Of a stretch of 64,000 nucleotides of DNA, positions 1 to 64,000 are shown in pieces; position 1 is the stretch's first letter, and each line of letters opens with the position of its first letter. The DNA comes from Opitutus terrae PB90-1. GTDB lineage: Bacteria; Verrucomicrobiota; Verrucomicrobiia; Opitutales; Opitutaceae. The stretch spans positions 310,001 through 374,000 of the forward strand of contig NC_010571.1 in assembly GCF_000019965.1 (NCBI RefSeq), read 5' to 3'. The notes beneath the pieces were generated by a model, which worked only from the letters and a program-made list of their open reading frames with translations, was not told the origin of the DNA and ran no database searches. The translations under genes were made by a program, and so were the position numbers.

Positions 1-1
1 C

Positions 2-1021
2 ACCGGCATGCGCTCGGCCGTGCTGCTGTTCGCGCCGCTGCTGCACCGGATGCAGAAGCTGACCATCCCCGCGAAGGCGGAGGGTTGCTCGCTGGGCATT
101 CGCGAGCTCGACCCGCATCTGGAGATCCTGGAGAAACTGGGCGCGAAGGTTTCCTCAAACGGCACGCTCACGCTCAGCCTGAAAAACGGCTTCGTCGGCG
201 CCCGACACTGGCCCGACTACATGTCGGTGACCGCGACAGAAAACTTTGTGATGGCCGCGGTGCTCGCCGACGGCGAGTCGACGCTGATCAACGCCGCCAG
301 CGAGCCGCACGTGCAGGATCTCTGCGAGGTGCTCGTCGCGATGGGTGCGAAGATCTCCGGCATCGGCACGAGCAAGCTCACTGTCACCGGCGGGAAACGG
401 CTGCGCGGCGGCACGTTCACGATCAACACGGACTACCACGAAGTCGTCACCTTCCTAGCCCTTGGCGCGATCACCGGCGGCGAGGTGAAAGTGCGCCAGT
501 CGTTGCCGCACCATTTCGACCTGATCGCACGCGCGTTCGCGAAGCTCGGCGTGAAGGTCGAGCACGACGGCGATACGGCCATCGTGCGCCGTAAGCAGAA
601 GCTCGTCGTCGAGGAGCCGTTCACCACCAACCTGCTGCCGAAGATCGAGGCGGCGCCGTGGCCGTATTTCCCGGTCGACCTGCTGCCGTGCATGATCGCG
701 CTGGCGGTGCGCGCGAAGGGCGCGATGCAATTCTGGAACAAGGTTTACGAGGGCGGCTTCACCTGGATCCCGGAGCTCTCCAAGTTCGGCGCGCACGTCG
801 TCGTGAGCGATCCGCATCGGATCATCGTGTTTGGCGATCGCCCGCTGCGCGCCGCGACCGTCGATGCGCCCTACATCATCCGCGCGGCGGTCGGGCTCTA
901 CATGGTCGCGGCGAGCATTCCCGGCCGTTCGGTGGTGAAGAACGCCGACACGATCCGGCGCGCGCATCCGAACTTCGTCGAGAACCTCCGCAGCCTCGGG
1001 GCCGACGTGGAGTGGAAATGA
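2..1021 (+). CDS. murA: UDP-N-acetylglucosamine 1-carboxyvinyltransferase (MurA family), 5' truncated by window edge
   Basis: MurA transfers enolpyruvate from PEP to UDP-GlcNAc in the cytoplasm, the first committed step of peptidoglycan synthesis. About 337 residues are visible against the usual ~420, so roughly 80 N-terminal residues lie outside the window. The ATG at 8 is internal, and the frame is open to base 2. The stretch EGCSLGIRELDPHLEILEKLGA matches the MurA active-site loop with its catalytic Cys (GC followed by xxGxRxxDxHL). FPVDLLP matches the conserved FPTDMQ segment with the catalytic Asp, and FTWIPELSKFGAHV matches the late FxxVPELxRMGA block. The sequence departs from E. coli MurA in several loops, so a second MurA paralogue in the genome is possible. 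The stop TGA is at 1019-1021 and ruvB follows in the same direction. Confidence 0.9.
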   Translation, partial: TGMRSAVLLFAPLLHRMQKLTIPAKAEGCSLGIRELDPHLEILEKLGAKVSSNGTLTLSLKNGFVGARHWPDYMSVTATENFVMAAVLADGESTLINAASEPHVQDLCEVLVAMGAKISGIGTSKLTVTGGKRLRGGTFTINTDYHEVVTFLALGAITGGEVKVRQSLPHHFDLIARAFAKLGVKVEHDGDTAIVRRKQKLVVEEPFTTNLLPKIEAAPWPYFPVDLLPCMIALAVRAKGAMQFWNKVYEGGFTWIPELSKFGAHVVVSDPHRIIVFGDRPLRAATVDAPYIIRAAVGLYMVAASIPGRSVVKNADTIRRAHPNFVENLRSLGADVEWK

Positions 1022-1127
1022 ACGAATTTTCGATCCTCGATTTTTGATTTTCGATTGCTGAAGCTGGCTGCCTCGCCGCGCTCCCTCCCGTGCCCGAATC
1101 GAAATTCGAAAACCAAAAATCGAAAAT
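1022..1127. repeat. A/T-rich direct and inverted 'gattttcgat' / 'atcgaaaat' repeat between murA and ruvB
   Basis: The spacer has runs of the type TTTTTGATTTTCGATT on one side and the complementary AAAAATCGAAAATG on the other. It is far less GC-rich than the genes on either side. Similar boilerplate occurs at 2241-2391 and inside the GT4 gene near 16.4 kb. The 3' copy overlaps the first codons proposed for ruvB. Confidence 0.6.
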
Positions 1128-2163
1128 GCCGCCGCCCGCGGCGACGGGTCTCGGCTACATCACCAACGCGCTCGCCGCGCCCGTGTCCCCGGCCGAGGCT
1201 GCGCTCCGGCCGCTGACGTTCGCGGATTTCACCGGCCAGCCGAAAACCGTCGAACGCCTGCAGGTGATGGTCGGCGCCGCCAAGCAGCGTGGCGAGGCCC
1301 TGAATCACATCCTGCTCTCCGGCCCGCCCGGACTCGGCAAGACGACGCTCGCGTTCATTCTCGGCCACGAGCTCGGCAAGAATGTCCGGGTGACCTCCGG
1401 CCCCGTCGTGGAAAAGGCTGGCGACCTCGCCGGGCTGCTCACGAATCTCGAGGAGGGCGACATCCTGTTCATCGACGAGATTCACCGGATTCCGAAAACA
1501 GTGGAGGAGTATCTCTACTCCGCGATGGAGGACTTCCGGCTCGACATCATGATCGACCAGGGACCGAACGCCCGCAGCGTCCGGCTCTCGCTGCCCCGTT
1601 TCACGCTCGTCGGCGCGACCACCCGCGCCGGACTGCTCACCGCACCATTGCGCTCGCGGTTCACGCTCCAGACCCGGCTCGACTACTACGATCATGCGAC
1701 GCTCGAGAGCATCGTGCGCCGCAGCTGCGGGCTGCTGAAAGTGCCGGTCGACCAGGGCGGCGCGCACGAGATCGCGACCCGCTCCCGCGGCACGCCACGC
1801 GTGGCCAACAATTTGATCAATTTCGTCCGCGACTTCGCCCAGCAACGGGCCAACGGCAAGATTACGCAGCCCGTTGCCGCCGCCGCGCTCGAGCTGCTCG
1901 AGATCGACGCCGCCGGGCTCGACGAGATGGACAAGCGCATGCTCCGCGTGATGGCCGAGAATTACGGCGGCCGCCCGGTAGGCATCAGCACCATCGCCGT
2001 CGCGGTCGGGGAAGAATCCGAAACCCTCGAGGAAGTGCACGAGCCCTTCCTCATTCAGGAAGGCTACATTCAGCGCACGCGCGAAGGCCGGATGCTGACG
2101 CCGAAAGGTTATCAAGCCGTCGGGCTGAAGCCGCATTCCGGCGATCAAGCCACGCTGCTGTGA
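1090..2163 (+). CDS. ruvB: Holliday junction branch migration ATPase RuvB
   Basis: RuvB is the hexameric AAA+ motor that, with RuvA, drives branch migration of Holliday junctions during recombinational repair. The Walker A motif GPPGLGKTT, Walker [12 protein letters not shown], sensor [17 protein letters not shown] and a C-terminal winged helix ([17 protein letters not shown]) are all present in the family order. The longest frame uses a GTG at 1090, but its first 12 codons are repeat-derived ([11 protein letters not shown]) and do not look like protein. The ATG at 1126 gives a more natural N-terminus, [14 protein letters not shown]. Length (357, or 345 from the ATG) is normal. The gene lies 68 nt downstream of murA, with no ruvA or ruvC nearby. 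Confidence 0.95.
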
Positions 2164-2190
2164 CCGGCAGCGCGCGGCGCGGACGTTCGT

Positions 2191-2216
2191 GTAGGGGGGC
2201 AGTCTTGCTGCGCCCT
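2191..2216. repeat. short hairpin repeat (gtagggg-cgcag family), copy 1
   Basis: An imperfect stem built from GTAGGGGGGCAG and CTGCGCCCT with a TCTTG loop. A closely related unit lies at 10330-10357. Both are intergenic. It follows ruvB by 27 nt and could act as a weak 3' end for that transcript, but there is no clear U-tract. Confidence 0.5.
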
Positions 2217-2240
2217 CATTGGCCGCGCTGCAAGGGGCGC

Positions 2241-2391
2241 AGAAATCCGAAGCACGAATCTCGAAATCCGAAAAAAATCCAAAATCCGAAACTCAAAAAT
2301 CACGCGTAGGCTGTCGCTGAGCCGCCCTGCGTCAGGATTTCGTGCTTCGTGCTTCCTTCGGGTTTCGAGATTCGGATTTCGGATTTCGTGG
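2241..2391. repeat. inverted array of 'cgaaatccgaa' units in the ruvB-exonuclease gap
   Basis: The left half carries GAAATCCGAA and GAATCTCGAAATCC units. The right half carries the same words inverted (GAGATTCGGATTTCGGATTT, TTCGTGCTTCGTGCTT). The two ruvB-side and exonuclease-side halves could pair over more than 40 nt with loops. It lies between convergent genes and encodes nothing convincing. Confidence 0.65.
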
Positions 2392-2433
2392 GCGATCTGG
2401 CTCTCGGCTCTAGACGCTCAACTCTCGGCTTTC

Positions 2434-3120
2434 CTACTCGAACAATTCCCGCTGCTGCAGTGCGTCGCGCTTGTCGGCGTCGAGCGTGCTCAGCGCGAGC
2501 AATTGCATGATCGAAAGCGTGGCCAGCCGTGGATCGCGCGCCAGTGACGCCAGGAGCAACGCTCCGGCCAGTGCATCGTAGAGCGCCGCGTGATAGCGCC
2601 GGCGCTCCGGCGGACAATACTGCGCCGCGAGCGCGTCGAGCTCGTGCTTCAAACCGCACGCCGCCACCAGTGCTTCGAGCTGGCCCGTGCCGAGCTCAGG
2701 ATAGAGCTGCGCATACAACCGGCCCGTGTCGATCCAGGGTCCCCAATCCACCACGCTCTCACCCGGACGCGCGAAATCCGGCGAGCTACGCGGATAGGGC
2801 CACGTTGCCTTGAGCAGCGCGTTCTCCACGCCCGCATAGTGGGCGGCCAGCGGCCCGCGCTCGCGCCAGCGCGCAAAGGTTTCCCACTCGTCCGCGAACG
2901 GCGCGCAGTCCGCGAGCACGTGCGTCCGCAACCCATGCAACGCCGCATCTTCGGGGCGCACAGGCCCGGTTGGCCGGCACAGCCGCGTGTGCGTCGCCCC
3001 AATCGCACCGCCGTGCACCTCGACCACCCCGAGCTCCAGCACACCCGAGGTCTGGTTACCCTCGAAATCGATGAAGAAGATCGGCTGCTCGGTCCAGATC
3101 ACCGCCACACACTGAGGCAT
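2434..3120 (-). CDS. DEDDh-family 3'-5' exonuclease (DnaQ-like)
   Basis: Probable DEDDh exonuclease related to the proofreading domain of DNA polymerase III epsilon. The first acidic motif is FFIDFEGNQTSG, with the Asp-x-Glu of motif Exo I. The last motif is RYHAALYDALAG, where the H-x-A-x-x-D spacing is typical of ExoIII-epsilon. The middle motif is ENALLKATW. I chose the ATG at 3120 (MPQCVAV), because the eight residues ahead of it in the longer frame (from 3144) are not conserved-looking. That gives 228 residues, a normal length for a stand-alone enzyme. It is convergent with ruvB and divergent from the phosphatase gene. The substrate (DNA or RNA) cannot be decided from sequence. Confidence 0.75.
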   Translation of the reverse strand: MPQCVAVIWTEQPIFFIDFEGNQTSGVLELGVVEVHGGAIGATHTRLCRPTGPVRPEDAALHGLRTHVLADCAPFADEWETFARWRERGPLAAHYAGVENALLKATWPYPRSSPDFARPGESVVDWGPWIDTGRLYAQLYPELGTGQLEALVAACGLKHELDALAAQYCPPERRRYHAALYDALAGALLLASLARDPRLATLSIMQLLALSTLDADKRDALQQRELFE

Positions 3121-3226
3121 GCCCGACCGTTTTCTCCAGCACAACCGCTCACACCCGCCGCCCCTTCACCGACCGCCGCGCTTCAACGAGTCCGTCATCG
3201 CCCCGGGCCCAAGGTGCCCCCCCAAG

Positions 3227-3253
3227 CTAATTTCACGTATTACGTGAAATTAG
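3227..3253. repeat. perfect palindrome, TTTCACGTA-type, copy 1
   Basis: CTAATTTCACGTA (3227-3239), one central T (3240), then its exact reverse complement (3241-3253): 13-bp arms with a 1-nt centre. It lies about 105 nt upstream of the exonuclease start and about 200 nt upstream of the phosphatase start. A second copy lies at 3405-3442. Confidence 0.85.
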
Positions 3254-3404
3254 ATGTTCGCGGAAAGTTCTTCGATTGCCATTTCCCGGCAGACCGGCGC
3301 TCGCCGCCAGCCGGAATGCGCTGGCACACTCCCTCTTGCTTCGCGGTTGCCGGCAACGGCCCTACAACTCACACCGCCCAATTCTGCAATCGCCGGGCCA
3401 GCGT

Positions 3405-3442
3405 CTCAGGCAATTTCACGTAATACGTGAAATTAGCCTGAG
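3405..3442. promoter_or_regulatory. palindrome TTTCACGTA-type, copy 2, overlapping the phosphatase ribosome-binding site
   Basis: The core is CAATTTCACGTA, a central A, then TACGTGAAATTAG, extended by CTCAGG/CCTGAG so the arms reach 18 bp with one bulged A. The 3' arm ends at 3442, inside the AGGAG (3441-3445) that precedes the GTG start at 3455 by 9 nt. In RNA the stem would partly cover the Shine-Dalgarno. In DNA it could be an operator. Both readings are inference. Confidence 0.6.
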
Positions 3443-3454
3443 GAGCACGGCGGT

Positions 3455-4264
3455 GTGTTTTTCATGGGCAGCGCCCCACCGCGTGGCCATGCTCGCCCCG
3501 TGGACCTCACCCCTTATCGCGACTTCATGGTCGATCTCGCGCGCGAAAGCGGCGACCTCATCCGGACCTTTTACGGTAATCCGCAACTCGCCGTGGAAAC
3601 GAAATCGGATCTGTCGCCGGTGACGCTGGCCGACCGCGGCGCGGAGGAGCTCATGCGCGATCGCATCCGCCAAAACTTCCCGCAACACGGCGTGATCGGC
3701 GAGGAATTCGGCAGCGACAAGACCGACGCGGATTTCGTGTGGGTGCTCGATCCGATCGACGGCACCAAATCATTCATCACCGGCGTGCCGCTGTTCGCCA
3801 CGCTGATTGCCTTGCTGCACGAGGGCCAGCCCGTGCTCGGCGCGATTCACCAGCCGGTGCTGAGCCAGCTGCTGATCGGCGACAACCTTTCCGCAACGCT
3901 CAACGATCGACCGGTCCGTTGCCGCGCCACGACGCGCATCGAGGAGTCGACGCTGCTCACGAGTGACCCGCTCAATCCCGCCAAGTATCGCGATGGCGCG
4001 CGCTTCGACGCCCTCGCCCGCCGCGCACGGCTGGTGCGCACGTGGGGCGATGCCTATGGCTATCTGCTCGTCGCCACCGGCTGGGCTGATATCTGCCTCG
4101 ATCCGATCATGAACTCGTGGGACATCGCCGCGCTGATTCCGGTGGTTCGAGGCGCGGGCGGCATGATCACCGACTGGCAGGGCAACGCGCCCTACCCAGC
4201 CGAATCGACGATCGGCTCCGCCACGCCCGAGCTCCACGCGCAGGTGCTGGCGGCGTTGAACTAG
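3455..4264 (+). CDS. hisN: inositol-monophosphatase-family phosphatase, HisN-like (probable histidinol-phosphatase)
   Basis: Member of the Mg-dependent, Li-sensitive phosphatase family. The metal-site motifs are visible: GEEFG around residues 82-86, VLDPIDGTKSF at 97-107 (the DPIDGT metal loop) and SWDIAALIPVVRGAGG near residue 225 (the WD motif). The SDLSPVTLADRGAE start and the TKSFITGVPLF segment resemble HisN histidinol-phosphatases more than CysQ or SuhB, so hisN is the best guess and not certain. Start: GTG at 3455 with AGGAG 9 nt upstream. An ATG at 3464 and a GTG at 3500 (VDLTPYRDF, where the family homology begins) are alternatives. No other his genes are nearby. Confidence 0.8.
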   Translation: MFFMGSAPPRGHARPVDLTPYRDFMVDLARESGDLIRTFYGNPQLAVETKSDLSPVTLADRGAEELMRDRIRQNFPQHGVIGEEFGSDKTDADFVWVLDPIDGTKSFITGVPLFATLIALLHEGQPVLGAIHQPVLSQLLIGDNLSATLNDRPVRCRATTRIEESTLLTSDPLNPAKYRDGARFDALARRARLVRTWGDAYGYLLVATGWADICLDPIMNSWDIAALIPVVRGAGGMITDWQGNAPYPAESTIGSATPELHAQVLAALN

Positions 4265-4520
4265 GGAGTGTCTTCCGACTCATCCCCTACTCACGGAGCG
4301 GGCCACACCGCTTCACGCGGCCCATTGCGTGAGCGCAGGGATTCGCGCGGGAAAAGATCTCGGGAAAACCCGGCCCGCCTCACCGAGGCAGCCTACCAAG
4401 GCGAGCGGCGTAATCGCGACGGTATTCCCTCGTCGCCACTCGCCGCGGCGAGGGCGTCGCGTCTCCGAGTCCGTGCGCAGCGCGCAACACGCTGCGCCCC
4501 GGCGTCCGATGCAGACGGCC

Positions 4521-5306
4521 TCAGCCCTTCGGCGCGACCGGCGGCGTCGCCGCGGCGCCCGCGGCCTGCGCCTTCGCTTGCTGCTGCGCCCGAAACTCCT
4601 GTCCCATCTGCATGATCTTCGGCATCACCGCCTGCATCCGCGGCATCATCACCTGCTGCAGTCGCGCCTGCACGGCCGGAGTTTTGTCCACCATCGCCTG
4701 GCCGGCGGGCGTGCTGTAGAATGCACTCTGCGCCGCCAGCTCCTCCTTGGTGAACAGCTCGCTGTAAATCTTCACCATGTCCTGCTTCATCTGCGCCGGA
4801 TTCAGCGCGGCCATCATTTCGCCCATGACTTTCTCCTGAAATGCCGCGAGTTCCTCGCGATTCACGCCGGGCGTGTTCATCTGGCCGGTCATCTGTCGGA
4901 CCATCGCGACCGACTGCTGTTTCTGCTGCGCGAACATCTTCTCCATCATTTCTTCGAAGCGCATCACGTTGAGCGTGGTCTCCGCGTCGGCGAGCGTCGC
5001 CTGCGTGCCGGCCCGCGCCGGCGCACCGGGCTTCACCACGGCATCGTCGACCAGTGTGAGCTTGGTCACCGCGCCGCCGCGTTCCACCGCGAGCGTCGCC
5101 GTGGCGGGATCGAAATCCTTGAGCGTGTAGCCCGCGAACTCGTCACCGAGCTTGATCCAACCGCTGGTCTCGCCTGCGGGGGACACGAGGATGAACCGCG
5201 TCTCCTTTCCCATCGTGAACGTGGCATTGAACACCGGCGCAGGGTCGGCGGCGTAGACGGCCGCGGCGCTCAGCACCGCGAGCAGGGCAAGGGCGAGTTT
5301 TTTCAT
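4521..5306 (-). CDS. secreted/periplasmic DUF2059-domain protein
   Basis: The start at 5306 gives a clean signal peptide, MKKLALALLAVLSAAAVYA followed by ADPAP. The longer frame from 5348 adds 14 residues that would spoil it. The N-terminal half (residues ~20-110) is a small beta-rich region. The C-terminal half has the DUF2059 signature, with MVKIYSELFTKEELAAQSAFYSTPAGQAMVDKTP split over two helices. The very Met/Gln-rich helix after it (QQVMMPRMQAVMPKIMQMGQ) and the Ala/Pro tail are family-like. Function is unknown. The 256 bp between this gene and the phosphatase hold no gene. Confidence 0.7.
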   Translation of the reverse strand: MKKLALALLAVLSAAAVYAADPAPVFNATFTMGKETRFILVSPAGETSGWIKLGDEFAGYTLKDFDPATATLAVERGGAVTKLTLVDDAVVKPGAPARAGTQATLADAETTLNVMRFEEMMEKMFAQQKQQSVAMVRQMTGQMNTPGVNREELAAFQEKVMGEMMAALNPAQMKQDMVKIYSELFTKEELAAQSAFYSTPAGQAMVDKTPAVQARLQQVMMPRMQAVMPKIMQMGQEFRAQQQAKAQAAGAAATPPVAPKG

Positions 5307-5505
5307 GGCGGCGTGGATTCTCGTCGAGGACCGCAGGCCCGCGATCACGATTTAGCCAATGGTTGCCCACCGCGTTGAGTGGCACCCGCGCCGGGCCGAG
5401 TGGCGGTGGTCGCGGCAGGTGGCACGCGATGAAATCGGATCGACCGGCCGCTCGCGCAACCCGCGCCAAAAGATGACGGGCAAGACGCCTATTCCACTTG
5501 CCCCT

Positions 5506-5558
5506 CCTCTCAACTCTCAACCCTCAACTCTCAGCTCTCAACCGTCCGCTCTCAACTT
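5506..5558. repeat. tandem 'ctctcaac' short repeat
   Basis: About seven units of CTCTCAAC / CCTCAACT run into the 3' end of queF. On the minus strand they supply the last residues of that gene (KRKRKS region). A related CTCTCCG array lies in the exosortase linker at about 9047-9103. Confidence 0.7.
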
Positions 5559-5911
5559 TTCCTCTTCCGCTTCCACTCGGCGGTGATCCGTGACGTGAAC
5601 CCACCGCGGGCTTTCCATTCCGAGATCACCATCAGACTGCGCGGGTTCAGCACCTTGCCCAGGTCGTCACAGATCCGGTTCGTCACCGCCTCGAAGAAAA
5701 TTCCCTCGTTGCGATACGCATGAAAATACAGCTTCAGCGACTTCAGCTCGACGCAGATCTTGTCGGCCACGTAACGGACCGTGATGTCGGCGAAATCCGG
5801 ATGACCGGTGATCGGGCATACCGAGGTGAACTCGTGATGCGTGTGTTCGATCACGTAGTCGCGCGCCGGCGCAGGATTGGGAAAGGTCTCGAGAATCTTG
5901 ATGTCGGCCAT
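5552..5911 (-). CDS. queF: NADPH-dependent 7-cyano-7-deazaguanine (preQ0) reductase QueF, short type
   Basis: QueF reduces the nitrile of preQ0 to the aminomethyl group of preQ1 in queuosine tRNA modification. The catalytic Cys is Cys32 in SVCPITGHPDFAD, which forms the thioimide with substrate, and Asp39 follows at the usual distance. VELKSLKLYFHAYRNEGIFFE contains the Glu of the substrate site and the family signature E-x-K-S-x-K-x-Y. At 119 residues it is a unimodular QueF of the small class. No other queuosine genes are in the window. The ATG start (MADIKIL) is well placed, and 245 bp separate it from rny. Confidence 0.95.
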   Translation of the reverse strand: MADIKILETFPNPAPARDYVIEHTHHEFTSVCPITGHPDFADITVRYVADKICVELKSLKLYFHAYRNEGIFFEAVTNRICDDLGKVLNPRSLMVISEWKARGGFTSRITAEWKRKRKS

Positions 5912-6156
5912 CGGCCGACAAGTAGGAAGTAACCAGGGCCAAGTATCAAGTGCGCGCCGGCGTCCGACGGTCCGCCGTTCAATTCTCCGCCGCGCCGGCC
6001 TGCCCTCCCTAGCCTTCGAAGGCGTGTCCGGGGAGGAGATTGCATGAGCTGTCCACTTCCTGACGCGCGCGGCAACACGCGGGCGCTCCGCGCAAGGTTC
6101 TGCTCCTTGCTACTTGGCCCTTGTCACTTGCCACTTTGCGGCGCGTCGCGCAGCGC

Positions 6157-7737
<1,581 letters not shown>

Positions 7738-7833
7738 GGGACGGGAACGGTAAGAGCGGTCCCGTAAACCTCAAGCCTTCTTCGGCGGCCGGTTCACCTG
7801 CGGAAAACATCGGGTTTGCCCCGGGAGTGGCCA

Positions 7834-7935
7834 GCGCGTGGCACGGGCATCTTGCCCGTGGGTCTGCCGGAAGCCGGCCCCACTCCGCAACGCGAACGTC
7901 CACCGCTCTCCACGGGCAGGATGCCCGCGTCGCAT
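7834..7935. repeat. 'cacgggca-N3-tgcccgtg' hairpin repeats in the rny-exosortase gap
   Basis: Two units: a perfect 8-bp hairpin CACGGGCA TCT TGCCCGTG (7842-7860) and a degenerate one around 7911-7927. In translation these give the spurious words TGILPV and HGQDARAT, which I remember as common false peptides in Verrucomicrobia and Planctomycetes annotations. The whole gap 7738-8164 (427 bp) holds no gene I would defend. Confidence 0.7.
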
Positions 7936-8087
7936 CAGGGCAATTCGTTTCGCCCCGTAGGGCTGCCGCTCGCCGGCAGCCGAGAAGAAGGCGTGGGCCC
8001 CAGAACCCTGCGCGGCACCGCCAGCTCGTTCTCGTGATCGTCCTCCGTAATCTCCCCCTTGTGCTCTCGTCGTCGGATAGGATCCGC

Positions 8088-8122
8088 GAGAACGAGAAAG
8101 AGAACGATTACGAGAACGAGAC
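8088..8122. repeat. tandem 'gagaacga' microrepeat
   Basis: Runs of GAGAACGAGAAAGAGAACG followed by CGAGAACGAG, about 40 nt downstream of the exosortase stop. It is low-complexity and purine-rich, with no coding sense. Confidence 0.6.
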
Positions 8123-8164
8123 CAGGGCGCTTCGACGCGGCGCACGCTCCTTGCAGTCGGTTGC

Positions 8165-10285
<2,121 letters not shown>

Positions 10286-10329
10286 CTACCTGAATGCATC
10301 AACGCGAAAACTCAGGTTGCGGGCTCCCC

Positions 10330-10357
10330 GTAGGGGCGCAGACTTGCTGCGCCCTAC
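10330..10357. repeat. short hairpin repeat (gtagggg-cgcag family), copy 2
   Basis: GTAGGGGCGCAG pairs with CTGCGCCCTAC around an ACTTG loop, with one bulged G. It is the better-formed sister of 2191-2216 and lies between the exosortase and the LysM gene. The surrounding gap 10109-10389 (281 bp) has no gene. Confidence 0.6.
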
Positions 10358-10389
10358 CCTCGGCGCGCGGCCCTTCTACCGCGCAGCGC

Positions 10390-13300
10390 TCACGGAATCC
10401 GCAGCGTCCGGCCCACGACCAGGCTGTGCTCGTCGCGCAACACGTCGCGATTCGCCGCGAGGAGTTCCGGCCAGCGATTGCCGTTCCCATAATACTGTCT
10501 CGCAATGCCCGAAAGCGTATCGCCGAACACGACGACATGCGTGCGCACCACCGGCGCGACCGGTGCGGGCGCAGGCGCGCTCGTGGCTGGCGCGGGCTCA
10601 GGCCGCACAACTGTCGCAACGACCGGGCGCGTGGGTGCCGCCGACCGCACGCGCACGACGAGCGCAGTGTTGTCGGACTCGAGCTGCCGAATCCGTCCCT
10701 CCAGCTCCGGCACTTGTGCCGCCTGCGGGCGCAGTGTGGTCAGTTCGGCATTCGCATCCTTTAGTTGCTGCTGCAGATCGCCCGAAGGAATCCGCGCCGT
10801 GAGCTCGTCGACGCGCCGGAGAAGTTCGTCGCGCTCCGCGGTGAGCAGCGCGTAGGAGCGCAACGCCGTCTCCAGCTTCTCCTCCGTTTGCTCGGAGCGA
10901 GCCGACGGCATCGGTGCGACTGCTTTCACGGCGAGCGCAGCGTTGTCTGCCTCAAGCTGGCGCACTTGAGCTTCGAGTTCCGCGGTGCGCGCGGCAGGCT
11001 GACGCAAGGCGGCGAGCTCGGCGTTTTCCGATTCGAGCTGACGCACCCGCGTGGTGAGCTCGGCCGCGGCGGTCGCTTGCGAGCGCAACGCGCCCACTTC
11101 CGCGGCCACGATCTCGAGGCGTTGCCGCGTCTCAGCGAGTGCGCGCTGCGCGGTCTCGAGTTCGCGACGCACATCCGGCACCCGGGCAGACTCGGCCTGG
11201 CTCAGCGCGGTGCGGAGCCGGTCGTTCTCACTCGTGACTTCTGTCAGCTGCGAAGCGACGCGGCCCTGCTCGGCGGTTGCCGCGGCGAGCTGCTCTCGTA
11301 TTTGTGCCAACTCGCCGGCAGCGGCTGTTGCCGCCTCCAGGCGGGCCGACAGGGTCTGGTTCGCCGCGGTGAGTTGCGCGATCGTGGTGGAATCCGTCGA
11401 CGCCTCGCGCGCGGCGGCTGCAGCCGTCGCGAGTCGCGCAGCGGCCTCGTCGCGAGCGGCCTGCGCGGCCGCGAGCTCGCGTTGCAGCGCGCTGACTTGT
11501 TCGACCGCCGCAGCCTGCGCGGCGCGGACGGGTTCCACCTCCGCGGCGGCCGTGCGCAGTTTTTCCAACTCGGATTCCTGCGCCGAAACGGAAGTGAGGA
11601 GCTGCTGGTATTTTCCTTCGAGCGCACTCAACTCGGATTCCGCCTGCGTTTTCGCACGAGCGGTCGCTTCGACCAATGCCTTCGCCGCCGCCGCCTCTTG
11701 GCGAGCGGTTTCAAGTTCTTGTTGCAACGCGGCGAGTCGGGCCGGTGCGTCCGCGTTGGCGGCCTGCAGCTCACGCTCCAGCGCAGCAACCCGCGTCGCG
11801 AGCGCTTCCTTTTCAGCACCAAGCTGTGCGGCCGACTGCTTTTGTTCGACCAGCTGTTCGTTCGCCGCAGAGAGCTTCGCCGCCAGCTCGGTCTTCTCCG
11901 CCTCGCCGTTCTTCACTGTCGTCGTCGCTTCCCGGCGGGCGACATCAAGTTCTTGCTGCAACCCGGCGAGTCGGGCCGGTGCGTCCGCGTTGGCGGCCTG
12001 CAGCTCATGCTCCAGCGCAGTGACTCGCACCACGAGCGCCTCTTTCTCGGCTCCCGCCTGCGCGGCCGCCTGCTTCTGTTCGACCAGCTGTTCGTTCGCC
12101 GCGGAGAGCTTCGCTGCCAGCTCGGTCTTCTCCGCTTCGCTGTTCTTCACTGTCGTCGTCGCTTCCCGGCGGGCGACGTCAAGTTCTTGTTGCAACCCGG
12201 CGAGCCGGGCCGGTGCATCCGCGTTGACGGCCTGCAGCTCACGCTCCAGCGCAGTGACTCGCACCACGAGCGCCTCTTTCTCGGCTCCCGCCTGCGCGGC
12301 CGCCTGCTTCTGTTCGACCAGCTGTTCGTTCGCCGTAGAGAGCTTCGCCGCGAGCTCGGCTTTTTCGGCCGCGAGATTCTTCGCCGCGACGGCTTCCTGC
12401 CGCGCCGTCTGCAATTCTCGGCCAATCGCGGCCATTCGCGCGGTCAGCTCGCTCGTGCCAGCATCTCGCTCGCGCTCGAGCATAGCGACGTGCTCGGCGA
12501 GCATTTGCCGCTCCGTGGCCAACCGGTTCGCCTCGGCCTCATGCTTCGCGAGCTCCGCGGTGGCCGTTTCAAGTCGCGCCACGAGCTCCGCGTTTTCGGT
12601 CGCCTGCTTTTGTCGCTCTTCCGTCAGATTAGCGATTTCGTGGGCTTTCGCCACGGCCGCGTCGCGCGCAGTCGTCATCGCTGCGAGATCGGCGGTGAGC
12701 TGCGTGAGCCGGGATTGAAGCTCGGCGCGCTGTGTTTCGGCTTCAGCAACGGAGCCGGCTCGGTTCGCAGCCGTGCGCTGGAGCGCCTCCGCCCGCTCGC
12801 TGGCGGCTCGGAGCTGGGTTTCGGTTTCGTCCAGGGTGCGGCGCGTTGTCTCCAAAACGGCGGTTTGTTCGCGTGCAGCCGCGAGCTCGGACTCGGCGCG
12901 CTGCAGTCGAGCGGAAGTTTCCGTGAACTGCGCCACCAGCGCCGTGTGCTCGGCCGCGGCGACGCTCAGCGCGCGACCGGACTTTTCGGCCGCAGCCCGC
13001 GCGGCGGCGAGCTCGGCCGATTGGCCGGCGAGCGCCGTCTGTGCGTCGGTCAGTTCGGCCTGAACCCGTGCAAGCTCGGACGTGGATGCGCGGGCCGCCG
13101 CGAGTTCGGACTCGAGTCGCTCCGTTTCCTTCCAGGCAGCGGCCAGCTCGGTTGAGAGCTGCCGCTTGTCATCGGCGGCGTCGATCGCAGGCGCAGCGAG
13201 AACGGGAGAGGGTTCGTTCGATGCCGCGACTGGCACTTCGTTTGGAGCGGAATCGGCAACTGGCGTGGTCGGAGCACCCGCGAGCTCAGGACGAGCCTGG

Positions 13301-13677
13301 CGCAGCTCGGCCAGACGGCGACGGCCTTCTTCCACTTGGGCGGGCGTCATCGTGCGCAACAGGACATCCAGCGTGCGGGCGCGACTGCCGCTCTGCGCCG
13401 CGAGCGTCAGCCAAACATAGGCCTCCGACAAATCAGCCGGCATCTGGCGACCATCGGCGAACGCCAGGCCGAGATTATATTGGGCGATGGCGTTGCCGCG
13501 TTCGGCCTTGCTCCGAAGTGCGGCGATCGACGCCGGCTCTGAGCCGGAGGCCGCAGCCACGACGTCCGACGGCGCGGCGAATCCAACGAGCAGAACCGGC
13601 AATGCGCAGCGGAGCGCGCCTGTGCAGCGAAGCATCCGCGAGATCCGGCCCAACCACGCCCAGCGTGCGGAAATCAT
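10390..13677 (-). CDS. large envelope protein: signal peptide, Sel1-like repeats, long coiled coil, C-terminal LysM
   Basis: 1095 residues. A signal peptide sits near residues 15-42 (LRCALPVLLVGFAAPSDVVAA). Sel1/TPR-like repeats follow (GNAIAQYNLGLAFADGRQMP, DLSEAYVWLTLAAQSGS; residues ~58-100). A very long Ala/Glu/Gln-rich coiled coil covers about residues 170-1000. The protein closes with a LysM domain (VVFGDTLSGIARQYYGNG, about residues 1045-1093) that would bind peptidoglycan. It plausibly tethers or spaces the cell envelope. The ribosome-binding site AAAGGA lies about 7 nt before the ATG at 13677. Three 78-residue near-identical units sit in the coiled coil. It shares strand with the exosortase but a 281-bp repeat-bearing gap separates them, so co-transcription is uncertain. 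Confidence 0.85.
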   Translation of the reverse strand: MISARWAWLGRISRMLRCTGALRCALPVLLVGFAAPSDVVAAASGSEPASIAALRSKAERGNAIAQYNLGLAFADGRQMPADLSEAYVWLTLAAQSGSRARTLDVLLRTMTPAQVEEGRRRLAELRQARPELAGAPTTPVADSAPNEVPVAASNEPSPVLAAPAIDAADDKRQLSTELAAAWKETERLESELAAARASTSELARVQAELTDAQTALAGQSAELAAARAAAEKSGRALSVAAAEHTALVAQFTETSARLQRAESELAAAREQTAVLETTRRTLDETETQLRAASERAEALQRTAANRAGSVAEAETQRAELQSRLTQLTADLAAMTTARDAAVAKAHEIANLTEERQKQATENAELVARLETATAELAKHEAEANRLATERQMLAEHVAMLERERDAGTSELTARMAAIGRELQTARQEAVAAKNLAAEKAELAAKLSTANEQLVEQKQAAAQAGAEKEALVVRVTALERELQAVNADAPARLAGLQQELDVARREATTTVKNSEAEKTELAAKLSAANEQLVEQKQAAAQAGAEKEALVVRVTALEHELQAANADAPARLAGLQQELDVARREATTTVKNGEAEKTELAAKLSAANEQLVEQKQSAAQLGAEKEALATRVAALERELQAANADAPARLAALQQELETARQEAAAAKALVEATARAKTQAESELSALEGKYQQLLTSVSAQESELEKLRTAAAEVEPVRAAQAAAVEQVSALQRELAAAQAARDEAAARLATAAAAAREASTDSTTIAQLTAANQTLSARLEAATAAAGELAQIREQLAAATAEQGRVASQLTEVTSENDRLRTALSQAESARVPDVRRELETAQRALAETRQRLEIVAAEVGALRSQATAAAELTTRVRQLESENAELAALRQPAARTAELEAQVRQLEADNAALAVKAVAPMPSARSEQTEEKLETALRSYALLTAERDELLRRVDELTARIPSGDLQQQLKDANAELTTLRPQAAQVPELEGRIRQLESDNTALVVRVRSAAPTRPVVATVVRPEPAPATSAPAPAPVAPVVRTHVVVFGDTLSGIARQYYGNGNRWPELLAANRDVLRDEHSLVVGRTLRIP
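11657..12358 (-). repeat. three tandem 234-bp units in the coiled-coil coding region
   Basis: The word GTCTTCTCCG recurs at 11891 and 12125, exactly 234 bp apart. Units 11891-12124 and 12125-12358 are nearly identical at DNA level, and 11657-11890 is more diverged. Each encodes 78 residues beginning AEKTELAAKLSAANEQLVEQ. 234 bp is a whole number of codons and of heptads less one residue (78 = 11x7+1). Confidence 0.85.
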
Positions 13678-13917
13678 AGTCGTATCCTTTTAGGAGAAAG
13701 CGGTCTGAAAGCCTATCCTCATCACGTTCCGGTCTTAATCGTCACAAACTGGCGGTTTCTGCAATGGAGTGCGGGCGCCAGTTGGGCGACGCTCCGAGCC
13801 CGGAAAGCGGGCAATGTGCGCTCCCCGGTTCTTGCCGCACTAACTGGGTGCCACGTCGGGAGCAAATGGGAGTCTCGACTTGTCGCGACCGCTTGTCGAT
13901 AAAGGCGCCCGCACCGC

Positions 13918-15540
13918 ATGTCCGCTCCCATGCAAGTCCAGCTCGCGTTCCAAGGCGGAGGCGCCAAGTTGGCGCTGCTGCTGGCCGCGGCCGAGGCCAC
14001 GCAGGAAATGGAAGAGGCGGGGGAGATCAAGGTGACCCGGATCGCCGGCACATCGGCGGGAGCGATCGTGGGCACGTTGCTCGCCTGCAAATGCGACCTC
14101 GCTCGCGTGCGCGCAGGACTCGCCGGTGAGGAAGGTCGGAAACTTCTCGCCGCGTATCAGCCAATTTCCCGGATCGCGACCGTGCGCCGGTTTCTCGGCG
14201 GCCGGCCGTTTTGGTCGGAGGATCCGCTGAAAGCTTGGCTGGTGTCCCAGTGCGACGCGTTCTCCCGGACCGTGGGGCATCCGTTCACCTTCGATGACTT
14301 GCCGCGGCAGGGTCGGCCGAAACTGGTCATCGTTGCCACCAACCTTTCCGCCGGCCGCCGGCACGAACCGTCGGGCACGGCCGACGTGATCGGTTCAGTG
14401 CTAGCCTCCGCCGGGCTGCCATTCTGTTTCCGCACGTGGCGCAGTGGCAGCCAGGAGGTCCTGGTCGACGGCGGCCTGTGCAAAAACCTGCCCGTGGAAA
14501 CGCTCTTGCGGCACCAGGACGAGGATGGCCGCGTGCTCGCGTTCACCTTCAATCAACCGCGCCCCGCGACGTTGCGCGGGCTGAAGGATTTCCTGATGGC
14601 GCTGCTGGACGCCGCCATCAACGACTCCGTGCAATCGGCTCAGAATGTTCTCGGGGAGGACGCGGTTTACGTGCTCGACCAGCACACCCAGGCGATCACG
14701 ACGTTCAGCTTCAAGGAAGCGATCGGTTTTCTCCAGGATGCCGAGGCTTACGGCCAGGCGAAGCAGCGGGTGCGCACCTGGCTCGCGCACCTGCTAGCGC
14801 GCGAACGCAAAGAACTCCTCCTGCGCAACGACGGCGTGATCATGCAGGACCTGTGGCGGCGGCCAGTATCCGACGAAGCGCACCGGATGATCGACGCCGT
14901 CGGACGGATGTATGAACTCACCTACTCCGCGCCGCCGTTTCGCTATCACCGGATGCGAGTGGTGGTGACAGCCAACTGCCTGGCCCGTCCGGGCGAGGTC
15001 GGCTACGACGCGCCGGACGTGGTTGACTACTCCTTGGAGTTGGAGCCGGTGGACCATCCCATCGCCGCTCATCGGCTGCTCCTTTCAAACACGCAAAAGC
15101 AGCAGTATATCGCCGACTATCAGGTTTCGCTGCAGTGCCCCCCGGGGGCCAAATCACATTTCGAAGTCTTCGGCGCGACCGTGCGCACCGCCCCGCACGC
15201 CCGCGCTCTCGTCGCCTTTTTCGTGCCGCCGCTAGCGCCCGGCCGCGGCACCTACCAACTCACCCTCACGGACAAAACCGTCAACGCGTTCGTCGACCTC
15301 GACCGCGCGGGGCGGGATAACATCGGGGTGGAGCTCCAGAGGGCGTGCGGGCCCGTCGGGGTCGTGGAGATCATTTTCAAGGCGCCGCGCAATTTTCGCG
15401 CCGTCACCCTGGGAACCAGCAATGTTAGCTCGTTCGAACCGATGGATTTGCCTCAGACGGATCCGGCCTATCGAGCTTGGGGTTGGGTGGCGAAGGAACT
15501 CACCGGCTTTAAACGGATCGATTTGGAGCTGCACGCGTGA
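13918..15540 (+). CDS. patatin-like phospholipase with an unassigned C-terminal domain
   Basis: Patatin-family lipid acyl hydrolase. The oxyanion loop is FQGGGAK (residues 11-17), the nucleophile Ser46 lies in GTSAGA (G-x-S-x-G) and the dyad Asp184 in VDGG, so it should be active. The patatin fold ends near residue 330. Residues ~345-540 (from YHRMRVVVTANCL to the end) look like a beta-rich domain that I do not recognise, and they make the protein much longer than simple bacterial patatins. There is no signal peptide, so it is cytoplasmic. It is a single-gene unit, divergent from the LysM gene, with its own terminator at 15652. A role in membrane lipid turnover or in an abortive defence response is possible, but no nucleotide cyclase or other defence gene is adjacent. 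Confidence 0.8.
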   Translation: MSAPMQVQLAFQGGGAKLALLLAAAEATQEMEEAGEIKVTRIAGTSAGAIVGTLLACKCDLARVRAGLAGEEGRKLLAAYQPISRIATVRRFLGGRPFWSEDPLKAWLVSQCDAFSRTVGHPFTFDDLPRQGRPKLVIVATNLSAGRRHEPSGTADVIGSVLASAGLPFCFRTWRSGSQEVLVDGGLCKNLPVETLLRHQDEDGRVLAFTFNQPRPATLRGLKDFLMALLDAAINDSVQSAQNVLGEDAVYVLDQHTQAITTFSFKEAIGFLQDAEAYGQAKQRVRTWLAHLLARERKELLLRNDGVIMQDLWRRPVSDEAHRMIDAVGRMYELTYSAPPFRYHRMRVVVTANCLARPGEVGYDAPDVVDYSLELEPVDHPIAAHRLLLSNTQKQQYIADYQVSLQCPPGAKSHFEVFGATVRTAPHARALVAFFVPPLAPGRGTYQLTLTDKTVNAFVDLDRAGRDNIGVELQRACGPVGVVEIIFKAPRNFRAVTLGTSNVSSFEPMDLPQTDPAYRAWGWVAKELTGFKRIDLELHA

Positions 15541-15651
15541 GTCCGCAGTTTCCCCTTGCGAAAGCCCTAAACCAACCGATTGTAGGCCGCATGAACCGCT
15601 CTGGAATCATCATTCAGACCTGACGGGGTGAGCCCCCTCTTGATCGTGAGC

Positions 15652-15673
15652 AAAAGCCGCGAAAGCGGCTTTT
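15652..15673 (+). terminator. intrinsic terminator after the patatin gene
   Basis: AAAAGCCGC-GAAA-GCGGCTTTT, a perfect 9-bp stem with a GNRA tetraloop, followed by TCTGTTTTCT. It lies 112 nt past the patatin stop. Confidence 0.9.
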
Positions 15674-15747
15674 CTGTTTTCTGGTTCTGAGCTTCATCGA
15701 TTTGCTTCCGGCTTTAAGCTTACCGCTAATCGCCTATTGCTGCCCGG

Positions 15748-16968
15748 GTGCCCTGCACACCGCCCACCCAGCTTCTGGTCTTCGCTTCCACGCCGCCGCC
15801 GCTCCACGGCCAGAGCGTGATGGTGCAGGCGCTGCTCGAGGGGCTACCGACGATCGCGCCCGATCTCATTTTGCATCACGTGAACCCGCAGCTCTCGCGG
15901 GACGCTGCAGACATTGGGCGTTGGCGGTGGGGCAAACTGCGCTCGCTGCTGCGCGCCTGCTTCGAGGCGCGGCGGATTCGGCGAGAGCACGGTCCGATGA
16001 CGCTCTACTACGTGCCCGCCCCCGGCCGCCGCGCCGCACTCTGGCGCGATTGGCTGGTGATGCTGTTCTGTCGGCGACGATTCGAAAAACTCGTGCTGCA
16101 CTGGCACGGCGTCGGGCTCGGCAGCTGGCTTGCGAGCGAGGCCACCGCGCTGGAACGCTGGATCTGCCGGCGGCTGTTGGGCCGCGCCGATCTGTCGATC
16201 GTCCTCGCGCCGGAGCTCGTCGCCGATGCCCAGGCGCTTGCGCCGAAGCGGGTGGCGATCGTCCCGAACGGCATCGAGGCAGCGCCGATTGATGATCGTC
16301 GATCGCCGATTGGAGCCACAGACGGAGCGGACAAGGCCGCATTCGGGGATGAAGCCGCTTCAGATCGTGATGGCGCTCGGCGGTCGGCAATCGGCAATCA
16401 AAATTCGACAGTCGAAAAGCCAAAATCAGCCGTCACTCGCGTGCTTTTTCTCGGACTGTGTTCCCGTGAGAAGGGCTTGTTCGACACGCTCACTGCAATC
16501 GCGCTGGCAAATCAACGCGTGCCCGGCGGGTTCCGGCTGACTGTCGCCGGCGGTTGCGCGAGTGCACGCGAGGAGCAGGCGTTTCGCGCCGGGGCACGGG
16601 CGCTCGGCCGCGACGTCGTTCGCTACGTCGGATTCGCGGACGCCGCTCAGAAACGCGTGCTGCTCGACGACGCGGACGTGTTCTGTTTTCCGACATTTTA
16701 TCCGCACGAAGGCCAACCGCTCACGCTGATCGAAGCGATGGCGCACGATGTGCCGATCGTCACCACCCGCTGGCGTGCGATCCCGTCGATGCTGCCGTCG
16801 GCGAACGTGTGGCTCGTCGATCCCCATCAGCCGGAGCAGATCGCGAACGCGCTCGTCACTGCGCGGAATGCTCCGCCGCCCGCGGGCGAACTCCGCGCGC
16901 ACTACCTCGCCCACTTCACACGCGAGCGGCATCTGGCCGCGCTGGCGGCGGCGTTGGCCCACCGATAA
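15748..16968 (+). CDS. glycosyltransferase family 4 (GT-B), polysaccharide locus
   Basis: GT4-type enzyme, likely adding a sugar to a lipid-linked exopolysaccharide or O-antigen. The C-terminal nucleotide-sugar domain is clear: RVLFLGLCSREKGLFDTL, then FPTFYPHEGQPLTLIEAMAH with the E-x7-E motif, then VPIVTTRWRAIP. The N-terminal acceptor domain starts LLVFASTPPPLHGQSVMVQALL. Start is a GTG at 15748, as no ATG precedes the conserved region. Residues ~180-229 between the two Rossmann domains are a low-complexity insert with repeat-like DNA, absent from relatives I know. First gene of the locus 15.7-22.2 kb. It ends 1 nt from the convergent GT2 gene. Confidence 0.85.
   Translation: MPCTPPTQLLVFASTPPPLHGQSVMVQALLEGLPTIAPDLILHHVNPQLSRDAADIGRWRWGKLRSLLRACFEARRIRREHGPMTLYYVPAPGRRAALWRDWLVMLFCRRRFEKLVLHWHGVGLGSWLASEATALERWICRRLLGRADLSIVLAPELVADAQALAPKRVAIVPNGIEAAPIDDRRSPIGATDGADKAAFGDEAASDRDGARRSAIGNQNSTVEKPKSAVTRVLFLGLCSREKGLFDTLTAIALANQRVPGGFRLTVAGGCASAREEQAFRAGARALGRDVVRYVGFADAAQKRVLLDDADVFCFPTFYPHEGQPLTLIEAMAHDVPIVTTRWRAIPSMLPSANVWLVDPHQPEQIANALVTARNAPPPAGELRAHYLAHFTRERHLAALAAALAHR
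16285..16437 (+). repeat. repeat-derived insert between the two domains of the GT4 gene
   Basis: DNA of the ATCGTCGATCGCCGATTGGAG / CGGCAATCGGCAATC / AAAATTCGAC-AGTCGAAAAGCC type, matching the style of the intergenic arrays at 1022-1127 and 2241-2391. It is in frame and encodes a polar loop (DDRRSPIGATDGADK and SAIGNQNSTVEKPKS) at the interdomain hinge. Confidence 0.6.
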
Positions 16969-16969
16969 A

Positions 16970-17959
16970 TTATGGGGCTGGCGCCATGTCATCGCGCGAG
17001 AGAGTCCTCCCTTTCAGGGCGCGCGGCCAGCGACCGCGCCGGCCAGTCACCGCGTGCCAGCCGCCAAGGAGCACCGCGCCAAGTTTTTCCCGACGGTTTT
17101 CGCAAAACAGCATGAGCTTGATGAAATCGCGACCATAACGACTCGCGTCTCGTATGACCCACCACGGATCGAAGCTCAGATAATTCGCATACAGAATCAG
17201 GAGATTGCGGGCTTGGTAGTAACGACGCGCGGCATCGTAGTCGTTGATCCGAGGCTTCAGCCCTAGCCAGCGACGCTGCTGATACTTTCCCATCGCGTGA
17301 CTAAGCACGACTCCGCAGATCTCAAGGACCAGCCAACCCGCTCGCCGGCACCGCAGACAGAATTCGAAATCCACACACGCCATGAAAAAGTCCTCGCGAA
17401 ATCCGCCGAGCGCCCGCAGCGCGGCGACCGACACCAGATTCCCCGACGAAGCGGTCACTGGCACTGGTACGGGTGCCTCCCCATCCTCGGATTCCGGCAC
17501 GGGCCCTCTCGCGGGCGAGTAGACAAAGCCGAGATAGCGGTCGCGATAGAGCGGCGCCACGACGGCCACGCGCTCGCGGTCGGGATGGCGATCGTAGGCC
17601 GCCAGCAAATCGGCAATATAGGTTTCGGGAACCAGGCTGTCCTGATCAAAGGTCGCGACCCAGTCGAACCCGTCAGCCAGCGCTCGCGCGACGCCTTGGT
17701 TGAAGGCGGAGGCGATGCCGAGGTTTTCCTTATTCTCGATCCACTCTACGGCCGGATCATCGCGCAGCGGCGCGAGTCGTTCGCGGCTCGCGCCGCTCGC
17801 CTCGTTGTCCACCACGATCACGCGATCCACCTGGCGCAGGATGGCTTCGACGTTCGCAGGGACCTCCGGTCCGGGATGATAGGTGACGACGACGGCGCAG
17901 ACCCGCGAGTCCGCCGATGGCGGAGTCGTTGCTGGGAGGTGCGGTCTGCTGATGGACAT
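16970..17959 (-). CDS. glycosyltransferase family 2, rhamnosyltransferase-like
   Basis: GT-A enzyme. The start of the fold is CAVVVTYHPGPEVPANVEAIL, with VIVVDN next. The metal-binding DxD equivalent is ATFDQDS, and GGFREDFFMACVDFEFCLR is the acceptor/catalytic block with its acidic residues. This pattern resembles the RfbN/RfbF-type rhamnosyltransferases of O-antigen loci. No dTDP-rhamnose synthesis genes are in the window, so the donor is unproven. 329 residues, complete. It is transcribed opposite to its locus partners, divergent from the flippase across 107 bp. Confidence 0.85.
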   Translation of the reverse strand: MSISRPHLPATTPPSADSRVCAVVVTYHPGPEVPANVEAILRQVDRVIVVDNEASGASRERLAPLRDDPAVEWIENKENLGIASAFNQGVARALADGFDWVATFDQDSLVPETYIADLLAAYDRHPDRERVAVVAPLYRDRYLGFVYSPARGPVPESEDGEAPVPVPVTASSGNLVSVAALRALGGFREDFFMACVDFEFCLRCRRAGWLVLEICGVVLSHAMGKYQQRRWLGLKPRINDYDAARRYYQARNLLILYANYLSFDPWWVIRDASRYGRDFIKLMLFCENRREKLGAVLLGGWHAVTGRRGRWPRALKGRTLSRDDMAPAP

Positions 17960-18066
17960 CCAGGTCAGTCAGGCACAAAAAGAATACGTCGCCAAAAACA
18001 AACGCCCCGGTTCCGATTCGTGCCATCCTCAGCCTCTTCGCCGCTGGCTCTGGAAGACCCACCCGC

Positions 18067-19308
18067 ATGACGGTCACCTCGAAGGAAATCATCCATCGTC
18101 TCCTCCCCATCCTCAGCGCTCAGGCGATCGGCCTCGCGAGCGGCGTCGCGGGAGTGTGGCTGGTCTCGCGCTTGGTCACCCCGGCGGATTATGGCGCCTA
18201 CGGCGTGTTCATCGCGCAGGCCACGATTGGGGCGAGCGTGGTCTACGCAGGTCTGCTCCAGTTTGTCAGCCGGCACTGGCAGGCAGCTCCGGACCGATTC
18301 ACGCTGCTGCGGGAAACCCTGGCCGCGATGGGAAGTAAAATACCTTGGCTGCTGATCGCCTGCGCGGCGGCCACGCTGCTCACGGCACCGCGTCAATGGG
18401 TACTTTATGCCAGCTTACTTTTCGCCTGCGCGTTGTTGGTGACGGTCGCGCAGCTCGCTCAAACGGCCCTGCAGGCCGCCCGCGAACACTGGCGCGACCT
18501 GGGCATCTCGGCCGGCCTTTCGGTCACGCGATCTTTCCTGCCGCCGCTGTGCTACGTGACGACGGGGGCTGGTCTGACGGCATTGCTGACGGCTTTCCTG
18601 TTGCACGCTGGCGCGGGTGCGGCCCTTGGTGCGGCGGCCTTGAGGCGCTGGCGTCGCGGGGCCTCGCTCCCACCAGCGATTCCGATGCTATCGTCGGTCT
18701 ACTCGGGCCCGCGCTTCGTAGCGCTGGCAGCAGCCGGATGGATTCTCGCCGGGCTCAACCGCTGGATTGTCGCGTGGTTCTTCGGTGTGGAGCAGGCCGG
18801 ATACTTCAACCTCGCGACCAATCTCGGCGCCGTCCTGCCGTGGATGGTCGGGGTGGTGTTGCTGCAGTATGTGCAACCGCAATGGTTCGCTGCCGACGCG
18901 AGCGATCCAGCGGCACGCGAACACCTGTTGCGCGCGGTCGACCGCATCGTGCTGCTCTACGTCGCCGTTGCTCTCGCGGCCGCGGCCACCGTTCACGCCT
19001 GCGTACCGCTGCTAACCGGAACACTGATCAGCCCGCGCTACGCCGACGCCTCCGGGTTCGTCTTCATGGCTGGCGCTTCGGCAACGGCCGGCTCGACGGG
19101 CGTCTTCTATCATGCGCTGCTCATGGCAGCGAAGCGCGAGCGGGCGTGCAGCGCCGTCGACCTCGGCGGCGCCGCCTGCCTCATTGTTGGCGGCGTGGTC
19201 AGCGCCATGGCCGGATTGGCTTGGTTCAAGAGCTGGCTTTTGTTTTCTCCGGTCGTGCCGTGGCTGGTCAACCGCACGCTCGCCCGACGCGCGCTATCCG
19301 GGCGTTAA
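18067..19308 (+). CDS. Wzx-like polysaccharide flippase (MOP superfamily)
   Basis: 413 residues and about twelve hydrophobic segments. The start, IIHRLLPILSAQAIGLASGVAGVWLVSRLVTPADYGAYGVF, broken over two helices, is the usual polysaccharide-export flippase opening. NRWIVAWFFGVEQAGYFNLATNLG is the typical second-half motif. It should flip undecaprenyl-linked repeat units across the inner membrane. It sits between two glycosyltransferases and upstream of the ligase, as expected for a Wzx/Wzy-type locus. Confidence 0.85.
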   Translation: MTVTSKEIIHRLLPILSAQAIGLASGVAGVWLVSRLVTPADYGAYGVFIAQATIGASVVYAGLLQFVSRHWQAAPDRFTLLRETLAAMGSKIPWLLIACAAATLLTAPRQWVLYASLLFACALLVTVAQLAQTALQAAREHWRDLGISAGLSVTRSFLPPLCYVTTGAGLTALLTAFLLHAGAGAALGAAALRRWRRGASLPPAIPMLSSVYSGPRFVALAAAGWILAGLNRWIVAWFFGVEQAGYFNLATNLGAVLPWMVGVVLLQYVQPQWFAADASDPAAREHLLRAVDRIVLLYVAVALAAAATVHACVPLLTGTLISPRYADASGFVFMAGASATAGSTGVFYHALLMAAKRERACSAVDLGGAACLIVGGVVSAMAGLAWFKSWLLFSPVVPWLVNRTLARRALSGR

Positions 19309-19359
19309 CGGAAACGTGCCTGCCTCAATCCTTCCTTCACGCAAAACGATTGGTCCGCA

Positions 19360-20532
19360 GTGAACACCCGTTCGCCAATCTCGCGCCGGCCGCTACGCGT
19401 GCTCCACTGCGTCTCGCACTTGGCGCTCGGCGGCGCGGAGCGCATCGCTCTGACGATCATCACGGCGCTTCGCGCGGAGATCGATTTCGGACTCTACGCG
19501 GTGCGCGGACTCGGTGATGGAACCGTGGGTGAGTCGCTGCGCGACGAAGTCGCGCAGCTCGGCATCCCGCTGTATCTCGGGGCCCCGGTCCCAATGCGAT
19601 TTGGTGGGATGATTACCGGGGCGGTCGGACTGGCGGCCGCCGCGCGGCGATTTGCGCCCGAGGTGATCCATCTTCACACCGAAATCCCCGAGGCGAGCTA
19701 CGCTGCGCTGGCGGCGGTGCGTCCGTCACTCGCCCGCGTTCCGCTGGTGCGGACGATTCATAACTCGGTTTATTGGGAATTCTGGCGGCCGCTGGGACGC
19801 TGGAGCGACCGTCGGATGAGTCGGAGCCTCTGTGCCGCCGTATCGGCCGATGCGTTGAAAGCGGTTCGCCGGCTGCGTGCGGAATCAGGTGCGGCGCCGT
19901 TTTCCGCCGAGCCGCTCGTGATCTACAGCGCGGTGGCTCCTGGGCCGGCCAAAACCGTCCAAGCCGCGCTGGCTTCCGATGAGTTGCGGATCATCTTCGG
20001 CGGGAGATTTGAGCCCGAGAAAGGCGCGGATCTGCTGCCGCAGATCTTGCGGGAGGCGATCGTGCCGGCCGGCCGCCGCTGTCGGCTGTGGATCTTCGGC
20101 AGCGGCACCCATGCGCCGCAACTTCGCGCGTTGGCGGCAGCCTCCCCGGCCGGCTGGGCGGTAGAGGTGCATCCGCCCGTCGCCGATTTCCGCGCCCGGC
20201 TGGTAGAGGCAGATATCGCGATTGTGCCCTCACGTTTCGAAGGACTGGGGTTAGTCGCGATCGAGGCGGCGCTGGCTGGAGTGCCCCTCGTGGTCACGGA
20301 CGCACCGGGGTTGCGCGAAGCGGTCCCGCCGGAGCATCCCTGGCGGGCGAGCCCCGGCGACCCCGGCGGTTTCGCCACGGCACTCAGCGACGCGCTCGCG
20401 CACCCTGAGCGCTGGCCCGCAGCGGTGCGCGCGGCGCAACGGTTCGCTGCGGAACGGTTCAGCATGGCCGCGATGCGCGATAGCTATCGGGCGTTGTATC
20501 GGCAATCGCTGGAACAGCCCCGAACATCGTAG
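19360..20532 (+). CDS. glycosyltransferase family 4
   Basis: GT4 retaining enzyme, 390 residues. The N-terminal domain starts VLHCVSHLALGGAERIAL, the common 'GGxE' opening. The donor domain has IIFGGRFEPEKGADLLPQIL and then IVPSRFEGLGLVAIEAALAGVPLV with both catalytic-site Glu residues. Start is GTG at 19360, 51 nt after the flippase stop. Likely acts on the lipid-linked glycan of this locus. Donor and acceptor sugars cannot be read from sequence. Confidence 0.88.
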   Translation: MNTRSPISRRPLRVLHCVSHLALGGAERIALTIITALRAEIDFGLYAVRGLGDGTVGESLRDEVAQLGIPLYLGAPVPMRFGGMITGAVGLAAAARRFAPEVIHLHTEIPEASYAALAAVRPSLARVPLVRTIHNSVYWEFWRPLGRWSDRRMSRSLCAAVSADALKAVRRLRAESGAAPFSAEPLVIYSAVAPGPAKTVQAALASDELRIIFGGRFEPEKGADLLPQILREAIVPAGRRCRLWIFGSGTHAPQLRALAAASPAGWAVEVHPPVADFRARLVEADIAIVPSRFEGLGLVAIEAALAGVPLVVTDAPGLREAVPPEHPWRASPGDPGGFATALSDALAHPERWPAAVRAAQRFAAERFSMAAMRDSYRALYRQSLEQPRTS

Positions 20533-20738
20533 GTGAGCGCGATTCGAGTGGAGCCCACCGTCCTCCGCGGGCTTGAGCTACGCCGACACAGCCTACCGGA
20601 CGGCAAGCTCCACCTTGTAATCACCACCCAACGGCGTTGACCAAACCCGGATTGTGCGCTGCGGTCACCGCATCTCGTCGCTTACTGCATGCGCCTGAAC
20701 TGGTCTTCTATCGTGGCCGCGACGGCTCTCGGCCGCCC

Positions 20739-22217
20739 ATGAGTCTGTCACCACTGTGGCGCACGCGTTTGGTCGCCGTCGGCGCGGCGGTCGTCGCGAT
20801 GTGTGTTGGCGTCGCCGTCGCGAACGGAAACTATTTCTGGCCGCTGGTGCTCGCGGCAGCGGTCGCGCTGTTCGCGGTCGCGCAGTGGCAATCGCGTCCG
20901 CTCACCACCCTTCTGCTCTGCGGGTTGGTTTTCGGCTATATCGTCGGTAACCGCGGGTTCGCCCAGTTGATGCCCTTCCCCGGCGTCCCGCTGTTGCCCG
21001 CCGAAGCGGTGCTCCTGATCAGCGGCACGCTGCTTCTCGTGCAATCGGCGTGGCGCCACGAACTGCCGATTCGCCGCGACGTACTCAACCTGCTGTTGCT
21101 GGTCTGGCTGGCGGCCGGAATAGTTCGCGTGATCTTCGATTTTTCGGAGTTCCGGTTTGTCGCCATTCGCGACTTCGCGACGGTCTACTACACACTGTTC
21201 TTCTTCCTCGCGCAGGACGCGGCTCGCACGATCGGCGCGAGGCGGGCCGTGATGAACACCGTGCTGATCGGCTGCGTCGTACTCTTCGGCACGCACCTAG
21301 TCTACGAACGCTACCCCGGATTCTTTTTCAACACGCTGACGATCGGCGGCTCGCCACTGATCGCGTACAAAGGCGACTTGGTTGGCACCTTCCTGGCCGT
21401 CGGTTCGCTGCTGTTTTTTCTGTGGTTTGAACAACGCCAACGTTGGTGGCTCGTCGCTGCCAGCCTCGGATTCGCGGCCGCTGTGATTGCCGCGGGCAAC
21501 CGTGCACCGATGCTCGGATTAGCAGTCGTGGCAGCCTGGCTCGCCCTCGGTCGCCGCTGGCGGTTCGCCGCGCTGCTCGGCGGCAGCGGACTCGCGGCCG
21601 CCCTGATCATCCTCGCGGTCGCAGCTACAACGAACACCTCCTGGGAGAAGACCCCGCTGTTCGGCGCCTATGAACGCGTCGTGTCACTGGTGGATCCGCT
21701 CGGGCAGCGTAGTTATCGGAGCGCAAACACTGCGATGAAAGGCGATAACAATCTCTTTCGCGCGGTCTGGTGGCGCGCAGTGGCGACCGAAACGGTGCAG
21801 GAGAACCCCTACCTGGGGCTGGGGTTCGGCCGCGATCTGGCCGACCGCTTCCTGCGGGAATACTACCCGGAAGGCAGCGACGAATTCACCGCCCGCAGTC
21901 CGCACAATATCCTGCTCACGATCTTCGCGCGGATGGGCGCGCTGGGGCTCGGGCTCTTCGTCGCGGCGATGGCCGTGGTCGCCGTGCGGACATGGCGCGC
22001 GATCCGTGCTGGTCCGGACGCAGCGGCGCCTTGGTGCGCCGCGTGGGTGATTCTGATCAGTGCGTGCTTCGGCGTCGTGCTCGAAGGACCAATGGGCGCG
22101 GTCGTGTTCTGGACGCTGCTCGGGCTGGCGCACGGAACGGCGGCCGAAGCCGGCAAGGAGCAGAGGGAAGAAGGCAGCGCACAGCCGGAGGAGATCGCCA
22201 CACCTGCGACGCTGTAG
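20739..22217 (+). CDS. O-antigen ligase / Wzy-family membrane protein
   Basis: Polytopic inner-membrane protein (about twelve helices) with an O-antigen ligase (Wzy_C) type core. The large extracytoplasmic loop holds NLFRAVWWRAVATETVQENPYLGLGFGRD and then ARSPHNILLTIFARMG, where the R-x-x-H-N motif with its conserved His is diagnostic. It would polymerise or ligate flipped glycan. I use the ATG at 20739 (MSLSPLWRTRL, 492 residues). The frame extends to 20637 but those residues are not membrane-protein-like. Last gene of the polysaccharide set. Confidence 0.85.
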   Translation: MSLSPLWRTRLVAVGAAVVAMCVGVAVANGNYFWPLVLAAAVALFAVAQWQSRPLTTLLLCGLVFGYIVGNRGFAQLMPFPGVPLLPAEAVLLISGTLLLVQSAWRHELPIRRDVLNLLLLVWLAAGIVRVIFDFSEFRFVAIRDFATVYYTLFFFLAQDAARTIGARRAVMNTVLIGCVVLFGTHLVYERYPGFFFNTLTIGGSPLIAYKGDLVGTFLAVGSLLFFLWFEQRQRWWLVAASLGFAAAVIAAGNRAPMLGLAVVAAWLALGRRWRFAALLGGSGLAAALIILAVAATTNTSWEKTPLFGAYERVVSLVDPLGQRSYRSANTAMKGDNNLFRAVWWRAVATETVQENPYLGLGFGRDLADRFLREYYPEGSDEFTARSPHNILLTIFARMGALGLGLFVAAMAVVAVRTWRAIRAGPDAAAPWCAAWVILISACFGVVLEGPMGAVVFWTLLGLAHGTAAEAGKEQREEGSAQPEEIATPATL

Positions 22218-22315
22218 GGCTGGATCTCCTGATCCTGCCGCAATCCCGCCGACGCAAGAAATGCGCCGCGCCGCGATTGCCAAGCGTTGCGCAGCCCCTC
22301 TAGTGTGCGCGCGCC

Positions 22316-23590
22316 GTGAACCTCCCGTCCCCCACCGAAACCGTCGCGATGTTCAAAACGACGACGCGCGGCCGGTGGGACCTGCTCACGCCGGTCACGC
22401 TGGTGCTGCTGGGGCTGATCGGCATCGCATTCATCTATAGTGCGCAGCATTCCGTGCCCGTCTCCGCCAGCTCCTCGATTCTCGGCCGGGAATGGTTCAA
22501 GCAGGTCGTGTTTCTCACCCTCGGCGCGGGGCTCTACCTGGTCGTTTCGCTCATCGACTACCGATTCTGGCTCGCGGTGTCGCACTGGTTCTATCTCGCC
22601 TGCCTCGTGCCGCTGCTGATCGTGCTGATCCCCGGCGTAGGCGGCGCCGCGGCCGAAAAGTGGGGCGCCAGCCGCTGGATCGACTTTGGCTTCTTCTCCT
22701 TTCAACCCTCCGAAACCGCGAAGGTCGGCGTGCTCCTGATCACCGCCAGCCTCCTGATCCGGAGCGAGATCGGCACCGTCCGGCAGTCACTCAGTGTCTT
22801 GGGGAAATTGGCCCTTGCGGTGGGTGCACCCATGTTCTTGATCTTGCTACAACCCGACCTCAAGTCGGCGATCGTCCTACCCCCCATGGTTTTCTCGATG
22901 CTTTACGTCTCAAAGCTGTCGTCGCGGTTCTTCGCGGCGGCGCTGGGAGCGTTCCTGCTCATCGTGGGGCTGGTCACTTGGGACAGCGTCAACTACGTGC
23001 GGTTCATGGACGCGCACGGCTACGACTATACGCGCGATCGCGGCAAATTCGAGGCGGCCGGCAACGAGATCATGCCGTTCCACGACTACCAGCGGAACCG
23101 CATCCTGGCCTTCGCCGCCCCGGAGAAAGTCGATCCGCAGGGCACGGGCGTGGCCTACAATCTTTCACAATCGTTGATCTCCGTCGGCTCCGGCGGACTC
23201 GGCGGCAAGGGCTGGACCGAGGGCACGCAGGCGCAGCTCGGCTACCTGCCGCGCTCGGTCGCCCACAACGATTTCATCTTCTCGGTCATCGCCGAGGAAA
23301 AAGGTTTTCTGGGAAGCCTCACGGTTCTCAGCCTGTTTGGGATAGTGTTGTTCAACGGCATCCGCATCGCCGGTCTCGCCCGAGACCGCTTCGGCACCCT
23401 GCTCGCCATCGGCGTCACGGTGCTGTTCGCCGTGCATGTGTTCGTGAACATCGCCATGACCATCGGGCTGGTGCCCATCACGGGCATACCACTTCCCTTC
23501 ATCAGCTACGGTGGCTCCTTTGTGCTTAGTTGCTGCTTGCTGCAAGGACTGGTCCAGAGCGTCTATCGCTTCAGGAAGGACTTCACATGA
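22316..23590 (+). CDS. rodA: rod-shape peptidoglycan glycosyltransferase RodA (SEDS family)
   Basis: SEDS polymerase that, with a class B penicillin-binding protein, builds the lateral wall. About ten membrane helices. Signature blocks: LLQPDLKSAIVLPPMVFSM, the catalytic-loop segment YNLSQSLISVGSGGLGGKGW, TQAQLGYLPRSVAHNDFIFSVIAEEKGF and ITGIPLPFISYGGSFVL. Length 424 is slightly long owing to a periplasmic loop around residues 220-260. Start GTG at 22316 or ATG at 22349 (MFKTTTRGRWD), and I cannot decide between them. It is followed at 96 nt by rng, a pairing also seen in other bacteria near mre genes. Confidence 0.93.
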   Translation: MNLPSPTETVAMFKTTTRGRWDLLTPVTLVLLGLIGIAFIYSAQHSVPVSASSSILGREWFKQVVFLTLGAGLYLVVSLIDYRFWLAVSHWFYLACLVPLLIVLIPGVGGAAAEKWGASRWIDFGFFSFQPSETAKVGVLLITASLLIRSEIGTVRQSLSVLGKLALAVGAPMFLILLQPDLKSAIVLPPMVFSMLYVSKLSSRFFAAALGAFLLIVGLVTWDSVNYVRFMDAHGYDYTRDRGKFEAAGNEIMPFHDYQRNRILAFAAPEKVDPQGTGVAYNLSQSLISVGSGGLGGKGWTEGTQAQLGYLPRSVAHNDFIFSVIAEEKGFLGSLTVLSLFGIVLFNGIRIAGLARDRFGTLLAIGVTVLFAVHVFVNIAMTIGLVPITGIPLPFISYGGSFVLSCCLLQGLVQSVYRFRKDFT

Positions 23591-23686
23591 AGTCGCTTCT
23601 TCGCGCTATCGACCGCTCTGCCGGAATCTCCTGCGCCGCACCTACCGCCCTCGGGGTCGCCGTGTTCAACACACCCGACATCCGCC

Positions 23687-25441
23687 ATGAGCGATCAACC
23701 GCAGTCGCAGTCCAGCCCTGGGATCCCTCAGGACATCATCCGCAAATACGACGAAGAGCTCGTTAATCCGCCTGCCCCGGGCGAGGTCGGTCCGGTCACG
23801 GCCGCCGAGCTCAAGGCCGGTGCGGCCGAGCGCGCCAAGCAACGACCGTTTCTCCAAAAGATCTTGTCCGTTTTCCAAAAGGAGAAGGGCTCCTATCGCG
23901 AGTTGATCATCAACTCCGAGCCGCTGGAAAAACGCGTCGCGCTGCTCGTCGACGGCCGGCTGGAAAAATTCGAGATCGAGCGCGAGTCGGACAACCGGAT
24001 GGTCGGCGGCATCTACAAGGGCCGCATCAAGAATCTCGACGCCGGCCTCAAGGCGGCATTCGTCGACATCGGCTACACCAAGAACGCGTTTCTGCATTAC
24101 TGGGACATGCTCCCCGCCGCCGCCGACTCGTCCGTCGAGGTCGTCCGCGTCAACAAGAAGAAGAATGCCCCGCCGCGGCCGGTTGACCCGACCGTGAAGG
24201 ACATCCCGCAGATGTATCCGCCGGGCACGGATATCGTGATCCAGGTCACGAAGGGCCCGATCGGCACCAAGGGCCCGCGCACCACGACGAACCTTTCCAT
24301 CCCCGGCCGCTACCTGATCCTCACGCCGTTCTCCGATGGCTGCGGCATCTCCCGGAAGATCGAGGATCCCGCCGAGCGCAAGCGGCTGAAGCAGCTGATC
24401 AACGAGCTCACGATTCCCGAGGGCATGGGCGTGATCGTCCGCACCGCCGGCGAGGGCAAGAAGGCCCGCTATTTCGTTCGCGATCTGCACATCCTGCTGA
24501 AGACCTGGCAGGACATCACGAACAAGATGCAGAACGAGCGCGCCCCGGCCTGCCTCTACCAGGAGCCGGATCTCGTCGAGCGCACCGTGCGTGATTTCCT
24601 GACCGAGGAGGTCGACCGCGTGCTGATCGACAACCGCGAGGATTTCGAGCGCACGCAGCAGCTGGTGGCGATGATCTCGAAACGCTCCGCCAACAAGATC
24701 GCGTTCTACAAGGACAGCATCCCGATCTTCGAGCGGTTCAACATCGAGCGGCAGATCGAGCAGACCGGCCAGCGCAAGGTTCCGCTGCCGTCCGGCGGCG
24801 AAATCGTCATCGACGAAACCGAGGCGCTCATCTCGATCGACGTGAACACCGGTTCGCACAAGAGCCGCGGGGGCGACGAGAAGAACGTCATCTACGCCGT
24901 CAACCTCGAGGCCGCGACCGAGATCGCGCGCCAGATCCGGCTGCGCAACCTCGGCGGGCTGGTGATCATCGACTTCATCGACATGAAGGAGCGGCGCCAC
25001 CGCAACGCCGTCTACGAGAAGATGGTCCAGGAGATGTCCTCGGACAAAGCGAAGAACCACATCCTGCCGATCTCGACGCTGGGCATCCTGCAGATGACGC
25101 GCCAGCGCCAGCAGGAATCGCTTTCGAGCAATCTCTACACCGACTGCCCGTATTGCCGTGGCCGCGGCATCGTGAAGTCGGCGACGACGATGTCGGTCGA
25201 GCTCCAGCGCAAGCTGAGTTCGGTGGTGCGGCGGCTGCAATTGCGCAACGACGGCCGGGAGTATTCGCTCCGCGTCTTGGTGCACCCGAGCATCCTTGAG
25301 CGCCTGCGCAGCGAGGACGCCGAGCTGCTGGTGCGGATGGAGAAACTCTTCGGCGTGAAGTTGGCCTTCCGCGCCGACCCGAACTATCATCTCGAGAATT
25401 TCAAGATCATCAACGCCCTCACCGGCGAAGAGTATCGGTAG
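23687..25441 (+). CDS. rng: ribonuclease G/E family endoribonuclease
   Basis: 584 residues, the size of RNase G with an extended S1 domain. [18 protein letters not shown] and [23 protein letters not shown] form the start of the S1 domain, which carries an insert (residues ~145-190). 5'-sensor and DNase-I-like parts follow. The catalytic Asp residues are in [16 protein letters not shown] and [15 protein letters not shown]. The zinc-link [13 protein letters not shown] is intact. It has no C-terminal scaffold, unlike RNase E. It processes rRNA and mRNA. ATG start at 23687. The gene ends in a strong hairpin terminator. Confidence 0.96.
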
Positions 25442-25511
25442 AGGCGTCGACCGGACCGATTTCGCGTCAGGGGACTAATTCCGCTTTCGGCGGATGAGTG
25501 CCGTTTCTTAG

Positions 25512-25535
25512 GGCCGTGGCGGGAACGCCACGGCC
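25512..25535 (+). terminator. intrinsic terminator after rng
   Basis: GGCCGTGGC-GGGAAC-GCCACGGCC, a perfect 9-bp GC-rich stem followed by TTTCT. It starts about 70 nt past the rng stop. The rest of the 25442-25722 gap shows nothing else. Confidence 0.88.
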
Positions 25536-25722
25536 TTTCTCATTCATGCGCCCAACGCGCACGATGTTTGGCGCGCACGCTTCACGTTGGAGCGCGAGTG
25601 CGGCCGTGAGCTTCGCCGTCGACCTTTGGCGTTACGAAAACGGTCCGCCATGGAATTTTCTGCGTCGTTGGGAATCTGACTACCACGGCACCACGCCGCT
25701 CAAAATCGAAGCTGAATCAGAA

Positions 25723-26094
25723 ATGAAAACCGCCATCGTCATCATGTCCGATCCCAGGGCCGGAGAGGAAGCCTTGGGGCGTTTGTTCAACGGTCTCGCC
25801 GTCGCCGACGAGGCATTGAAGGCCGGCGACCACGTCGCGATCGTCTTCAACGGCGCGGGCACGCGCTGGCCGGGGGAACTCGCCCAGCCGCAGCATCCGG
25901 CACACGCACTCTACCATGCGGTGCGCGAGGCCGTGCACGGTGCCTCATGCGGCTGCGCCGCAGTATTCGGCGCAACGCAAAGCGTGGAAGCCGCCGGCCT
26001 GCCGTTGCTGAAGGACAAAGCCCTCCCAGGCACCCCGGGCATCTTGAACCTGCATCGCTACCTCACCGACGGCTGGCACACGCTCGTCTTTTGA
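25723..26094 (+). CDS. DsrE-family small protein
   Basis: 123 residues from the ATG at 25723 (MKTAIVIMSDPRAGEEALGR). The frame is open further upstream but the terminator lies inside that extension, so it is not coding. The alpha/beta DsrE-like fold is suggested by the opening strand, GDHVAIVFNGAGTRW, and by a Cys pair in GASCGCAAVFGA near the position where DsrE/YchN proteins carry a functional Cys. It is probably a cytosolic sulfur-relay or redox protein of unknown partner. The YHS gene follows at 57 nt. Confidence 0.7.
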   Translation: MKTAIVIMSDPRAGEEALGRLFNGLAVADEALKAGDHVAIVFNGAGTRWPGELAQPQHPAHALYHAVREAVHGASCGCAAVFGATQSVEAAGLPLLKDKALPGTPGILNLHRYLTDGWHTLVF

Positions 26095-26151
26095 AGAACC
26101 GCTGCCGCCACCGCTTCAGTTCGCTATAACCACCAACCCATCCCACCAACC

Positions 26152-26604
26152 ATGAAATTCATCTCACGTTTCCTTGCTCCGCTCCTCTTGACCGCCGCGC
26201 TCGCTTTCGCCCGCGGGCCGGTGAACGCCACCAGCCATTCCCACATCGCGCTTCAGGGTTACGACCCGGTCGGGTTCTTCACCGACGCGAAGGCGGTCAA
26301 GGGTAACTTCGCCCTCTCCGAAACCTACGATGGCTACACCTACCTGTTCGCCTCGGAGGCCCACCAAAACCAATTCAAATCCAACCCGGAGAAATACCTG
26401 CCCGCCTTCGGCGGCTTCTGTGCCTTCGGCGTCTCCAAGCGTAAATTCGTTCCGGTCGATATCGACACGTGGGAGATCGTCGACGGCCGCCTGATTCTGC
26501 AATTCAGCCAAGACGTCAAAAAGAAGTTCGCCGAGGACAAAGCGGCGAACCTCCGACAGGCCGACGCCAACTGGCCGAAGCTTGCCATGAGTCCCGACGA
26601 GTAA
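26152..26604 (+). CDS. secreted YHS-domain protein
   Basis: A signal peptide (MKFISRFLAPLLLTAALAFA) is followed by a YHS-type domain: IALQGYDPVGFFTDAKAVKG, then YLFASEAHQNQFKSNPEKYLPAFGGFCAFG. The family is linked to metal or heme handling but the ligand is unknown. The His/Cys residues (SHSH near residue 30, FGGFCAFG near 88) are the likely site. 150 residues, complete, with a terminator 16 nt after the stop. Confidence 0.85.
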   Translation: MKFISRFLAPLLLTAALAFARGPVNATSHSHIALQGYDPVGFFTDAKAVKGNFALSETYDGYTYLFASEAHQNQFKSNPEKYLPAFGGFCAFGVSKRKFVPVDIDTWEIVDGRLILQFSQDVKKKFAEDKAANLRQADANWPKLAMSPDE

Positions 26605-26619
26605 GCGAATGCGCGTGGC

Positions 26620-26643
26620 GGCGAGCCGGCTCATCGGCTCGCC
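26620..26643 (+). terminator. intrinsic terminator after the YHS gene
   Basis: GGCGAGCCG-GCTCAT-CGGCTCGCC, a 9-bp perfect stem followed by GTTTT. It marks the end of the DsrE-YHS unit and separates it from the ECF-type promoter at 26774. Confidence 0.85.
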
Positions 26644-26773
26644 GTTTTCACTTCATCTCCCCCGCGTCGCGTCTGCGCTGACGCACCCGCAACTCGAATA
26701 TATTCGGTTTCGTTCCCTTCGCGGTGTGCCCGCCGCCACCACGCTCGCGCGTTCGCGCTCGGCGCGCCGCAGC

Positions 26774-26798
26774 GGAATAATCCAGTGCGGCGAACGTC
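26774..26798 (+). promoter_or_regulatory. ECF-type promoter for the GT-C gene (GGAAT-N16-CGTC)
   Basis: GGAAT at 26774-26778, a 16-nt spacer, CGTC at 26795-26798. The ATG of the next gene is at 26807, only 8 nt after the -10. It is one of six sites of this form in 26.7-37.2 kb, all in the right orientation for the gene that follows. Confidence 0.65.
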
Positions 26799-26806
26799 TC
26801 ATCCCA

Positions 26807-28171
26807 ATGCCTGCGCAACTGGGACGTTCGATCGACGATCACAAATCCTCGCCCTCGGACGGAGTCCGGCTCGCTGGCATCGTCACCGCGGTGGCCTGGG
26901 GTTTTCTTGCGTGCCGCTCGCACACCTCCCACACGGCGCTGCTGGCGGCGATGCTCGCTGCGGTCGCGATCGCGTGGCTGGCGCTCGGCTGGGCGTGGAG
27001 GCGAGTCACGCTGCGCCATTCCCGCGAGATTCTGTTGTTCGCCCTACTCTTCCGGTCAGCCGCTTTCTTCGCGCTTCCGGTGATGGAGGACGACTACCAC
27101 CGTTTCCTTTGGGACGGCTATCGGTTCGCGGTCACCGGCGATCCTTATGCCAAACCACCGCAAGCGCACTTTTCCGACGACACGATTCCTCCGAAATTTC
27201 GCGGCGTGCTCGACCGGATCAACCATCCGGACGTGCCAACGATCTATGGGCCGCTGCTGCAATGGGCCTTTCGGCTGAGCCACGGAATCGCGCCCGCGCA
27301 GCTCTGGCCGTGGAAACTGATTCTGCTCGCGGCCGAGGCGACGACGATCGTGGTGCTCTGGGCCGGCTTGGGCGCGCGCGGCCGGCTGCTGCTGGCATGG
27401 TGCCCGCTGGCGATTTTCGAGACGGGGTTCAACGCCCACCCGGACGCGCTCGCGATCATGCTGCTCGTGCTGTCGTGGCGATGGTCCCGGAAATCGCTCT
27501 CGGTGGCCGCCGGTTTGGCGGCCGGACTCGCCGTCGCCACCAAGGTCTTCGCGCTGCTCATCATCCCGTTCGTGTTGTGGCGGCTGGGCCGTCGGGCGTG
27601 GGCGGCTGCGCTGGGGACGATCGTCCTGCTTTACGCGCCCTTCTGGTTGCGCGGAAGCGCGGCCGATCTCGCCGGACTGCGTGCGATGGCCGGCGAGTGG
27701 GAATTCAATTCGAGCCTCTTCGCCATCGCCAAGGCAGTGCTGCCGCTCGACATGGCCCGGGCGCTGTGCGGACTCGCCTTCGGTGTGGTCTGGCTCGCGC
27801 TGCTGCGGCGGTGGGCCACCTCATCGGATCGATCGCGCGCTATGGTCCGCGGGCTGCCGCCGGGCGAATGGATTTATGGTGCCTTTCTGCTGCTCTCCGC
27901 GACGGCGAATCCCTGGTATTTCCTGTGGCTCTGGCCGTTCGTCGCCGCACGTCCATCCAGCATCGGCCTCGCTGCGCTGGCGGCCGTGAGCCTGGCGTAT
28001 GTCACCGGCTTGAACCTCGGCGACGGCTCTCTCGGAAGTTTCGAGCACCCCGCCTGGCTGCGGCCGCTCGAGTTCGGTCTCATAGGCTGCGCCGCGTGCT
28101 GGGACGCGCGGAAACAAAAAACCCGCCCGGGAACACTCCCGGACGGGTCCGCGTCTCGCCAAGCCTGGTGA
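26807..28171 (+). CDS. GT-C family polytopic glycosyltransferase (mannosyltransferase-like)
   Basis: 454 residues from the ATG at 26807. The frame extends to 26609, but the terminator and ECF-type promoter lie in that extension. About ten membrane helices. After the first two helices comes PVMEDDYHRFLWDGYRFAV (Glu94, Asp95, Asp96, Trp102), the acidic first extracytoplasmic loop typical of GT-C enzymes that use polyprenyl-phosphate sugars (GT87/ArnT-like). GFNAHPDALAIMLLVL and NPWYFLWLWPF are later family-like blocks. Acceptor unknown. Its promoter type suggests it belongs to the arsenosugar regulon. The 3' end overlaps the terminator of the opposite gene. Confidence 0.75.
   Translation: MPAQLGRSIDDHKSSPSDGVRLAGIVTAVAWGFLACRSHTSHTALLAAMLAAVAIAWLALGWAWRRVTLRHSREILLFALLFRSAAFFALPVMEDDYHRFLWDGYRFAVTGDPYAKPPQAHFSDDTIPPKFRGVLDRINHPDVPTIYGPLLQWAFRLSHGIAPAQLWPWKLILLAAEATTIVVLWAGLGARGRLLLAWCPLAIFETGFNAHPDALAIMLLVLSWRWSRKSLSVAAGLAAGLAVATKVFALLIIPFVLWRLGRRAWAAALGTIVLLYAPFWLRGSAADLAGLRAMAGEWEFNSSLFAIAKAVLPLDMARALCGLAFGVVWLALLRRWATSSDRSRAMVRGLPPGEWIYGAFLLLSATANPWYFLWLWPFVAARPSSIGLAALAAVSLAYVTGLNLGDGSLGSFEHPAWLRPLEFGLIGCAACWDARKQKTRPGTLPDGSASRQAW
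28121..28148 (-). terminator. intrinsic terminator for the minus-strand OMP gene
   Basis: Read on the minus strand: ACCCGTCCGGGA-GTGT-TCCCGGGCGGGT followed by six T (28120-28115). The stem is 12 bp with one mismatch. It lies inside the 3' end of the convergent GT-C gene, so the two transcripts overlap here. Confidence 0.85.
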
Positions 28172-29026
28172 TCAGAATTTGAAAGGCAGGCTGATGCTGA
28201 AATTGTAGATGGTCGCATCACCGGTGTTTCGCACCGTGCCCATTCTTTCGGCCACGAGGAACCGATAGCTGCGTCCGCCGCCGTCGGTAAACGCCAGCCC
28301 GCCTTCGACGAACTGCGTGATCTCCTTCACCCCGGGGAAGCCGAAGCTCGTGCCGAAACCCGGTCCGCCGATGTCGCCACCGCTCAGGCCCTGCGTCCGC
28401 CGATAGCCGATGTTGACGCCGAACGCACCGAATTGCTTCGCCAGGCCCGCGGTGCCGAAGAGGTCGTCGGGCACGCCGTGGTTGCGATTCCGATACCCCA
28501 GCTCGCCGTAGGCGGCGAAACCGTCGCCGAACGATTTGCCGGCCGCGAGCGACGTTTCGAAGCCACTCGCGCCGTCGCCGGGATTGATCGGCGGCAGCGT
28601 CGTTGGCACGTCGTAGTTGCCCGCAAAGATCGCACCGACGCGCAAGGTCAGCGCCGGCCGCTCCGCGGTTTCCTGAAGGATTGCGTAAGTCAGCCCCAGT
28701 TGCGAGTCGTCGCGGCCGCTGCGTTTGAAATTCGCGCCCGGCGGCGAGAATTTCACCTCGGTGTAACCGACGCTGGCGTCGAGCGCGAAGCCGGGCGCGA
28801 GCCCATAGTCGAAGCGCAGGGAACTCGTGCGCTGCGTGATGTCGTCCGGAAGCGACATCCGCGCCGTCCCGGCGTAGAAGGTGTCGTAGGACTGGAAGGT
28901 GTAGTTCGGCGTGACGACCAGCTCGCCGGGCTCGGCGAGCCAGATATTTTGGGCGGAGCCGGTGTGGGCGGCCGCCAGGCCAGCGACCGAGGCGAGCGTG
29001 AGTTTGAGGAGCGAGGAAATGTTCAT
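28172..29026 (-). CDS. outer-membrane beta-barrel protein, phenol-degradation MetA-like
   Basis: 284 residues from the ATG at 29026 (MNISSLLKLTLASVAGLAAA, a signal peptide). The frame extends 13 residues further without homology. Alternating hydrophobic strands with aromatic girdles (ELVVTPNYTFQSYDTFY, SLRFDYGLAPGFALDASVGY, FAAYGELGYRNRN) and a terminal Phe (FSISLPFKF) mark a beta-barrel OMP. The pattern resembles the 'MetA-pathway of phenol degradation' putative transporters. Co-directional with and 35 nt after the small cytochrome-like gene. I infer an export or uptake channel for this cluster's products. Confidence 0.7.
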   Translation of the reverse strand: MNISSLLKLTLASVAGLAAAHTGSAQNIWLAEPGELVVTPNYTFQSYDTFYAGTARMSLPDDITQRTSSLRFDYGLAPGFALDASVGYTEVKFSPPGANFKRSGRDDSQLGLTYAILQETAERPALTLRVGAIFAGNYDVPTTLPPINPGDGASGFETSLAAGKSFGDGFAAYGELGYRNRNHGVPDDLFGTAGLAKQFGAFGVNIGYRRTQGLSGGDIGGPGFGTSFGFPGVKEITQFVEGGLAFTDGGGRSYRFLVAERMGTVRNTGDATIYNFSISLPFKF

Positions 29027-29061
29027 GAAGGGAGTGGAGGTTTTTGGACGTGTGCAGCGGA

Positions 29062-29427
29062 TCACTTCTTCATCGGGAAGCGCTGCTCGACGAAATACTC
29101 GAGCGCCTCGAGCTGCGCGTCGCTCAGCTTGCCGGCGAGGGCCGGCAGGTCCTTTTCCCGCATGGCCTCGGCGGGCAGTTTCCTTTGCGCAGCCTGCAAT
29201 CGTGGCCGCTGCGCGTCGGCCTCACCGCCGCCGGGCGTCATGGCTGCGCCTTCGTAGACCTTCTGGCCGAGGCCGTATTTCGCACGATCCAGTTTCATGC
29301 CGCTGGTGGATTTCGCCGGCGGGGATGGCGGGCGGCCGGCGTAGCTGCCCGACGCGAAAGCGGGCACGGCGGCCGTCGCCCCGAAGAGCGCGGCGAGGAG
29401 AGTGAGACACACGGAGGATTTTCTCAT
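29062..29427 (-). CDS. small exported cytochrome-c-like protein lacking a heme motif
   Basis: 121 residues with signal peptide MRKSSVCLTLLAALFGATAA...FA. The body reads KYGLGQKVYEGAAMT, then LPALAGKLSDAQLEALEYFVEQRF, which is the start and end pattern of class I cytochrome c (YxxGxxxYxxxC...; LSDxxLxALxxYV). There is no CxxCH and no Cys after the signal peptide, so it cannot bind heme c covalently. It is either a degenerate cytochrome or a scaffold. Its promoter (29467-29491) is of the same ECF type as the rest of the cluster. Function unknown. Confidence 0.6.
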   Translation of the reverse strand: MRKSSVCLTLLAALFGATAAVPAFASGSYAGRPPSPPAKSTSGMKLDRAKYGLGQKVYEGAAMTPGGGEADAQRPRLQAAQRKLPAEAMREKDLPALAGKLSDAQLEALEYFVEQRFPMKK

Positions 29428-29466
29428 GACGAGTTCGTTTGGTTTAGGTTGGGAATGCGTCGATGT

Positions 29467-29491
29467 GACGACCGACGGCGCGGCTTATTCC
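29467..29491 (-). promoter_or_regulatory. ECF-type promoter for the cytochrome-like/OMP pair (GGAAT-N16-CGTC)
   Basis: On the minus strand GGAAT is at 29491-29487, the spacer is exactly 16 nt, and CGTC is at 29470-29467. The ATG at 29427 follows 39 nt later, so this is the only site of the six with an appreciable leader. It faces away from the sigma-factor operon. Confidence 0.6.
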
Positions 29492-29524
29492 ATCACCCGC
29501 GCAAACCGCGCGAACCGCCGACGG

Positions 29525-29559
29525 GAGCGGCCGCGGAATAAAGCGGCCGCTCGACATTC
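29525..29559 (+). promoter_or_regulatory. probable autoregulatory ECF-type promoter with GC hairpin, upstream of the sigma gene
   Basis: GGAATAAA (29535-29542) is the loop of a perfect 10-bp stem GAGCGGCCGC / GCGGCCGCTC (29525-29534 and 29543-29552). Sixteen nt after GGAAT lies ATTC (29556-29559), a poor match to CGTC. The GTG start is 8 nt further on, the same geometry as the other sites. Low -10 match makes it the weakest member. Confidence 0.45.
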
Positions 29560-29567
29560 ATATCCGC

Positions 29568-30116
29568 GTGGACGATGTGGACTACGAACAAGCCGTGGCG
29601 CTGTATCACGAGGATCTTTACCGGTTCGCGTTCAGCCTCGCGCGCAATCCCGACGATGCCTGCGACCTGACCCAGGAATCCTACTGCCGGCTGCTCACGA
29701 AGGGCGGCCAGCTGCGCGATCGCACGAAAGTGAAGTCCTGGCTCTTCACCACCCTCTACCGGACGTTCCTCGGCCGGAAACGCCACGAGAAGTATTTTCC
29801 CCACGCGGAGCTTTCCACGGTGGAGCGGGAACTGCCCGCACTGACGCCCGATCTCGTCGACAAGATCGATGGCGACATCGTCATCGAAGCGCTGAACGAA
29901 ATCGACGAACACCACCGCACGCCGCTGGTGCTCTTCTACCTGCAAAGCCTCTCCTATCGCGAGATCGCGGAGCTGCTCGACGTGCCGATCGGCACGGTCA
30001 TGTCGCGCCTCTCGCGCGGCAAAGCCCTCCTCCGCGCGCTCGTCACCGCGCGCGCCTTGCAGCCCGCCACCTCCAACGTGATTCCGCTGCCCGCCCTGCA
30101 GCGGCTCAGAAACTAA
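29568..30116 (+). CDS. ECF-family RNA polymerase sigma factor
   Basis: 182 residues with region 2 (ALYHEDLYRFAFSLARNPDDACDLTQESYCRLL, residues ~10-42; the DLTQE block contacts the -10) and region 4 (LNEIDEHHRTPLVLFYLQSLSYREIAELLDVPIGTVMSRLSRGK, ~110-155; helix-turn-helix for the -35), both split over several helices. There is no region 3, as in all ECF sigmas. GTG start at 29568. The anti-sigma gene starts 5 nt after the stop, and arsM lies 6 nt beyond that, so the sigma factor heads the arsenosugar operon. I infer that it recognises the GGAAT-N16-CGTC sites nearby. Confidence 0.9.
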   Translation: MDDVDYEQAVALYHEDLYRFAFSLARNPDDACDLTQESYCRLLTKGGQLRDRTKVKSWLFTTLYRTFLGRKRHEKYFPHAELSTVERELPALTPDLVDKIDGDIVIEALNEIDEHHRTPLVLFYLQSLSYREIAELLDVPIGTVMSRLSRGKALLRALVTARALQPATSNVIPLPALQRLRN

Positions 30117-30121
30117 ACGCC

Positions 30122-30859
30122 ATGAACCGAGAGGAAGCTCAATTCATCCTCGGAGCCTATCGTCCCAACAGCGAGGATGCACAGGATCCGCAGTTTCAAG
30201 AGGCGCTCACGCTCGCGCGACGGGACCCGGGACTTGGCCACTGGTTCGCGGAGCAGCAGGCGATCGATCGCATCCTGGCCGCGAAGGTTCGTGCCCGCCC
30301 GATTCCACCGCAACTGAAGACCCAGCTCCTGCTCGCGCGTGCCACCGGCGCGTGCCAGCCCCGCTGGCGCCGGCCGGTGTGGCTCGCCGTCGCGGCGTGT
30401 GCTGCGCTCCTGTTCGTCGCCGCGGGCACGCTTCTGTCGCGCCGCGTCCACGCCGCCCGTCTCGCGGAATTTCGCAGCGCGATGGTGGCGGCCTCGCTCG
30501 AACGGCGTAACCACGCCGACGTGGAGGGGCTCGACGCCCAGGGCTATCAGCACTGGCTGGTCGCGCATCGCGGGGATCCCGATTTCGTGCTTCCTCCCCG
30601 CCTGGCCGAACGAGGGATCTCGGCGTGCAAGGTCGTCGAGTGGCGGCAGAGCCGCGTGACGATGCTTTGCTTCCAATTCTCCGGCGGTCACGTCGACGTT
30701 TTTGTCGTCAACGCCGCGGACCTCCCTCGCCTGCCGCTCGGCCCCACGCCCGCGCTGTTCGCCGACGGCAAGGTGACGAGTGCCGCGTGGCGGCACGAGG
30801 GGAAGATCTATCTTGCCGCCAGCGCGATGCCCTCGGCGGACCTGCAGAAACTGCTTTAG
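30122..30859 (+). CDS. single-pass membrane anti-sigma factor (putative)
   Basis: 245 residues from the ATG at 30122. A cytoplasmic N-terminal part (1-84), one membrane helix at about 86-104 (VWLAVAACAALLFVAAGTLL) and a periplasmic domain follow. The position directly after an ECF sigma gene, and the topology, make it the anti-sigma. There is no zinc-type H-x3-C-x2-C motif in the cytoplasmic part. The periplasmic domain has exactly two cysteines, Cys169 (ISACKVVEW) and Cys183 (VTMLCFQF), fourteen residues apart, flanked by FSGGHVDVFVV. A thiol-based sensing role, for instance for oxidants or trivalent arsenic, is inference only. Confidence 0.7.
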   Translation: MNREEAQFILGAYRPNSEDAQDPQFQEALTLARRDPGLGHWFAEQQAIDRILAAKVRARPIPPQLKTQLLLARATGACQPRWRRPVWLAVAACAALLFVAAGTLLSRRVHAARLAEFRSAMVAASLERRNHADVEGLDAQGYQHWLVAHRGDPDFVLPPRLAERGISACKVVEWRQSRVTMLCFQFSGGHVDVFVVNAADLPRLPLGPTPALFADGKVTSAAWRHEGKIYLAASAMPSADLQKLL

Positions 30860-30865
30860 CCCACC

Positions 30866-32008
30866 ATGCCCACCGAACACGCCGTCAAGCAACGCTACGC
30901 CGCCGCCGCGAAAGCTCCCGAGGCCGCACTCTGCTGCCCCGTCGATTACGACCGTCGCTACCTCGAGATCATTCCCGCCGAGGTCATCGAAAAAGACTAC
31001 GGCTGCGGCGACCCGTCACGTTACGTCAAACCCGGCGAGACAGTCCTGGATCTCGGCAGCGGCACGGGAAAGATCTGCTTCATCGCCGCGCAGGTCGTCG
31101 GCCCGCAGGGCCGCGTGATCGGCGTCGACATGACCGATGAGATGCTCGAGGTCGCCCGGCGCAACGCGCCGGTCGTCGCCGAACGCCTCGGCTACGCCAA
31201 CGTCGAGTTTCGCAAGGGTCGCATTCAGGACCTCGCGCTCGATCTGGAGCAACTCGATCGCGAGTTGGCGCGGCGCCCCATTTCCGACGCCACCTCGTTT
31301 CTCGCCGCGCAAGACCTGGCCGACGAACTGCGCGTTCGCGCGCCACTCGTCGCGGACGGCACGATCGATGTCGTTGTCTCCAATTGTGTGCTCAACCTGG
31401 TCGAACCACGCGCGAAGCGCACGCTCTTCGAACAGATTTCCCGCGTGCTGCGGCGAGGCGGCCGCGCCGTCATCTCCGATATCGTGGCCGACGAGCCGGT
31501 GCCGGACGCCTTGCAGCAGAATCCGGAACTGTGGAGCGGCTGCATCAGCGGCGCACTCACCGAGGAGGAGTTTCTGCAGGCATTCGCCGATGCGGGCTTT
31601 CACGGCATCCAGATGCTCAAGCGCGACACCGCACCCTGGCGCACCGTCGAAGGCATCGAATTTCGCTCGGTCACGGTGCAGGCCTTCAAGGGCAAGCAGG
31701 GGCCTTGCCTCGAGCGCAACCAGGCGGTCGTCTACCTCGGGCCGTTCAAGGAGGTGCTCGACGACGACGGCCATCGCCTGGTGCGCGGTCGCCGCCACGC
31801 CGTGTGCGACAAGACCTACCGGCTTTACCAGCAGGAGCCTTATCGTACCCACTTCGCCGCCATCGATCCGCTGCACGAAGTCCCGCTGACAGACGCGAAG
31901 CCGTTCGACTGCGCCGGCGCTCGTCTGCGGCATCCGCGAGAAACCAAGGGCCAGGACTACGATGCGACGACGACCGCCGCGCAATCCCGCGCCGGAGGTT
32001 GCTGCTGA
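30866..32008 (+). CDS. arsM: arsenite S-adenosylmethionine methyltransferase ArsM (arsenosugar-type)
   Basis: ArsM methylates As(III) with SAM. The SAM motif is [10 protein letters not shown] (residues 60-69) with the acidic ribose binder GVDMTDEML. The four arsenic-binding Cys positions of the family are present: Cys23/24 (ALCCPVDY), Cys47 (DYGCGDP), Cys174 (VVSNCVLNL) and Cys226 ([10 protein letters not shown]). A 35-residue insert between Rossmann strands ([14 protein letters not shown]...) fits the arsenosugar-associated subgroup. The protein is 380 residues long and ends in a GGCC pair. Start ATG at 30866, 6 nt after the anti-sigma stop; the stop overlaps the next ATG by one base. Confidence 0.93.
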
Positions 32009-32793
32009 TGGCCACCTCCGCTCGTCATATTCGCCGGGCGCTGATCGCGATCGTGCTCGAAGTCTCCCTGGGATGCGCGGGCTTCGCGCAATCGTCGGCG
32101 ATCGAGATCCGCAGTCCCGCCCATCACGTCACGCTGCTCGAGCTCTATACGTCCGAAGGCTGCAGCAGTTGTCCGCCCGCAGAGGCCTGGGTTGGCGGTC
32201 TGCGCAACGATGCGGGTTTGTGGACCGAGTTCGTGCCGCTCGCGTTTCACGTGGACTACTGGGATCACCTCGGCTGGCAGGATCCCTGGGCGGAACGGAG
32301 CTACGCGGATCGGCAGCGGCGGTATGCGGCGGAATGGGGCTCCGGCACCATTTACACGCCCGGATTCGTGCTCGACGGACGGGAATGGCGCGACTGGCGG
32401 AGCCAGCGCACCGCGCTGAAGGCGGTGGCCGCGAAGGCTGGTGTGCTGACCGCGTCATCGACCGATGGCCGACAATGGGCGATCACCTTCGATGCCGCCG
32501 ACGCACCGGATCGCGCCGACGTCCATGCCGCGCTGCTTTGGAGTGGCGTGCATTCCGATGTGAAAGCTGGTGAAAACCGCGGCCGGCATCTGTCGCACGA
32601 TTTCGTGGTCGCCGCTCTGACGCGCGCCCCCCTCACCCGACGGGGCGATGCGCTCCACGGCGAGGTGGCGCTGCGACCGGATCGGAAACCTCCCGCCGAG
32701 GCCCGGCTCGCTCTGGCCGTGTGGGTCACTCGCCCCGGCGAGTTGTCGCCGCTACAGGCGGCCGGCGGCTGGCTGCCTGGCGCCGCAGATTGA
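32008..32793 (+). CDS. DUF1223 thioredoxin-fold protein, exported
   Basis: 261 residues from the ATG at 32008, which shares its A with the arsM stop. A signal peptide (~1-28, LIAIVLEVSLGCAGFAQ) is followed by VTLLELYTSEGCSSCPPAEAW, a thioredoxin-like redox motif (Cys52-x-x-Cys55), and AFHVDYWDHLGWQDPWA, both hallmarks of DUF1223. It is periplasmic. In this operon it could keep arsenicals or partner proteins reduced, but that is inference from context. 17 nt to the next gene. Confidence 0.88.
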   Translation: MATSARHIRRALIAIVLEVSLGCAGFAQSSAIEIRSPAHHVTLLELYTSEGCSSCPPAEAWVGGLRNDAGLWTEFVPLAFHVDYWDHLGWQDPWAERSYADRQRRYAAEWGSGTIYTPGFVLDGREWRDWRSQRTALKAVAAKAGVLTASSTDGRQWAITFDAADAPDRADVHAALLWSGVHSDVKAGENRGRHLSHDFVVAALTRAPLTRRGDALHGEVALRPDRKPPAEARLALAVWVTRPGELSPLQAAGGWLPGAAD

Positions 32794-32810
32794 GCACATC
32801 TCACGTGGCC

Positions 32811-33926
32811 ATGATCACTGTCATCGTTCTCCTCGCCGTCTGTTTTCTCGCCTACGCCAACGGCGCCAACGACAACTTCAAGGGCGTCGCCAGCCTCTTC
32901 GGCAGCGGCACGACGAGCTATCGCACCGCGATTTCCTGGGCCACCGTCACGACGTTCGCCGGCAGCGTGGCGGCGATTTTCCTCGCCGAAGCGCTCGTCG
33001 GCAAGTTCTCCGGCAAGGGTTTGGTGCCCGATGCGCTCACAGCCTCGCCGCCCTTCCTTCTCGCCGTCGCGCTCGGCGCCGGCGCGGCGGTGATACTTGC
33101 CACGCTGCTCGGGTTTCCTGTTTCCACGACCCACGGGCTCATTGGCTCTCTGGTCGGGGCCGGCACCGCGGCGGCGGGGCCCGAGGTCGACTTTGCCGTG
33201 CTGGGCCAGGCCTTCGTGCTTCCGCTGCTCGTGAGTCCTCTCCTCGCGATCGCCACCGGTGCCTGCGTCTATGGGACGCTTCATCGCGGGCGAATCCGCT
33301 CCGGAATCACACGAAACACCTGCGTGTGCGGCGGTCTGGAGAATCCCGTCGCTTTGCCAGTCGTCGCCAGCGGAGCCGCGGCATTTTCCCGTCCATCGTC
33401 GACGCTTACTCTGACCGTCGGTGACAACGCGGCCTGTGCCGCGCGTTACGACGGACGCGTGTTCGGTGTCGACGCAGGTCGGCTGCTCGACGGCCTGCAC
33501 CTGCTCAGTGCCGGCGCGGTGAGTTTCGCCCGCGGATTGAACGACACGCCGAAGATCGCGGCGCTGCTGTTCGCGGTTCATGCGCTCGATCTCCGCTGGG
33601 GACTCGCCGCTGTCGCGAGTGCGATGGCCATCGGCGGCTTGCTGAATGCGCGCAAGGTCGCCGACACCATGAGCCATCGCCTCACCTCGATGAACCCGGG
33701 GCAGGGCTTCGCCGCCAACCTCTCCACCGCGGCGCTGGTCACGACGGCGAGCCTGCACGGCCTGCCGGTCAGCACGACGCACGTGAGCGTGGGCGCACTG
33801 CTCGGCATGGGCCTGGTAACTCGACAAACGAGATGGAAGCCCGTTGTCGGCGTGCTCGCCGCGTGGGTTGTCACGCTGCCCTGCGCCGCCCTTCTGGGCG
33901 CGCTGGCCTACGTCCTGATCCGGTGA
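32811..33926 (+). CDS. PiT-family inorganic phosphate (arsenate?) permease
   Basis: 371 residues and about ten helices. Both inverted signature repeats are present: YANGANDNFKGVASLFGSG near the N-terminus and RGLNDTPKIAALLFA in the second half, each followed by a GFPVSTTHGLIGSLVG / LPVSTTHVSVGALLG motif. The family co-transports phosphate with H+ or Na+. The central hydrophilic loop carries TRNTCVCGGLENP and DNAACAARYDG, cysteine-containing and not needed in plain phosphate permeases. Arsenate uses PiT carriers, so supply of substrate to ArsM is plausible. The longer frame from 32721 lies inside the previous gene. Confidence 0.88.
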   Translation: MITVIVLLAVCFLAYANGANDNFKGVASLFGSGTTSYRTAISWATVTTFAGSVAAIFLAEALVGKFSGKGLVPDALTASPPFLLAVALGAGAAVILATLLGFPVSTTHGLIGSLVGAGTAAAGPEVDFAVLGQAFVLPLLVSPLLAIATGACVYGTLHRGRIRSGITRNTCVCGGLENPVALPVVASGAAAFSRPSSTLTLTVGDNAACAARYDGRVFGVDAGRLLDGLHLLSAGAVSFARGLNDTPKIAALLFAVHALDLRWGLAAVASAMAIGGLLNARKVADTMSHRLTSMNPGQGFAANLSTAALVTTASLHGLPVSTTHVSVGALLGMGLVTRQTRWKPVVGVLAAWVVTLPCAALLGALAYVLIR

Positions 33927-33945
33927 ACACGTTTCGTCCCGCTCC

Positions 33946-35322
33946 ATGCGCCAGCGACTCATTCTTATGCTCAAATTTCCGCGGCCCGGCACGGTGAAAA
34001 CGCGGCTGGTGCCGGCGCTGGGCGCGCACCGCGCCTGCGAGCTCTACTGCTCGCTCGTCCGACACACCCTCACCGAGGTTGAACGTTTCAAGGCCAGCGC
34101 TGAAGTCGCGGTCGAAGCGCGCCTCACGGACGCGCCGGATGAGGCCGCCGCTCGCGCTTGGCTCGGCGGTGACATCGTGATTCGGGACCAGGACGACGGC
34201 GATCTCGGCCAGCGCATGGATCGCGCCGTGCAGGTCGCCTTCGCGGAAGGCGCCGAAACGGTCGCCGTGATCGGCGGAGATTGTCCGCAGCTTACGGACC
34301 GTCATCTCGCGTCCGCATTCGCCGCCCTCGAACAGGCCGAAGCCGTCATCGGCCCGGCGGCCGACGGCGGTTACTATCTGATCGGCCTCCGCCGGCCGCT
34401 GCCGACGCTTTTCCGTGGCGTTTCCTGGGGCGGCGCCGACGTGCTGGCCCAGACGCTCGCCAACGCCCGTGCGTTCGCAATCGAGATATCGCAGCTCGCG
34501 ACTCTGCGCGACTTGGACGTGCCCGACGATCTTCCGCTCTGGACGCAAACTCCGGTCGCGCGCGCTGCAGGTCGTGGCGGCGTGTCGGTCGTCATTCCGA
34601 CGCTCAACGAACAGGAGCAGCTACCCGCCACGCTCGCCGCGGCGCGCCGGGAACATCCGCACGAGATCATCGTCACGGACGGAGGCAGCACCGACCGAAC
34701 GCTTGAAATCGCGCGCCGTCATGATGCCCTCGTGCTCGAGGGGTCGGCAGGCCGGGCCCGCCAGATGAATCGCGGGGCGGCCGTGGCCACGGGCGAGTAT
34801 CTGCTTTTCCTGCACGCGGACACAGTGCTGCCCGCGATCTATCCGTCGCTCGTGAAAACGACGCTCGCCCGACCGGGCGTCGTCGGAGGCGCTTTCAGGT
34901 TTGCCGTCTCCGGTGAGTTTCTCGGCCGCCGACTGATCGAGCGCGGTACAAACTGGCGCGCGCGCTACCGGCAACTGCCCTACGGCGACCAGGGAATCTT
35001 CGTGCGCGCCGACACTTTCGCGCAGCTCGGCGGTTATGCCGACTTGCCGATCATGGAGGACTACGAGTTCGTGCAGCGGCTACGCCGATTCGGCCGGCTC
35101 GCACTCGCGCCTGCCGCGGCGCTGACCTCCGGGCGCCGCTGGCGCGAGCTTGGACCGTTGCGCACGCTGCTCGTCAATCAGCTCGTGATTCTGGGGTATT
35201 GCCTCGGCGTGTCGCCGGTCAGGCTCGCCGACTGGTATCATCGGCCTCGGTCGTGGCGGACGTTCCGACCCACGCGGCCAGGGAATAAAGTCCCGGTTAC
35301 GACGTCCCTCTTTCCAGAATGA
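33946..35322 (+). CDS. fused arsenosugar-type glycosyltransferase (TIGR04282-like + TIGR04283-like)
   Basis: 458 residues with two enzymes in one chain. Residues 1-200 are the DUF2064/TIGR04282 part (LILMLKFPRPGTVKTRL, VAVIGGDCPQLTDRHLASAF, VIGPAADGGYYLIGLRRP). Residues ~212-440 are a GT2 fold of the TIGR04283 type (VSVVIPTLNEQEQLPATL, IIVTDGGSTDRT, LLFLHADTVLP, YGDQGIFVRADTF, ADLPIMEDYEFVQRLRR). These two families occur next to arsM/arsS in other genomes and are named for arsenosugar biosynthesis. Here they are joined by a short linker (WTQTPVARAAGRG). The stop overlaps the arsS ATG by 4 nt, and the ECF-type promoter for arsS lies inside the last 14 codons. Confidence 0.9.
   Translation: MRQRLILMLKFPRPGTVKTRLVPALGAHRACELYCSLVRHTLTEVERFKASAEVAVEARLTDAPDEAAARAWLGGDIVIRDQDDGDLGQRMDRAVQVAFAEGAETVAVIGGDCPQLTDRHLASAFAALEQAEAVIGPAADGGYYLIGLRRPLPTLFRGVSWGGADVLAQTLANARAFAIEISQLATLRDLDVPDDLPLWTQTPVARAAGRGGVSVVIPTLNEQEQLPATLAAARREHPHEIIVTDGGSTDRTLEIARRHDALVLEGSAGRARQMNRGAAVATGEYLLFLHADTVLPAIYPSLVKTTLARPGVVGGAFRFAVSGEFLGRRLIERGTNWRARYRQLPYGDQGIFVRADTFAQLGGYADLPIMEDYEFVQRLRRFGRLALAPAAALTSGRRWRELGPLRTLLVNQLVILGYCLGVSPVRLADWYHRPRSWRTFRPTRPGNKVPVTTSLFPE
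35282..35306 (+). promoter_or_regulatory. ECF-type promoter for arsS, inside the glycosyltransferase 3' end
   Basis: GGAAT 35282-35286, 16-nt spacer, CGTC 35303-35306. The arsS ATG is at 35319, 12 nt after the -10. It would give arsS an extra promoter inside the operon. Confidence 0.6.
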
Positions 35323-36263
35323 TCTCTTTTGACCAAAAACTCGCCGCGCACGGCCTGACGTTGACCCGCCGCAGCGTGCAAACGCTCCAGATCAACGTCG
35401 GCCGGAAGTGCAATCAGGCCTGCCGTCACTGTCACGTGGATGCTGCGCCGTGGCGGACGGAGATGATGGACGCGACGGTCGCCGCACGGGTGTGCGAATG
35501 GATTCGGGCGCACCGCCCCGAGGTCGTCGATATCACCGGCGGCGCGCCGGAGTTGAGCGAGCATTTCCGCACGTTCGTCGAGACCGCCCGCGACTGCGGG
35601 TGCCGGGTGATCGATCGCAACAATCTCACGATCATCGAAACGCCCGCCTTCGCGTGGCTGCCGGACTATCTCGCCGCTCACGAAGTCGAGGTGGTCGCGT
35701 CGCTGCCCTGCTACAGCGCGGAGAACGTCGACGCGCAACGCGGCGAAGGCGTGTTCGCGAAAAGCATCCGGGCCCTGCGCAAGCTCAACGCCGTTGGTTA
35801 CGGCACGCGCCTGCCGCTCAGCCTCGTCTACAATCCGCTCGGCGCGAAACTTCCGCCGCCGCAGCCCGAACTGGAAGCCGAGTACAAGGCGGAACTGCGC
35901 ACGCGTTTCGGCATCGAGTTCACGCGGCTCTTCGCCCTCGTGAACCAGCCTATCGCCCGTTTCGCGCAGGACCTGCGCGAGCATGGCGAGTGGGACGCCT
36001 ATCTCGAACTCCTCGCCAACAGCTTCAATCCTGCGACGGTGGACGGTCTCATGTGTCGCTCGACGCTGAGCGTCGGCTGGCGCGGCGAAATCTACGACTG
36101 CGATTTCAACCAGATGCTCGGCCTGCAGCTGCGCAACGGCAAGGCGCTCCACCTATGGGGCGTGACGCCCGCCTATCTGGCCGGCGGTGCGATTCTCACC
36201 GGAGCGCACTGCCTCGCATGCACGGCCGGAGCGGGCAGCAGTTGCACGGGCGCGCTCAATTGA
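35319..36263 (+). CDS. arsS: arsenosugar biosynthesis radical SAM enzyme ArsS
   Basis: ArsS adds the 5'-deoxyadenosyl group of SAM to dimethylarsinite, the step after ArsM. The radical-SAM cluster motif is Cys31-x3-Cys35-x2-Cys38 in GRKCNQACRHCHVDAAP, the CxxxCxxC form. VVDITGGAPELSEHFR is the GGE-like SAM-binding strand. CYSAENVDAQRGEGVF and LSLVYNPLGAKLPPPQ are ArsS blocks. The C-terminal Cys-rich end, HCLACTAGAGSSCTGALN, matches the DUF3641 tail that in many relatives contains selenocysteine. Here all positions are Cys and no in-frame TGA is read through. 314 residues, complete. Confidence 0.95.
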   Translation: MISFDQKLAAHGLTLTRRSVQTLQINVGRKCNQACRHCHVDAAPWRTEMMDATVAARVCEWIRAHRPEVVDITGGAPELSEHFRTFVETARDCGCRVIDRNNLTIIETPAFAWLPDYLAAHEVEVVASLPCYSAENVDAQRGEGVFAKSIRALRKLNAVGYGTRLPLSLVYNPLGAKLPPPQPELEAEYKAELRTRFGIEFTRLFALVNQPIARFAQDLREHGEWDAYLELLANSFNPATVDGLMCRSTLSVGWRGEIYDCDFNQMLGLQLRNGKALHLWGVTPAYLAGGAILTGAHCLACTAGAGSSCTGALN

Positions 36264-36327
36264 ATCGGCCAACGCCGGCACGATTCGGGTTTTGACTCGC
36301 GATTTCCGTGCTCGGTCGGCGCGGCGT

Positions 36328-37125
36328 TCAGCCCGTGCTGCGCCACCGACTCGTGCAGCATGCGGCGGAGGATCGCCCGGTCTCCACGCCGCCGCGGGCG
36401 AATCGCAGTTTCGCCACCGTCGTCAGAATCCCCCAGCCCGCGCGCCAAACGCCGGCAAGGTTGCCCGAAATCTTCGACTCGCCGGCGGCCCGCGGATGGA
36501 AATGCACCGGCACCTCCGCAATCCGCAGTCCGTGCTCGAGCGCGCGCACCTGCATCTCGACATTCCAGCCGAAGCCGCGATCCCGTAACGCCAGTCGTTC
36601 GAAGGCGTCCCGTCGGATCACGCGCAGCGATGCGAGGTCGCGAAACCGTCGTCCCCAGCCGAGCGCGATCAACGCGCAACCCAGGGCATTGCCGAATCGC
36701 TGCATCGGCGTCAGCCGACGGCGTGAGTCGGGCCGGGTGACGCGCTCCCCGAGCACGAGCGCCGCGCCGCTGTCGATCTCGGTTTGAAACGCCGCCGCCG
36801 CGCCCTCGATCCGGTCGCTGCCGTCGGCGGAGCTGAACAGGATCCATTCGATGGTTGCCGGCAAATCGCGGGAACCGGTCCACGCCGCCGCGCCGTATCC
36901 GCGCCGCGGTTCCGTGCGTACCTCCGCACCGGCTTCACGCGCCCGCGCCGCCGTGGCATCGGTGCTCCCGTTGTCCACGACGCGAACGAGCGCAGCCCCC
37001 CACTTTTGCCAGTAGTGCACCGTGTCGGCGATGCACGGTGCTTCGTTCAACGCCGGGATCAATACGGCGGTGCGTCCCAGGAAATCGGGATTCACCGCAG
37101 TGGATCGACGAAGGAGAGGCGTCAT
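36328..37125 (-). CDS. glycosyltransferase family 2, dolichyl-phosphate-mannose-synthase-like
   Basis: 265 residues. The GT-A opening is TAVLIPALNEAPCIADTVHYW, then VVDNGSTDAT, then LFSSADGSDRIEGA (DxD-like) and FRDLASLRVIRRDAF. This is the DPM1-like layout without C-terminal membrane helices. VPVHFHPRAAGESKISGNL is the conserved GxSK block. The C-terminal 20 residues (SSAACCTSRWRSTG) are unusual. Its promoter (37136-37160) is of the cluster's ECF type and back to back with that of DUF547, so I place it in the arsenosugar system, perhaps adding a lipid-phosphate sugar. Convergent with arsS. Confidence 0.85.
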   Translation of the reverse strand: MTPLLRRSTAVNPDFLGRTAVLIPALNEAPCIADTVHYWQKWGAALVRVVDNGSTDATAARAREAGAEVRTEPRRGYGAAAWTGSRDLPATIEWILFSSADGSDRIEGAAAAFQTEIDSGAALVLGERVTRPDSRRRLTPMQRFGNALGCALIALGWGRRFRDLASLRVIRRDAFERLALRDRGFGWNVEMQVRALEHGLRIAEVPVHFHPRAAGESKISGNLAGVWRAGWGILTTVAKLRFARGGVETGRSSAACCTSRWRSTG

Positions 37126-37135
37126 CGCCAGATGG

Positions 37136-37160
37136 GACGCCGCGACCGGACGGTTATTCC
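37136..37160 (-). promoter_or_regulatory. ECF-type promoter for the GT2 gene (GGAAT-N16-CGTC)
   Basis: Minus strand: GGAAT at 37160-37156, 16-nt spacer, CGTC at 37139-37136. The ATG at 37125 follows after 10 nt. Its -35 lies 3 nt from the -35 of the plus-strand promoter at 37164. Confidence 0.65.
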
Positions 37161-37163
37161 GCC

Positions 37164-37188
37164 GGAATAAATCCGGCGGGTCGCCGTC
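37164..37188 (+). promoter_or_regulatory. ECF-type promoter for the DUF547 operon (GGAAT-N16-CGTC)
   Basis: GGAAT 37164-37168, 16-nt spacer, CGTC 37185-37188. The ATG at 37199 is 10 nt later. The element also forms a perfect 8-bp hairpin (CCGCCGGA-ATAAA-TCCGGCGG, 37159-37179). Confidence 0.65.
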
Positions 37189-37198
37189 TCATGCTCGC

Positions 37199-37966
37199 AT
37201 GATTCCGTTCCGCAGTTTGCTGTTGCTCCTCGCTGGTCTGGCCTCGCTCGCGCCCATCGCCCGCGCGTTCGACCACAGCCACGCGCTTTTCGATCGCGTG
37301 CTGAAAGCGCAGGTCCGCGACGGGCGGGTCAACTATGCGGCGCTGCAGGCCGCGCCAAAACCGCTCGACGACTACCTGGCGCAGCTCGCGGCCGTCACCA
37401 CGACCGAGTTCGATGGCTGGTCGCAGCCGGAACGCCTGGCGTTTCTCATCAATCTCTACAACGCCGCTACGTTGAAGCTCATCATCGATCACTATCCGGT
37501 GAAGAGCATCCGCAGCATCGGCTGGCTGCCGGGCGCCGCGTGGAAGCAGGAGGGAGTCGAGGTCTTCGGCCGAAAGATCTCACTCGACGAACTGGAGCAC
37601 GGCATCATTCGCCGGGACTACCGGGAGCCTCGCGTGCACTTCGCCCTCGTCTGCGCGGCGCGCGGCTGCCCGCCGTTGCGCGAAGAGACGTTCGTCGGCG
37701 CACACCTCGACGCACAGCTCGAAGACCAGGGAAAAAGATTCCTAGGCACCGCAGCGAAGAACCGGGTCGATGCCGCGAGCCGCATCGTTTATCTTTCGCC
37801 GATCTTCAAGTGGTTCGCGGAGGACTTCGGCGGGACGGACGGTGCGGTGCTCCAGTTCGTGGCACCCTTCTTGTCCGAGGAGGCGCGACGCGTGCTCGCT
37901 GCCGGCGACTGCAAGATCAGCTACACCGACTATGACTGGTCGCTGAACGATCAGGGGAGCCCATGA
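37199..37966 (+). CDS. exported DUF547-domain protein
   Basis: 255 residues from the ATG at 37199. The earlier frame start (37022) would cross the promoter and the opposite gene. Signal peptide MIPFRSLLLLLAGLASLAPIA, cleaved near ARAFDH. DUF547 blocks: RLAFLINLYNAATLKLI, ISLDELEHGIIRRDY and VHFALVCAARGCPPLREE, with a conserved Cys pair in the last. Function unknown; the domain recurs with arsenosugar genes. Its stop overlaps the TVP38 start by 4 nt, so it heads a three-gene operon (to 40226). Confidence 0.88.
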   Translation: MIPFRSLLLLLAGLASLAPIARAFDHSHALFDRVLKAQVRDGRVNYAALQAAPKPLDDYLAQLAAVTTTEFDGWSQPERLAFLINLYNAATLKLIIDHYPVKSIRSIGWLPGAAWKQEGVEVFGRKISLDELEHGIIRRDYREPRVHFALVCAARGCPPLREETFVGAHLDAQLEDQGKRFLGTAAKNRVDAASRIVYLSPIFKWFAEDFGGTDGAVLQFVAPFLSEEARRVLAAGDCKISYTDYDWSLNDQGSP

Positions 37967-38652
37967 GCATCGTCCGGAAAATCGTCCTCGCGCTCGGGAT
38001 TGCGGCGGTGCTGGCAGCGCTGGTGGTCTTCGATGCGCGAGCGCTTCTGCACGAAGCGCTCGGATGGATCGAACGTCTCGGAGCGTGGGCGCCCGTTGGG
38101 TTTATCCTGCTTTACATCGCCGCCACGGTTCTCTTCGTGCCCGGCTCGGCGCTCACGCTCGGCGCTGGCGCGCTCTTCGGCGTCGGGTTCGGTTCGGCGC
38201 TCGTCTCGGTGGGCGCCACGCTGGGCGCGACGGCGGCGTTTCTGGTCGGGCGGTATTTTGCCCGCGACTGGGTGGCGGCGAAGATCGCGGGCAACGCGTC
38301 CTTCGCCGCGATCGACCGTGCCGTCGCCCGCGAGGGCTGGAAGATTGTCGGACTCACGCGGCTTTCCCCGGCGTTTCCCTTCTCGCTGCTCAATTATGCC
38401 TTTGGGCTCACCCGCGTCTCGCTGCGCGACTACGTGCTTGCCTCGTGGATCGGCATGATGCCGGGCACGGTGATGTATGTGTATCTCGGTTCCCTCGCGC
38501 GGGCCGCGACCCAGCGCCAGCGCACCCCGGCCGAATGGGCCCTCTACGGCGTGGGTCTCGTCGCGACGGTCCTCGTGACGGTCTTCGTCACCCGCCTTGC
38601 GCGCGCAGCCCTCGCCAAACGCTCCTCGCCGTCGGTCGTGCCTCAGCCATGA
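37963..38652 (+). CDS. TVP38/TMEM64 (SNARE-associated, DedA-like) membrane protein
   Basis: 229 residues and about six helices. The central SNARE-associated motif is intact: FVPGSALTLGAGALFGVGFG, GATLGATAAFLVGRYFAR and LTRLSPAFPFSLLNYAFGLT, followed by YVLASWIGMMPGTVMYVYLG. The family is thought to move lipids or small substrates across the inner membrane. The TVP38-oxidoreductase pairing is common in bacteria. Overlaps the genes on both sides by 4 nt. Confidence 0.9.
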   Translation: MSIVRKIVLALGIAAVLAALVVFDARALLHEALGWIERLGAWAPVGFILLYIAATVLFVPGSALTLGAGALFGVGFGSALVSVGATLGATAAFLVGRYFARDWVAAKIAGNASFAAIDRAVAREGWKIVGLTRLSPAFPFSLLNYAFGLTRVSLRDYVLASWIGMMPGTVMYVYLGSLARAATQRQRTPAEWALYGVGLVATVLVTVFVTRLARAALAKRSSPSVVPQP

Positions 38653-40226
38653 AACACCCGCCATTGCTTCAACCGTGGGATGAGCACAATCGCCGGCTGC
38701 AGGCGCACGTCCATCCGTCAGACTGGAAAAGTCCCACGCCAGCGCCGCGCTACAATCTCGTCGTGATCGGCGGTGGGACCGCGGGCCTCGTCACGGCGGC
38801 GGGTGCGGCCGGCCTTGGCGCGAAAGTCGCGCTCATCGAGCGCCACCTGCTCGGCGGCGACTGCCTGAATGTCGGCTGCGTGCCTTCCAAAGCGCTCATC
38901 CGTGCCGCACGGGCGGCGGCCGAGGCACGCGCGAGTGCCCGCTTCGGAGTGAAAATCACCGGCGAAGTGGCGGTGGACTTTTCCGCGGTGATGGAGCGGA
39001 TGCGCCGGCTGCGCGCCGACCTGAGTCCGCACGACTCCGCCGCGCGCTTTCGCGAGCTGGGCGTCGATGTCTTCATCGGCGAGGCGCGTTTCGCCTCCGG
39101 CGACACCGTGCAGGTCGGCGGGCAGGCGCTGCGCTTCGCCAAGGCAGTCATCGCCACGGGTGCGCGTGCCTCGGCTCCGCCCATCACCGGCCTGGCGGAG
39201 GTGCCTTATCTCACCAACGAAACCCTTTTCTCGCTGACCGAGTTGCCGCGCCGCCTCGCGATCGTCGGCGCCGGTCCGATCGGTTGCGAGATGGCGCAGG
39301 CTTTCGCTCGTTTCGGCGCGGAGGTCACACTGATCGAATCGGCGGCAGGCATTCTGCCGCGCGAGGATCGCGAGGCCGCCGAAATCCTGCGCGCCGCGCT
39401 CGAGCGCGACGGCGTCAGGATTCTCTGCGATGGACGGGACCTGAAGGTCGCCCGCGCTCCCGACGACGGTGTGATTTGGCAGCTCGCCTCGGCCGGCCAG
39501 CAACAGGCCGGCCACGCCGACCGGCTCCTCGTCGCCGTCGGCCGGGCGCCGAATGTCGAGGGACTCGGGCTCGAGGCCGCCGGAATCGCGTTCGGCCGGC
39601 AGGGGGTGAAGGTGGACGATTTCCTTCGGACAACGAACCGACGCGTCTACGCCTGCGGCGACGTGTGCTCGCGTTTCCAGTTCACGCATGCGGCCGACTT
39701 CATGGCGCGGATCGTCATCCAGAACGCTCTCTTCAAGGGTCGCCGCCGCGTCAGCGCGCTCACGATTCCGTGGTCGACCTATACCTCGCCGGAAGTGGCG
39801 CAGATCGGGCTCGGCCCCGCCGACGCGAAGGTGCGTGGTCTGGCGATGGACACCTTCACCCAGCCGCTCGCCAAAGTGGATCGGGCGATCCTCGACGACG
39901 AAGCGGACGGCTTCGTGCGGGTCCACGTGCGTCGGGGCACGGACCAGATCGTCGGGGCGACGGTGGTTGCCGCGCACGCCGGCGACACGATCGGCGAACT
40001 CTCGCTGGCCATGACCAACAAGATCGGTCTCGGCCGCGTCGGGGCCGCGATCCATCCCTACCCCACGCAGGCCGAAGCGATCCGCCGAGTCGGCGACCTC
40101 TACAGCCGCACCCGACTGACTCCGTGGGTGAAACGGGTTTTCTCCTGGTGGCTCGCGTGGCAACGGGCCGAGTTCGGCCAGCGCAGGTCACCGCAAGCAC
40201 GACCTCACCCGCTCATGGCGCCCTGA
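38649..40226 (+). CDS. FAD-dependent pyridine-nucleotide disulfide oxidoreductase, mercuric-reductase-like
   Basis: 525 residues. FAD motif VVIGGGTAGLVTAAG (residues 38-52), redox-active disulfide GGDCLNVGCVPSKAL (Cys72, Cys77), NAD(P)H motif LAIVGAGPIGCEMAQAF and second FAD motif RRVYACGDVCSRFQFTHAAD. The dimerisation domain keeps HPYPTQAE, whose His normally acts with the disulfide. There is no N-terminal heavy-metal-binding domain and no C-terminal Cys pair, so it is not a true MerA. It extends ~30 residues before the FAD motif. Probably reduces a disulfide or an arsenical intermediate; the substrate is not known. Confidence 0.9.
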   Translation: MKHPPLLQPWDEHNRRLQAHVHPSDWKSPTPAPRYNLVVIGGGTAGLVTAAGAAGLGAKVALIERHLLGGDCLNVGCVPSKALIRAARAAAEARASARFGVKITGEVAVDFSAVMERMRRLRADLSPHDSAARFRELGVDVFIGEARFASGDTVQVGGQALRFAKAVIATGARASAPPITGLAEVPYLTNETLFSLTELPRRLAIVGAGPIGCEMAQAFARFGAEVTLIESAAGILPREDREAAEILRAALERDGVRILCDGRDLKVARAPDDGVIWQLASAGQQQAGHADRLLVAVGRAPNVEGLGLEAAGIAFGRQGVKVDDFLRTTNRRVYACGDVCSRFQFTHAADFMARIVIQNALFKGRRRVSALTIPWSTYTSPEVAQIGLGPADAKVRGLAMDTFTQPLAKVDRAILDDEADGFVRVHVRRGTDQIVGATVVAAHAGDTIGELSLAMTNKIGLGRVGAAIHPYPTQAEAIRRVGDLYSRTRLTPWVKRVFSWWLAWQRAEFGQRRSPQARPHPLMAP

Positions 40227-40296
40227 GCCCGCACTGACAGACGCCGCAGGGTTTTCGCCATCAGCGTTGAGCCCGGCCAGCGCACTGTGCCACGCG

Positions 40297-41307
40297 CTAC
40301 GGAGCGTGCGACGCGGACGTGAGTGCGCGTTCCTTCCTTGCCGCCAGGACGAGCAGCACGACGGCAACAATCGCGAAAAGGGTGTTGCCGACGAGATCGA
40401 TCACGCCCTTCGAGCCAGCGACCGGTTCTTGAGGAAAACCATGGCAGGCATAGGCGAGCATCGCGCCCCCAGCGACCGCAACCGTGTGCAGCGGAGTCCA
40501 CGCCGCACGACGCGCGAACACGACCAGCAGGACGAAGCCGACGAGGTCGAGCGCCCACTGAGCGCCGGCCAAGAGCCAGTCTTGCACCAGCCGGTTGACG
40601 GACATGAACCCCAGTCCCCACAGCAACGCGAGCGCGCCCATGACCCACACGCCCGGCACCGCGCCAGCCGGCCGCGTCGCCTTCGGCCGGCAGCGGAGCG
40701 CGAGGATGACGACCAGCGCGAGCACGATCCAAGTCGAGACCAGCTGAACGTTCGATGCGGTGAACGGGTCCTGTTTGCGCGTGGCACCGTGCACGAGCAG
40801 GGCGCCGCCGATCATCAACCCGGCGGAAATACCGAGGCCGATCCTTCCCAGCCAGGGCTGCGTTCGCCGCTCAGGGAAGAGCGCCTCCACGATCGCGATC
40901 GGCACCGAAATACTCCACACGGTGTGCAGCGTCAGGACGAACGGCGTCCACCACGCGCTCATCCCAAGCGCCGGCACGTAGCCGTGGCGGAGCAGGTGCA
41001 GGCCAAGATAGTTCGGGTTGAAGAGTGTCTGGATGACGATGCCTTCCTCGAAAATGCCGTAGGCCAATGCCAGCAGCAGCAGGGTCGCCCACCCGCGACC
41101 GAGTCGCCGCGCCGTCTCGCGAACGATAACTGCGCCGCCGCCGTACAGCGGGCCGACGACCAGGACGATCCATATGGCATCGATCGCGAAGTCGCCGAGA
41201 AGCATTTCGGCCACGAAGGGTGACAGGAAGAACAACGCGAACGCCGGAGCAACCCGGCGGAAGCCGCGCGGAGCGGACGAAATCGAAACATCATCGTTTG
41301 CATTCAT
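40297..41307 (-). CDS. polytopic membrane protein of unknown function
   Basis: 336 residues with eight to ten hydrophobic segments. A possible catalytic-like stretch is ALAYGIFEEGIVIQTLFNPNY, where a Glu-Glu pair inside a helix recalls CPBP intramembrane proteases. The rest of the CPBP pattern (second His motif F-x3-H) is not convincing, so I do not assign it. It lies downstream of a damaged TetR-type gene on the same strand and may have been its target. It is convergent with the FAD oxidoreductase and separate from the arsenosugar operons. Confidence 0.6.
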   Translation of the reverse strand: MNANDDVSISSAPRGFRRVAPAFALFFLSPFVAEMLLGDFAIDAIWIVLVVGPLYGGGAVIVRETARRLGRGWATLLLLALAYGIFEEGIVIQTLFNPNYLGLHLLRHGYVPALGMSAWWTPFVLTLHTVWSISVPIAIVEALFPERRTQPWLGRIGLGISAGLMIGGALLVHGATRKQDPFTASNVQLVSTWIVLALVVILALRCRPKATRPAGAVPGVWVMGALALLWGLGFMSVNRLVQDWLLAGAQWALDLVGFVLLVVFARRAAWTPLHTVAVAGGAMLAYACHGFPQEPVAGSKGVIDLVGNTLFAIVAVVLLVLAARKERALTSASHAP

Positions 41308-41366
41308 AGCGAATCCTCAGCGGCGTCCGCGCGATTTTGCGTGGAGAAGTCGAAGATCGTTAAAAT

Positions 41367-41747
41367 CTACTCGGCGTAATCTGAAAGCGAAATCGCCGAG
41401 TCCGCTGCGCATTGGCCGAACTCGCCATTGATGGCGTGCATCAACGTCGCAGCCGTGGGTTTCACCGCGAAGTCACGGAACTCGCCGTTCTTCTGCCCTT
41501 CCGACAGGAAGCGGCCGAGAATTCGCAGATTGGCCTTTTCGACCTCGTCCCGCAGATAGAGCCCGCCGGCGCGATTCAGATGATTGAGCAGGAGAGGCGA
41601 AATCGTCAGCAAACGCGCGCGGTGCTGCTCCAGAACGCCGAACTCCGGCGTGAGGAAGGCCGCTGCCGTCCACGCGTAGAGGTTTCCGCCGCCACTCTCG
41701 GCGAATAAGTCCCAGATCGCCACGTGCCGGAAATAATAAGTCGCCAC
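41367..41747 (-). pseudogene. TetR-family regulator remnant lacking the DNA-binding N-terminus
   Basis: 126 residues. The first residues ATYYFRHVAIWDLFAES resemble the end of a TetR helix-turn-helix (T-x-Y-Y-x-F-x-x-K-x-x-L-F). The remainder, including NRAGGLYLRDEVEKANLRIL and SEGQKNGEFRDF, looks like a TetR ligand-binding domain. About 45 N-terminal residues are missing, and an in-frame TGA lies seven codons upstream of the GTG at 41747. It follows that the product could not bind DNA. Alternatively it is an intact small protein of other descent; the match is by eye. Confidence 0.45.
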
Positions 41748-41763
41748 AGGATGGCTTCTATTG

Positions 41764-41783
41764 GCTCAGGTACTGACCTGAGC
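41764..41783. promoter_or_regulatory. operator-like palindrome GCTCAGGT-N4-ACCTGAGC
   Basis: Perfect 8-bp arms, 41764-41771 and 41776-41783, with an ACTG centre. It lies 17 bp upstream of the TetR remnant, the usual place and size for a TetR-family operator. The rest of the 41748-42015 gap (268 bp) has no gene and no clear promoter. Confidence 0.55.
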
Positions 41784-42015
41784 ACTGGCCTTCTCCTTGG
41801 TGTGCAGGTACAGAAATCTGCGCCAGATCGGGTGTCCCATTAACTCGCAACGCGGCAGCTAAGTTTTGCGGCGAGAGAGTTCTTCCGCTTCAGGCCAGCT
41901 TCAACCATCCCCAACGCCCTTCTCTGCCATCCCCGATCGCGGCTTGGCTCTGCCATCCCTGCATGCGCCGCACAGGTAGCAAAACCGGCCTCGTTCTTCG
42001 TCCAGACTCTCCCCT

Positions 42016-45000
42016 ATGAAAAACACTGTCTGCCGGCTCGCACTCGCGTTAATAGGAACGACGCTCTTCGCGCCTTATGTCGGGTCCGCAGCCAGCGTCA
42101 CCGGTGGCGCGACCGCAGAACTCCTCGACTGGACCGCTCTCGATGGCAAGGTCTATGACGTGGTGAGGCTGACCGGCCCGACGGCGACGGTGTCCGCAGA
42201 CGCCGGACAGCACGTCCGCGTCCGGTTCCTGGACAAGCACGGCGATTTGGTGAACGTCGATTTTTCTGGGGCGGGAACCCTCACCATCGCCTTGGATCCG
42301 GCCACTGCCAGCAGTGCACCTATTCCCGCGGCGCTCTACAACCTTCCTAGTGTGGAGTTCATGCAGGGAGATGCAGCGCTGACGATCGTAAACGCTAATG
42401 AAACGTCCAACTTGACGGTGTTTCCGAGCGGTCGCGGAACAGAAGTGGACCGGTCATTTCTTCGCAGCGATATCACTTACGAGGGCTGGGCCGATATCAC
42501 GCGTGTGACGATCGTCGGCCGGGCTCCTTTTCCCAGCAAGTTCGGGTTCCTCAACACTGCCTACGTCCGATACGGTGCAACCTCAGGGATCACTGGCATT
42601 TCAGCCGGGGATGTCGAGCTATGGGGTTCGGTGCCGATCAGTGATGTTGAGGCTTCGGGAACAGCAACGCCTTGCCTGATGTTTGGCACGACCATGACAG
42701 TCCGGATATTCGGGGGCGATCTCGCCCAACCGAATGGAAAACCGATTCTTCTGCGCGGGACGTCCCCAGCGATCCTACATTTCAATGAGGGATTCGATTC
42801 AAATGACGTTATGTTGCCGACCCAGCCGAATCGAGGCACGTTCACAGGCCAGCCTCCGTCGTTCTGGACACACCCATCGAGCGCGATCGTCGTGGAGGAC
42901 AGGAGTGGCGTATTCGCAGTGAACGCCGGCAACACGACCACCTACCAATGGGCGCGCAACGGTGTCAGTCTAGTGGGAGCGACCAGCCAGACTCTGACGG
43001 TCAGCCATGCACAACCTGCATCCACCGGCGTTTATCAGGTGCTTGCTACCAACTGGTGTAGCGCAGACTCGAGTCTGCCGGCTATTCTGGGCATCACCAC
43101 CACGAGCAAGGTGCTGGGCGCTGGACAGGAGCTGGAACCACATAACCTCGTCCACCCTGCCGGATATACCTTCGATCAGGTGCTCGTCACTGGCGCGGCG
43201 CTGAGCGTCACCTCTGATTTCAATGTCACCAGCAATTCTTGGGAGGTCACCCGGCTGCTGTTCATCGACCTCGACGATGACCTGGTAGCGGTGGAATTCA
43301 GAGGCCCGGGCACGCTCTCGGTCGTATTGGATGATGCCGTCGGCCCGGCGGCTCCGCTGAAGTACAACCAACCGAGCGTCCAATACATCAAAGGCCATGC
43401 CGGGCTGATCATCGCCGGAGCGGACGAGCGTACGCATCTGTCGATCACCAGCGTTGGCCGCGCCACGACGTTCGATCCGACGGGCACATTCGACATTACG
43501 GCCCCAATCACCGCAATCAATGACCCGGCGAACAACGGTAGCCCTTTGTTTACGGGCCAAGAAGCGACCGCCTACGACGGTATCGCGGACATCGCGTATA
43601 TCGCTGTTCTCAGCAATAACGGGAAGTTCGGTGGAATCGATGCCGCGAATGCCAACTGTTTCGCGTCACGCGGGCTCGCTGGTATTTTTGCGCCGGGCGT
43701 CGTCTTCACCGGGCCCGTGTTGCTCGGTAATGTGACCGCATTCGACAGCGCCACGCCGGTACTGGTTTTTGGCACAACGGCTGATCTTGATCTGCGCATC
43801 GTGGGTGGAAATCTAGCGCAGCCAAACGGACGGAACCTGTACGCGAGCGGCTTTGGGAGCCCCTCCGATATCCAGTTTGTCGCAGGCGCAGATTCTCATG
43901 GACGTGCGATCGCAGCGAACACGAACGAAGCTGTATTCGAACCTTACCCGGTGACTGGACAATCACCCGGCATCATCAGCGCGGCCTCAGCTACCTTCGT
44001 CGTCGGCCAGCGAGGGACCTTTGCGGTGGAGGGCACCGGCACACCCGCACCAACTATTTCCGTGCAGGGACTCCCGACTTGGGCGAGCCTTAGCAATGAT
44101 GGCGTAATCTCTGGAATCCCGCCGATCGCGGGGCCATCGACACTGACGGTCACCGCAGCTAACGGCGTCGGCGCACCGATCAGCCAGACATTCATCCTCC
44201 AGGTCCTCGACCCGCTGGTCGTCGAACCGCCCCGGGCCGGCACGGTATGGGCCGGTAGTAGCATCACCCTGTATGCAAGCGCCTCGGGCGGCGGCGACCT
44301 GACTTACCAATGGCGCCATGAGGGGCAACCGATCAGCGGAGCGACTTCGAGCAGCTATACCATTCCGAGCGCGACTATGAGCGATGCCGGACTCTACGAC
44401 GTCGTCGTCTCTCGATTTGACCGGCAGCTCGTCTCCGGTGCAGCCGTTCTCTCCGTTGCGCCCGCAAGCTATGCTTTCCCTGGCATAATGCGCGTCGATC
44501 CATCGTTCCACCCGATGATCGAGAAACTCGGGGGGCAGATCTATGCGCTCGCACAGCAGCCGGACGGCCAGTTGATCATAGGAGGTGAGTTCAGCCGGCT
44601 GAACGGTGTCGTGCGCCCGAATATCGCACGGACTGACGGTACCGGAGCGGTAGACCTCACGTTTGACCCCGGCAAAGGTCCCAATGACTCGGTCCGTCGG
44701 ATTGTGCGGCAACCCGATGGGAAGATCCTGGTTGCGGGGGATTTCACGAGTTACGGAGGGTTCCCGCGCTACCATGTCGCCCGAATCAACGCGGACGGTA
44801 CTTTGGATCACTCCTTCGACCCCGGAGCAGGTCCGAATGGAGAGGTAGTCGCCCTCGCATTGGAACCGAACGGGAAGATTATTCTCGGAGGGTCATTTTT
44901 GAGCTGCGACGGCCTATCACGCCCACGCGTGGTCCGGCTGAACTCCAACGGCGCAGTGGACACAACGTTCAATCCCGGTTCGGGCGCTAACAACCCGGTC

Positions 45001-48000
45001 TCAGCAGTCGCCCTGCAACCAGATGGGAAAATTGTGATCGCTGGTAGCTTTATTCAATATAACGGCGTACTTCGCCCGCGAGTCGCAAGGCTGCATCCGG
45101 ACGGTTCACTTGACACTAGTTTCGTATTCCCGGCTGACGGATTGCTTCTTCCCACCAGCCTCGCGCTGCAGCCAGACGGGAAGGTTCTTGTCGGCACGTT
45201 CTCCGGTCCGAAGCTCCTGAGGTTGAACGCCGACGGTTCGGTAGATGACTCATTCTCCGTTGCGCCAACCAATCCGGTATTGACGCTCGCGCTGCAACCG
45301 GACGGGAAGATCGTAGTAGGTGCCGGATATGACCCAGGAAGCGGACTTCCTACCCAATATATCACTCGTTTCAATCCGACAGGTACGGTGGATTCCGGCT
45401 TCAGTCCAGGCAATACGTTGCCCATCCATGTTCGAGCTCTGGCGCTGGCAGCGGATGGCAGTGTGACGATCGGTGGCACCGACGCATTCGCCGGCTCGAG
45501 CGAAGCGCGAGTTTTGAGGCTCACAGCCGATGGCACAGCCGATCCATCATTGGCAGTCGCTTTACGCTCTCTTGCGACCATTCAGCGAATGCAAAGACAA
45601 CGCGATGGGAAGCTTATCATTGTCGGAGATTTTCAGTACGTCGACAACGTGGAACAAAGCGGCATCGCCCGACTGAATGCGAACGGCAGCAGAGATGAAT
45701 CCTTTAGCGCCGGTAGTGGCGCTGATGACAAGATCGCTGAATTGCTGCTGCAGCCTGACGGGAAAATTCTCGTCGCCGGGCGATTCAGCCACATTGCGGG
45801 CGTGGCGCGCCAACGCATTGGCCGGCTCCTCAGCGATGGCAGCCTCGATCTCAGCTTCGATCCTGGAACGGGGCCGGATGGCGAGATCAAGGCGATGGGA
45901 CTTCAATTGGATGGGCGAATCTTGATTGCGGGGGGATTCGTGAGCTATCGGGGCGAACGGCGACTGTATGTCGCGCGGGCCGAGCCAGACGGCTCGCTTG
46001 ACTCGACCTTCCAGACCAACGGCACCGGGCCGGGTGGACTCATCGAGCATCTGGTGCTGCAGCGTGACGGGAAGATCGTGCTTGGGGGAACGTTCACCAC
46101 CTACAATGGCACGCCACAAGCGAAGCTGGTCCGACTCAATCCGGACGGATCGCTGGACATGTCGTTTTCCTCGGGGCTGCCCACCGACCGTACGCTGCTG
46201 GGGATCTGGGCGCTTCCGAACGAAGAGCTGCTCGTTAGCCTCGAGGGTTCGGAAAGCCTAGTGCGGTTGAGGTCGTCCGGTATGTTGGATTCAGACTTTG
46301 TGACGGGAAACCTTGCGCCGGTTTTGGTGCAGGCCGGATCGGTGTTGGTCCAGGCTGACGACTACGTCTTGGTGGGCCGCTCCCTGGATATCGCTACCCC
46401 GGCGGATCCTGCTCCGCCGGGGCTGGTGAGAGTGCGTAGAAATGGCACCGTTGATCCGGGCTTTGCCATTCCCGGTCTCCGCGACGCACAGGTTTCGCAG
46501 ATTCTCATGCTAGATGATGGCCAGCTTCTCCTCGCCGGTACTCATTTCTCCGACGGGTATGTACATCAGGGAGGAGTAGCTAGGCTGATGGGGGCGTTTC
46601 ACCCGTGGTTCACCAGCCCAGATGAACGCACGTTTACGGTGGGCACCCAGAATGTGGCGACGGTTACCGCCGGCGGTGTGCCTGCACCGCGATACGACGT
46701 GACTGACGGCCAGTTTCCATCATGGGCCAGTTTGAGTCCAATAACGGGGGTGATCTCGGGCACGCCTTTCTCATCTGCGGGCTCGCCCTTCACGTTTACG
46801 ATCAAAGCCAGCAACGGAGTCGGAACCGACGCGTTTCAGACATTCACGCTGCGGGTGGCGGAGGGTTCCATCTCTATCGCCCCTCTCCAAAGCGAAACCG
46901 CGACCGCGGGCGAAACTATCACGTGGTCGGCATCGGTCACCGGCGAAACGCCAGCGTCGTATCAGTGGCGCGTGAACGGCCAACCTATCGCCGGTGCGAC
47001 TTCAGCGAGCTACACGATTCCGGCGGTCACCATGCATGATGCGGGACACTACGAGGTGGTGGTGACCAGCGCCGTCGGCCAATCGTTCATCTCGGTCGCG
47101 GGCAACCTCGACGTCGCGCCCACACGATATCCCGGCGCGATGCAGCTCGATCCCACATTCGCCCCGCTGATTGAAGCTGCGGGCGGAACAATTCTAAGCA
47201 TCGCCCGACAACCCGATGGGAAACTCGTCGCAGGCGGATCATTCTCCCGGATCAACGGCGTGCTCCGTCGGAATCTGGCGCGACTGAATGCCGACGGTTC
47301 GGTCGATCTCACATTTGACCCCGGGCTCGGGCCCGATCAGCCGGTCTACAAGGTGCTCGTGCAGCCCGACGGAAAGATTCTGTTGGGCGGCGAGTTCGTG
47401 CACTACGACGGCGTCACTCGTGGCCGGATTGCCCGGGTGAACAGCGATGGTTCACTGGATCATGCGTTCGCGGACGGCATCGGCGCCGGCGGTCGTATCG
47501 AGGCAATCGCGCTGCAGCCGGACGGAAAAATCGTCACGGGCGGATGGTTCCAGACATTCGGTGGGCTCAGCCGTTCACGCTGCGTGCGACTCAACCCTGA
47601 CGGAACCGTGGATAGCTCGTTCGACGTAGGCGATGGCGCGGGCGTGAAGGACCTCAAGCTGCTCTCGGACGGGCATATCCTCCTCGCGGGCCCATTCACC
47701 AGTTACAATGGCCAGCCGCGGGCCGGCCTCGTCCGATTAAAAGCCGACGGGAGTGTCGATCCGGAGTTTGTGCCGGACACATGGAGCGGGCTCGACGCGA
47801 CGAGCCTCGCCATTCAGCCGGATGGAAAGCTCATTGTGGGCGCCAGCAGTTTCGAGCAGAACGGACCCGACCTGCTGCGTCTCAACCAAGATGGTTCGCG
47901 CGACACCGGCTTCACGCCGCCACCCTTTCGGAATATCGATGCGCTTGAACTTCGAGCGGACGGCAAGATCCTCATCGGTGGAAGCTTCAGAAGCGCGGGC

Positions 48001-51000
48001 ACCGTTCGATACCAGGTGGCTCAGCTGCAGAGCAACGGAGCACTCGATTCCAATTTTGGTTCCAGCGGCAGCCTCGACTTCGACGTCGAGACGATCGCCC
48101 TGCTTCCCAGCGGTGAAATCGTGGTCGCCGGCGCCAGCCTCATGCGTGAGGGCTCAACCCATAATGCGCTGGCCCGGCTGAAGGCATCGGGAAGCATGGA
48201 TACAAGTTTCGCGGGCGAGGTGCGGTCGCCAGGAACCGTGGAGGCGCTCCTTCGACAGCGCGACGGAAAGCTCGTCCTAGGCGGCTGGTTCAGCCACGTG
48301 GACGGTGCGTCGCGAAAAGGAATCGTGCGACTGTCGGCGGACGGAGCCCTCGATGTGGATTTCGCCCCAGCCGTGACACTGGTCGGTGGTGCCACGGGAG
48401 CGAGCGCCAGGGTGAGCGCACTGGTCAGCCAACCTGATGGGAAGATCGTCTTTGCCGGGTTCTTCGACCGCGTGAACGGGCTGGTTCGCAATCGCATCGC
48501 TCGACTGCTGCCGAACGGGTCGATCGATCCCACGTTTGATCCGGGTTTTGGAGCGAGTTCATGGATCGCGACGGCCGCGCTTCAGCCCGACGGCAAGATC
48601 CTGCTCGGCGGCCTCTTCAGCGCCTATGCTGGCGTCACGCGCAACACCCTGGCGCGAATCAATCCGAATGGATCGCTCGATCCGACGTTTGACCCGAAGC
48701 AGGGCGCCAACTGGAGCGTATCGCAACTCGTGCTGCAGCCGGATGGCCGCGCGCTGGTCTGCGGCGGCTTCACCAGCTTCGCCGGGGTGAGCCGAAAGGG
48801 TGTGGTTCGCGTGAACACCGACGGCTCACTCGATACAAGCTTCGGCGCAACCAATGGCCTTGCATCAACGGCCGAGAGCGTACTCCTGGATCCCAGTGGG
48901 CTAGCCTACGTCGGCCGCTGGGATGGCGTTACCCGGCTCACGGCGAGTGGCAGCATCGATGCAACCTACTCCAACGCGGATCTCTCCGACGTGGGCAACA
49001 TCGGTGTGATTTACCGGCAGGCCGACGGCCGGCTGATCGTGGGTCAGGACATCAACAGCGGTAGCGATGGACCGACGATCGGCATCGCACGCGTGAACGC
49101 CAGCGGCACGCGTGACGCGTCATTCACTGTCCTCGGCCTTGCTGAAGCGCACCTCAGCGCCATCGAGGTGCTGGAAGACGGTCGAATGCTGATCGCAGGA
49201 ACGACATTCAACGACGGCACGATGGAGCAGTTCGGTCTTGCCCGGTTGATGTTTGTGCCGGCGCCAAGCATCACGCAGCCGCCGGCGAATGCCACGATCA
49301 ATGTCGGACAAACAGGCACGTTCTCCGTCGTGGCCGCCGGTGAAGGGCCGTTCACCTATCAGTGGAGGAAGGCCGGCAATCCAATCACCGGCAACGCCTC
49401 GGCCACAACCGCGACGCTGACGATCACCAACGTCCAGCTCGCCGATGCCGGCGACTACGACGTCGTGGTCACCAACATGGGGGGCACCACGACGAGCAGT
49501 CTCGCCACGTTCGTGGTATACCTCCCACCTCAAATCACGAGTCAGCCTGCCAACCGCACGATTACCGCCGGTGGGAGTGCCAGCTTTTCCGTGGTCGCGA
49601 CGGGCAGTCCTACTCCGACGTATCAGTGGCGCCGCAACGGCGCCGCGCTGCCAGGAGCAACCGCCGCATCGTTGACCCTCGCCGACATCCCGGCCAATGG
49701 TGGCGGCGCCATCACCGTGGTCGTCACCAACGCTGGCGGATTCCTGGAAAGCGATCCGGCTACGCTCACGGTCAATCCTATCGCGCCGGAGTTCGCGACC
49801 GGCCTGCCCGCGACAGCGACAGCCATCCAAGGCCGCGGGTTCTACTTTCCCGTCGTCACGAACACCACGCCCGCCGTGTTTACGGCTCCAGGCCTCGAAG
49901 CCGCCGGTGGAACACTGACGATCAATTCCAGCAGCGGCGCGATCAGCGGCGTGCCGGCCAATCTCGGCTCGTTCGCCGTCACGATCATCGCCACGAACTC
50001 GACGGGCAGCGACACACACGTGCTCGATCTCGTGGTGCAGCCGCCCCCGCCTGTGATCACCAGCGCCGCTGCGGCCAGTGGTCGGACCGACACCGCTTTC
50101 AACTTTGCTGTCGTTGCCACGAACACCCCGTCGACCTACAGCGCCACAGGGCTTCCAGACGGACTCGTGATCGAGGCCGGCACCGGCGAGATCCACGGCA
50201 CCGCCACTGTGGCGGGAACGTACACCGTCGTGCTGACGGTGACGAACGCCTCAGGCGCCATCACTCAGCCATTCATCCTGACGATCGCGCCGCCGCCCAA
50301 CACGCCTGCCTATACGGGTACCCTCTCGCCCGCGGGCGTTCAAGGAGTCGCGTTTTCCTTCACGCCGGCGTTCGGCACGGTGACCGCACCGTACGCGCTC
50401 ATCGGGTCGTTGCCGGCCGGGCTGTCGTTCGCACCAGCGACTGGAGTGATCTCGGGAACGCCCGACGCGATGGGGTCATTTCCCGTCAAGCTTTCCGCCA
50501 CCAATGCAGCCGGAACTACCACTGTCGACCTCACGATCGTCATCAATCCGGCGCCGAATGCACCGGTGATCACCAGCGCGAGCGTCGCGCCGGTGACCCG
50601 CGTCGGTGACACTTTCAGTTTCACCCTCACCTCGTCGGGCACGCCGTTGGCCAGCAGCTACAACGCAGCCCCACTTCCTGCAGGGCTGACATTGGATCCG
50701 AGCACGGGCGTGATCTCCGGCGCACCAGCGGCCTTCGGGACATATTACGTGGACGTCGCCGCAACCAACAGCATCGGCATCGGGCCCGAGGCGGTCTTGG
50801 TTATTACAATTGTTCCATCGGTCGGCGCCCCGGTGGTGAACAGCGCTCCGATCACGCTCGGCCACGTTGGCGTGCCCTTCACCTACACGCTGGCGGCGAG
50901 CAACGACCCGGCGAGTTTCAGCATCACGACGGGCACGCTACCCGACGGGCTGCAACTCGACACCACCAACGGAACGATTACCGGAACCCCTGAAGCCACT

Positions 51001-52707
51001 GCGGTGGGGGAATCGCGCGTGTGGTTCAACGCGACCAATGGGTCCGGCGTTGGAATCCCGAGCGAGGTGCTCTTCCGGATCGCGCCCGCGCTGACGACGC
51101 CCGTGATCATCAGCAACGGCACGGCAATCGCGCAAGTTGGCCAGCCATTCCAGTACGCCATCGCCAGCCGCAGCGACTCCGCCGTGACCGGCTACGAGGC
51201 GGCCGGATTGCCGGCGTGGCTGACGCTCAATGCAACGACGGGCGTACTCGCGGGAATTCCAAGCGAACCAACCAGCGCCCCGATCAGCGCTTCTCTCAGC
51301 GCCACGAATGCAAACGGGACCGGCAGCACGAAGGTCCTGCAGCTTACCATTATTCCAGCTCCTGGCACGCCTCGCATTACCAGTTCGCTGACTGCACTTG
51401 GGCGCGTCGGGACCGCGTTTAGTTATCAAATCTCCGCCAGTGATTCGCCGACTTCGTTTCTCGCCACCGGACTGCCAACGGGACTAGCGCTCGATCCGCT
51501 CTCCGGCCTGATCACGGGAACACCGGCGTCGGCCGACACATTCGAGGTAATCCTCCGGGCCGCCAATGCCAACGGGCTCGGTAATGCGGCGACGCTGAAG
51601 CTCGGTCTCGCGCCGGCGCTGAATGCGCCCGCCATCACGAGTGCCGCAACCGCCACCGGCCAGGTAGGAGCGGCCTTCACGTATCAGATCACTGCGAGCA
51701 ACGGCCCGATCCTGAGCTACGCGGTCAGTGGCGCGCTGCCGCAAGGGCTGACGTTCAATTCCGCCACGGGGGAAATCACGGGCAAGCCGGCCGACGACCC
51801 GCGCATCTATCCGGTCAATTTGACGGCCTCCACGACGGCCGGGACCAGCTCGCCGCAGCCTCTGCTGATTGCGATCGCGCCCGCCATCGGCGTGCCGGTG
51901 CTGACCACTTCCGAGTATGTAACCGCTCGGGTCGGCGAACCGTTCTCCTACACGATCACGGCGTCCAACCTCAGTGGGACGGCACCGTATGCACCTCCCA
52001 TCCTTTTGGATGCCGTGAACCTGCCCGCGGGTCTCGCGGTGAATCCGGCCACCGGTACTATTCAGGGAAGTCCGACGGAAGCCGGAACGAGCATTGCCAC
52101 GCTCACGGCAACGAACGCGGCAGGCACCAGCGCCGCCCGGGATCTTACGTTCACCATCCGGCCGGCGGCTGCCGCACCTCTTTTTGAACCAGCAGGCGAA
52201 GTCGCCGCGCAAGTGGGGCAAGCGTTCAGCTATCAGATCATCGCAGGCAATGCGCCGGACAGTTACGAGACACTCGACGCCCCGGGCTGGATGCACGTGA
52301 ACGCCACCACCGGATTCATCACGGGTGTGCCGGAGGCGCCGGGCATGTGGGTCATCCGACTGGTGGCGGCGAACGCCGCGGGCAGCAGCAGCCCCGTTCC
52401 GTTGCGTGTGATCGTCGCTCCGGCGGCGAACACGCCGCTCGTGACCAGTTCGCGCACTCACGTCGGTACGGTGGGCACGGCGATGAGCTTCACGATCGAG
52501 GCAGCGCCGACCATGCCGGCCGTGACCTTCGCCGCCACCGGACTTCCGCCTGGCCTGACGTTGAACACCGCGACTGGCGTCGTAAACGGCACACCGGTCG
52601 AGTCCGGCACGTTCGAAGTGATCGTAACTCCCACCAGCAGCAATGGCACGGGCGCTCCCGTCACCTTCACCATCACCATCCGGCCGAACGTCACGTTCGG
52701 GTCCTAA
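42016..52707 (+). CDS. giant secreted repeat protein (3563 aa): unassigned domain x2, Ig-like, 28 delta-60 motifs, 11 terminal putative-Ig repeats
   Basis: A signal peptide (MKNTVCRLALALIGTTLFA) is followed by an unassigned ~270-residue domain (residues ~30-285), an Ig-like module (TTYQWARNGVSLVGA), a second copy of the unassigned domain (~361-648), putative-Ig (He_PIG) and Ig-like modules (~650-820), then delta-60 array 1 (~825-1527), another putative-Ig plus Ig pair (~1530-1705), delta-60 array 2 (~1709-2415), two Ig-like modules (~2416-2588) and eleven He_PIG modules to the end. Each delta-60 unit has the form QPDGKILVAGDF...RLNADGSLDxSFDPG. There is no membrane anchor, sorting tail or T9SS-type C-terminal domain that I recognise. 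Likely an extracellular adhesin or scaffold. Confidence 0.88.
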   Translation: MKNTVCRLALALIGTTLFAPYVGSAASVTGGATAELLDWTALDGKVYDVVRLTGPTATVSADAGQHVRVRFLDKHGDLVNVDFSGAGTLTIALDPATASSAPIPAALYNLPSVEFMQGDAALTIVNANETSNLTVFPSGRGTEVDRSFLRSDITYEGWADITRVTIVGRAPFPSKFGFLNTAYVRYGATSGITGISAGDVELWGSVPISDVEASGTATPCLMFGTTMTVRIFGGDLAQPNGKPILLRGTSPAILHFNEGFDSNDVMLPTQPNRGTFTGQPPSFWTHPSSAIVVEDRSGVFAVNAGNTTTYQWARNGVSLVGATSQTLTVSHAQPASTGVYQVLATNWCSADSSLPAILGITTTSKVLGAGQELEPHNLVHPAGYTFDQVLVTGAALSVTSDFNVTSNSWEVTRLLFIDLDDDLVAVEFRGPGTLSVVLDDAVGPAAPLKYNQPSVQYIKGHAGLIIAGADERTHLSITSVGRATTFDPTGTFDITAPITAINDPANNGSPLFTGQEATAYDGIADIAYIAVLSNNGKFGGIDAANANCFASRGLAGIFAPGVVFTGPVLLGNVTAFDSATPVLVFGTTADLDLRIVGGNLAQPNGRNLYASGFGSPSDIQFVAGADSHGRAIAANTNEAVFEPYPVTGQSPGIISAASATFVVGQRGTFAVEGTGTPAPTISVQGLPTWASLSNDGVISGIPPIAGPSTLTVTAANGVGAPISQTFILQVLDPLVVEPPRAGTVWAGSSITLYASASGGGDLTYQWRHEGQPISGATSSSYTIPSATMSDAGLYDVVVSRFDRQLVSGAAVLSVAPASYAFPGIMRVDPSFHPMIEKLGGQIYALAQQPDGQLIIGGEFSRLNGVVRPNIARTDGTGAVDLTFDPGKGPNDSVRRIVRQPDGKILVAGDFTSYGGFPRYHVARINADGTLDHSFDPGAGPNGEVVALALEPNGKIILGGSFLSCDGLSRPRVVRLNSNGAVDTTFNPGSGANNPVSAVALQPDGKIVIAGSFIQYNGVLRPRVARLHPDGSLDTSFVFPADGLLLPTSLALQPDGKVLVGTFSGPKLLRLNADGSVDDSFSVAPTNPVLTLALQPDGKIVVGAGYDPGSGLPTQYITRFNPTGTVDSGFSPGNTLPIHVRALALAADGSVTIGGTDAFAGSSEARVLRLTADGTADPSLAVALRSLATIQRMQRQRDGKLIIVGDFQYVDNVEQSGIARLNANGSRDESFSAGSGADDKIAELLLQPDGKILVAGRFSHIAGVARQRIGRLLSDGSLDLSFDPGTGPDGEIKAMGLQLDGRILIAGGFVSYRGERRLYVARAEPDGSLDSTFQTNGTGPGGLIEHLVLQRDGKIVLGGTFTTYNGTPQAKLVRLNPDGSLDMSFSSGLPTDRTLLGIWALPNEELLVSLEGSESLVRLRSSGMLDSDFVTGNLAPVLVQAGSVLVQADDYVLVGRSLDIATPADPAPPGLVRVRRNGTVDPGFAIPGLRDAQVSQILMLDDGQLLLAGTHFSDGYVHQGGVARLMGAFHPWFTSPDERTFTVGTQNVATVTAGGVPAPRYDVTDGQFPSWASLSPITGVISGTPFSSAGSPFTFTIKASNGVGTDAFQTFTLRVAEGSISIAPLQSETATAGETITWSASVTGETPASYQWRVNGQPIAGATSASYTIPAVTMHDAGHYEVVVTSAVGQSFISVAGNLDVAPTRYPGAMQLDPTFAPLIEAAGGTILSIARQPDGKLVAGGSFSRINGVLRRNLARLNADGSVDLTFDPGLGPDQPVYKVLVQPDGKILLGGEFVHYDGVTRGRIARVNSDGSLDHAFADGIGAGGRIEAIALQPDGKIVTGGWFQTFGGLSRSRCVRLNPDGTVDSSFDVGDGAGVKDLKLLSDGHILLAGPFTSYNGQPRAGLVRLKADGSVDPEFVPDTWSGLDATSLAIQPDGKLIVGASSFEQNGPDLLRLNQDGSRDTGFTPPPFRNIDALELRADGKILIGGSFRSAGTVRYQVAQLQSNGALDSNFGSSGSLDFDVETIALLPSGEIVVAGASLMREGSTHNALARLKASGSMDTSFAGEVRSPGTVEALLRQRDGKLVLGGWFSHVDGASRKGIVRLSADGALDVDFAPAVTLVGGATGASARVSALVSQPDGKIVFAGFFDRVNGLVRNRIARLLPNGSIDPTFDPGFGASSWIATAALQPDGKILLGGLFSAYAGVTRNTLARINPNGSLDPTFDPKQGANWSVSQLVLQPDGRALVCGGFTSFAGVSRKGVVRVNTDGSLDTSFGATNGLASTAESVLLDPSGLAYVGRWDGVTRLTASGSIDATYSNADLSDVGNIGVIYRQADGRLIVGQDINSGSDGPTIGIARVNASGTRDASFTVLGLAEAHLSAIEVLEDGRMLIAGTTFNDGTMEQFGLARLMFVPAPSITQPPANATINVGQTGTFSVVAAGEGPFTYQWRKAGNPITGNASATTATLTITNVQLADAGDYDVVVTNMGGTTTSSLATFVVYLPPQITSQPANRTITAGGSASFSVVATGSPTPTYQWRRNGAALPGATAASLTLADIPANGGGAITVVVTNAGGFLESDPATLTVNPIAPEFATGLPATATAIQGRGFYFPVVTNTTPAVFTAPGLEAAGGTLTINSSSGAISGVPANLGSFAVTIIATNSTGSDTHVLDLVVQPPPPVITSAAAASGRTDTAFNFAVVATNTPSTYSATGLPDGLVIEAGTGEIHGTATVAGTYTVVLTVTNASGAITQPFILTIAPPPNTPAYTGTLSPAGVQGVAFSFTPAFGTVTAPYALIGSLPAGLSFAPATGVISGTPDAMGSFPVKLSATNAAGTTTVDLTIVINPAPNAPVITSASVAPVTRVGDTFSFTLTSSGTPLASSYNAAPLPAGLTLDPSTGVISGAPAAFGTYYVDVAATNSIGIGPEAVLVITIVPSVGAPVVNSAPITLGHVGVPFTYTLAASNDPASFSITTGTLPDGLQLDTTNGTITGTPEATAVGESRVWFNATNGSGVGIPSEVLFRIAPALTTPVIISNGTAIAQVGQPFQYAIASRSDSAVTGYEAAGLPAWLTLNATTGVLAGIPSEPTSAPISASLSATNANGTGSTKVLQLTIIPAPGTPRITSSLTALGRVGTAFSYQISASDSPTSFLATGLPTGLALDPLSGLITGTPASADTFEVILRAANANGLGNAATLKLGLAPALNAPAITSAATATGQVGAAFTYQITASNGPILSYAVSGALPQGLTFNSATGEITGKPADDPRIYPVNLTASTTAGTSSPQPLLIAIAPAIGVPVLTTSEYVTARVGEPFSYTITASNLSGTAPYAPPILLDAVNLPAGLAVNPATGTIQGSPTEAGTSIATLTATNAAGTSAARDLTFTIRPAAAAPLFEPAGEVAAQVGQAFSYQIIAGNAPDSYETLDAPGWMHVNATTGFITGVPEAPGMWVIRLVAANAAGSSSPVPLRVIVAPAANTPLVTSSRTHVGTVGTAMSFTIEAAPTMPAVTFAATGLPPGLTLNTATGVVNGTPVESGTFEVIVTPTSSNGTGAPVTFTITIRPNVTFGS
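42103..42870 (+). other. unassigned domain, copy 1 (in the 3563-aa protein)
   Basis: Beginning near TAELLDWTALDGKVYDVV. Shared landmarks with the other two copies: a V-x-L-T-G-x-x-x-x-V-x-A-D strand, VNVDFSGAGTLTIAL, LYNLPSVEFMQGDAALTI, YEGWADITRVTI and FGTTMTVRIFGGDLAQPNGK. This is the most divergent copy. Confidence 0.6.
43098..43960 (+). other. unassigned domain, copy 2 (in the 3563-aa protein)
   Basis: Starts TTSKVLGAGQELEPHNLVHP. Landmarks: YTFDQVLVTGAALSVTSD, FIDLDDDLVAVEFRGPGT, KYNQPSVQYIKGHAGLII, YDGIADIAYIAVLSNNGKFG and VFGTTADLDLRIVGGNLAQP. Close to copy 3 over its whole length. Confidence 0.65.
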
Positions 52708-52749
52708 ACACCCGTCGCATTCGTCACCAAGCACCCGTCGTTCTCCGTT

Positions 52750-55413
52750 ATGATCCAGTTTTCTTCATTTTGTCGCTTCTTCGCAGGGACGCTCCTGGCC
52801 TGCTTACCGGCTGCACTGACCGCGCAACAGACCATCACCGGCACCCCCGGCCAGGTGGGCGCGAACTACAGCTTTCAGGTGACGTCGACGGCGACTCCAC
52901 CGGTGCAATACCAAGCCACCGGACTGCCTGCCGGGCTGGCGATCAACGCGAGTTCCGGGTTGATCACCGGCATGCCGACGACCCCGGGGACGAGTCTTGG
53001 CGACGTCTCGGTCACGAGCAATGGGCAGACCAACCACGCGGCGATCTCGATCACGATTGTGGCGGCATCGGGCACGTCCATTATCACCAGCTCAACCACC
53101 GCGAATGGCACGGTCGGCCAAGCGTTCAGCTACACCGTCACCGGGAGCAATGCGCCGACGAGTTTCAACGTGTCCGGGCTGCCGGCTCAGCTCGTAGCAG
53201 ATACGAACACGGGCGCGATCAGTGGGGTGCCCGCGACGGCAGGAACGTATTCCATTGCGCTCAGCGGCAACAATGCGAGTGGTACGGGAGCCCCCGTGAC
53301 CCTCACCCTTACGGTGGCTGCTCCGGCCGCGGCACCAGTGATCACGAGTCCGACCAGCGCGGCGGTGGCTGTCGGCGCCCCTTTTAGCTACACGATCACC
53401 GCCACGAACACGCCGAGTTCCTTTGCCGCGGCGGGACGGCCATTGGGGGTGGATCTGGATTCGGCAACCGGCGCGCTGAGCGGCACGTCGTCCATCGCCG
53501 GCGTCTATACGATGGCGCTGACCGCGACCAACGGAAACGGCACCAGCGCCCCGGTGAATCTGGTGCTTACGGTGGGCTCACTGCCAGCCATCACCAGCGC
53601 CACCACGGTGCTGGCCAGCGTCGGTCAGCCGTTCAGCTACGCGACACTCGCGAGCGCAGCTGCGACCAGTTTCAACGTCAGCGGTTTGCCGCCCGGACTC
53701 ACCGCCACGCCAGCTGGGGTTATTAGTGGCACGCCGACGTCAGCGGGCGTTTTTCCCATCCAGCTGAGCGCCAACAACACCGTCGGAACGGGCCCGAGTA
53801 CCACCCTGACGCTGACGACCGGCGAACGGCCGGCGATCACCAGCGCCAGCTCTGCGAGCGGCAAGATCGGGACCGCCTTCTCCTATCAAATCACGGCTAC
53901 TGGCACGCCGACGAGCTATGCGGCGGCTGGATTGCCGGCGACACTCTCGTTGGATGCAGCCACTGGGCTGATCAGTGGGACGCCGACGGGCACGGGAACT
54001 CACTCGGTTTCGCTCACCGCCACAAACCTGTTTGGTGCCGGTGAGGCCAAGACGCTGACGATTCAGATCGGCTCATCGGGAGGAGGTGGCGGCGGGGGAG
54101 GTGGAGGAGGTGCCGGCGGTGGTGGCGGCTGGCCAATTATCCTCAACGAAACCGCGGTGAACGCGTTGGTTGGGGTGCCCTTCGAACTGCAAATCAAGAC
54201 ATCGATCCCAGCGATGCACTTTGAAGCAGTCGGGCTTCCAGAAGCGGTCTCGCTTAGTGAGCGGACCGGTTTGATCTCAGGCACGTTCACCGCTCCCGGA
54301 ATCTACAATGTCGATTTGGCGGCCACGAATCTTGGCGGGACTCACCGTCGGATGATCACGATCACCGCCAGCGTGCTTCCGGTGTTTACGCTTCAGCCGC
54401 AAGGAGCGTCCGTGGACCTCGGCGCCAAGATTGTTTTGAGCGGCGCGGCCACAGGCACGCCCACGCCGACTTATCAGTGGTTGAAAAATGGATCCGCCAT
54501 TCCCGGCGCGACCGACGCCTCCTTCACCATCGCCAGTTTTCAAGCCGCCGACGCGGGATCCTATGTCTTGGTGGCCACCAACGCGGGCGGATCCACCTCA
54601 AGCGCGGCGGCCGTGCTCGGTGTTCACACCACCGCCAAGGTTGTGGGCTTGGGCAAGGTCGTCGGTGAGGACATCAAACATCCCAACGGAAATACCTTCG
54701 ATCAGGTACTGATCACCGGGACTACCGCCACCATCACCGCGGACCCCGGCCAGATCACGCGCATGTCGTACGTCGACCTCGACGATGATATCGTCCAGAT
54801 CGAGTTCAGTGGCGCCGGAACGGTCACGGTGAGCCTCGAGAATGCCACCGGACCCGCCGTGGCGACAAAGTACAACCAACCGGACATCACCTATATGAAA
54901 GGTCACGCGTCACTGGTCGTCTCTGGTGTGGACGAGACCACCTATCTTTCCGTCTTCAGCGTGGGCACGATCACCGCGGTCAATCCAACGCTCTTCAAGC
55001 CAGGCGAAACCTACGACGGCATGGCCGATATCGGACTGATCTCGATTAGCAGCCGCGACGGCAAAATGGCGTCCCTGCGCCTCGCCAACGCGTCCTTCTT
55101 CCGCGCGGCAGGCATGACCGGCATCAATGCCCCAGGGGTCACGGTCGTGGGAGCAATCTATGTCGGTGAACTGACTGCGGATGCCGATGCCGAGCCGATC
55201 CTAGTCTTCGGCGGCACGGGTGATTTCCGCGTCACCGGCGGCGATCTTCATCAGCTGAACGGACGGGCGGTGGAGGTCGATGGCATCAGCAACGTGAGTT
55301 TCACGGCTGGAGCCACGTCGCACGGAGTGGCTTTACCGGCCCAAGCCAACCGGGCGAAGTTCGAGAAGAATGGAAAGGATATCACCGGCGATCTCGTGCC
55401 TCCTCCTCATTAA
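52750..55413 (+). CDS. secreted repeat protein (887 aa): six putative-Ig modules, Ig-like module, C-terminal unassigned domain
   Basis: Signal peptide MIQFSSFCRFFAGTLLACLPAALTA over about 25 residues. Five He_PIG modules (to ~residue 437) follow, of the type FNVSGLPPGLTATPAGVISGTP, then a pure Gly-rich linker with one Ala (~440-456), a sixth He_PIG (~457-540), an Ig-like module (PTPTYQWLKNGSAIPGATDA) and a C-terminal copy of the unassigned domain (~627-887). It starts 42 nt after the giant gene's stop and shares three module types with it, so the two are probably co-transcribed and may act together. No anchor or sorting tail is visible. Confidence 0.85.
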   Translation: MIQFSSFCRFFAGTLLACLPAALTAQQTITGTPGQVGANYSFQVTSTATPPVQYQATGLPAGLAINASSGLITGMPTTPGTSLGDVSVTSNGQTNHAAISITIVAASGTSIITSSTTANGTVGQAFSYTVTGSNAPTSFNVSGLPAQLVADTNTGAISGVPATAGTYSIALSGNNASGTGAPVTLTLTVAAPAAAPVITSPTSAAVAVGAPFSYTITATNTPSSFAAAGRPLGVDLDSATGALSGTSSIAGVYTMALTATNGNGTSAPVNLVLTVGSLPAITSATTVLASVGQPFSYATLASAAATSFNVSGLPPGLTATPAGVISGTPTSAGVFPIQLSANNTVGTGPSTTLTLTTGERPAITSASSASGKIGTAFSYQITATGTPTSYAAAGLPATLSLDAATGLISGTPTGTGTHSVSLTATNLFGAGEAKTLTIQIGSSGGGGGGGGGGGAGGGGGWPIILNETAVNALVGVPFELQIKTSIPAMHFEAVGLPEAVSLSERTGLISGTFTAPGIYNVDLAATNLGGTHRRMITITASVLPVFTLQPQGASVDLGAKIVLSGAATGTPTPTYQWLKNGSAIPGATDASFTIASFQAADAGSYVLVATNAGGSTSSAAAVLGVHTTAKVVGLGKVVGEDIKHPNGNTFDQVLITGTTATITADPGQITRMSYVDLDDDIVQIEFSGAGTVTVSLENATGPAVATKYNQPDITYMKGHASLVVSGVDETTYLSVFSVGTITAVNPTLFKPGETYDGMADIGLISISSRDGKMASLRLANASFFRAAGMTGINAPGVTVVGAIYVGELTADADAEPILVFGGTGDFRVTGGDLHQLNGRAVEVDGISNVSFTAGATSHGVALPAQANRAKFEKNGKDITGDLVPPPH
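54628..55413 (+). other. unassigned domain, copy 3 (C-terminus of the 887-aa protein)
   Basis: Starts TTAKVVGLGKVVGEDIKHPN. Landmarks: NTFDQVLITGTTATITAD, YVDLDDDIVQIEFSGAGT, KYNQPDITYMKGHASLVV, YDGMADIGLISISSRDGK and VFGGTGDFRVTGGDLHQLNG. Here it is terminal, which defines the domain's C-terminal border near PANRAKFEKNGKDITGD. Confidence 0.65.
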
Positions 55414-56040
55414 GCATGCTCGCGGCAGCATTCGCTCGTCGCACAACGCAAGGTTGGATCGGCCATTTCGACCTGCTTCAGCTTGATCCACTCCTGCTCG
55501 TGACGCGCAGCAGCCGTCGAGATTGCACCCCTGATGATCGGCGGATCGAAGGAGTGCGACGTCTCTAGCTACGTGCCCGCATCGGTCTTCGCAAAAATCC
55601 GAGTTGCGCAGCGCTGGCCCCTTTCGTCATCTCGCTTGGCTGGGCGTGCAGCTGTCACGGTGAGCCTAGGCACAAGCCAGCTGCATTCACTCGCCGTGTC
55701 CGGCCCCAAAGCGGACGCCAGCGACCCCACCCCTGGAGTGCTGGCGTCCTAGGGCTATCTTGAAGACAGCAAGTCTCGCCGTAGCAGAATGCCTGAACAC
55801 CACCTCGGCGAAACACCACCCTAACGGCTCCACCGTCTGCCACCCGTCGTCATCCTTCAACGAGGCATTGGTCATAGTTTTTCTATGGCCACGGTAGTAT
55901 CCCGGGCCGTGCTTCGTGAACCGTCCACCACGGCCAAGGGAGGAGCACACCTTATCCGGCACACACTCGCCGCCGGGTCAGATCGCCCGCCAGCCGGCGT
56001 CGATCCGGCTGCCGGCGGCGCCCCGGCCGACCTCAGCGCC
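55414..56040. other. 627-bp gap without a supported gene
   Basis: Frames here are short and without recognisable motifs. On the minus strand, about 55412-55560 reads as a Cys-containing peptide ending EMADPTLRCATSECCREHA before a TAA that overlaps the end of the preceding gene. It has no good start and an in-frame stop upstream, so at most it is a remnant. GC content and codon pattern look less gene-like than the surroundings. Confidence 0.5.
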
Positions 56041-58032
56041 CTATGATTTGGCGACGGGCGGCTTTGGGAGCAGCTTCGCCACCACCACCAGCAGCACGAC
56101 CACGACCAGCCCGAGCGCGGCCCAGAAGAACATCCCCGCCCGCGAACCGCCAACCGCTGCGCCCCAGCCGGCTTGGCCCGCCTGCTCTTCGGCGCCGAGC
56201 GTCGCGACGGATTTCTCCGCCGCAAAAATCTGCCCGCCGACCAGCGCCAAGTCGTACCGCGGCGTCGTAGCGGCCGCGTTGCCATAATAAAGTTCAAGCG
56301 GCTCTGCGTCGGTCTTGAAGAGCAGCCGCACGACGGGATAGGTCGCCGCCACCGCGGTGAGCGCGATCGGCGGATTGTCGCCGTCGTCCGTCTCGAGAAC
56401 GAACGTTCCCGTCACCGGTGGCGTGGGAAATGGCAGCGTGAGCGGTCGCACATCCCCAGGCGTGTGGCTCCACGTCGCGTTGCCCAGCGAACGCTCAAAC
56501 GAATCGCCACGCCTCTCGTCCACGACTTTTTCGTAGAGCCGCATCTGCCGTTGAAAAATCGGCGTCGACGACGTGAGCGTCAGCTTCGTGACCGGCAGGC
56601 TCGCGCGCGGGAGGGTGATCTGCCAGCGGCTGATATGCGGCCGCTTCGGATCGCGAAGGATTTCCACGGCCAGCGGCGTGGTGCGGGCCAGCGCCGTGCG
56701 CTCGAGCAAATACGGCACCTGCGCGTCGTCGTGCACCAATCGGAGATCGGCGAAACCAGGCTGCGCGCGCGCCAGCACGTCGAGATCGAGTTCGAGCTGT
56801 TGCACGCCCGGCGTGGCGATCCGCACCGGTTTGCGGAAACGCCATGGTGCCGGATCGATCGCCGCGCCCAGCAATGGTGTGTCGGCCAACCCGTCCGTCG
56901 CGCGATAGCCCGGATTCGGTTGCGCCGCACCCGGCGTGAGCGCGCTCGGCGCCAAGTCACGCAGCTGCGCAGCGAGGGGAGCCAGATCGTAGCGCGGCGC
57001 CGCGACCTGCGCGTTGCCGGTGAGCAGCGTATAGGTGCCCGACTCCGCCGCCCGGAACACGAACCATAACGGCCGCTGCCGCGCGGTCACGCGGTCGATT
57101 GCGAGCGGCGGGCTGTCGCCGTTGGCGACATGCACGAGCAGTTCGCGCGAAGGCGTGGTGAAAGCCGCCGCCACAGTGAGCTGCGCAGCAGGCGCCACGC
57201 CGTCGGCTTCGATTCGCCAGATCGATCCCGTGACGAGCGTGCGCTCCACGGCTGCTTCGTCGCGCAGCTCCCGCGTCGTGAGGGTGATCGTCCGCGCGAA
57301 CAGCGGCTCCGCGGTGACGAAACCCAGTTCCGCCAAAGGCACGTGCGCGCCGCCGAGGTCCAGTGTCAGCACCGACTCGCCGGCGAATTCTTCGCGCCGC
57401 ACGATCCGCACCTCGATCGGCGCGGTGAATTCCGGCTGCTTCGTGCCGGCCAGCAGCAGCGTCGCGCCCGTGAACGGCACGGCGCGGTGTCGCGTGTCGT
57501 CGATGGTGATGCGGATGTAGGCGGCGGTCCGCCGCTCAAGCTGAAACTGCAGGTGCTCCGCGCCGAACTGACGGAACGTGGCGCGGCGGTCGGCGAGCAG
57601 TTCCCAGTGTTCACCATCGGCGGAGATTTCGACGCGCGCGGGTTTGAGGAAATGCGGCGCGGGCGTTGCGAGCGCGACCGCCTCGAGCGGAGCGGTGGTG
57701 CCGGTCGTGACGAGCAGTTCAGTCGCGCCATCTTGCAGTGTGGCGCGAAACGCCACCGGCGCCCGGCTCACTGGCGGCACGGCCGGCGCCGGCGTGGTGA
57801 AGACGAACGGCACCTCGCGGCCAGCAGGATCGAGCAGTCGCAGGTCCTCGAGGTTCGATCGCGCGAGCCCGAGCGTTTCCGGGGGCAGCGCCAGCTTGAG
57901 CACGCCGGGCTGCTCGACCGTAAGCGGCTGGCGGTATTTCCACTCGGTGACTTCCAGCGCCCGCGCCGTGCCGATCGCGACGAAAATAGACAGCGCAACG
58001 ACCGCGAACAAACCCGCACACCGTTTAACCAC
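56041..58032 (-). CDS. DUF3999 protein, exported with a C-terminal membrane helix
   Basis: Signal peptide (CAGLFAVVALSIFVAIGTARA), large periplasmic region, then one C-terminal membrane helix (AGMFFWAALGLVVVVLLVVVAKLL). DUF3999-type blocks: WKYRQPLTVEQPGVLKLALP, RRTAAYIRITIDD, DDGDNPPIALTAV and LELYYGNAAATTPRYDLALV. The frame extends to an ATG at 58098, but those 22 residues are translated repeat (SICVHLCSS). A GTG at 58032 begins directly before the signal peptide and is my choice. Paired with DUF2339 on the same strand, an association known from other bacteria. Function unknown. Confidence 0.8.
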   Translation of the reverse strand: MVKRCAGLFAVVALSIFVAIGTARALEVTEWKYRQPLTVEQPGVLKLALPPETLGLARSNLEDLRLLDPAGREVPFVFTTPAPAVPPVSRAPVAFRATLQDGATELLVTTGTTAPLEAVALATPAPHFLKPARVEISADGEHWELLADRRATFRQFGAEHLQFQLERRTAAYIRITIDDTRHRAVPFTGATLLLAGTKQPEFTAPIEVRIVRREEFAGESVLTLDLGGAHVPLAELGFVTAEPLFARTITLTTRELRDEAAVERTLVTGSIWRIEADGVAPAAQLTVAAAFTTPSRELLVHVANGDSPPLAIDRVTARQRPLWFVFRAAESGTYTLLTGNAQVAAPRYDLAPLAAQLRDLAPSALTPGAAQPNPGYRATDGLADTPLLGAAIDPAPWRFRKPVRIATPGVQQLELDLDVLARAQPGFADLRLVHDDAQVPYLLERTALARTTPLAVEILRDPKRPHISRWQITLPRASLPVTKLTLTSSTPIFQRQMRLYEKVVDERRGDSFERSLGNATWSHTPGDVRPLTLPFPTPPVTGTFVLETDDGDNPPIALTAVAATYPVVRLLFKTDAEPLELYYGNAAATTPRYDLALVGGQIFAAEKSVATLGAEEQAGQAGWGAAVGGSRAGMFFWAALGLVVVVLLVVVAKLLPKPPVAKS

Positions 58033-58116
58033 AGATGAACACAGATGGACACAGATTGATAATGAAGCAGTCAGGTCTGCTCGGTCATTTGTGTTCATTT
58101 GTGTCCATCTGTGGTT
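58027..58116. repeat. 29-bp inverted repeat of 'aaccacagatgaacacagat' type
   Basis: Left arm 58027-58055, right arm 58088-58116, nearly exact reverse complements, with a 32-nt centre. Each arm is itself built of ACACAGATG units. It sits between DUF2339 and DUF3999 and forms the 5' end of the longest DUF3999 frame. I remember this word from intergenic regions of Verrucomicrobia and Planctomycetes. Confidence 0.8.
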
Positions 58117-58140
58117 CAGCTCGTTTTGGAAAACGTGATT

Positions 58141-61100
58141 TCACGATTTCGGCGGGACATTTTTCTCATTGGCGGGCAGGAAGCGCTGGTAGGCGAACGA
58201 CGCGAGGATCGCGATCACCGCCACGGCGAGGAGGGCGCCGACGCGGTAGAGCGCATCGAGTCGCGCGAGGTCGTGGAAGAACAGCTTGAGCAGCGCCACG
58301 CCCAGCAGCGCGAGCGCGGCATAGCGGCCGGCGCGAGCCTGCTTCCAAATGCTCATGAGCAACAACCCGAGCGCGAACAGCGCCCACGCGATCGTATAAC
58401 TCATGTCGCGACCGAAGTTGCCGGAGAACTGGAACGTCAGCACGCGTTGACCCGGCACGCTGAAGAAGTCGGCGATCTCGATGTTGACGAGCATGAACAG
58501 CAGCACCGTGCCCAGCGTGCTCAGCAGCGGTGGAGCCTTCACGCCGAGCGCGCGCTCACGCGGCGGTGCGAGCAGCCACGCGCCCGTAAACAACGCGACG
58601 GTGACGAGCCCGTAGCTGTAAAGATACCAGTTGAACACCGCAGTCTCGCTGCGCGCGTGATACGAAAACACCGCGGGGTTGAGCGCCAGCCGCGCGAACG
58701 CCGTGCACAGCAGGACCACGCCTACCGCCCGCAATCCGGCGTGCGGCACGCGACGGAAGAGCCAGAGCAGCGCCGCGCCTTCCAGCGCCCAACTGACCGT
58801 GAGCCACTGGCGTTCGAACTGGATCGGGAAAATGAGCGTGATGAAGAGCAGCGCCACCCCGCCGAACCACGCGAGCTGGTTGAGCCGCGCACGCTCGTTG
58901 ACGACCGTCGCGCGCAGGATCGCCACCAAACTCAGCAGCGGCAGGATGGTGAACGCCGCCGGCAGCAGCCCGGGAAATTCCGTCGGCCAGGCCGCCGTGA
59001 CCAATCGGTAAACCAGCGGGAACTGCGCGGCTCCGGCGAGCGCAGCGATCGCCCACGGGCCGGTCACCCCGGCAAACCGCCGCCGGAACACAAACGGATA
59101 AATCGCGAACGCCACGTAGAAGAGCAGATACCACGCGAGCGGCGCGGTGGCGCTTTCGACCGCGAAGTGCCGCGCGTGCCAGGAGTATTCCAGCCCCGCC
59201 ACGCCCGCGAGCGCGCACGCCGGCAACCACGCGAGCCCGAGGATCGCCGCGAGCCCCAGGACCATCACGACGAGCAACAGCGCGAGACCGAAGACCGGCG
59301 ACGGATTCACCAGATTGAGCCGCGCGGTCATCATAATGAGCAGGACGAACGGTAACAGCGCGGAGAACGCGGGGATCTGCGAGCGCGCGTCGCCAAACAG
59401 CGCGTGCGTCGCCGGTCCGCCACCGCTCGCCTGCAGCCGGTCGCCGAGCCGGCGGACCAGAAACAGCCCGGCCGCGAAAAACACGACGGCAAAGCCGCCG
59501 ATGACGAGCAACAGCGCCGGCGCGGCAGTCAGGGTCGTGGGCAGGTTGAACAGCCAGGCGCCCGTCGCCACGAGCGTGAGCACCAGCACGGCAGCCACGG
59601 CGGCCAGCGAGGCGGTGACCAGCGCCAGCCCGATCGCCAGCAGGTCCACGAGCAACACGCAGGGCCAGAACACGAGCGAGATTGTAGTGAGCTTGAACAG
59701 CGGCAGCAGCATCAGCACGAGCGCGAGCGGCGGGAACAGCTGGCTCCACCAGGTGGCCGTCGCGTCCGGTCGATGCCGTTCCAGCGCGAGCGGAAACGCC
59801 GTGTGCAGCACCGCATGCAGCAGATAAAACGCGAGCGCCCAGGGCAGCAGCGGCGCCGTCAGGCATCCGGCGGTCCACGTGCCGAGCAGCGCGAACAGGA
59901 GGCCACCGGCGACGAGATGCAGCCGCGGCATCTGCTCGTCGCACCACGCGATCGTCAGCAACGCCGCGTCGGCCAGCAGCGCAAACGTGAACAACAGCCC
60001 CGGTCGCTGCGCGAGCTCCGGGTAACCGAGGAACGAGAAGGCGAACGCCAGCGCCAGCAACGGCAGTGTGATCGCCGACCAGGTGATCATCGAAGCGCCG
60101 CGCTCGGCCCGTCGCGCGGCGAGATAGACCACCAAAAAAAGCACGCCGAAGCCGAATGTGACCAGCATCAGCGTCGGCCCAAGCGCCGGTGTGAAAATCG
60201 TGAGTCGCCAGAACGCCAGCACGGCGCCCACTCCGCCAACCGCTGTCGTCACGAGCGCCGGCTTCCGTTCGAACCAGGCGAGCACGAGCAGCGCGAGCGA
60301 CAGCGCCAGCACGAACGGGAAATACAAGCCCACGCGCCCTCCCACTTCCGGATAGCGCAGGAAATACAGCGCGAACCCAAACCCGATGAGGGGCAGCGCC
60401 ACGGCCGACCAGGTGATGGCCGGCGAACTCCGGTCAAACCGTCGCGCCACGAAATAGGTGACGAGGAAGAACGCACAGAACCCGAGACACACGCCCATGA
60501 GCGTAGACGCCAGCGCCGGCGAGAAAATCTCGGCTGTCCAGTTGACCAGCAGCCACGCCGTGCCTGCTGTGGCGACCGCGACCAGCGCCCCCAGCCTTCT
60601 GAACCACGCCAGCGTGAGCAGGCAGAGGTTGGCCAGCAGCACAAACGTAAACACCAGCCCAACGCGACTGCCGGCGGCACGGAAGCCGAGAAAATATCCG
60701 GCGAACCCGTAGCATACGCACGCCATGACGACCGCAGAGAGCGTGATCTCCGGCCCATCGTGCCCGCGCCGATGGGCGAAAATCGCCGCGCCGAGGAAAA
60801 GCACGGCGAACACCAGGCACACCACGACGGCGACGCTCGCCTGCCCGGACGGGTCGTTCTCGAAAAACTTCGCCGCCCACCCGATCTGCAGCGCAATTGT
60901 GCCGATCGCCCCCAGCGGCACGAGGTAGAACCAGCGCCGGTGCAGCGCCACCGCCACGAGGCCAAGATCAAGCAGCGCGATGTAGCCAAAAAGCCCGAGC
61001 GGATTGTCCTGGCCGGTGCTGACGAGCACCGGCGTGAGAAAACCGCCGAGGATGCCGAGGATCGCCACGACCTGCGCCTCGAGCCGGACGGCAAGCAGAA

Positions 61101-62079
61101 ACGCCGCGGCGGTGATCAGCACCATCACCAAAAACGTCGGCAACGGTCCGAAGAACTCGAAGTGGTAGATCGAGCGGCACGCGAACGTGACGGTGTAGAG
61201 ACTCACGATGCCCGTCGCGATCAGCGTCTGTGCGGTGACGGCGTAGCGCGCGCGATCGATTTTCAGTCCGCCGATCACGAGCACGATCGCAAACACGAAC
61301 CCGATCGCCGCGCGCGCCGCCGGTGGAACCAGATCGTGCTCGAAGGAGTATTTGACGAAGAACCCGACTGCGAGCAACGCGGCGAGCCCGCCGAGCCACG
61401 CGAAGAGTTTCGCGCCCATGAACTGCTCCCAGTTGATGCCGCGCACGAACGACTCGACCGGTGATGCCGTAGGTTCGAAGACGGGAGGAGCCGGTGGCTC
61501 GGGCAGCGGCGTGGCTCCTGTCGTCTCTTGTGGGCTGCCTTGTTGAGCCGGCTCATCTGCCGGGCCACTTGCTTGGCCTAAAGGAGGTGGCTCATTCGCC
61601 AGTCCGCCGGTCTGGCCTTCGACCGACGGTTCACTGACCTGCCCGACCGTATCGGGCGCCTGTTCTGCGACGGGCGGCTCGACCATCGGTGGCTCGCTGG
61701 CGGGACCCTGCAGGCCGGCTCGTTCAGCCGGCTGCTCAGCCAAGTCACCGACCTTGCCTACCACCGGGGACTCGCCGATCGTCGCCGCGGGCGACGGCGA
61801 TGGCATCGTCACCGCTGGCTCCGCTGCGCGCATGAGCGGCGCTACGGGTAACGGCGCGAGCGGAGGTTCTGCGGTGGGTTTGGCCGCGGTAGCGGCGGGC
61901 GCCGTGCCCTCCGCGAGTTTTCGCTCCAGCTCGCGGAGCTTCTGCCGGTGTTCTTCGAGGCTCGAAGCCAGCGCGTCGTTTTGCGCGCCGAGCGAACTGA
62001 TTCTCACGATCACCCAGATGGGGAAGACGATGAGACCGAGAAACAATGCGAGGCCGAGCAGGGTAAGGAGGCCTTCCAT
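58141..62079 (-). CDS. DUF2339 very large polytopic membrane protein
   Basis: 1312 residues from the ATG at 62079 (MEGLLTLLGLALFLGLIVFPIWVI). The longer frame begins with a TTG. Layout: an N-terminal helix, a short coiled coil (NDALASSLEEHRQKLRELERKL), a Pro/Glu/Gly-rich linker (~residues 65-210), then SFVRGINWEQFMGAKLFAWLGGLAALLAVGFFVKYS, the DUF2339 signature, split over an amphipathic segment and the first core helix. Close to thirty hydrophobic segments follow in similar repeated units (RVGLVFTFVLLANLCLL / RVGLYFPFVLALSLALL / RPGLLFTFALLADAALL). Function unknown. The 108-bp spacer to DUF3999 holds the large inverted repeat. Confidence 0.9.
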   Translation of the reverse strand: MEGLLTLLGLALFLGLIVFPIWVIVRISSLGAQNDALASSLEEHRQKLRELERKLAEGTAPAATAAKPTAEPPLAPLPVAPLMRAAEPAVTMPSPSPAATIGESPVVGKVGDLAEQPAERAGLQGPASEPPMVEPPVAEQAPDTVGQVSEPSVEGQTGGLANEPPPLGQASGPADEPAQQGSPQETTGATPLPEPPAPPVFEPTASPVESFVRGINWEQFMGAKLFAWLGGLAALLAVGFFVKYSFEHDLVPPAARAAIGFVFAIVLVIGGLKIDRARYAVTAQTLIATGIVSLYTVTFACRSIYHFEFFGPLPTFLVMVLITAAAFLLAVRLEAQVVAILGILGGFLTPVLVSTGQDNPLGLFGYIALLDLGLVAVALHRRWFYLVPLGAIGTIALQIGWAAKFFENDPSGQASVAVVVCLVFAVLFLGAAIFAHRRGHDGPEITLSAVVMACVCYGFAGYFLGFRAAGSRVGLVFTFVLLANLCLLTLAWFRRLGALVAVATAGTAWLLVNWTAEIFSPALASTLMGVCLGFCAFFLVTYFVARRFDRSSPAITWSAVALPLIGFGFALYFLRYPEVGGRVGLYFPFVLALSLALLVLAWFERKPALVTTAVGGVGAVLAFWRLTIFTPALGPTLMLVTFGFGVLFLVVYLAARRAERGASMITWSAITLPLLALAFAFSFLGYPELAQRPGLLFTFALLADAALLTIAWCDEQMPRLHLVAGGLLFALLGTWTAGCLTAPLLPWALAFYLLHAVLHTAFPLALERHRPDATATWWSQLFPPLALVLMLLPLFKLTTISLVFWPCVLLVDLLAIGLALVTASLAAVAAVLVLTLVATGAWLFNLPTTLTAAPALLLVIGGFAVVFFAAGLFLVRRLGDRLQASGGGPATHALFGDARSQIPAFSALLPFVLLIMMTARLNLVNPSPVFGLALLLVVMVLGLAAILGLAWLPACALAGVAGLEYSWHARHFAVESATAPLAWYLLFYVAFAIYPFVFRRRFAGVTGPWAIAALAGAAQFPLVYRLVTAAWPTEFPGLLPAAFTILPLLSLVAILRATVVNERARLNQLAWFGGVALLFITLIFPIQFERQWLTVSWALEGAALLWLFRRVPHAGLRAVGVVLLCTAFARLALNPAVFSYHARSETAVFNWYLYSYGLVTVALFTGAWLLAPPRERALGVKAPPLLSTLGTVLLFMLVNIEIADFFSVPGQRVLTFQFSGNFGRDMSYTIAWALFALGLLLMSIWKQARAGRYAALALLGVALLKLFFHDLARLDALYRVGALLAVAVIAILASFAYQRFLPANEKNVPPKS

Positions 62080-62225
62080 GTCTGCGCAGGTTCTGCCGAT
62101 CAACGCAGGTGATGGCAAGCCTTCGGCTGCTTGGACTTACCGCGGGCTCGCGCATTGATCATCGATTTTCGCGATTCCCTCGGATTCGCGTTCGGTGTTT
62201 CGTCCCGCTCATTCCACGACACCTC

Positions 62226-63431
62226 ATGCACCCGCAATTTCTCCGCCGCTTCGCGTTCTCCGTCCTCGTGATCGCCCCCACTCTCTTTCCAGCCACCCTA
62301 AGGGCGCGCGCCGATGAACCGCTGGACCGGCTCGTCGATGCAGCCGTGAAGACGTCGCTGGAACGACTGGCGCGCAGCACCGAGGAGGTTGGCACCGCCG
62401 AACGCTATCCCACCTACGCAACCCAGGAGCAGAAATGGAAACTCGAGGGTTCGAGCGACTGGACCAGCGGGTTCTACCCCGGCTGCCTCTGGCTCGCGTT
62501 CGACCTGAGTGGCGACGCACGTTTCGAGCGCTGGGCCCAACAGTGGACCGCACCGATCGAGCACGAGAAGAACAACCGCGACACGCACGATCTCGGCTTC
62601 CGGTTCATGTGCACGTTTGGCCAGGGCCTGCGGCTCGGAAAAGGTGACGCGTATGCGCGCTATCCGGCAGTGCTGCACGAGGCAGCGGCCACACTGGCGC
62701 ACCGGTTCAATCCTCGCATCGGAGCGCTCAGCTCCAACTGGGATCGCGATCCCCTGCCCCACTCGGTCCCCGTCGTCATCGATATCATGATGAACCTGGA
62801 ACTGCTGCTATGGTCGGCGAGCCACGGCGGTCCGGCGGACTACGTCGAGATGGCGCGCCGCCACACCGACACGACGCTGCGCGATTTCGTGCGGGCCGAC
62901 GGCGGCACCTACCACGTCGTCCGCTACGACGAGCGCGATGGTTCGATTCTCAACCGCGGCACGCTGCAGGGCGCCGGCCCCGAGACGACCTGGTCGCGTG
63001 GCCACGCGTGGGCGCAATACGGCTGTGTTGTCATGTATCGCGCGACGAAGGAACCGCGCTACCTGCAGGCGGCGCAGCGGCTGACCGACTACTTCCTCGC
63101 GCACCTGCCACCGGACCACGTCTCTGCGTGGGATTTCCAGTCAGACATCGCATATCGCGATGTTTCCGCGACGGCGATCGTCGCGGCGGGTCTCTTCGAG
63201 CTGGTGAAATATGTGGAGGAGTCTGCGCTCCGGGCGAAATACCAAATCGCCGCGGAGGCGATGCTCCGCTCACTCTGTCAACCACCCTATTTTGCCAGCC
63301 GCGCCGACACGAACTGCCTGCTGGACCATTCGGTGCAATACCTGCCGATCGGCAGCAACGTCGACGTGCCCGCGATCTTCGCCGACTATTACTTCCTCGA
63401 AGCGATCCTCCGCTACCGTGCGAGCCGCTGA
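62226..63431 (+). CDS. GH88 unsaturated glucuronyl hydrolase, exported
   Basis: 401 residues from the ATG at 62226 (MHPQFLRRFAFSVLVIAPTLF, a signal peptide, cut near ARADE). The (alpha/alpha)6 barrel enzyme hydrates the 4,5-unsaturated uronic acid left by polysaccharide lyases. The two catalytic-site Asp residues are Asp122 in RDTHDLGFRF and Asp186 in VVIDIMMNLELL. WSRGHAWAQYGCVVMYR and AWDFQSDIAYRDVSATAIVAAG are further family blocks. A periplasmic position implies breakdown of imported or extracellular uronates. No lyase or SusC/D-like genes are adjacent. Confidence 0.92.
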   Translation: MHPQFLRRFAFSVLVIAPTLFPATLRARADEPLDRLVDAAVKTSLERLARSTEEVGTAERYPTYATQEQKWKLEGSSDWTSGFYPGCLWLAFDLSGDARFERWAQQWTAPIEHEKNNRDTHDLGFRFMCTFGQGLRLGKGDAYARYPAVLHEAAATLAHRFNPRIGALSSNWDRDPLPHSVPVVIDIMMNLELLLWSASHGGPADYVEMARRHTDTTLRDFVRADGGTYHVVRYDERDGSILNRGTLQGAGPETTWSRGHAWAQYGCVVMYRATKEPRYLQAAQRLTDYFLAHLPPDHVSAWDFQSDIAYRDVSATAIVAAGLFELVKYVEESALRAKYQIAAEAMLRSLCQPPYFASRADTNCLLDHSVQYLPIGSNVDVPAIFADYYFLEAILRYRASR

Positions 63432-63485
63432 GCGACGGCGTCGCGGCACGTTGGCGCGGTCGCGACCGCCCTGTTCACCAGCGTC

Positions 63486-64000
63486 TCAGGCTGACGGCCG
63501 CGTGGGGCCGGGGAACGTCAGCACGAACGACGCGCCCGCGCGACGGTCGCGCTCGAGGGTGATATCGCCGCCGTGCGCCAGCATCACGCGTTTGCAGATG
63601 CTCAGCCCGAGCCCGTAGCCGCCGGTGTTCTTCGAGCGCGAGCGATCCACGCGATAAAATGGCTCGAACACCCGCTCGGCTTCGGTCACCGGAATTCCCG
63701 GACCGTCGTCGGTCACGCGCACGATCACCCGTTCGTCCTGCTGCATCGCGAGCACCTCGACCGGCCGGCTGTCCGGCCGCGAATATTTCACGGCGTTCTC
63801 GATCAGGTTGCGGATCACCGTCCGCATTTTTTCGGCATCGATGTCGACGCACAGCTCCGGCACGGAGATGAACACCTGCACGCCGGGCGCGACGCCGCGA
63901 TACGGCTCGGCCGCGGCGCGCAGCAAGGGCACGAGATCCTGCCGGGTCTTCTGCAACCCGCTTCCGCTGCGCAGCCGCTCCAGTTCGAGCAACTCCGCGA
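63486..64000 (-). CDS. sensor histidine kinase, C-terminal part (window edge)
   Basis: Only the end is inside the window and the frame is open through 64000. The visible part is a HATPase_c domain: N box NLIENAVKYSRPDSRP, G1 box DDGPGIPVTEAERVFEPFYR and G2 box GYGLGLSICKRVMLAHGGDI. Upstream, LLELERLRSGSG looks like the end of a dimerisation helix, as in CpxA/EnvZ-like kinases. The phospho-acceptor His and sensor domain lie outside. The partner regulator is not visible. Confidence 0.92.
   Translation of the reverse strand, partial: AELLELERLRSGSGLQKTRQDLVPLLRAAAEPYRGVAPGVQVFISVPELCVDIDAEKMRTVIRNLIENAVKYSRPDSRPVEVLAMQQDERVIVRVTDDGPGIPVTEAERVFEPFYRVDRSRSKNTGGYGLGLSICKRVMLAHGGDITLERDRRAGASFVLTFPGPTRPSA

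Follow-up and report, generated by a model that had tools for sequence, protein, structure and literature searches.

ECF sigma factors have been described at divergent promoters before. In Pseudomonas syringae, the available part of one article reports that HrpL holoenzyme at hrpJ represses the adjoining divergent hrpL promoter (PMC5263251), and in the general stress response, as far as the accessible text of a second article goes, promoters of one ECF sigma drive both divergent units of phyR / nepR-ecfG, while the -35 box of RpoE is given as GGAACTT (PMC8103513). A third article, in which both an ECF sigma and GGAATAA are mentioned, deals with Corynebacterium (PMC10012870); in the corresponding part of the CorE article no link to the system described here was found (PMC3107203). 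Searches of the literature found no report on divergently transcribed genes with overlapping ECF sigma promoters, although earlier reports are possible, nor any joining an ECF sigma factor with arsenosugar, an ECF sigma factor with DUF547, or arsenosugar with Opitutus.

The locus considered here lies in a window of 64,000 nucleotides, positions 310001-374000 of the Opitutus terrae PB90-1 genome, in which a glycosyltransferase gene of family GT2 and an operon encoding a DUF547 protein, a TVP38 protein and a FAD oxidoreductase, with overlapping ends, are transcribed divergently. Compared with hrpL/hrpJ, as portrayed in the accessible text, the likeness is that an ECF holoenzyme at one divergent promoter affects its neighbour there; the differences are that the neighbour in that system is a sigma-54 promoter, whereas the window pair is apparently read by one ECF sigma, and that in the window pair the -35 boxes nearly touch. 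The phyR / nepR-ecfG arrangement, within the same limits of the source, shares the use of one ECF sigma for both divergent units, but with another sigma and other genes. Like ECF promoters generally, as these excerpts present them, the window sites pair a -35 of the GGAA type with a short -10 whose gap is fixed, but here the -35 is GGAATAA and the -10, at gap 14, is CGTC. The promoter pair is of a kind already known, ordinary in kind but unusually compact.

Direct reading and motif scans agree on two complete GGAATAA-N14-CGTC sites at 37136-37188, which face outward on opposite strands and occupy 37160-37136 on the minus strand and 37164-37188 on the plus strand (Table 1). The earlier note had described two full sites with -35 boxes 3 bp apart on opposite strands, and this is confirmed; the 13-bp core that it took the sites to share does not exist, as they have zero bases in common. 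The two 7-bp boxes and the 3-bp spacer together make a 17-bp inverted repeat in which the box centres are 10 bp apart. Only 73 bp separate the ATG of GT2 (37125, minus) from that of DUF547 (37199, plus), and on both sides the ATG lies 10 nt downstream of CGTC.

Table 1. Coordinates of the probable paired promoters, the neighbouring genes and further sites in the window
Feature	Position	Strand	Evidence or remark
Lone site ahead of the GT87-like gene (26807-28171)	26774..26798	+	motif scans
Site ahead of the genes for a small protein (29062-29427) and an outer-membrane-like protein (28172-29026)	29467..29491	-	motif scans
Probable own promoter of the sigma gene, GGAATAA-N14-ATTC	29535..29559	+	GTG start 8 nt further
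ECF sigma factor, likely reader of the sites	29568..30116	+	PF04542, PF08281, PF04545 above cut-off
Likely membrane-anchored anti-sigma factor	30122..30859	+	gene position, one hydrophobic stretch by eye, weak profile matches
Sigma-linked genes: ArsM-like methyltransferase, DUF1223, PiT, TIGR04282-TIGR04283 fusion, ArsS	30866..36263	+	profile matches
Single site before arsS (35319-36263)	35282..35306	+	motif scans; lies within the end of the preceding reading frame
GT2 family glycosyltransferase	36328..37125	-	PF00535 37.8 bits (cut-off 23.3)
-10 element CGTC, then CCAT, GT2 promoter, gap 14	37136..37139	-	motif scans and locus comparison
-35 box GGAATAA, leftward GT2 promoter	37154..37160	-	GGAATAA in 5/6 operon loci compared; GGAATAG in L149
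Spacer GCC, 3 bp, between the -35 boxes	37161..37163	none	3 bp in 5/6 loci including the window; 6 in one
-35 box GGAATAA, rightward DUF547 operon promoter	37164..37170	+	same in 6/6 operon loci including the window
-10 element CGTC, then TCAT, DUF547 operon promoter, gap 14	37185..37188	+	motif scans and locus comparison
DUF547 protein, signal-peptide-like start by eye	37199..37966	+	PF04784 94.4 bits (cut-off 27)
TVP38/VTT-domain membrane protein, overlaps DUF547 end	37963..38652	+	PF09335 100.7 bits (cut-off 33.9)
FAD-containing MerA-like oxidoreductase	38649..40226	+	NF004991 827.5 bits (cut-off 620); ATG start chosen by us, overlaps TVP38 end

How rare are such sites? The window holds six matches to GGAATAA-N12-22-GTC against 0.30 expected, two of the six using one box, and none of 100 shuffled windows reached this number. 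The stricter GGAATAA-N13-16-CGTC has five copies in the whole genome (5,957,605 bases, single contig), all with N14 and none outside 26774-37188 of the window, so that the five exact sites fit in 10.4 kb around the ECF sigma gene; the reversed control has two copies in the genome. The paired core GGTTATTCC-N1-20-GGAATAA occurs once in the genome and its reversed control not at all, which excludes the objection raised in the earlier note, that of an unrelated repeat found at many non-promoter places. A hairpin or terminator was considered and rejected, because both inferred start sites are downstream of the core, which has no second copy in the genome. With a looser pattern of GGAATA, TC in the corresponding position and then NYAT, in which CGTC is not required, eight genomic places are found (control 0): five in the window, one of them before the sigma gene, and three outside it, all reading GGAATAC. 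The arsS site, which reads CGTCCCTC, is not caught by this pattern. A palindrome of the TTATTCC/GGAATAA shape is not special by itself: among 384 genomes sampled from the class, 25 contain TTATTCC-N0-8-GGAATAA and 18, by an eye count, contain the reversed control. The significance of the pair derives instead from the -10 elements, the context and the orthologues. Bare GGAATAA-N13-15-CGTC has at least one copy in 171 of 200 genomes of the family, and motif counts in relatives are for this reason unusable as evidence and were dropped, the palindrome being near its control.

The sigma factor encoded in the window has 182 amino acids and a TIGR02937 score of 70.2 bits (cut-off 42.9); with regions 2 and 4 and no region-3 match it has the composition of an ECF sigma factor (group 4). 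The likely anti-sigma factor gives weak matches to NF052375 (18.6 bits, cut-off 100) and PF11859 (20.3 bits, cut-off 33.2). Three orthologues have a box matching that of the probable sigma-gene promoter, two of them with gap 14 and the third with gap 15; the -10 is ATTC, not CGTC, in the window, while the orthologues have GTTC and CTTC and, in the one with gap 15, ACTC. Sampling of 200 genomes of the bacterial family yielded a sigma match at E 1e-20 in 113. The 30 best-scoring loci, the window included, were scanned over a stretch that began 130 nt upstream of the inferred first codon and ended 40 nt into the match, and GGAATA was found before the sigma gene in 26 of them and not in the other four. 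TC follows at gap 14 in 15 loci and at gap 15 in 11, where chance would give roughly 1 locus per 25 by a hand estimate; this split may point to two specificity subclasses in the family. Only four of the 30 loci are the window sigma or stand at orthologue level (73-77% identity for the orthologues). The rest are 45-58% identical and paralogue-like, mostly with NCTC at the -10, so that the link of CGTC to the window sigma rests on gene neighbourhood. In distant sigma clusters (44-50% identity), GGAATAA-N14-CGTC stands before the sigma gene in L127, L128, L129 and L141, and before arsS in L128, L129 and L141.

The paired sites thus combine a GGAA-type -35 with a -10 at a fixed gap, as ECF promoters do, and a like box precedes the sigma gene at most of the family's loci compared. 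Because of the clustering near the sigma gene, the boxes before related sigma genes and the conserved pair, both sites are very probably ECF promoters and the membership of GT2 in the ECF regulon is well supported; the local window sigma is most likely the reader of both. The sequence evidence accordingly sides with the earlier note, which had called both sites ECF-type, had assigned them to GT2 and to the DUF547-TVP38-oxidoreductase operon, and had tied GT2 to the system of the rightward operon: five exact sites lie near the sigma gene, the GT2 site matches that of the operon and the pairing is conserved.

Searches with DUF547, starting from six aligned proteins, returned 272 relatives, and the best 80 of the 272 loci were examined. 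TATTCC-N1-6-GGAATA occurs in five of the 80, always before the DUF547 operon, with a spacer of 3 bp in L142, L143, L144 and L166 and of 6 bp in L149; no paired core within N1-6 was found in the other 75. Conservation of the core in relatives, proposed earlier as a check, is thus seen as a pair kept before the operon in five of them. GT2 lies on the left of the pair in L142, L144 and L149 and is truncated in L166, where the GT2 match starts at residue 72 and the leftward -10 has been lost with the 5' part of the gene. In our reading, the operon in L166 opens with an N-terminus that resembles DUF547, and TVP38 comes next; to the eye, the DUF547 gene there seems to have been split or rearranged. 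In L143, whose promoter region closely resembles the one in L144, the pair has no identifiable GT2 gene next to it; this locus was treated as a relic and rejected as an independent case. In L143 (7500-10100) the leftward GT2 promoter box is still present without an adjoining GT2 gene, as if the gene had been recently lost. Across the window and these five relatives, which are kin, so that counts of sides are not independent events, TC stands at gap 14 on 11 of the 11 sides counted, the left side of L166 having been dropped because its -10 is lost (11 of 12 with it); within the range of gaps 9-20, TC is found on 0 sides at gaps 13 and 15 and on at most 5 of 11 elsewhere. The -10 on the GT2 side is weaker in some relatives, with CATC in L143 and L144 and none in L166, and on the DUF547 side the -10s of the relatives are weaker in part (CTTC, GCTC, GCTC, CATC, ACTC).

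With GT2 as the query and a threshold of E 1e-45, 252 genomes of the family gave 21 relatives. Paired boxes within N1-14 are present at six of the 21, that of the window included, and at none of the other 15; four of these loci, G188, G053, G558 and G553, are L142, L144, L149 and L166 again and are largely duplicate evidence. The only new locus, G148, has a spacer of 7 bp, and the partner of GT2 there is by eye a FAD/iron-sulphur protein. At L158 and L160 GT2 is paired with the sigma gene across a spacer of 11 bp, a value that comes from direct reading, as the scan of 80 loci covered N1-6. On the sides of these last three loci TC stands at gap 14 in 0 of 6 and at gap 15 in 5 of 6. Elsewhere, in L122 (7264-8784; G139), a DUF547 gene is divergent from a sigma gene, with regulon-like boxes on both sides that are farther apart.

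Based on these observations, we consider it highly probable that the region between GT2 and DUF547 consists of two minimal back-to-back promoters of the ECF sigma encoded 7 kb away. In ECF systems an anti-sigma factor holds the sigma factor until a signal arrives. Release from the anti-sigma factor would free the sigma, which on either strand would recognise GGAATAA as its -35 and CGTC as its -10 (gap 14). It would start GT2 leftward and DUF547-TVP38-oxidoreductase rightward, along with its own operon, arsS, the gene of the small protein and the GT87-like gene. At high occupancy both promoters would probably compete for polymerase, because their upstream footprints would span a common 13-23 bp. 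The GT2 and DUF547 operon transcripts would be leaderless or nearly so, since the start codons lie 10 nt past the -10s. Five of the six window sites have their start codon 8-12 nt downstream of the -10, and at the sixth the distance is 39 nt, some of these codons being our choice. Known ECF promoters have their start site 6-9 nt past the -10, and given this distance we infer leaders of about 0-7 nt for five window mRNAs. The stretch 26774-37199 as a whole suggests a largely leaderless regulon, and earlier reports of ECF regulons of this type are possible.

What are the implications of such a pair? It would place GT2 and the DUF547-TVP38-oxidoreductase operon in one small ECF regulon with ArsS, and it yields a definition of the promoter used by a family of sigmas whose orthologues and paralogues were matched in 42 of 49 sampled genera. 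The 73-bp region is a clean test piece for interference of touching divergent promoters because it contains little besides the two promoters, and it comes with natural spacer variants of 3, 6, 7 and 11 bp, those of 7 and 11 bp with other partner genes.

The upstream edge of a bound polymerase usually lies at -40 to -45. Assuming these edges and inferred starts near 37128 and 37196, about 70 bp apart, the footprints of the two polymerases would share about 13-23 bp, and this overlap, together with boxes 10 bp or about one helical turn apart, makes simultaneous occupancy by two polymerases unlikely. Any effect of such exclusion would depend on occupancy. That the 3-bp spacing was selected, so that one holoenzyme at a time binds and fixes the ratio of GT2 to operon, seems to us somewhat unlikely: the box centres put both -35s on about one helix face, the spacer is 3 bp in five of six loci before the operon and the HrpL/hrpJ case, in the available account, provides a precedent (PMC5263251), but the spacer is 6 bp in L149 and 7 bp (G148) or 11 bp (L158/L160) with other partners, L143 retains both boxes though no GT2 gene was found beside them, and the constant 3 bp is explicable by shared descent. 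With spacers that vary among relatives, one set geometry for competition is not a general feature of such pairs, and the variation suggests that exact spacing is dispensable in places. The more elaborate proposal, in which the touching 17-bp -35 pair serves a single ECF sigma as a bidirectional start element, admits one polymerase at a time and yields two leaderless mRNAs in a ratio set by the -10s alone, with neither a regulator nor an untranslated leader, we hold to be unlikely. The pair is rather, we think with some confidence, a matter of compactness: two weak promoters would act independently in a divergent region of minimal length and would not interfere, because occupancy is low. The variable spacers fit this, starts near the -10 leave hardly any spare intergenic DNA and single sites occur elsewhere in the regulon; what it accommodates less well is the recurrence of the pair beside GT2 with different partners (the DUF547 operon, sigma in L158/L160, the protein judged by eye in G148), which exceeds what simple inertia suggests.

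The 17-bp inverted repeat could also be taken for an operator of a dimeric regulator, which is extremely improbable. Sites 26774 and 35282 are without a second half, the -10 stands at exactly gap 14 from each half of the repeat, and sigma is the only scanned cluster protein with a DNA-binding match above cut-off. A dyad operator, expected to present both half-sites at every target, was rejected on the strength of those two sites; since they have no inverted partner, half a palindrome suffices, and the palindrome is, to all appearances, simply what two adjoining -35 boxes look like. The reader of the paired promoters might be, also or instead, a paralogous ECF sigma encoded at about 4.9098 Mb of the host genome, which is 53% identical in protein to the window sigma and whose gene is preceded by a GGAATA -35, as at the paired sites. 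Its own -10 looks like GCTC at gap 15, unlike CGTC at gap 14, and all five exact GGAATAA-N14-CGTC sites cluster at the window sigma; we judge this reading quite unlikely and retain the local sigma as the reader.

The GT2 protein has AglJ as its top NCBIfam match, at 99.5 bits under a cut-off of 325, and the GT87-like gene, whose start codon is our choice, reaches 19.9 bits with PF09594 (cut-off 25). The site at 29467-29491 lies 43 bp from the opposite-strand box of the sigma promoter, and neither the small protein nor the outer-membrane-like protein behind it has a Pfam or NCBIfam match. The ArsM-like methyltransferase, the PiT transporter, the TIGR04282-TIGR04283 fusion and ArsS are grouped with the ECF sigma and likely anti-sigma pair. 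As in arsenosugar-type clusters, the window ArsS (TIGR04167, 422.3 bits, cut-off 300) and the TIGR04282/TIGR04283 glycosyltransferase domains exceed NCBIfam cut-offs, whereas the window ArsM falls under the arsenosugar ArsM cut-off (NF038099, 136.6 of 400 bits) and also under that of NF040538 (334.7 of 500 bits). At the paralogous sigma locus (L228 1501-1640; genome 4909670-4909809), GGAATAG with GCTC at gap 15 stands before the gene, and an opposite-strand GGAATAC site, one of the three looser-pattern places outside the window, has its box 70 bp further up, ~110 bp before the gene. Cross-talk of these boxes with the window regulon is possible.
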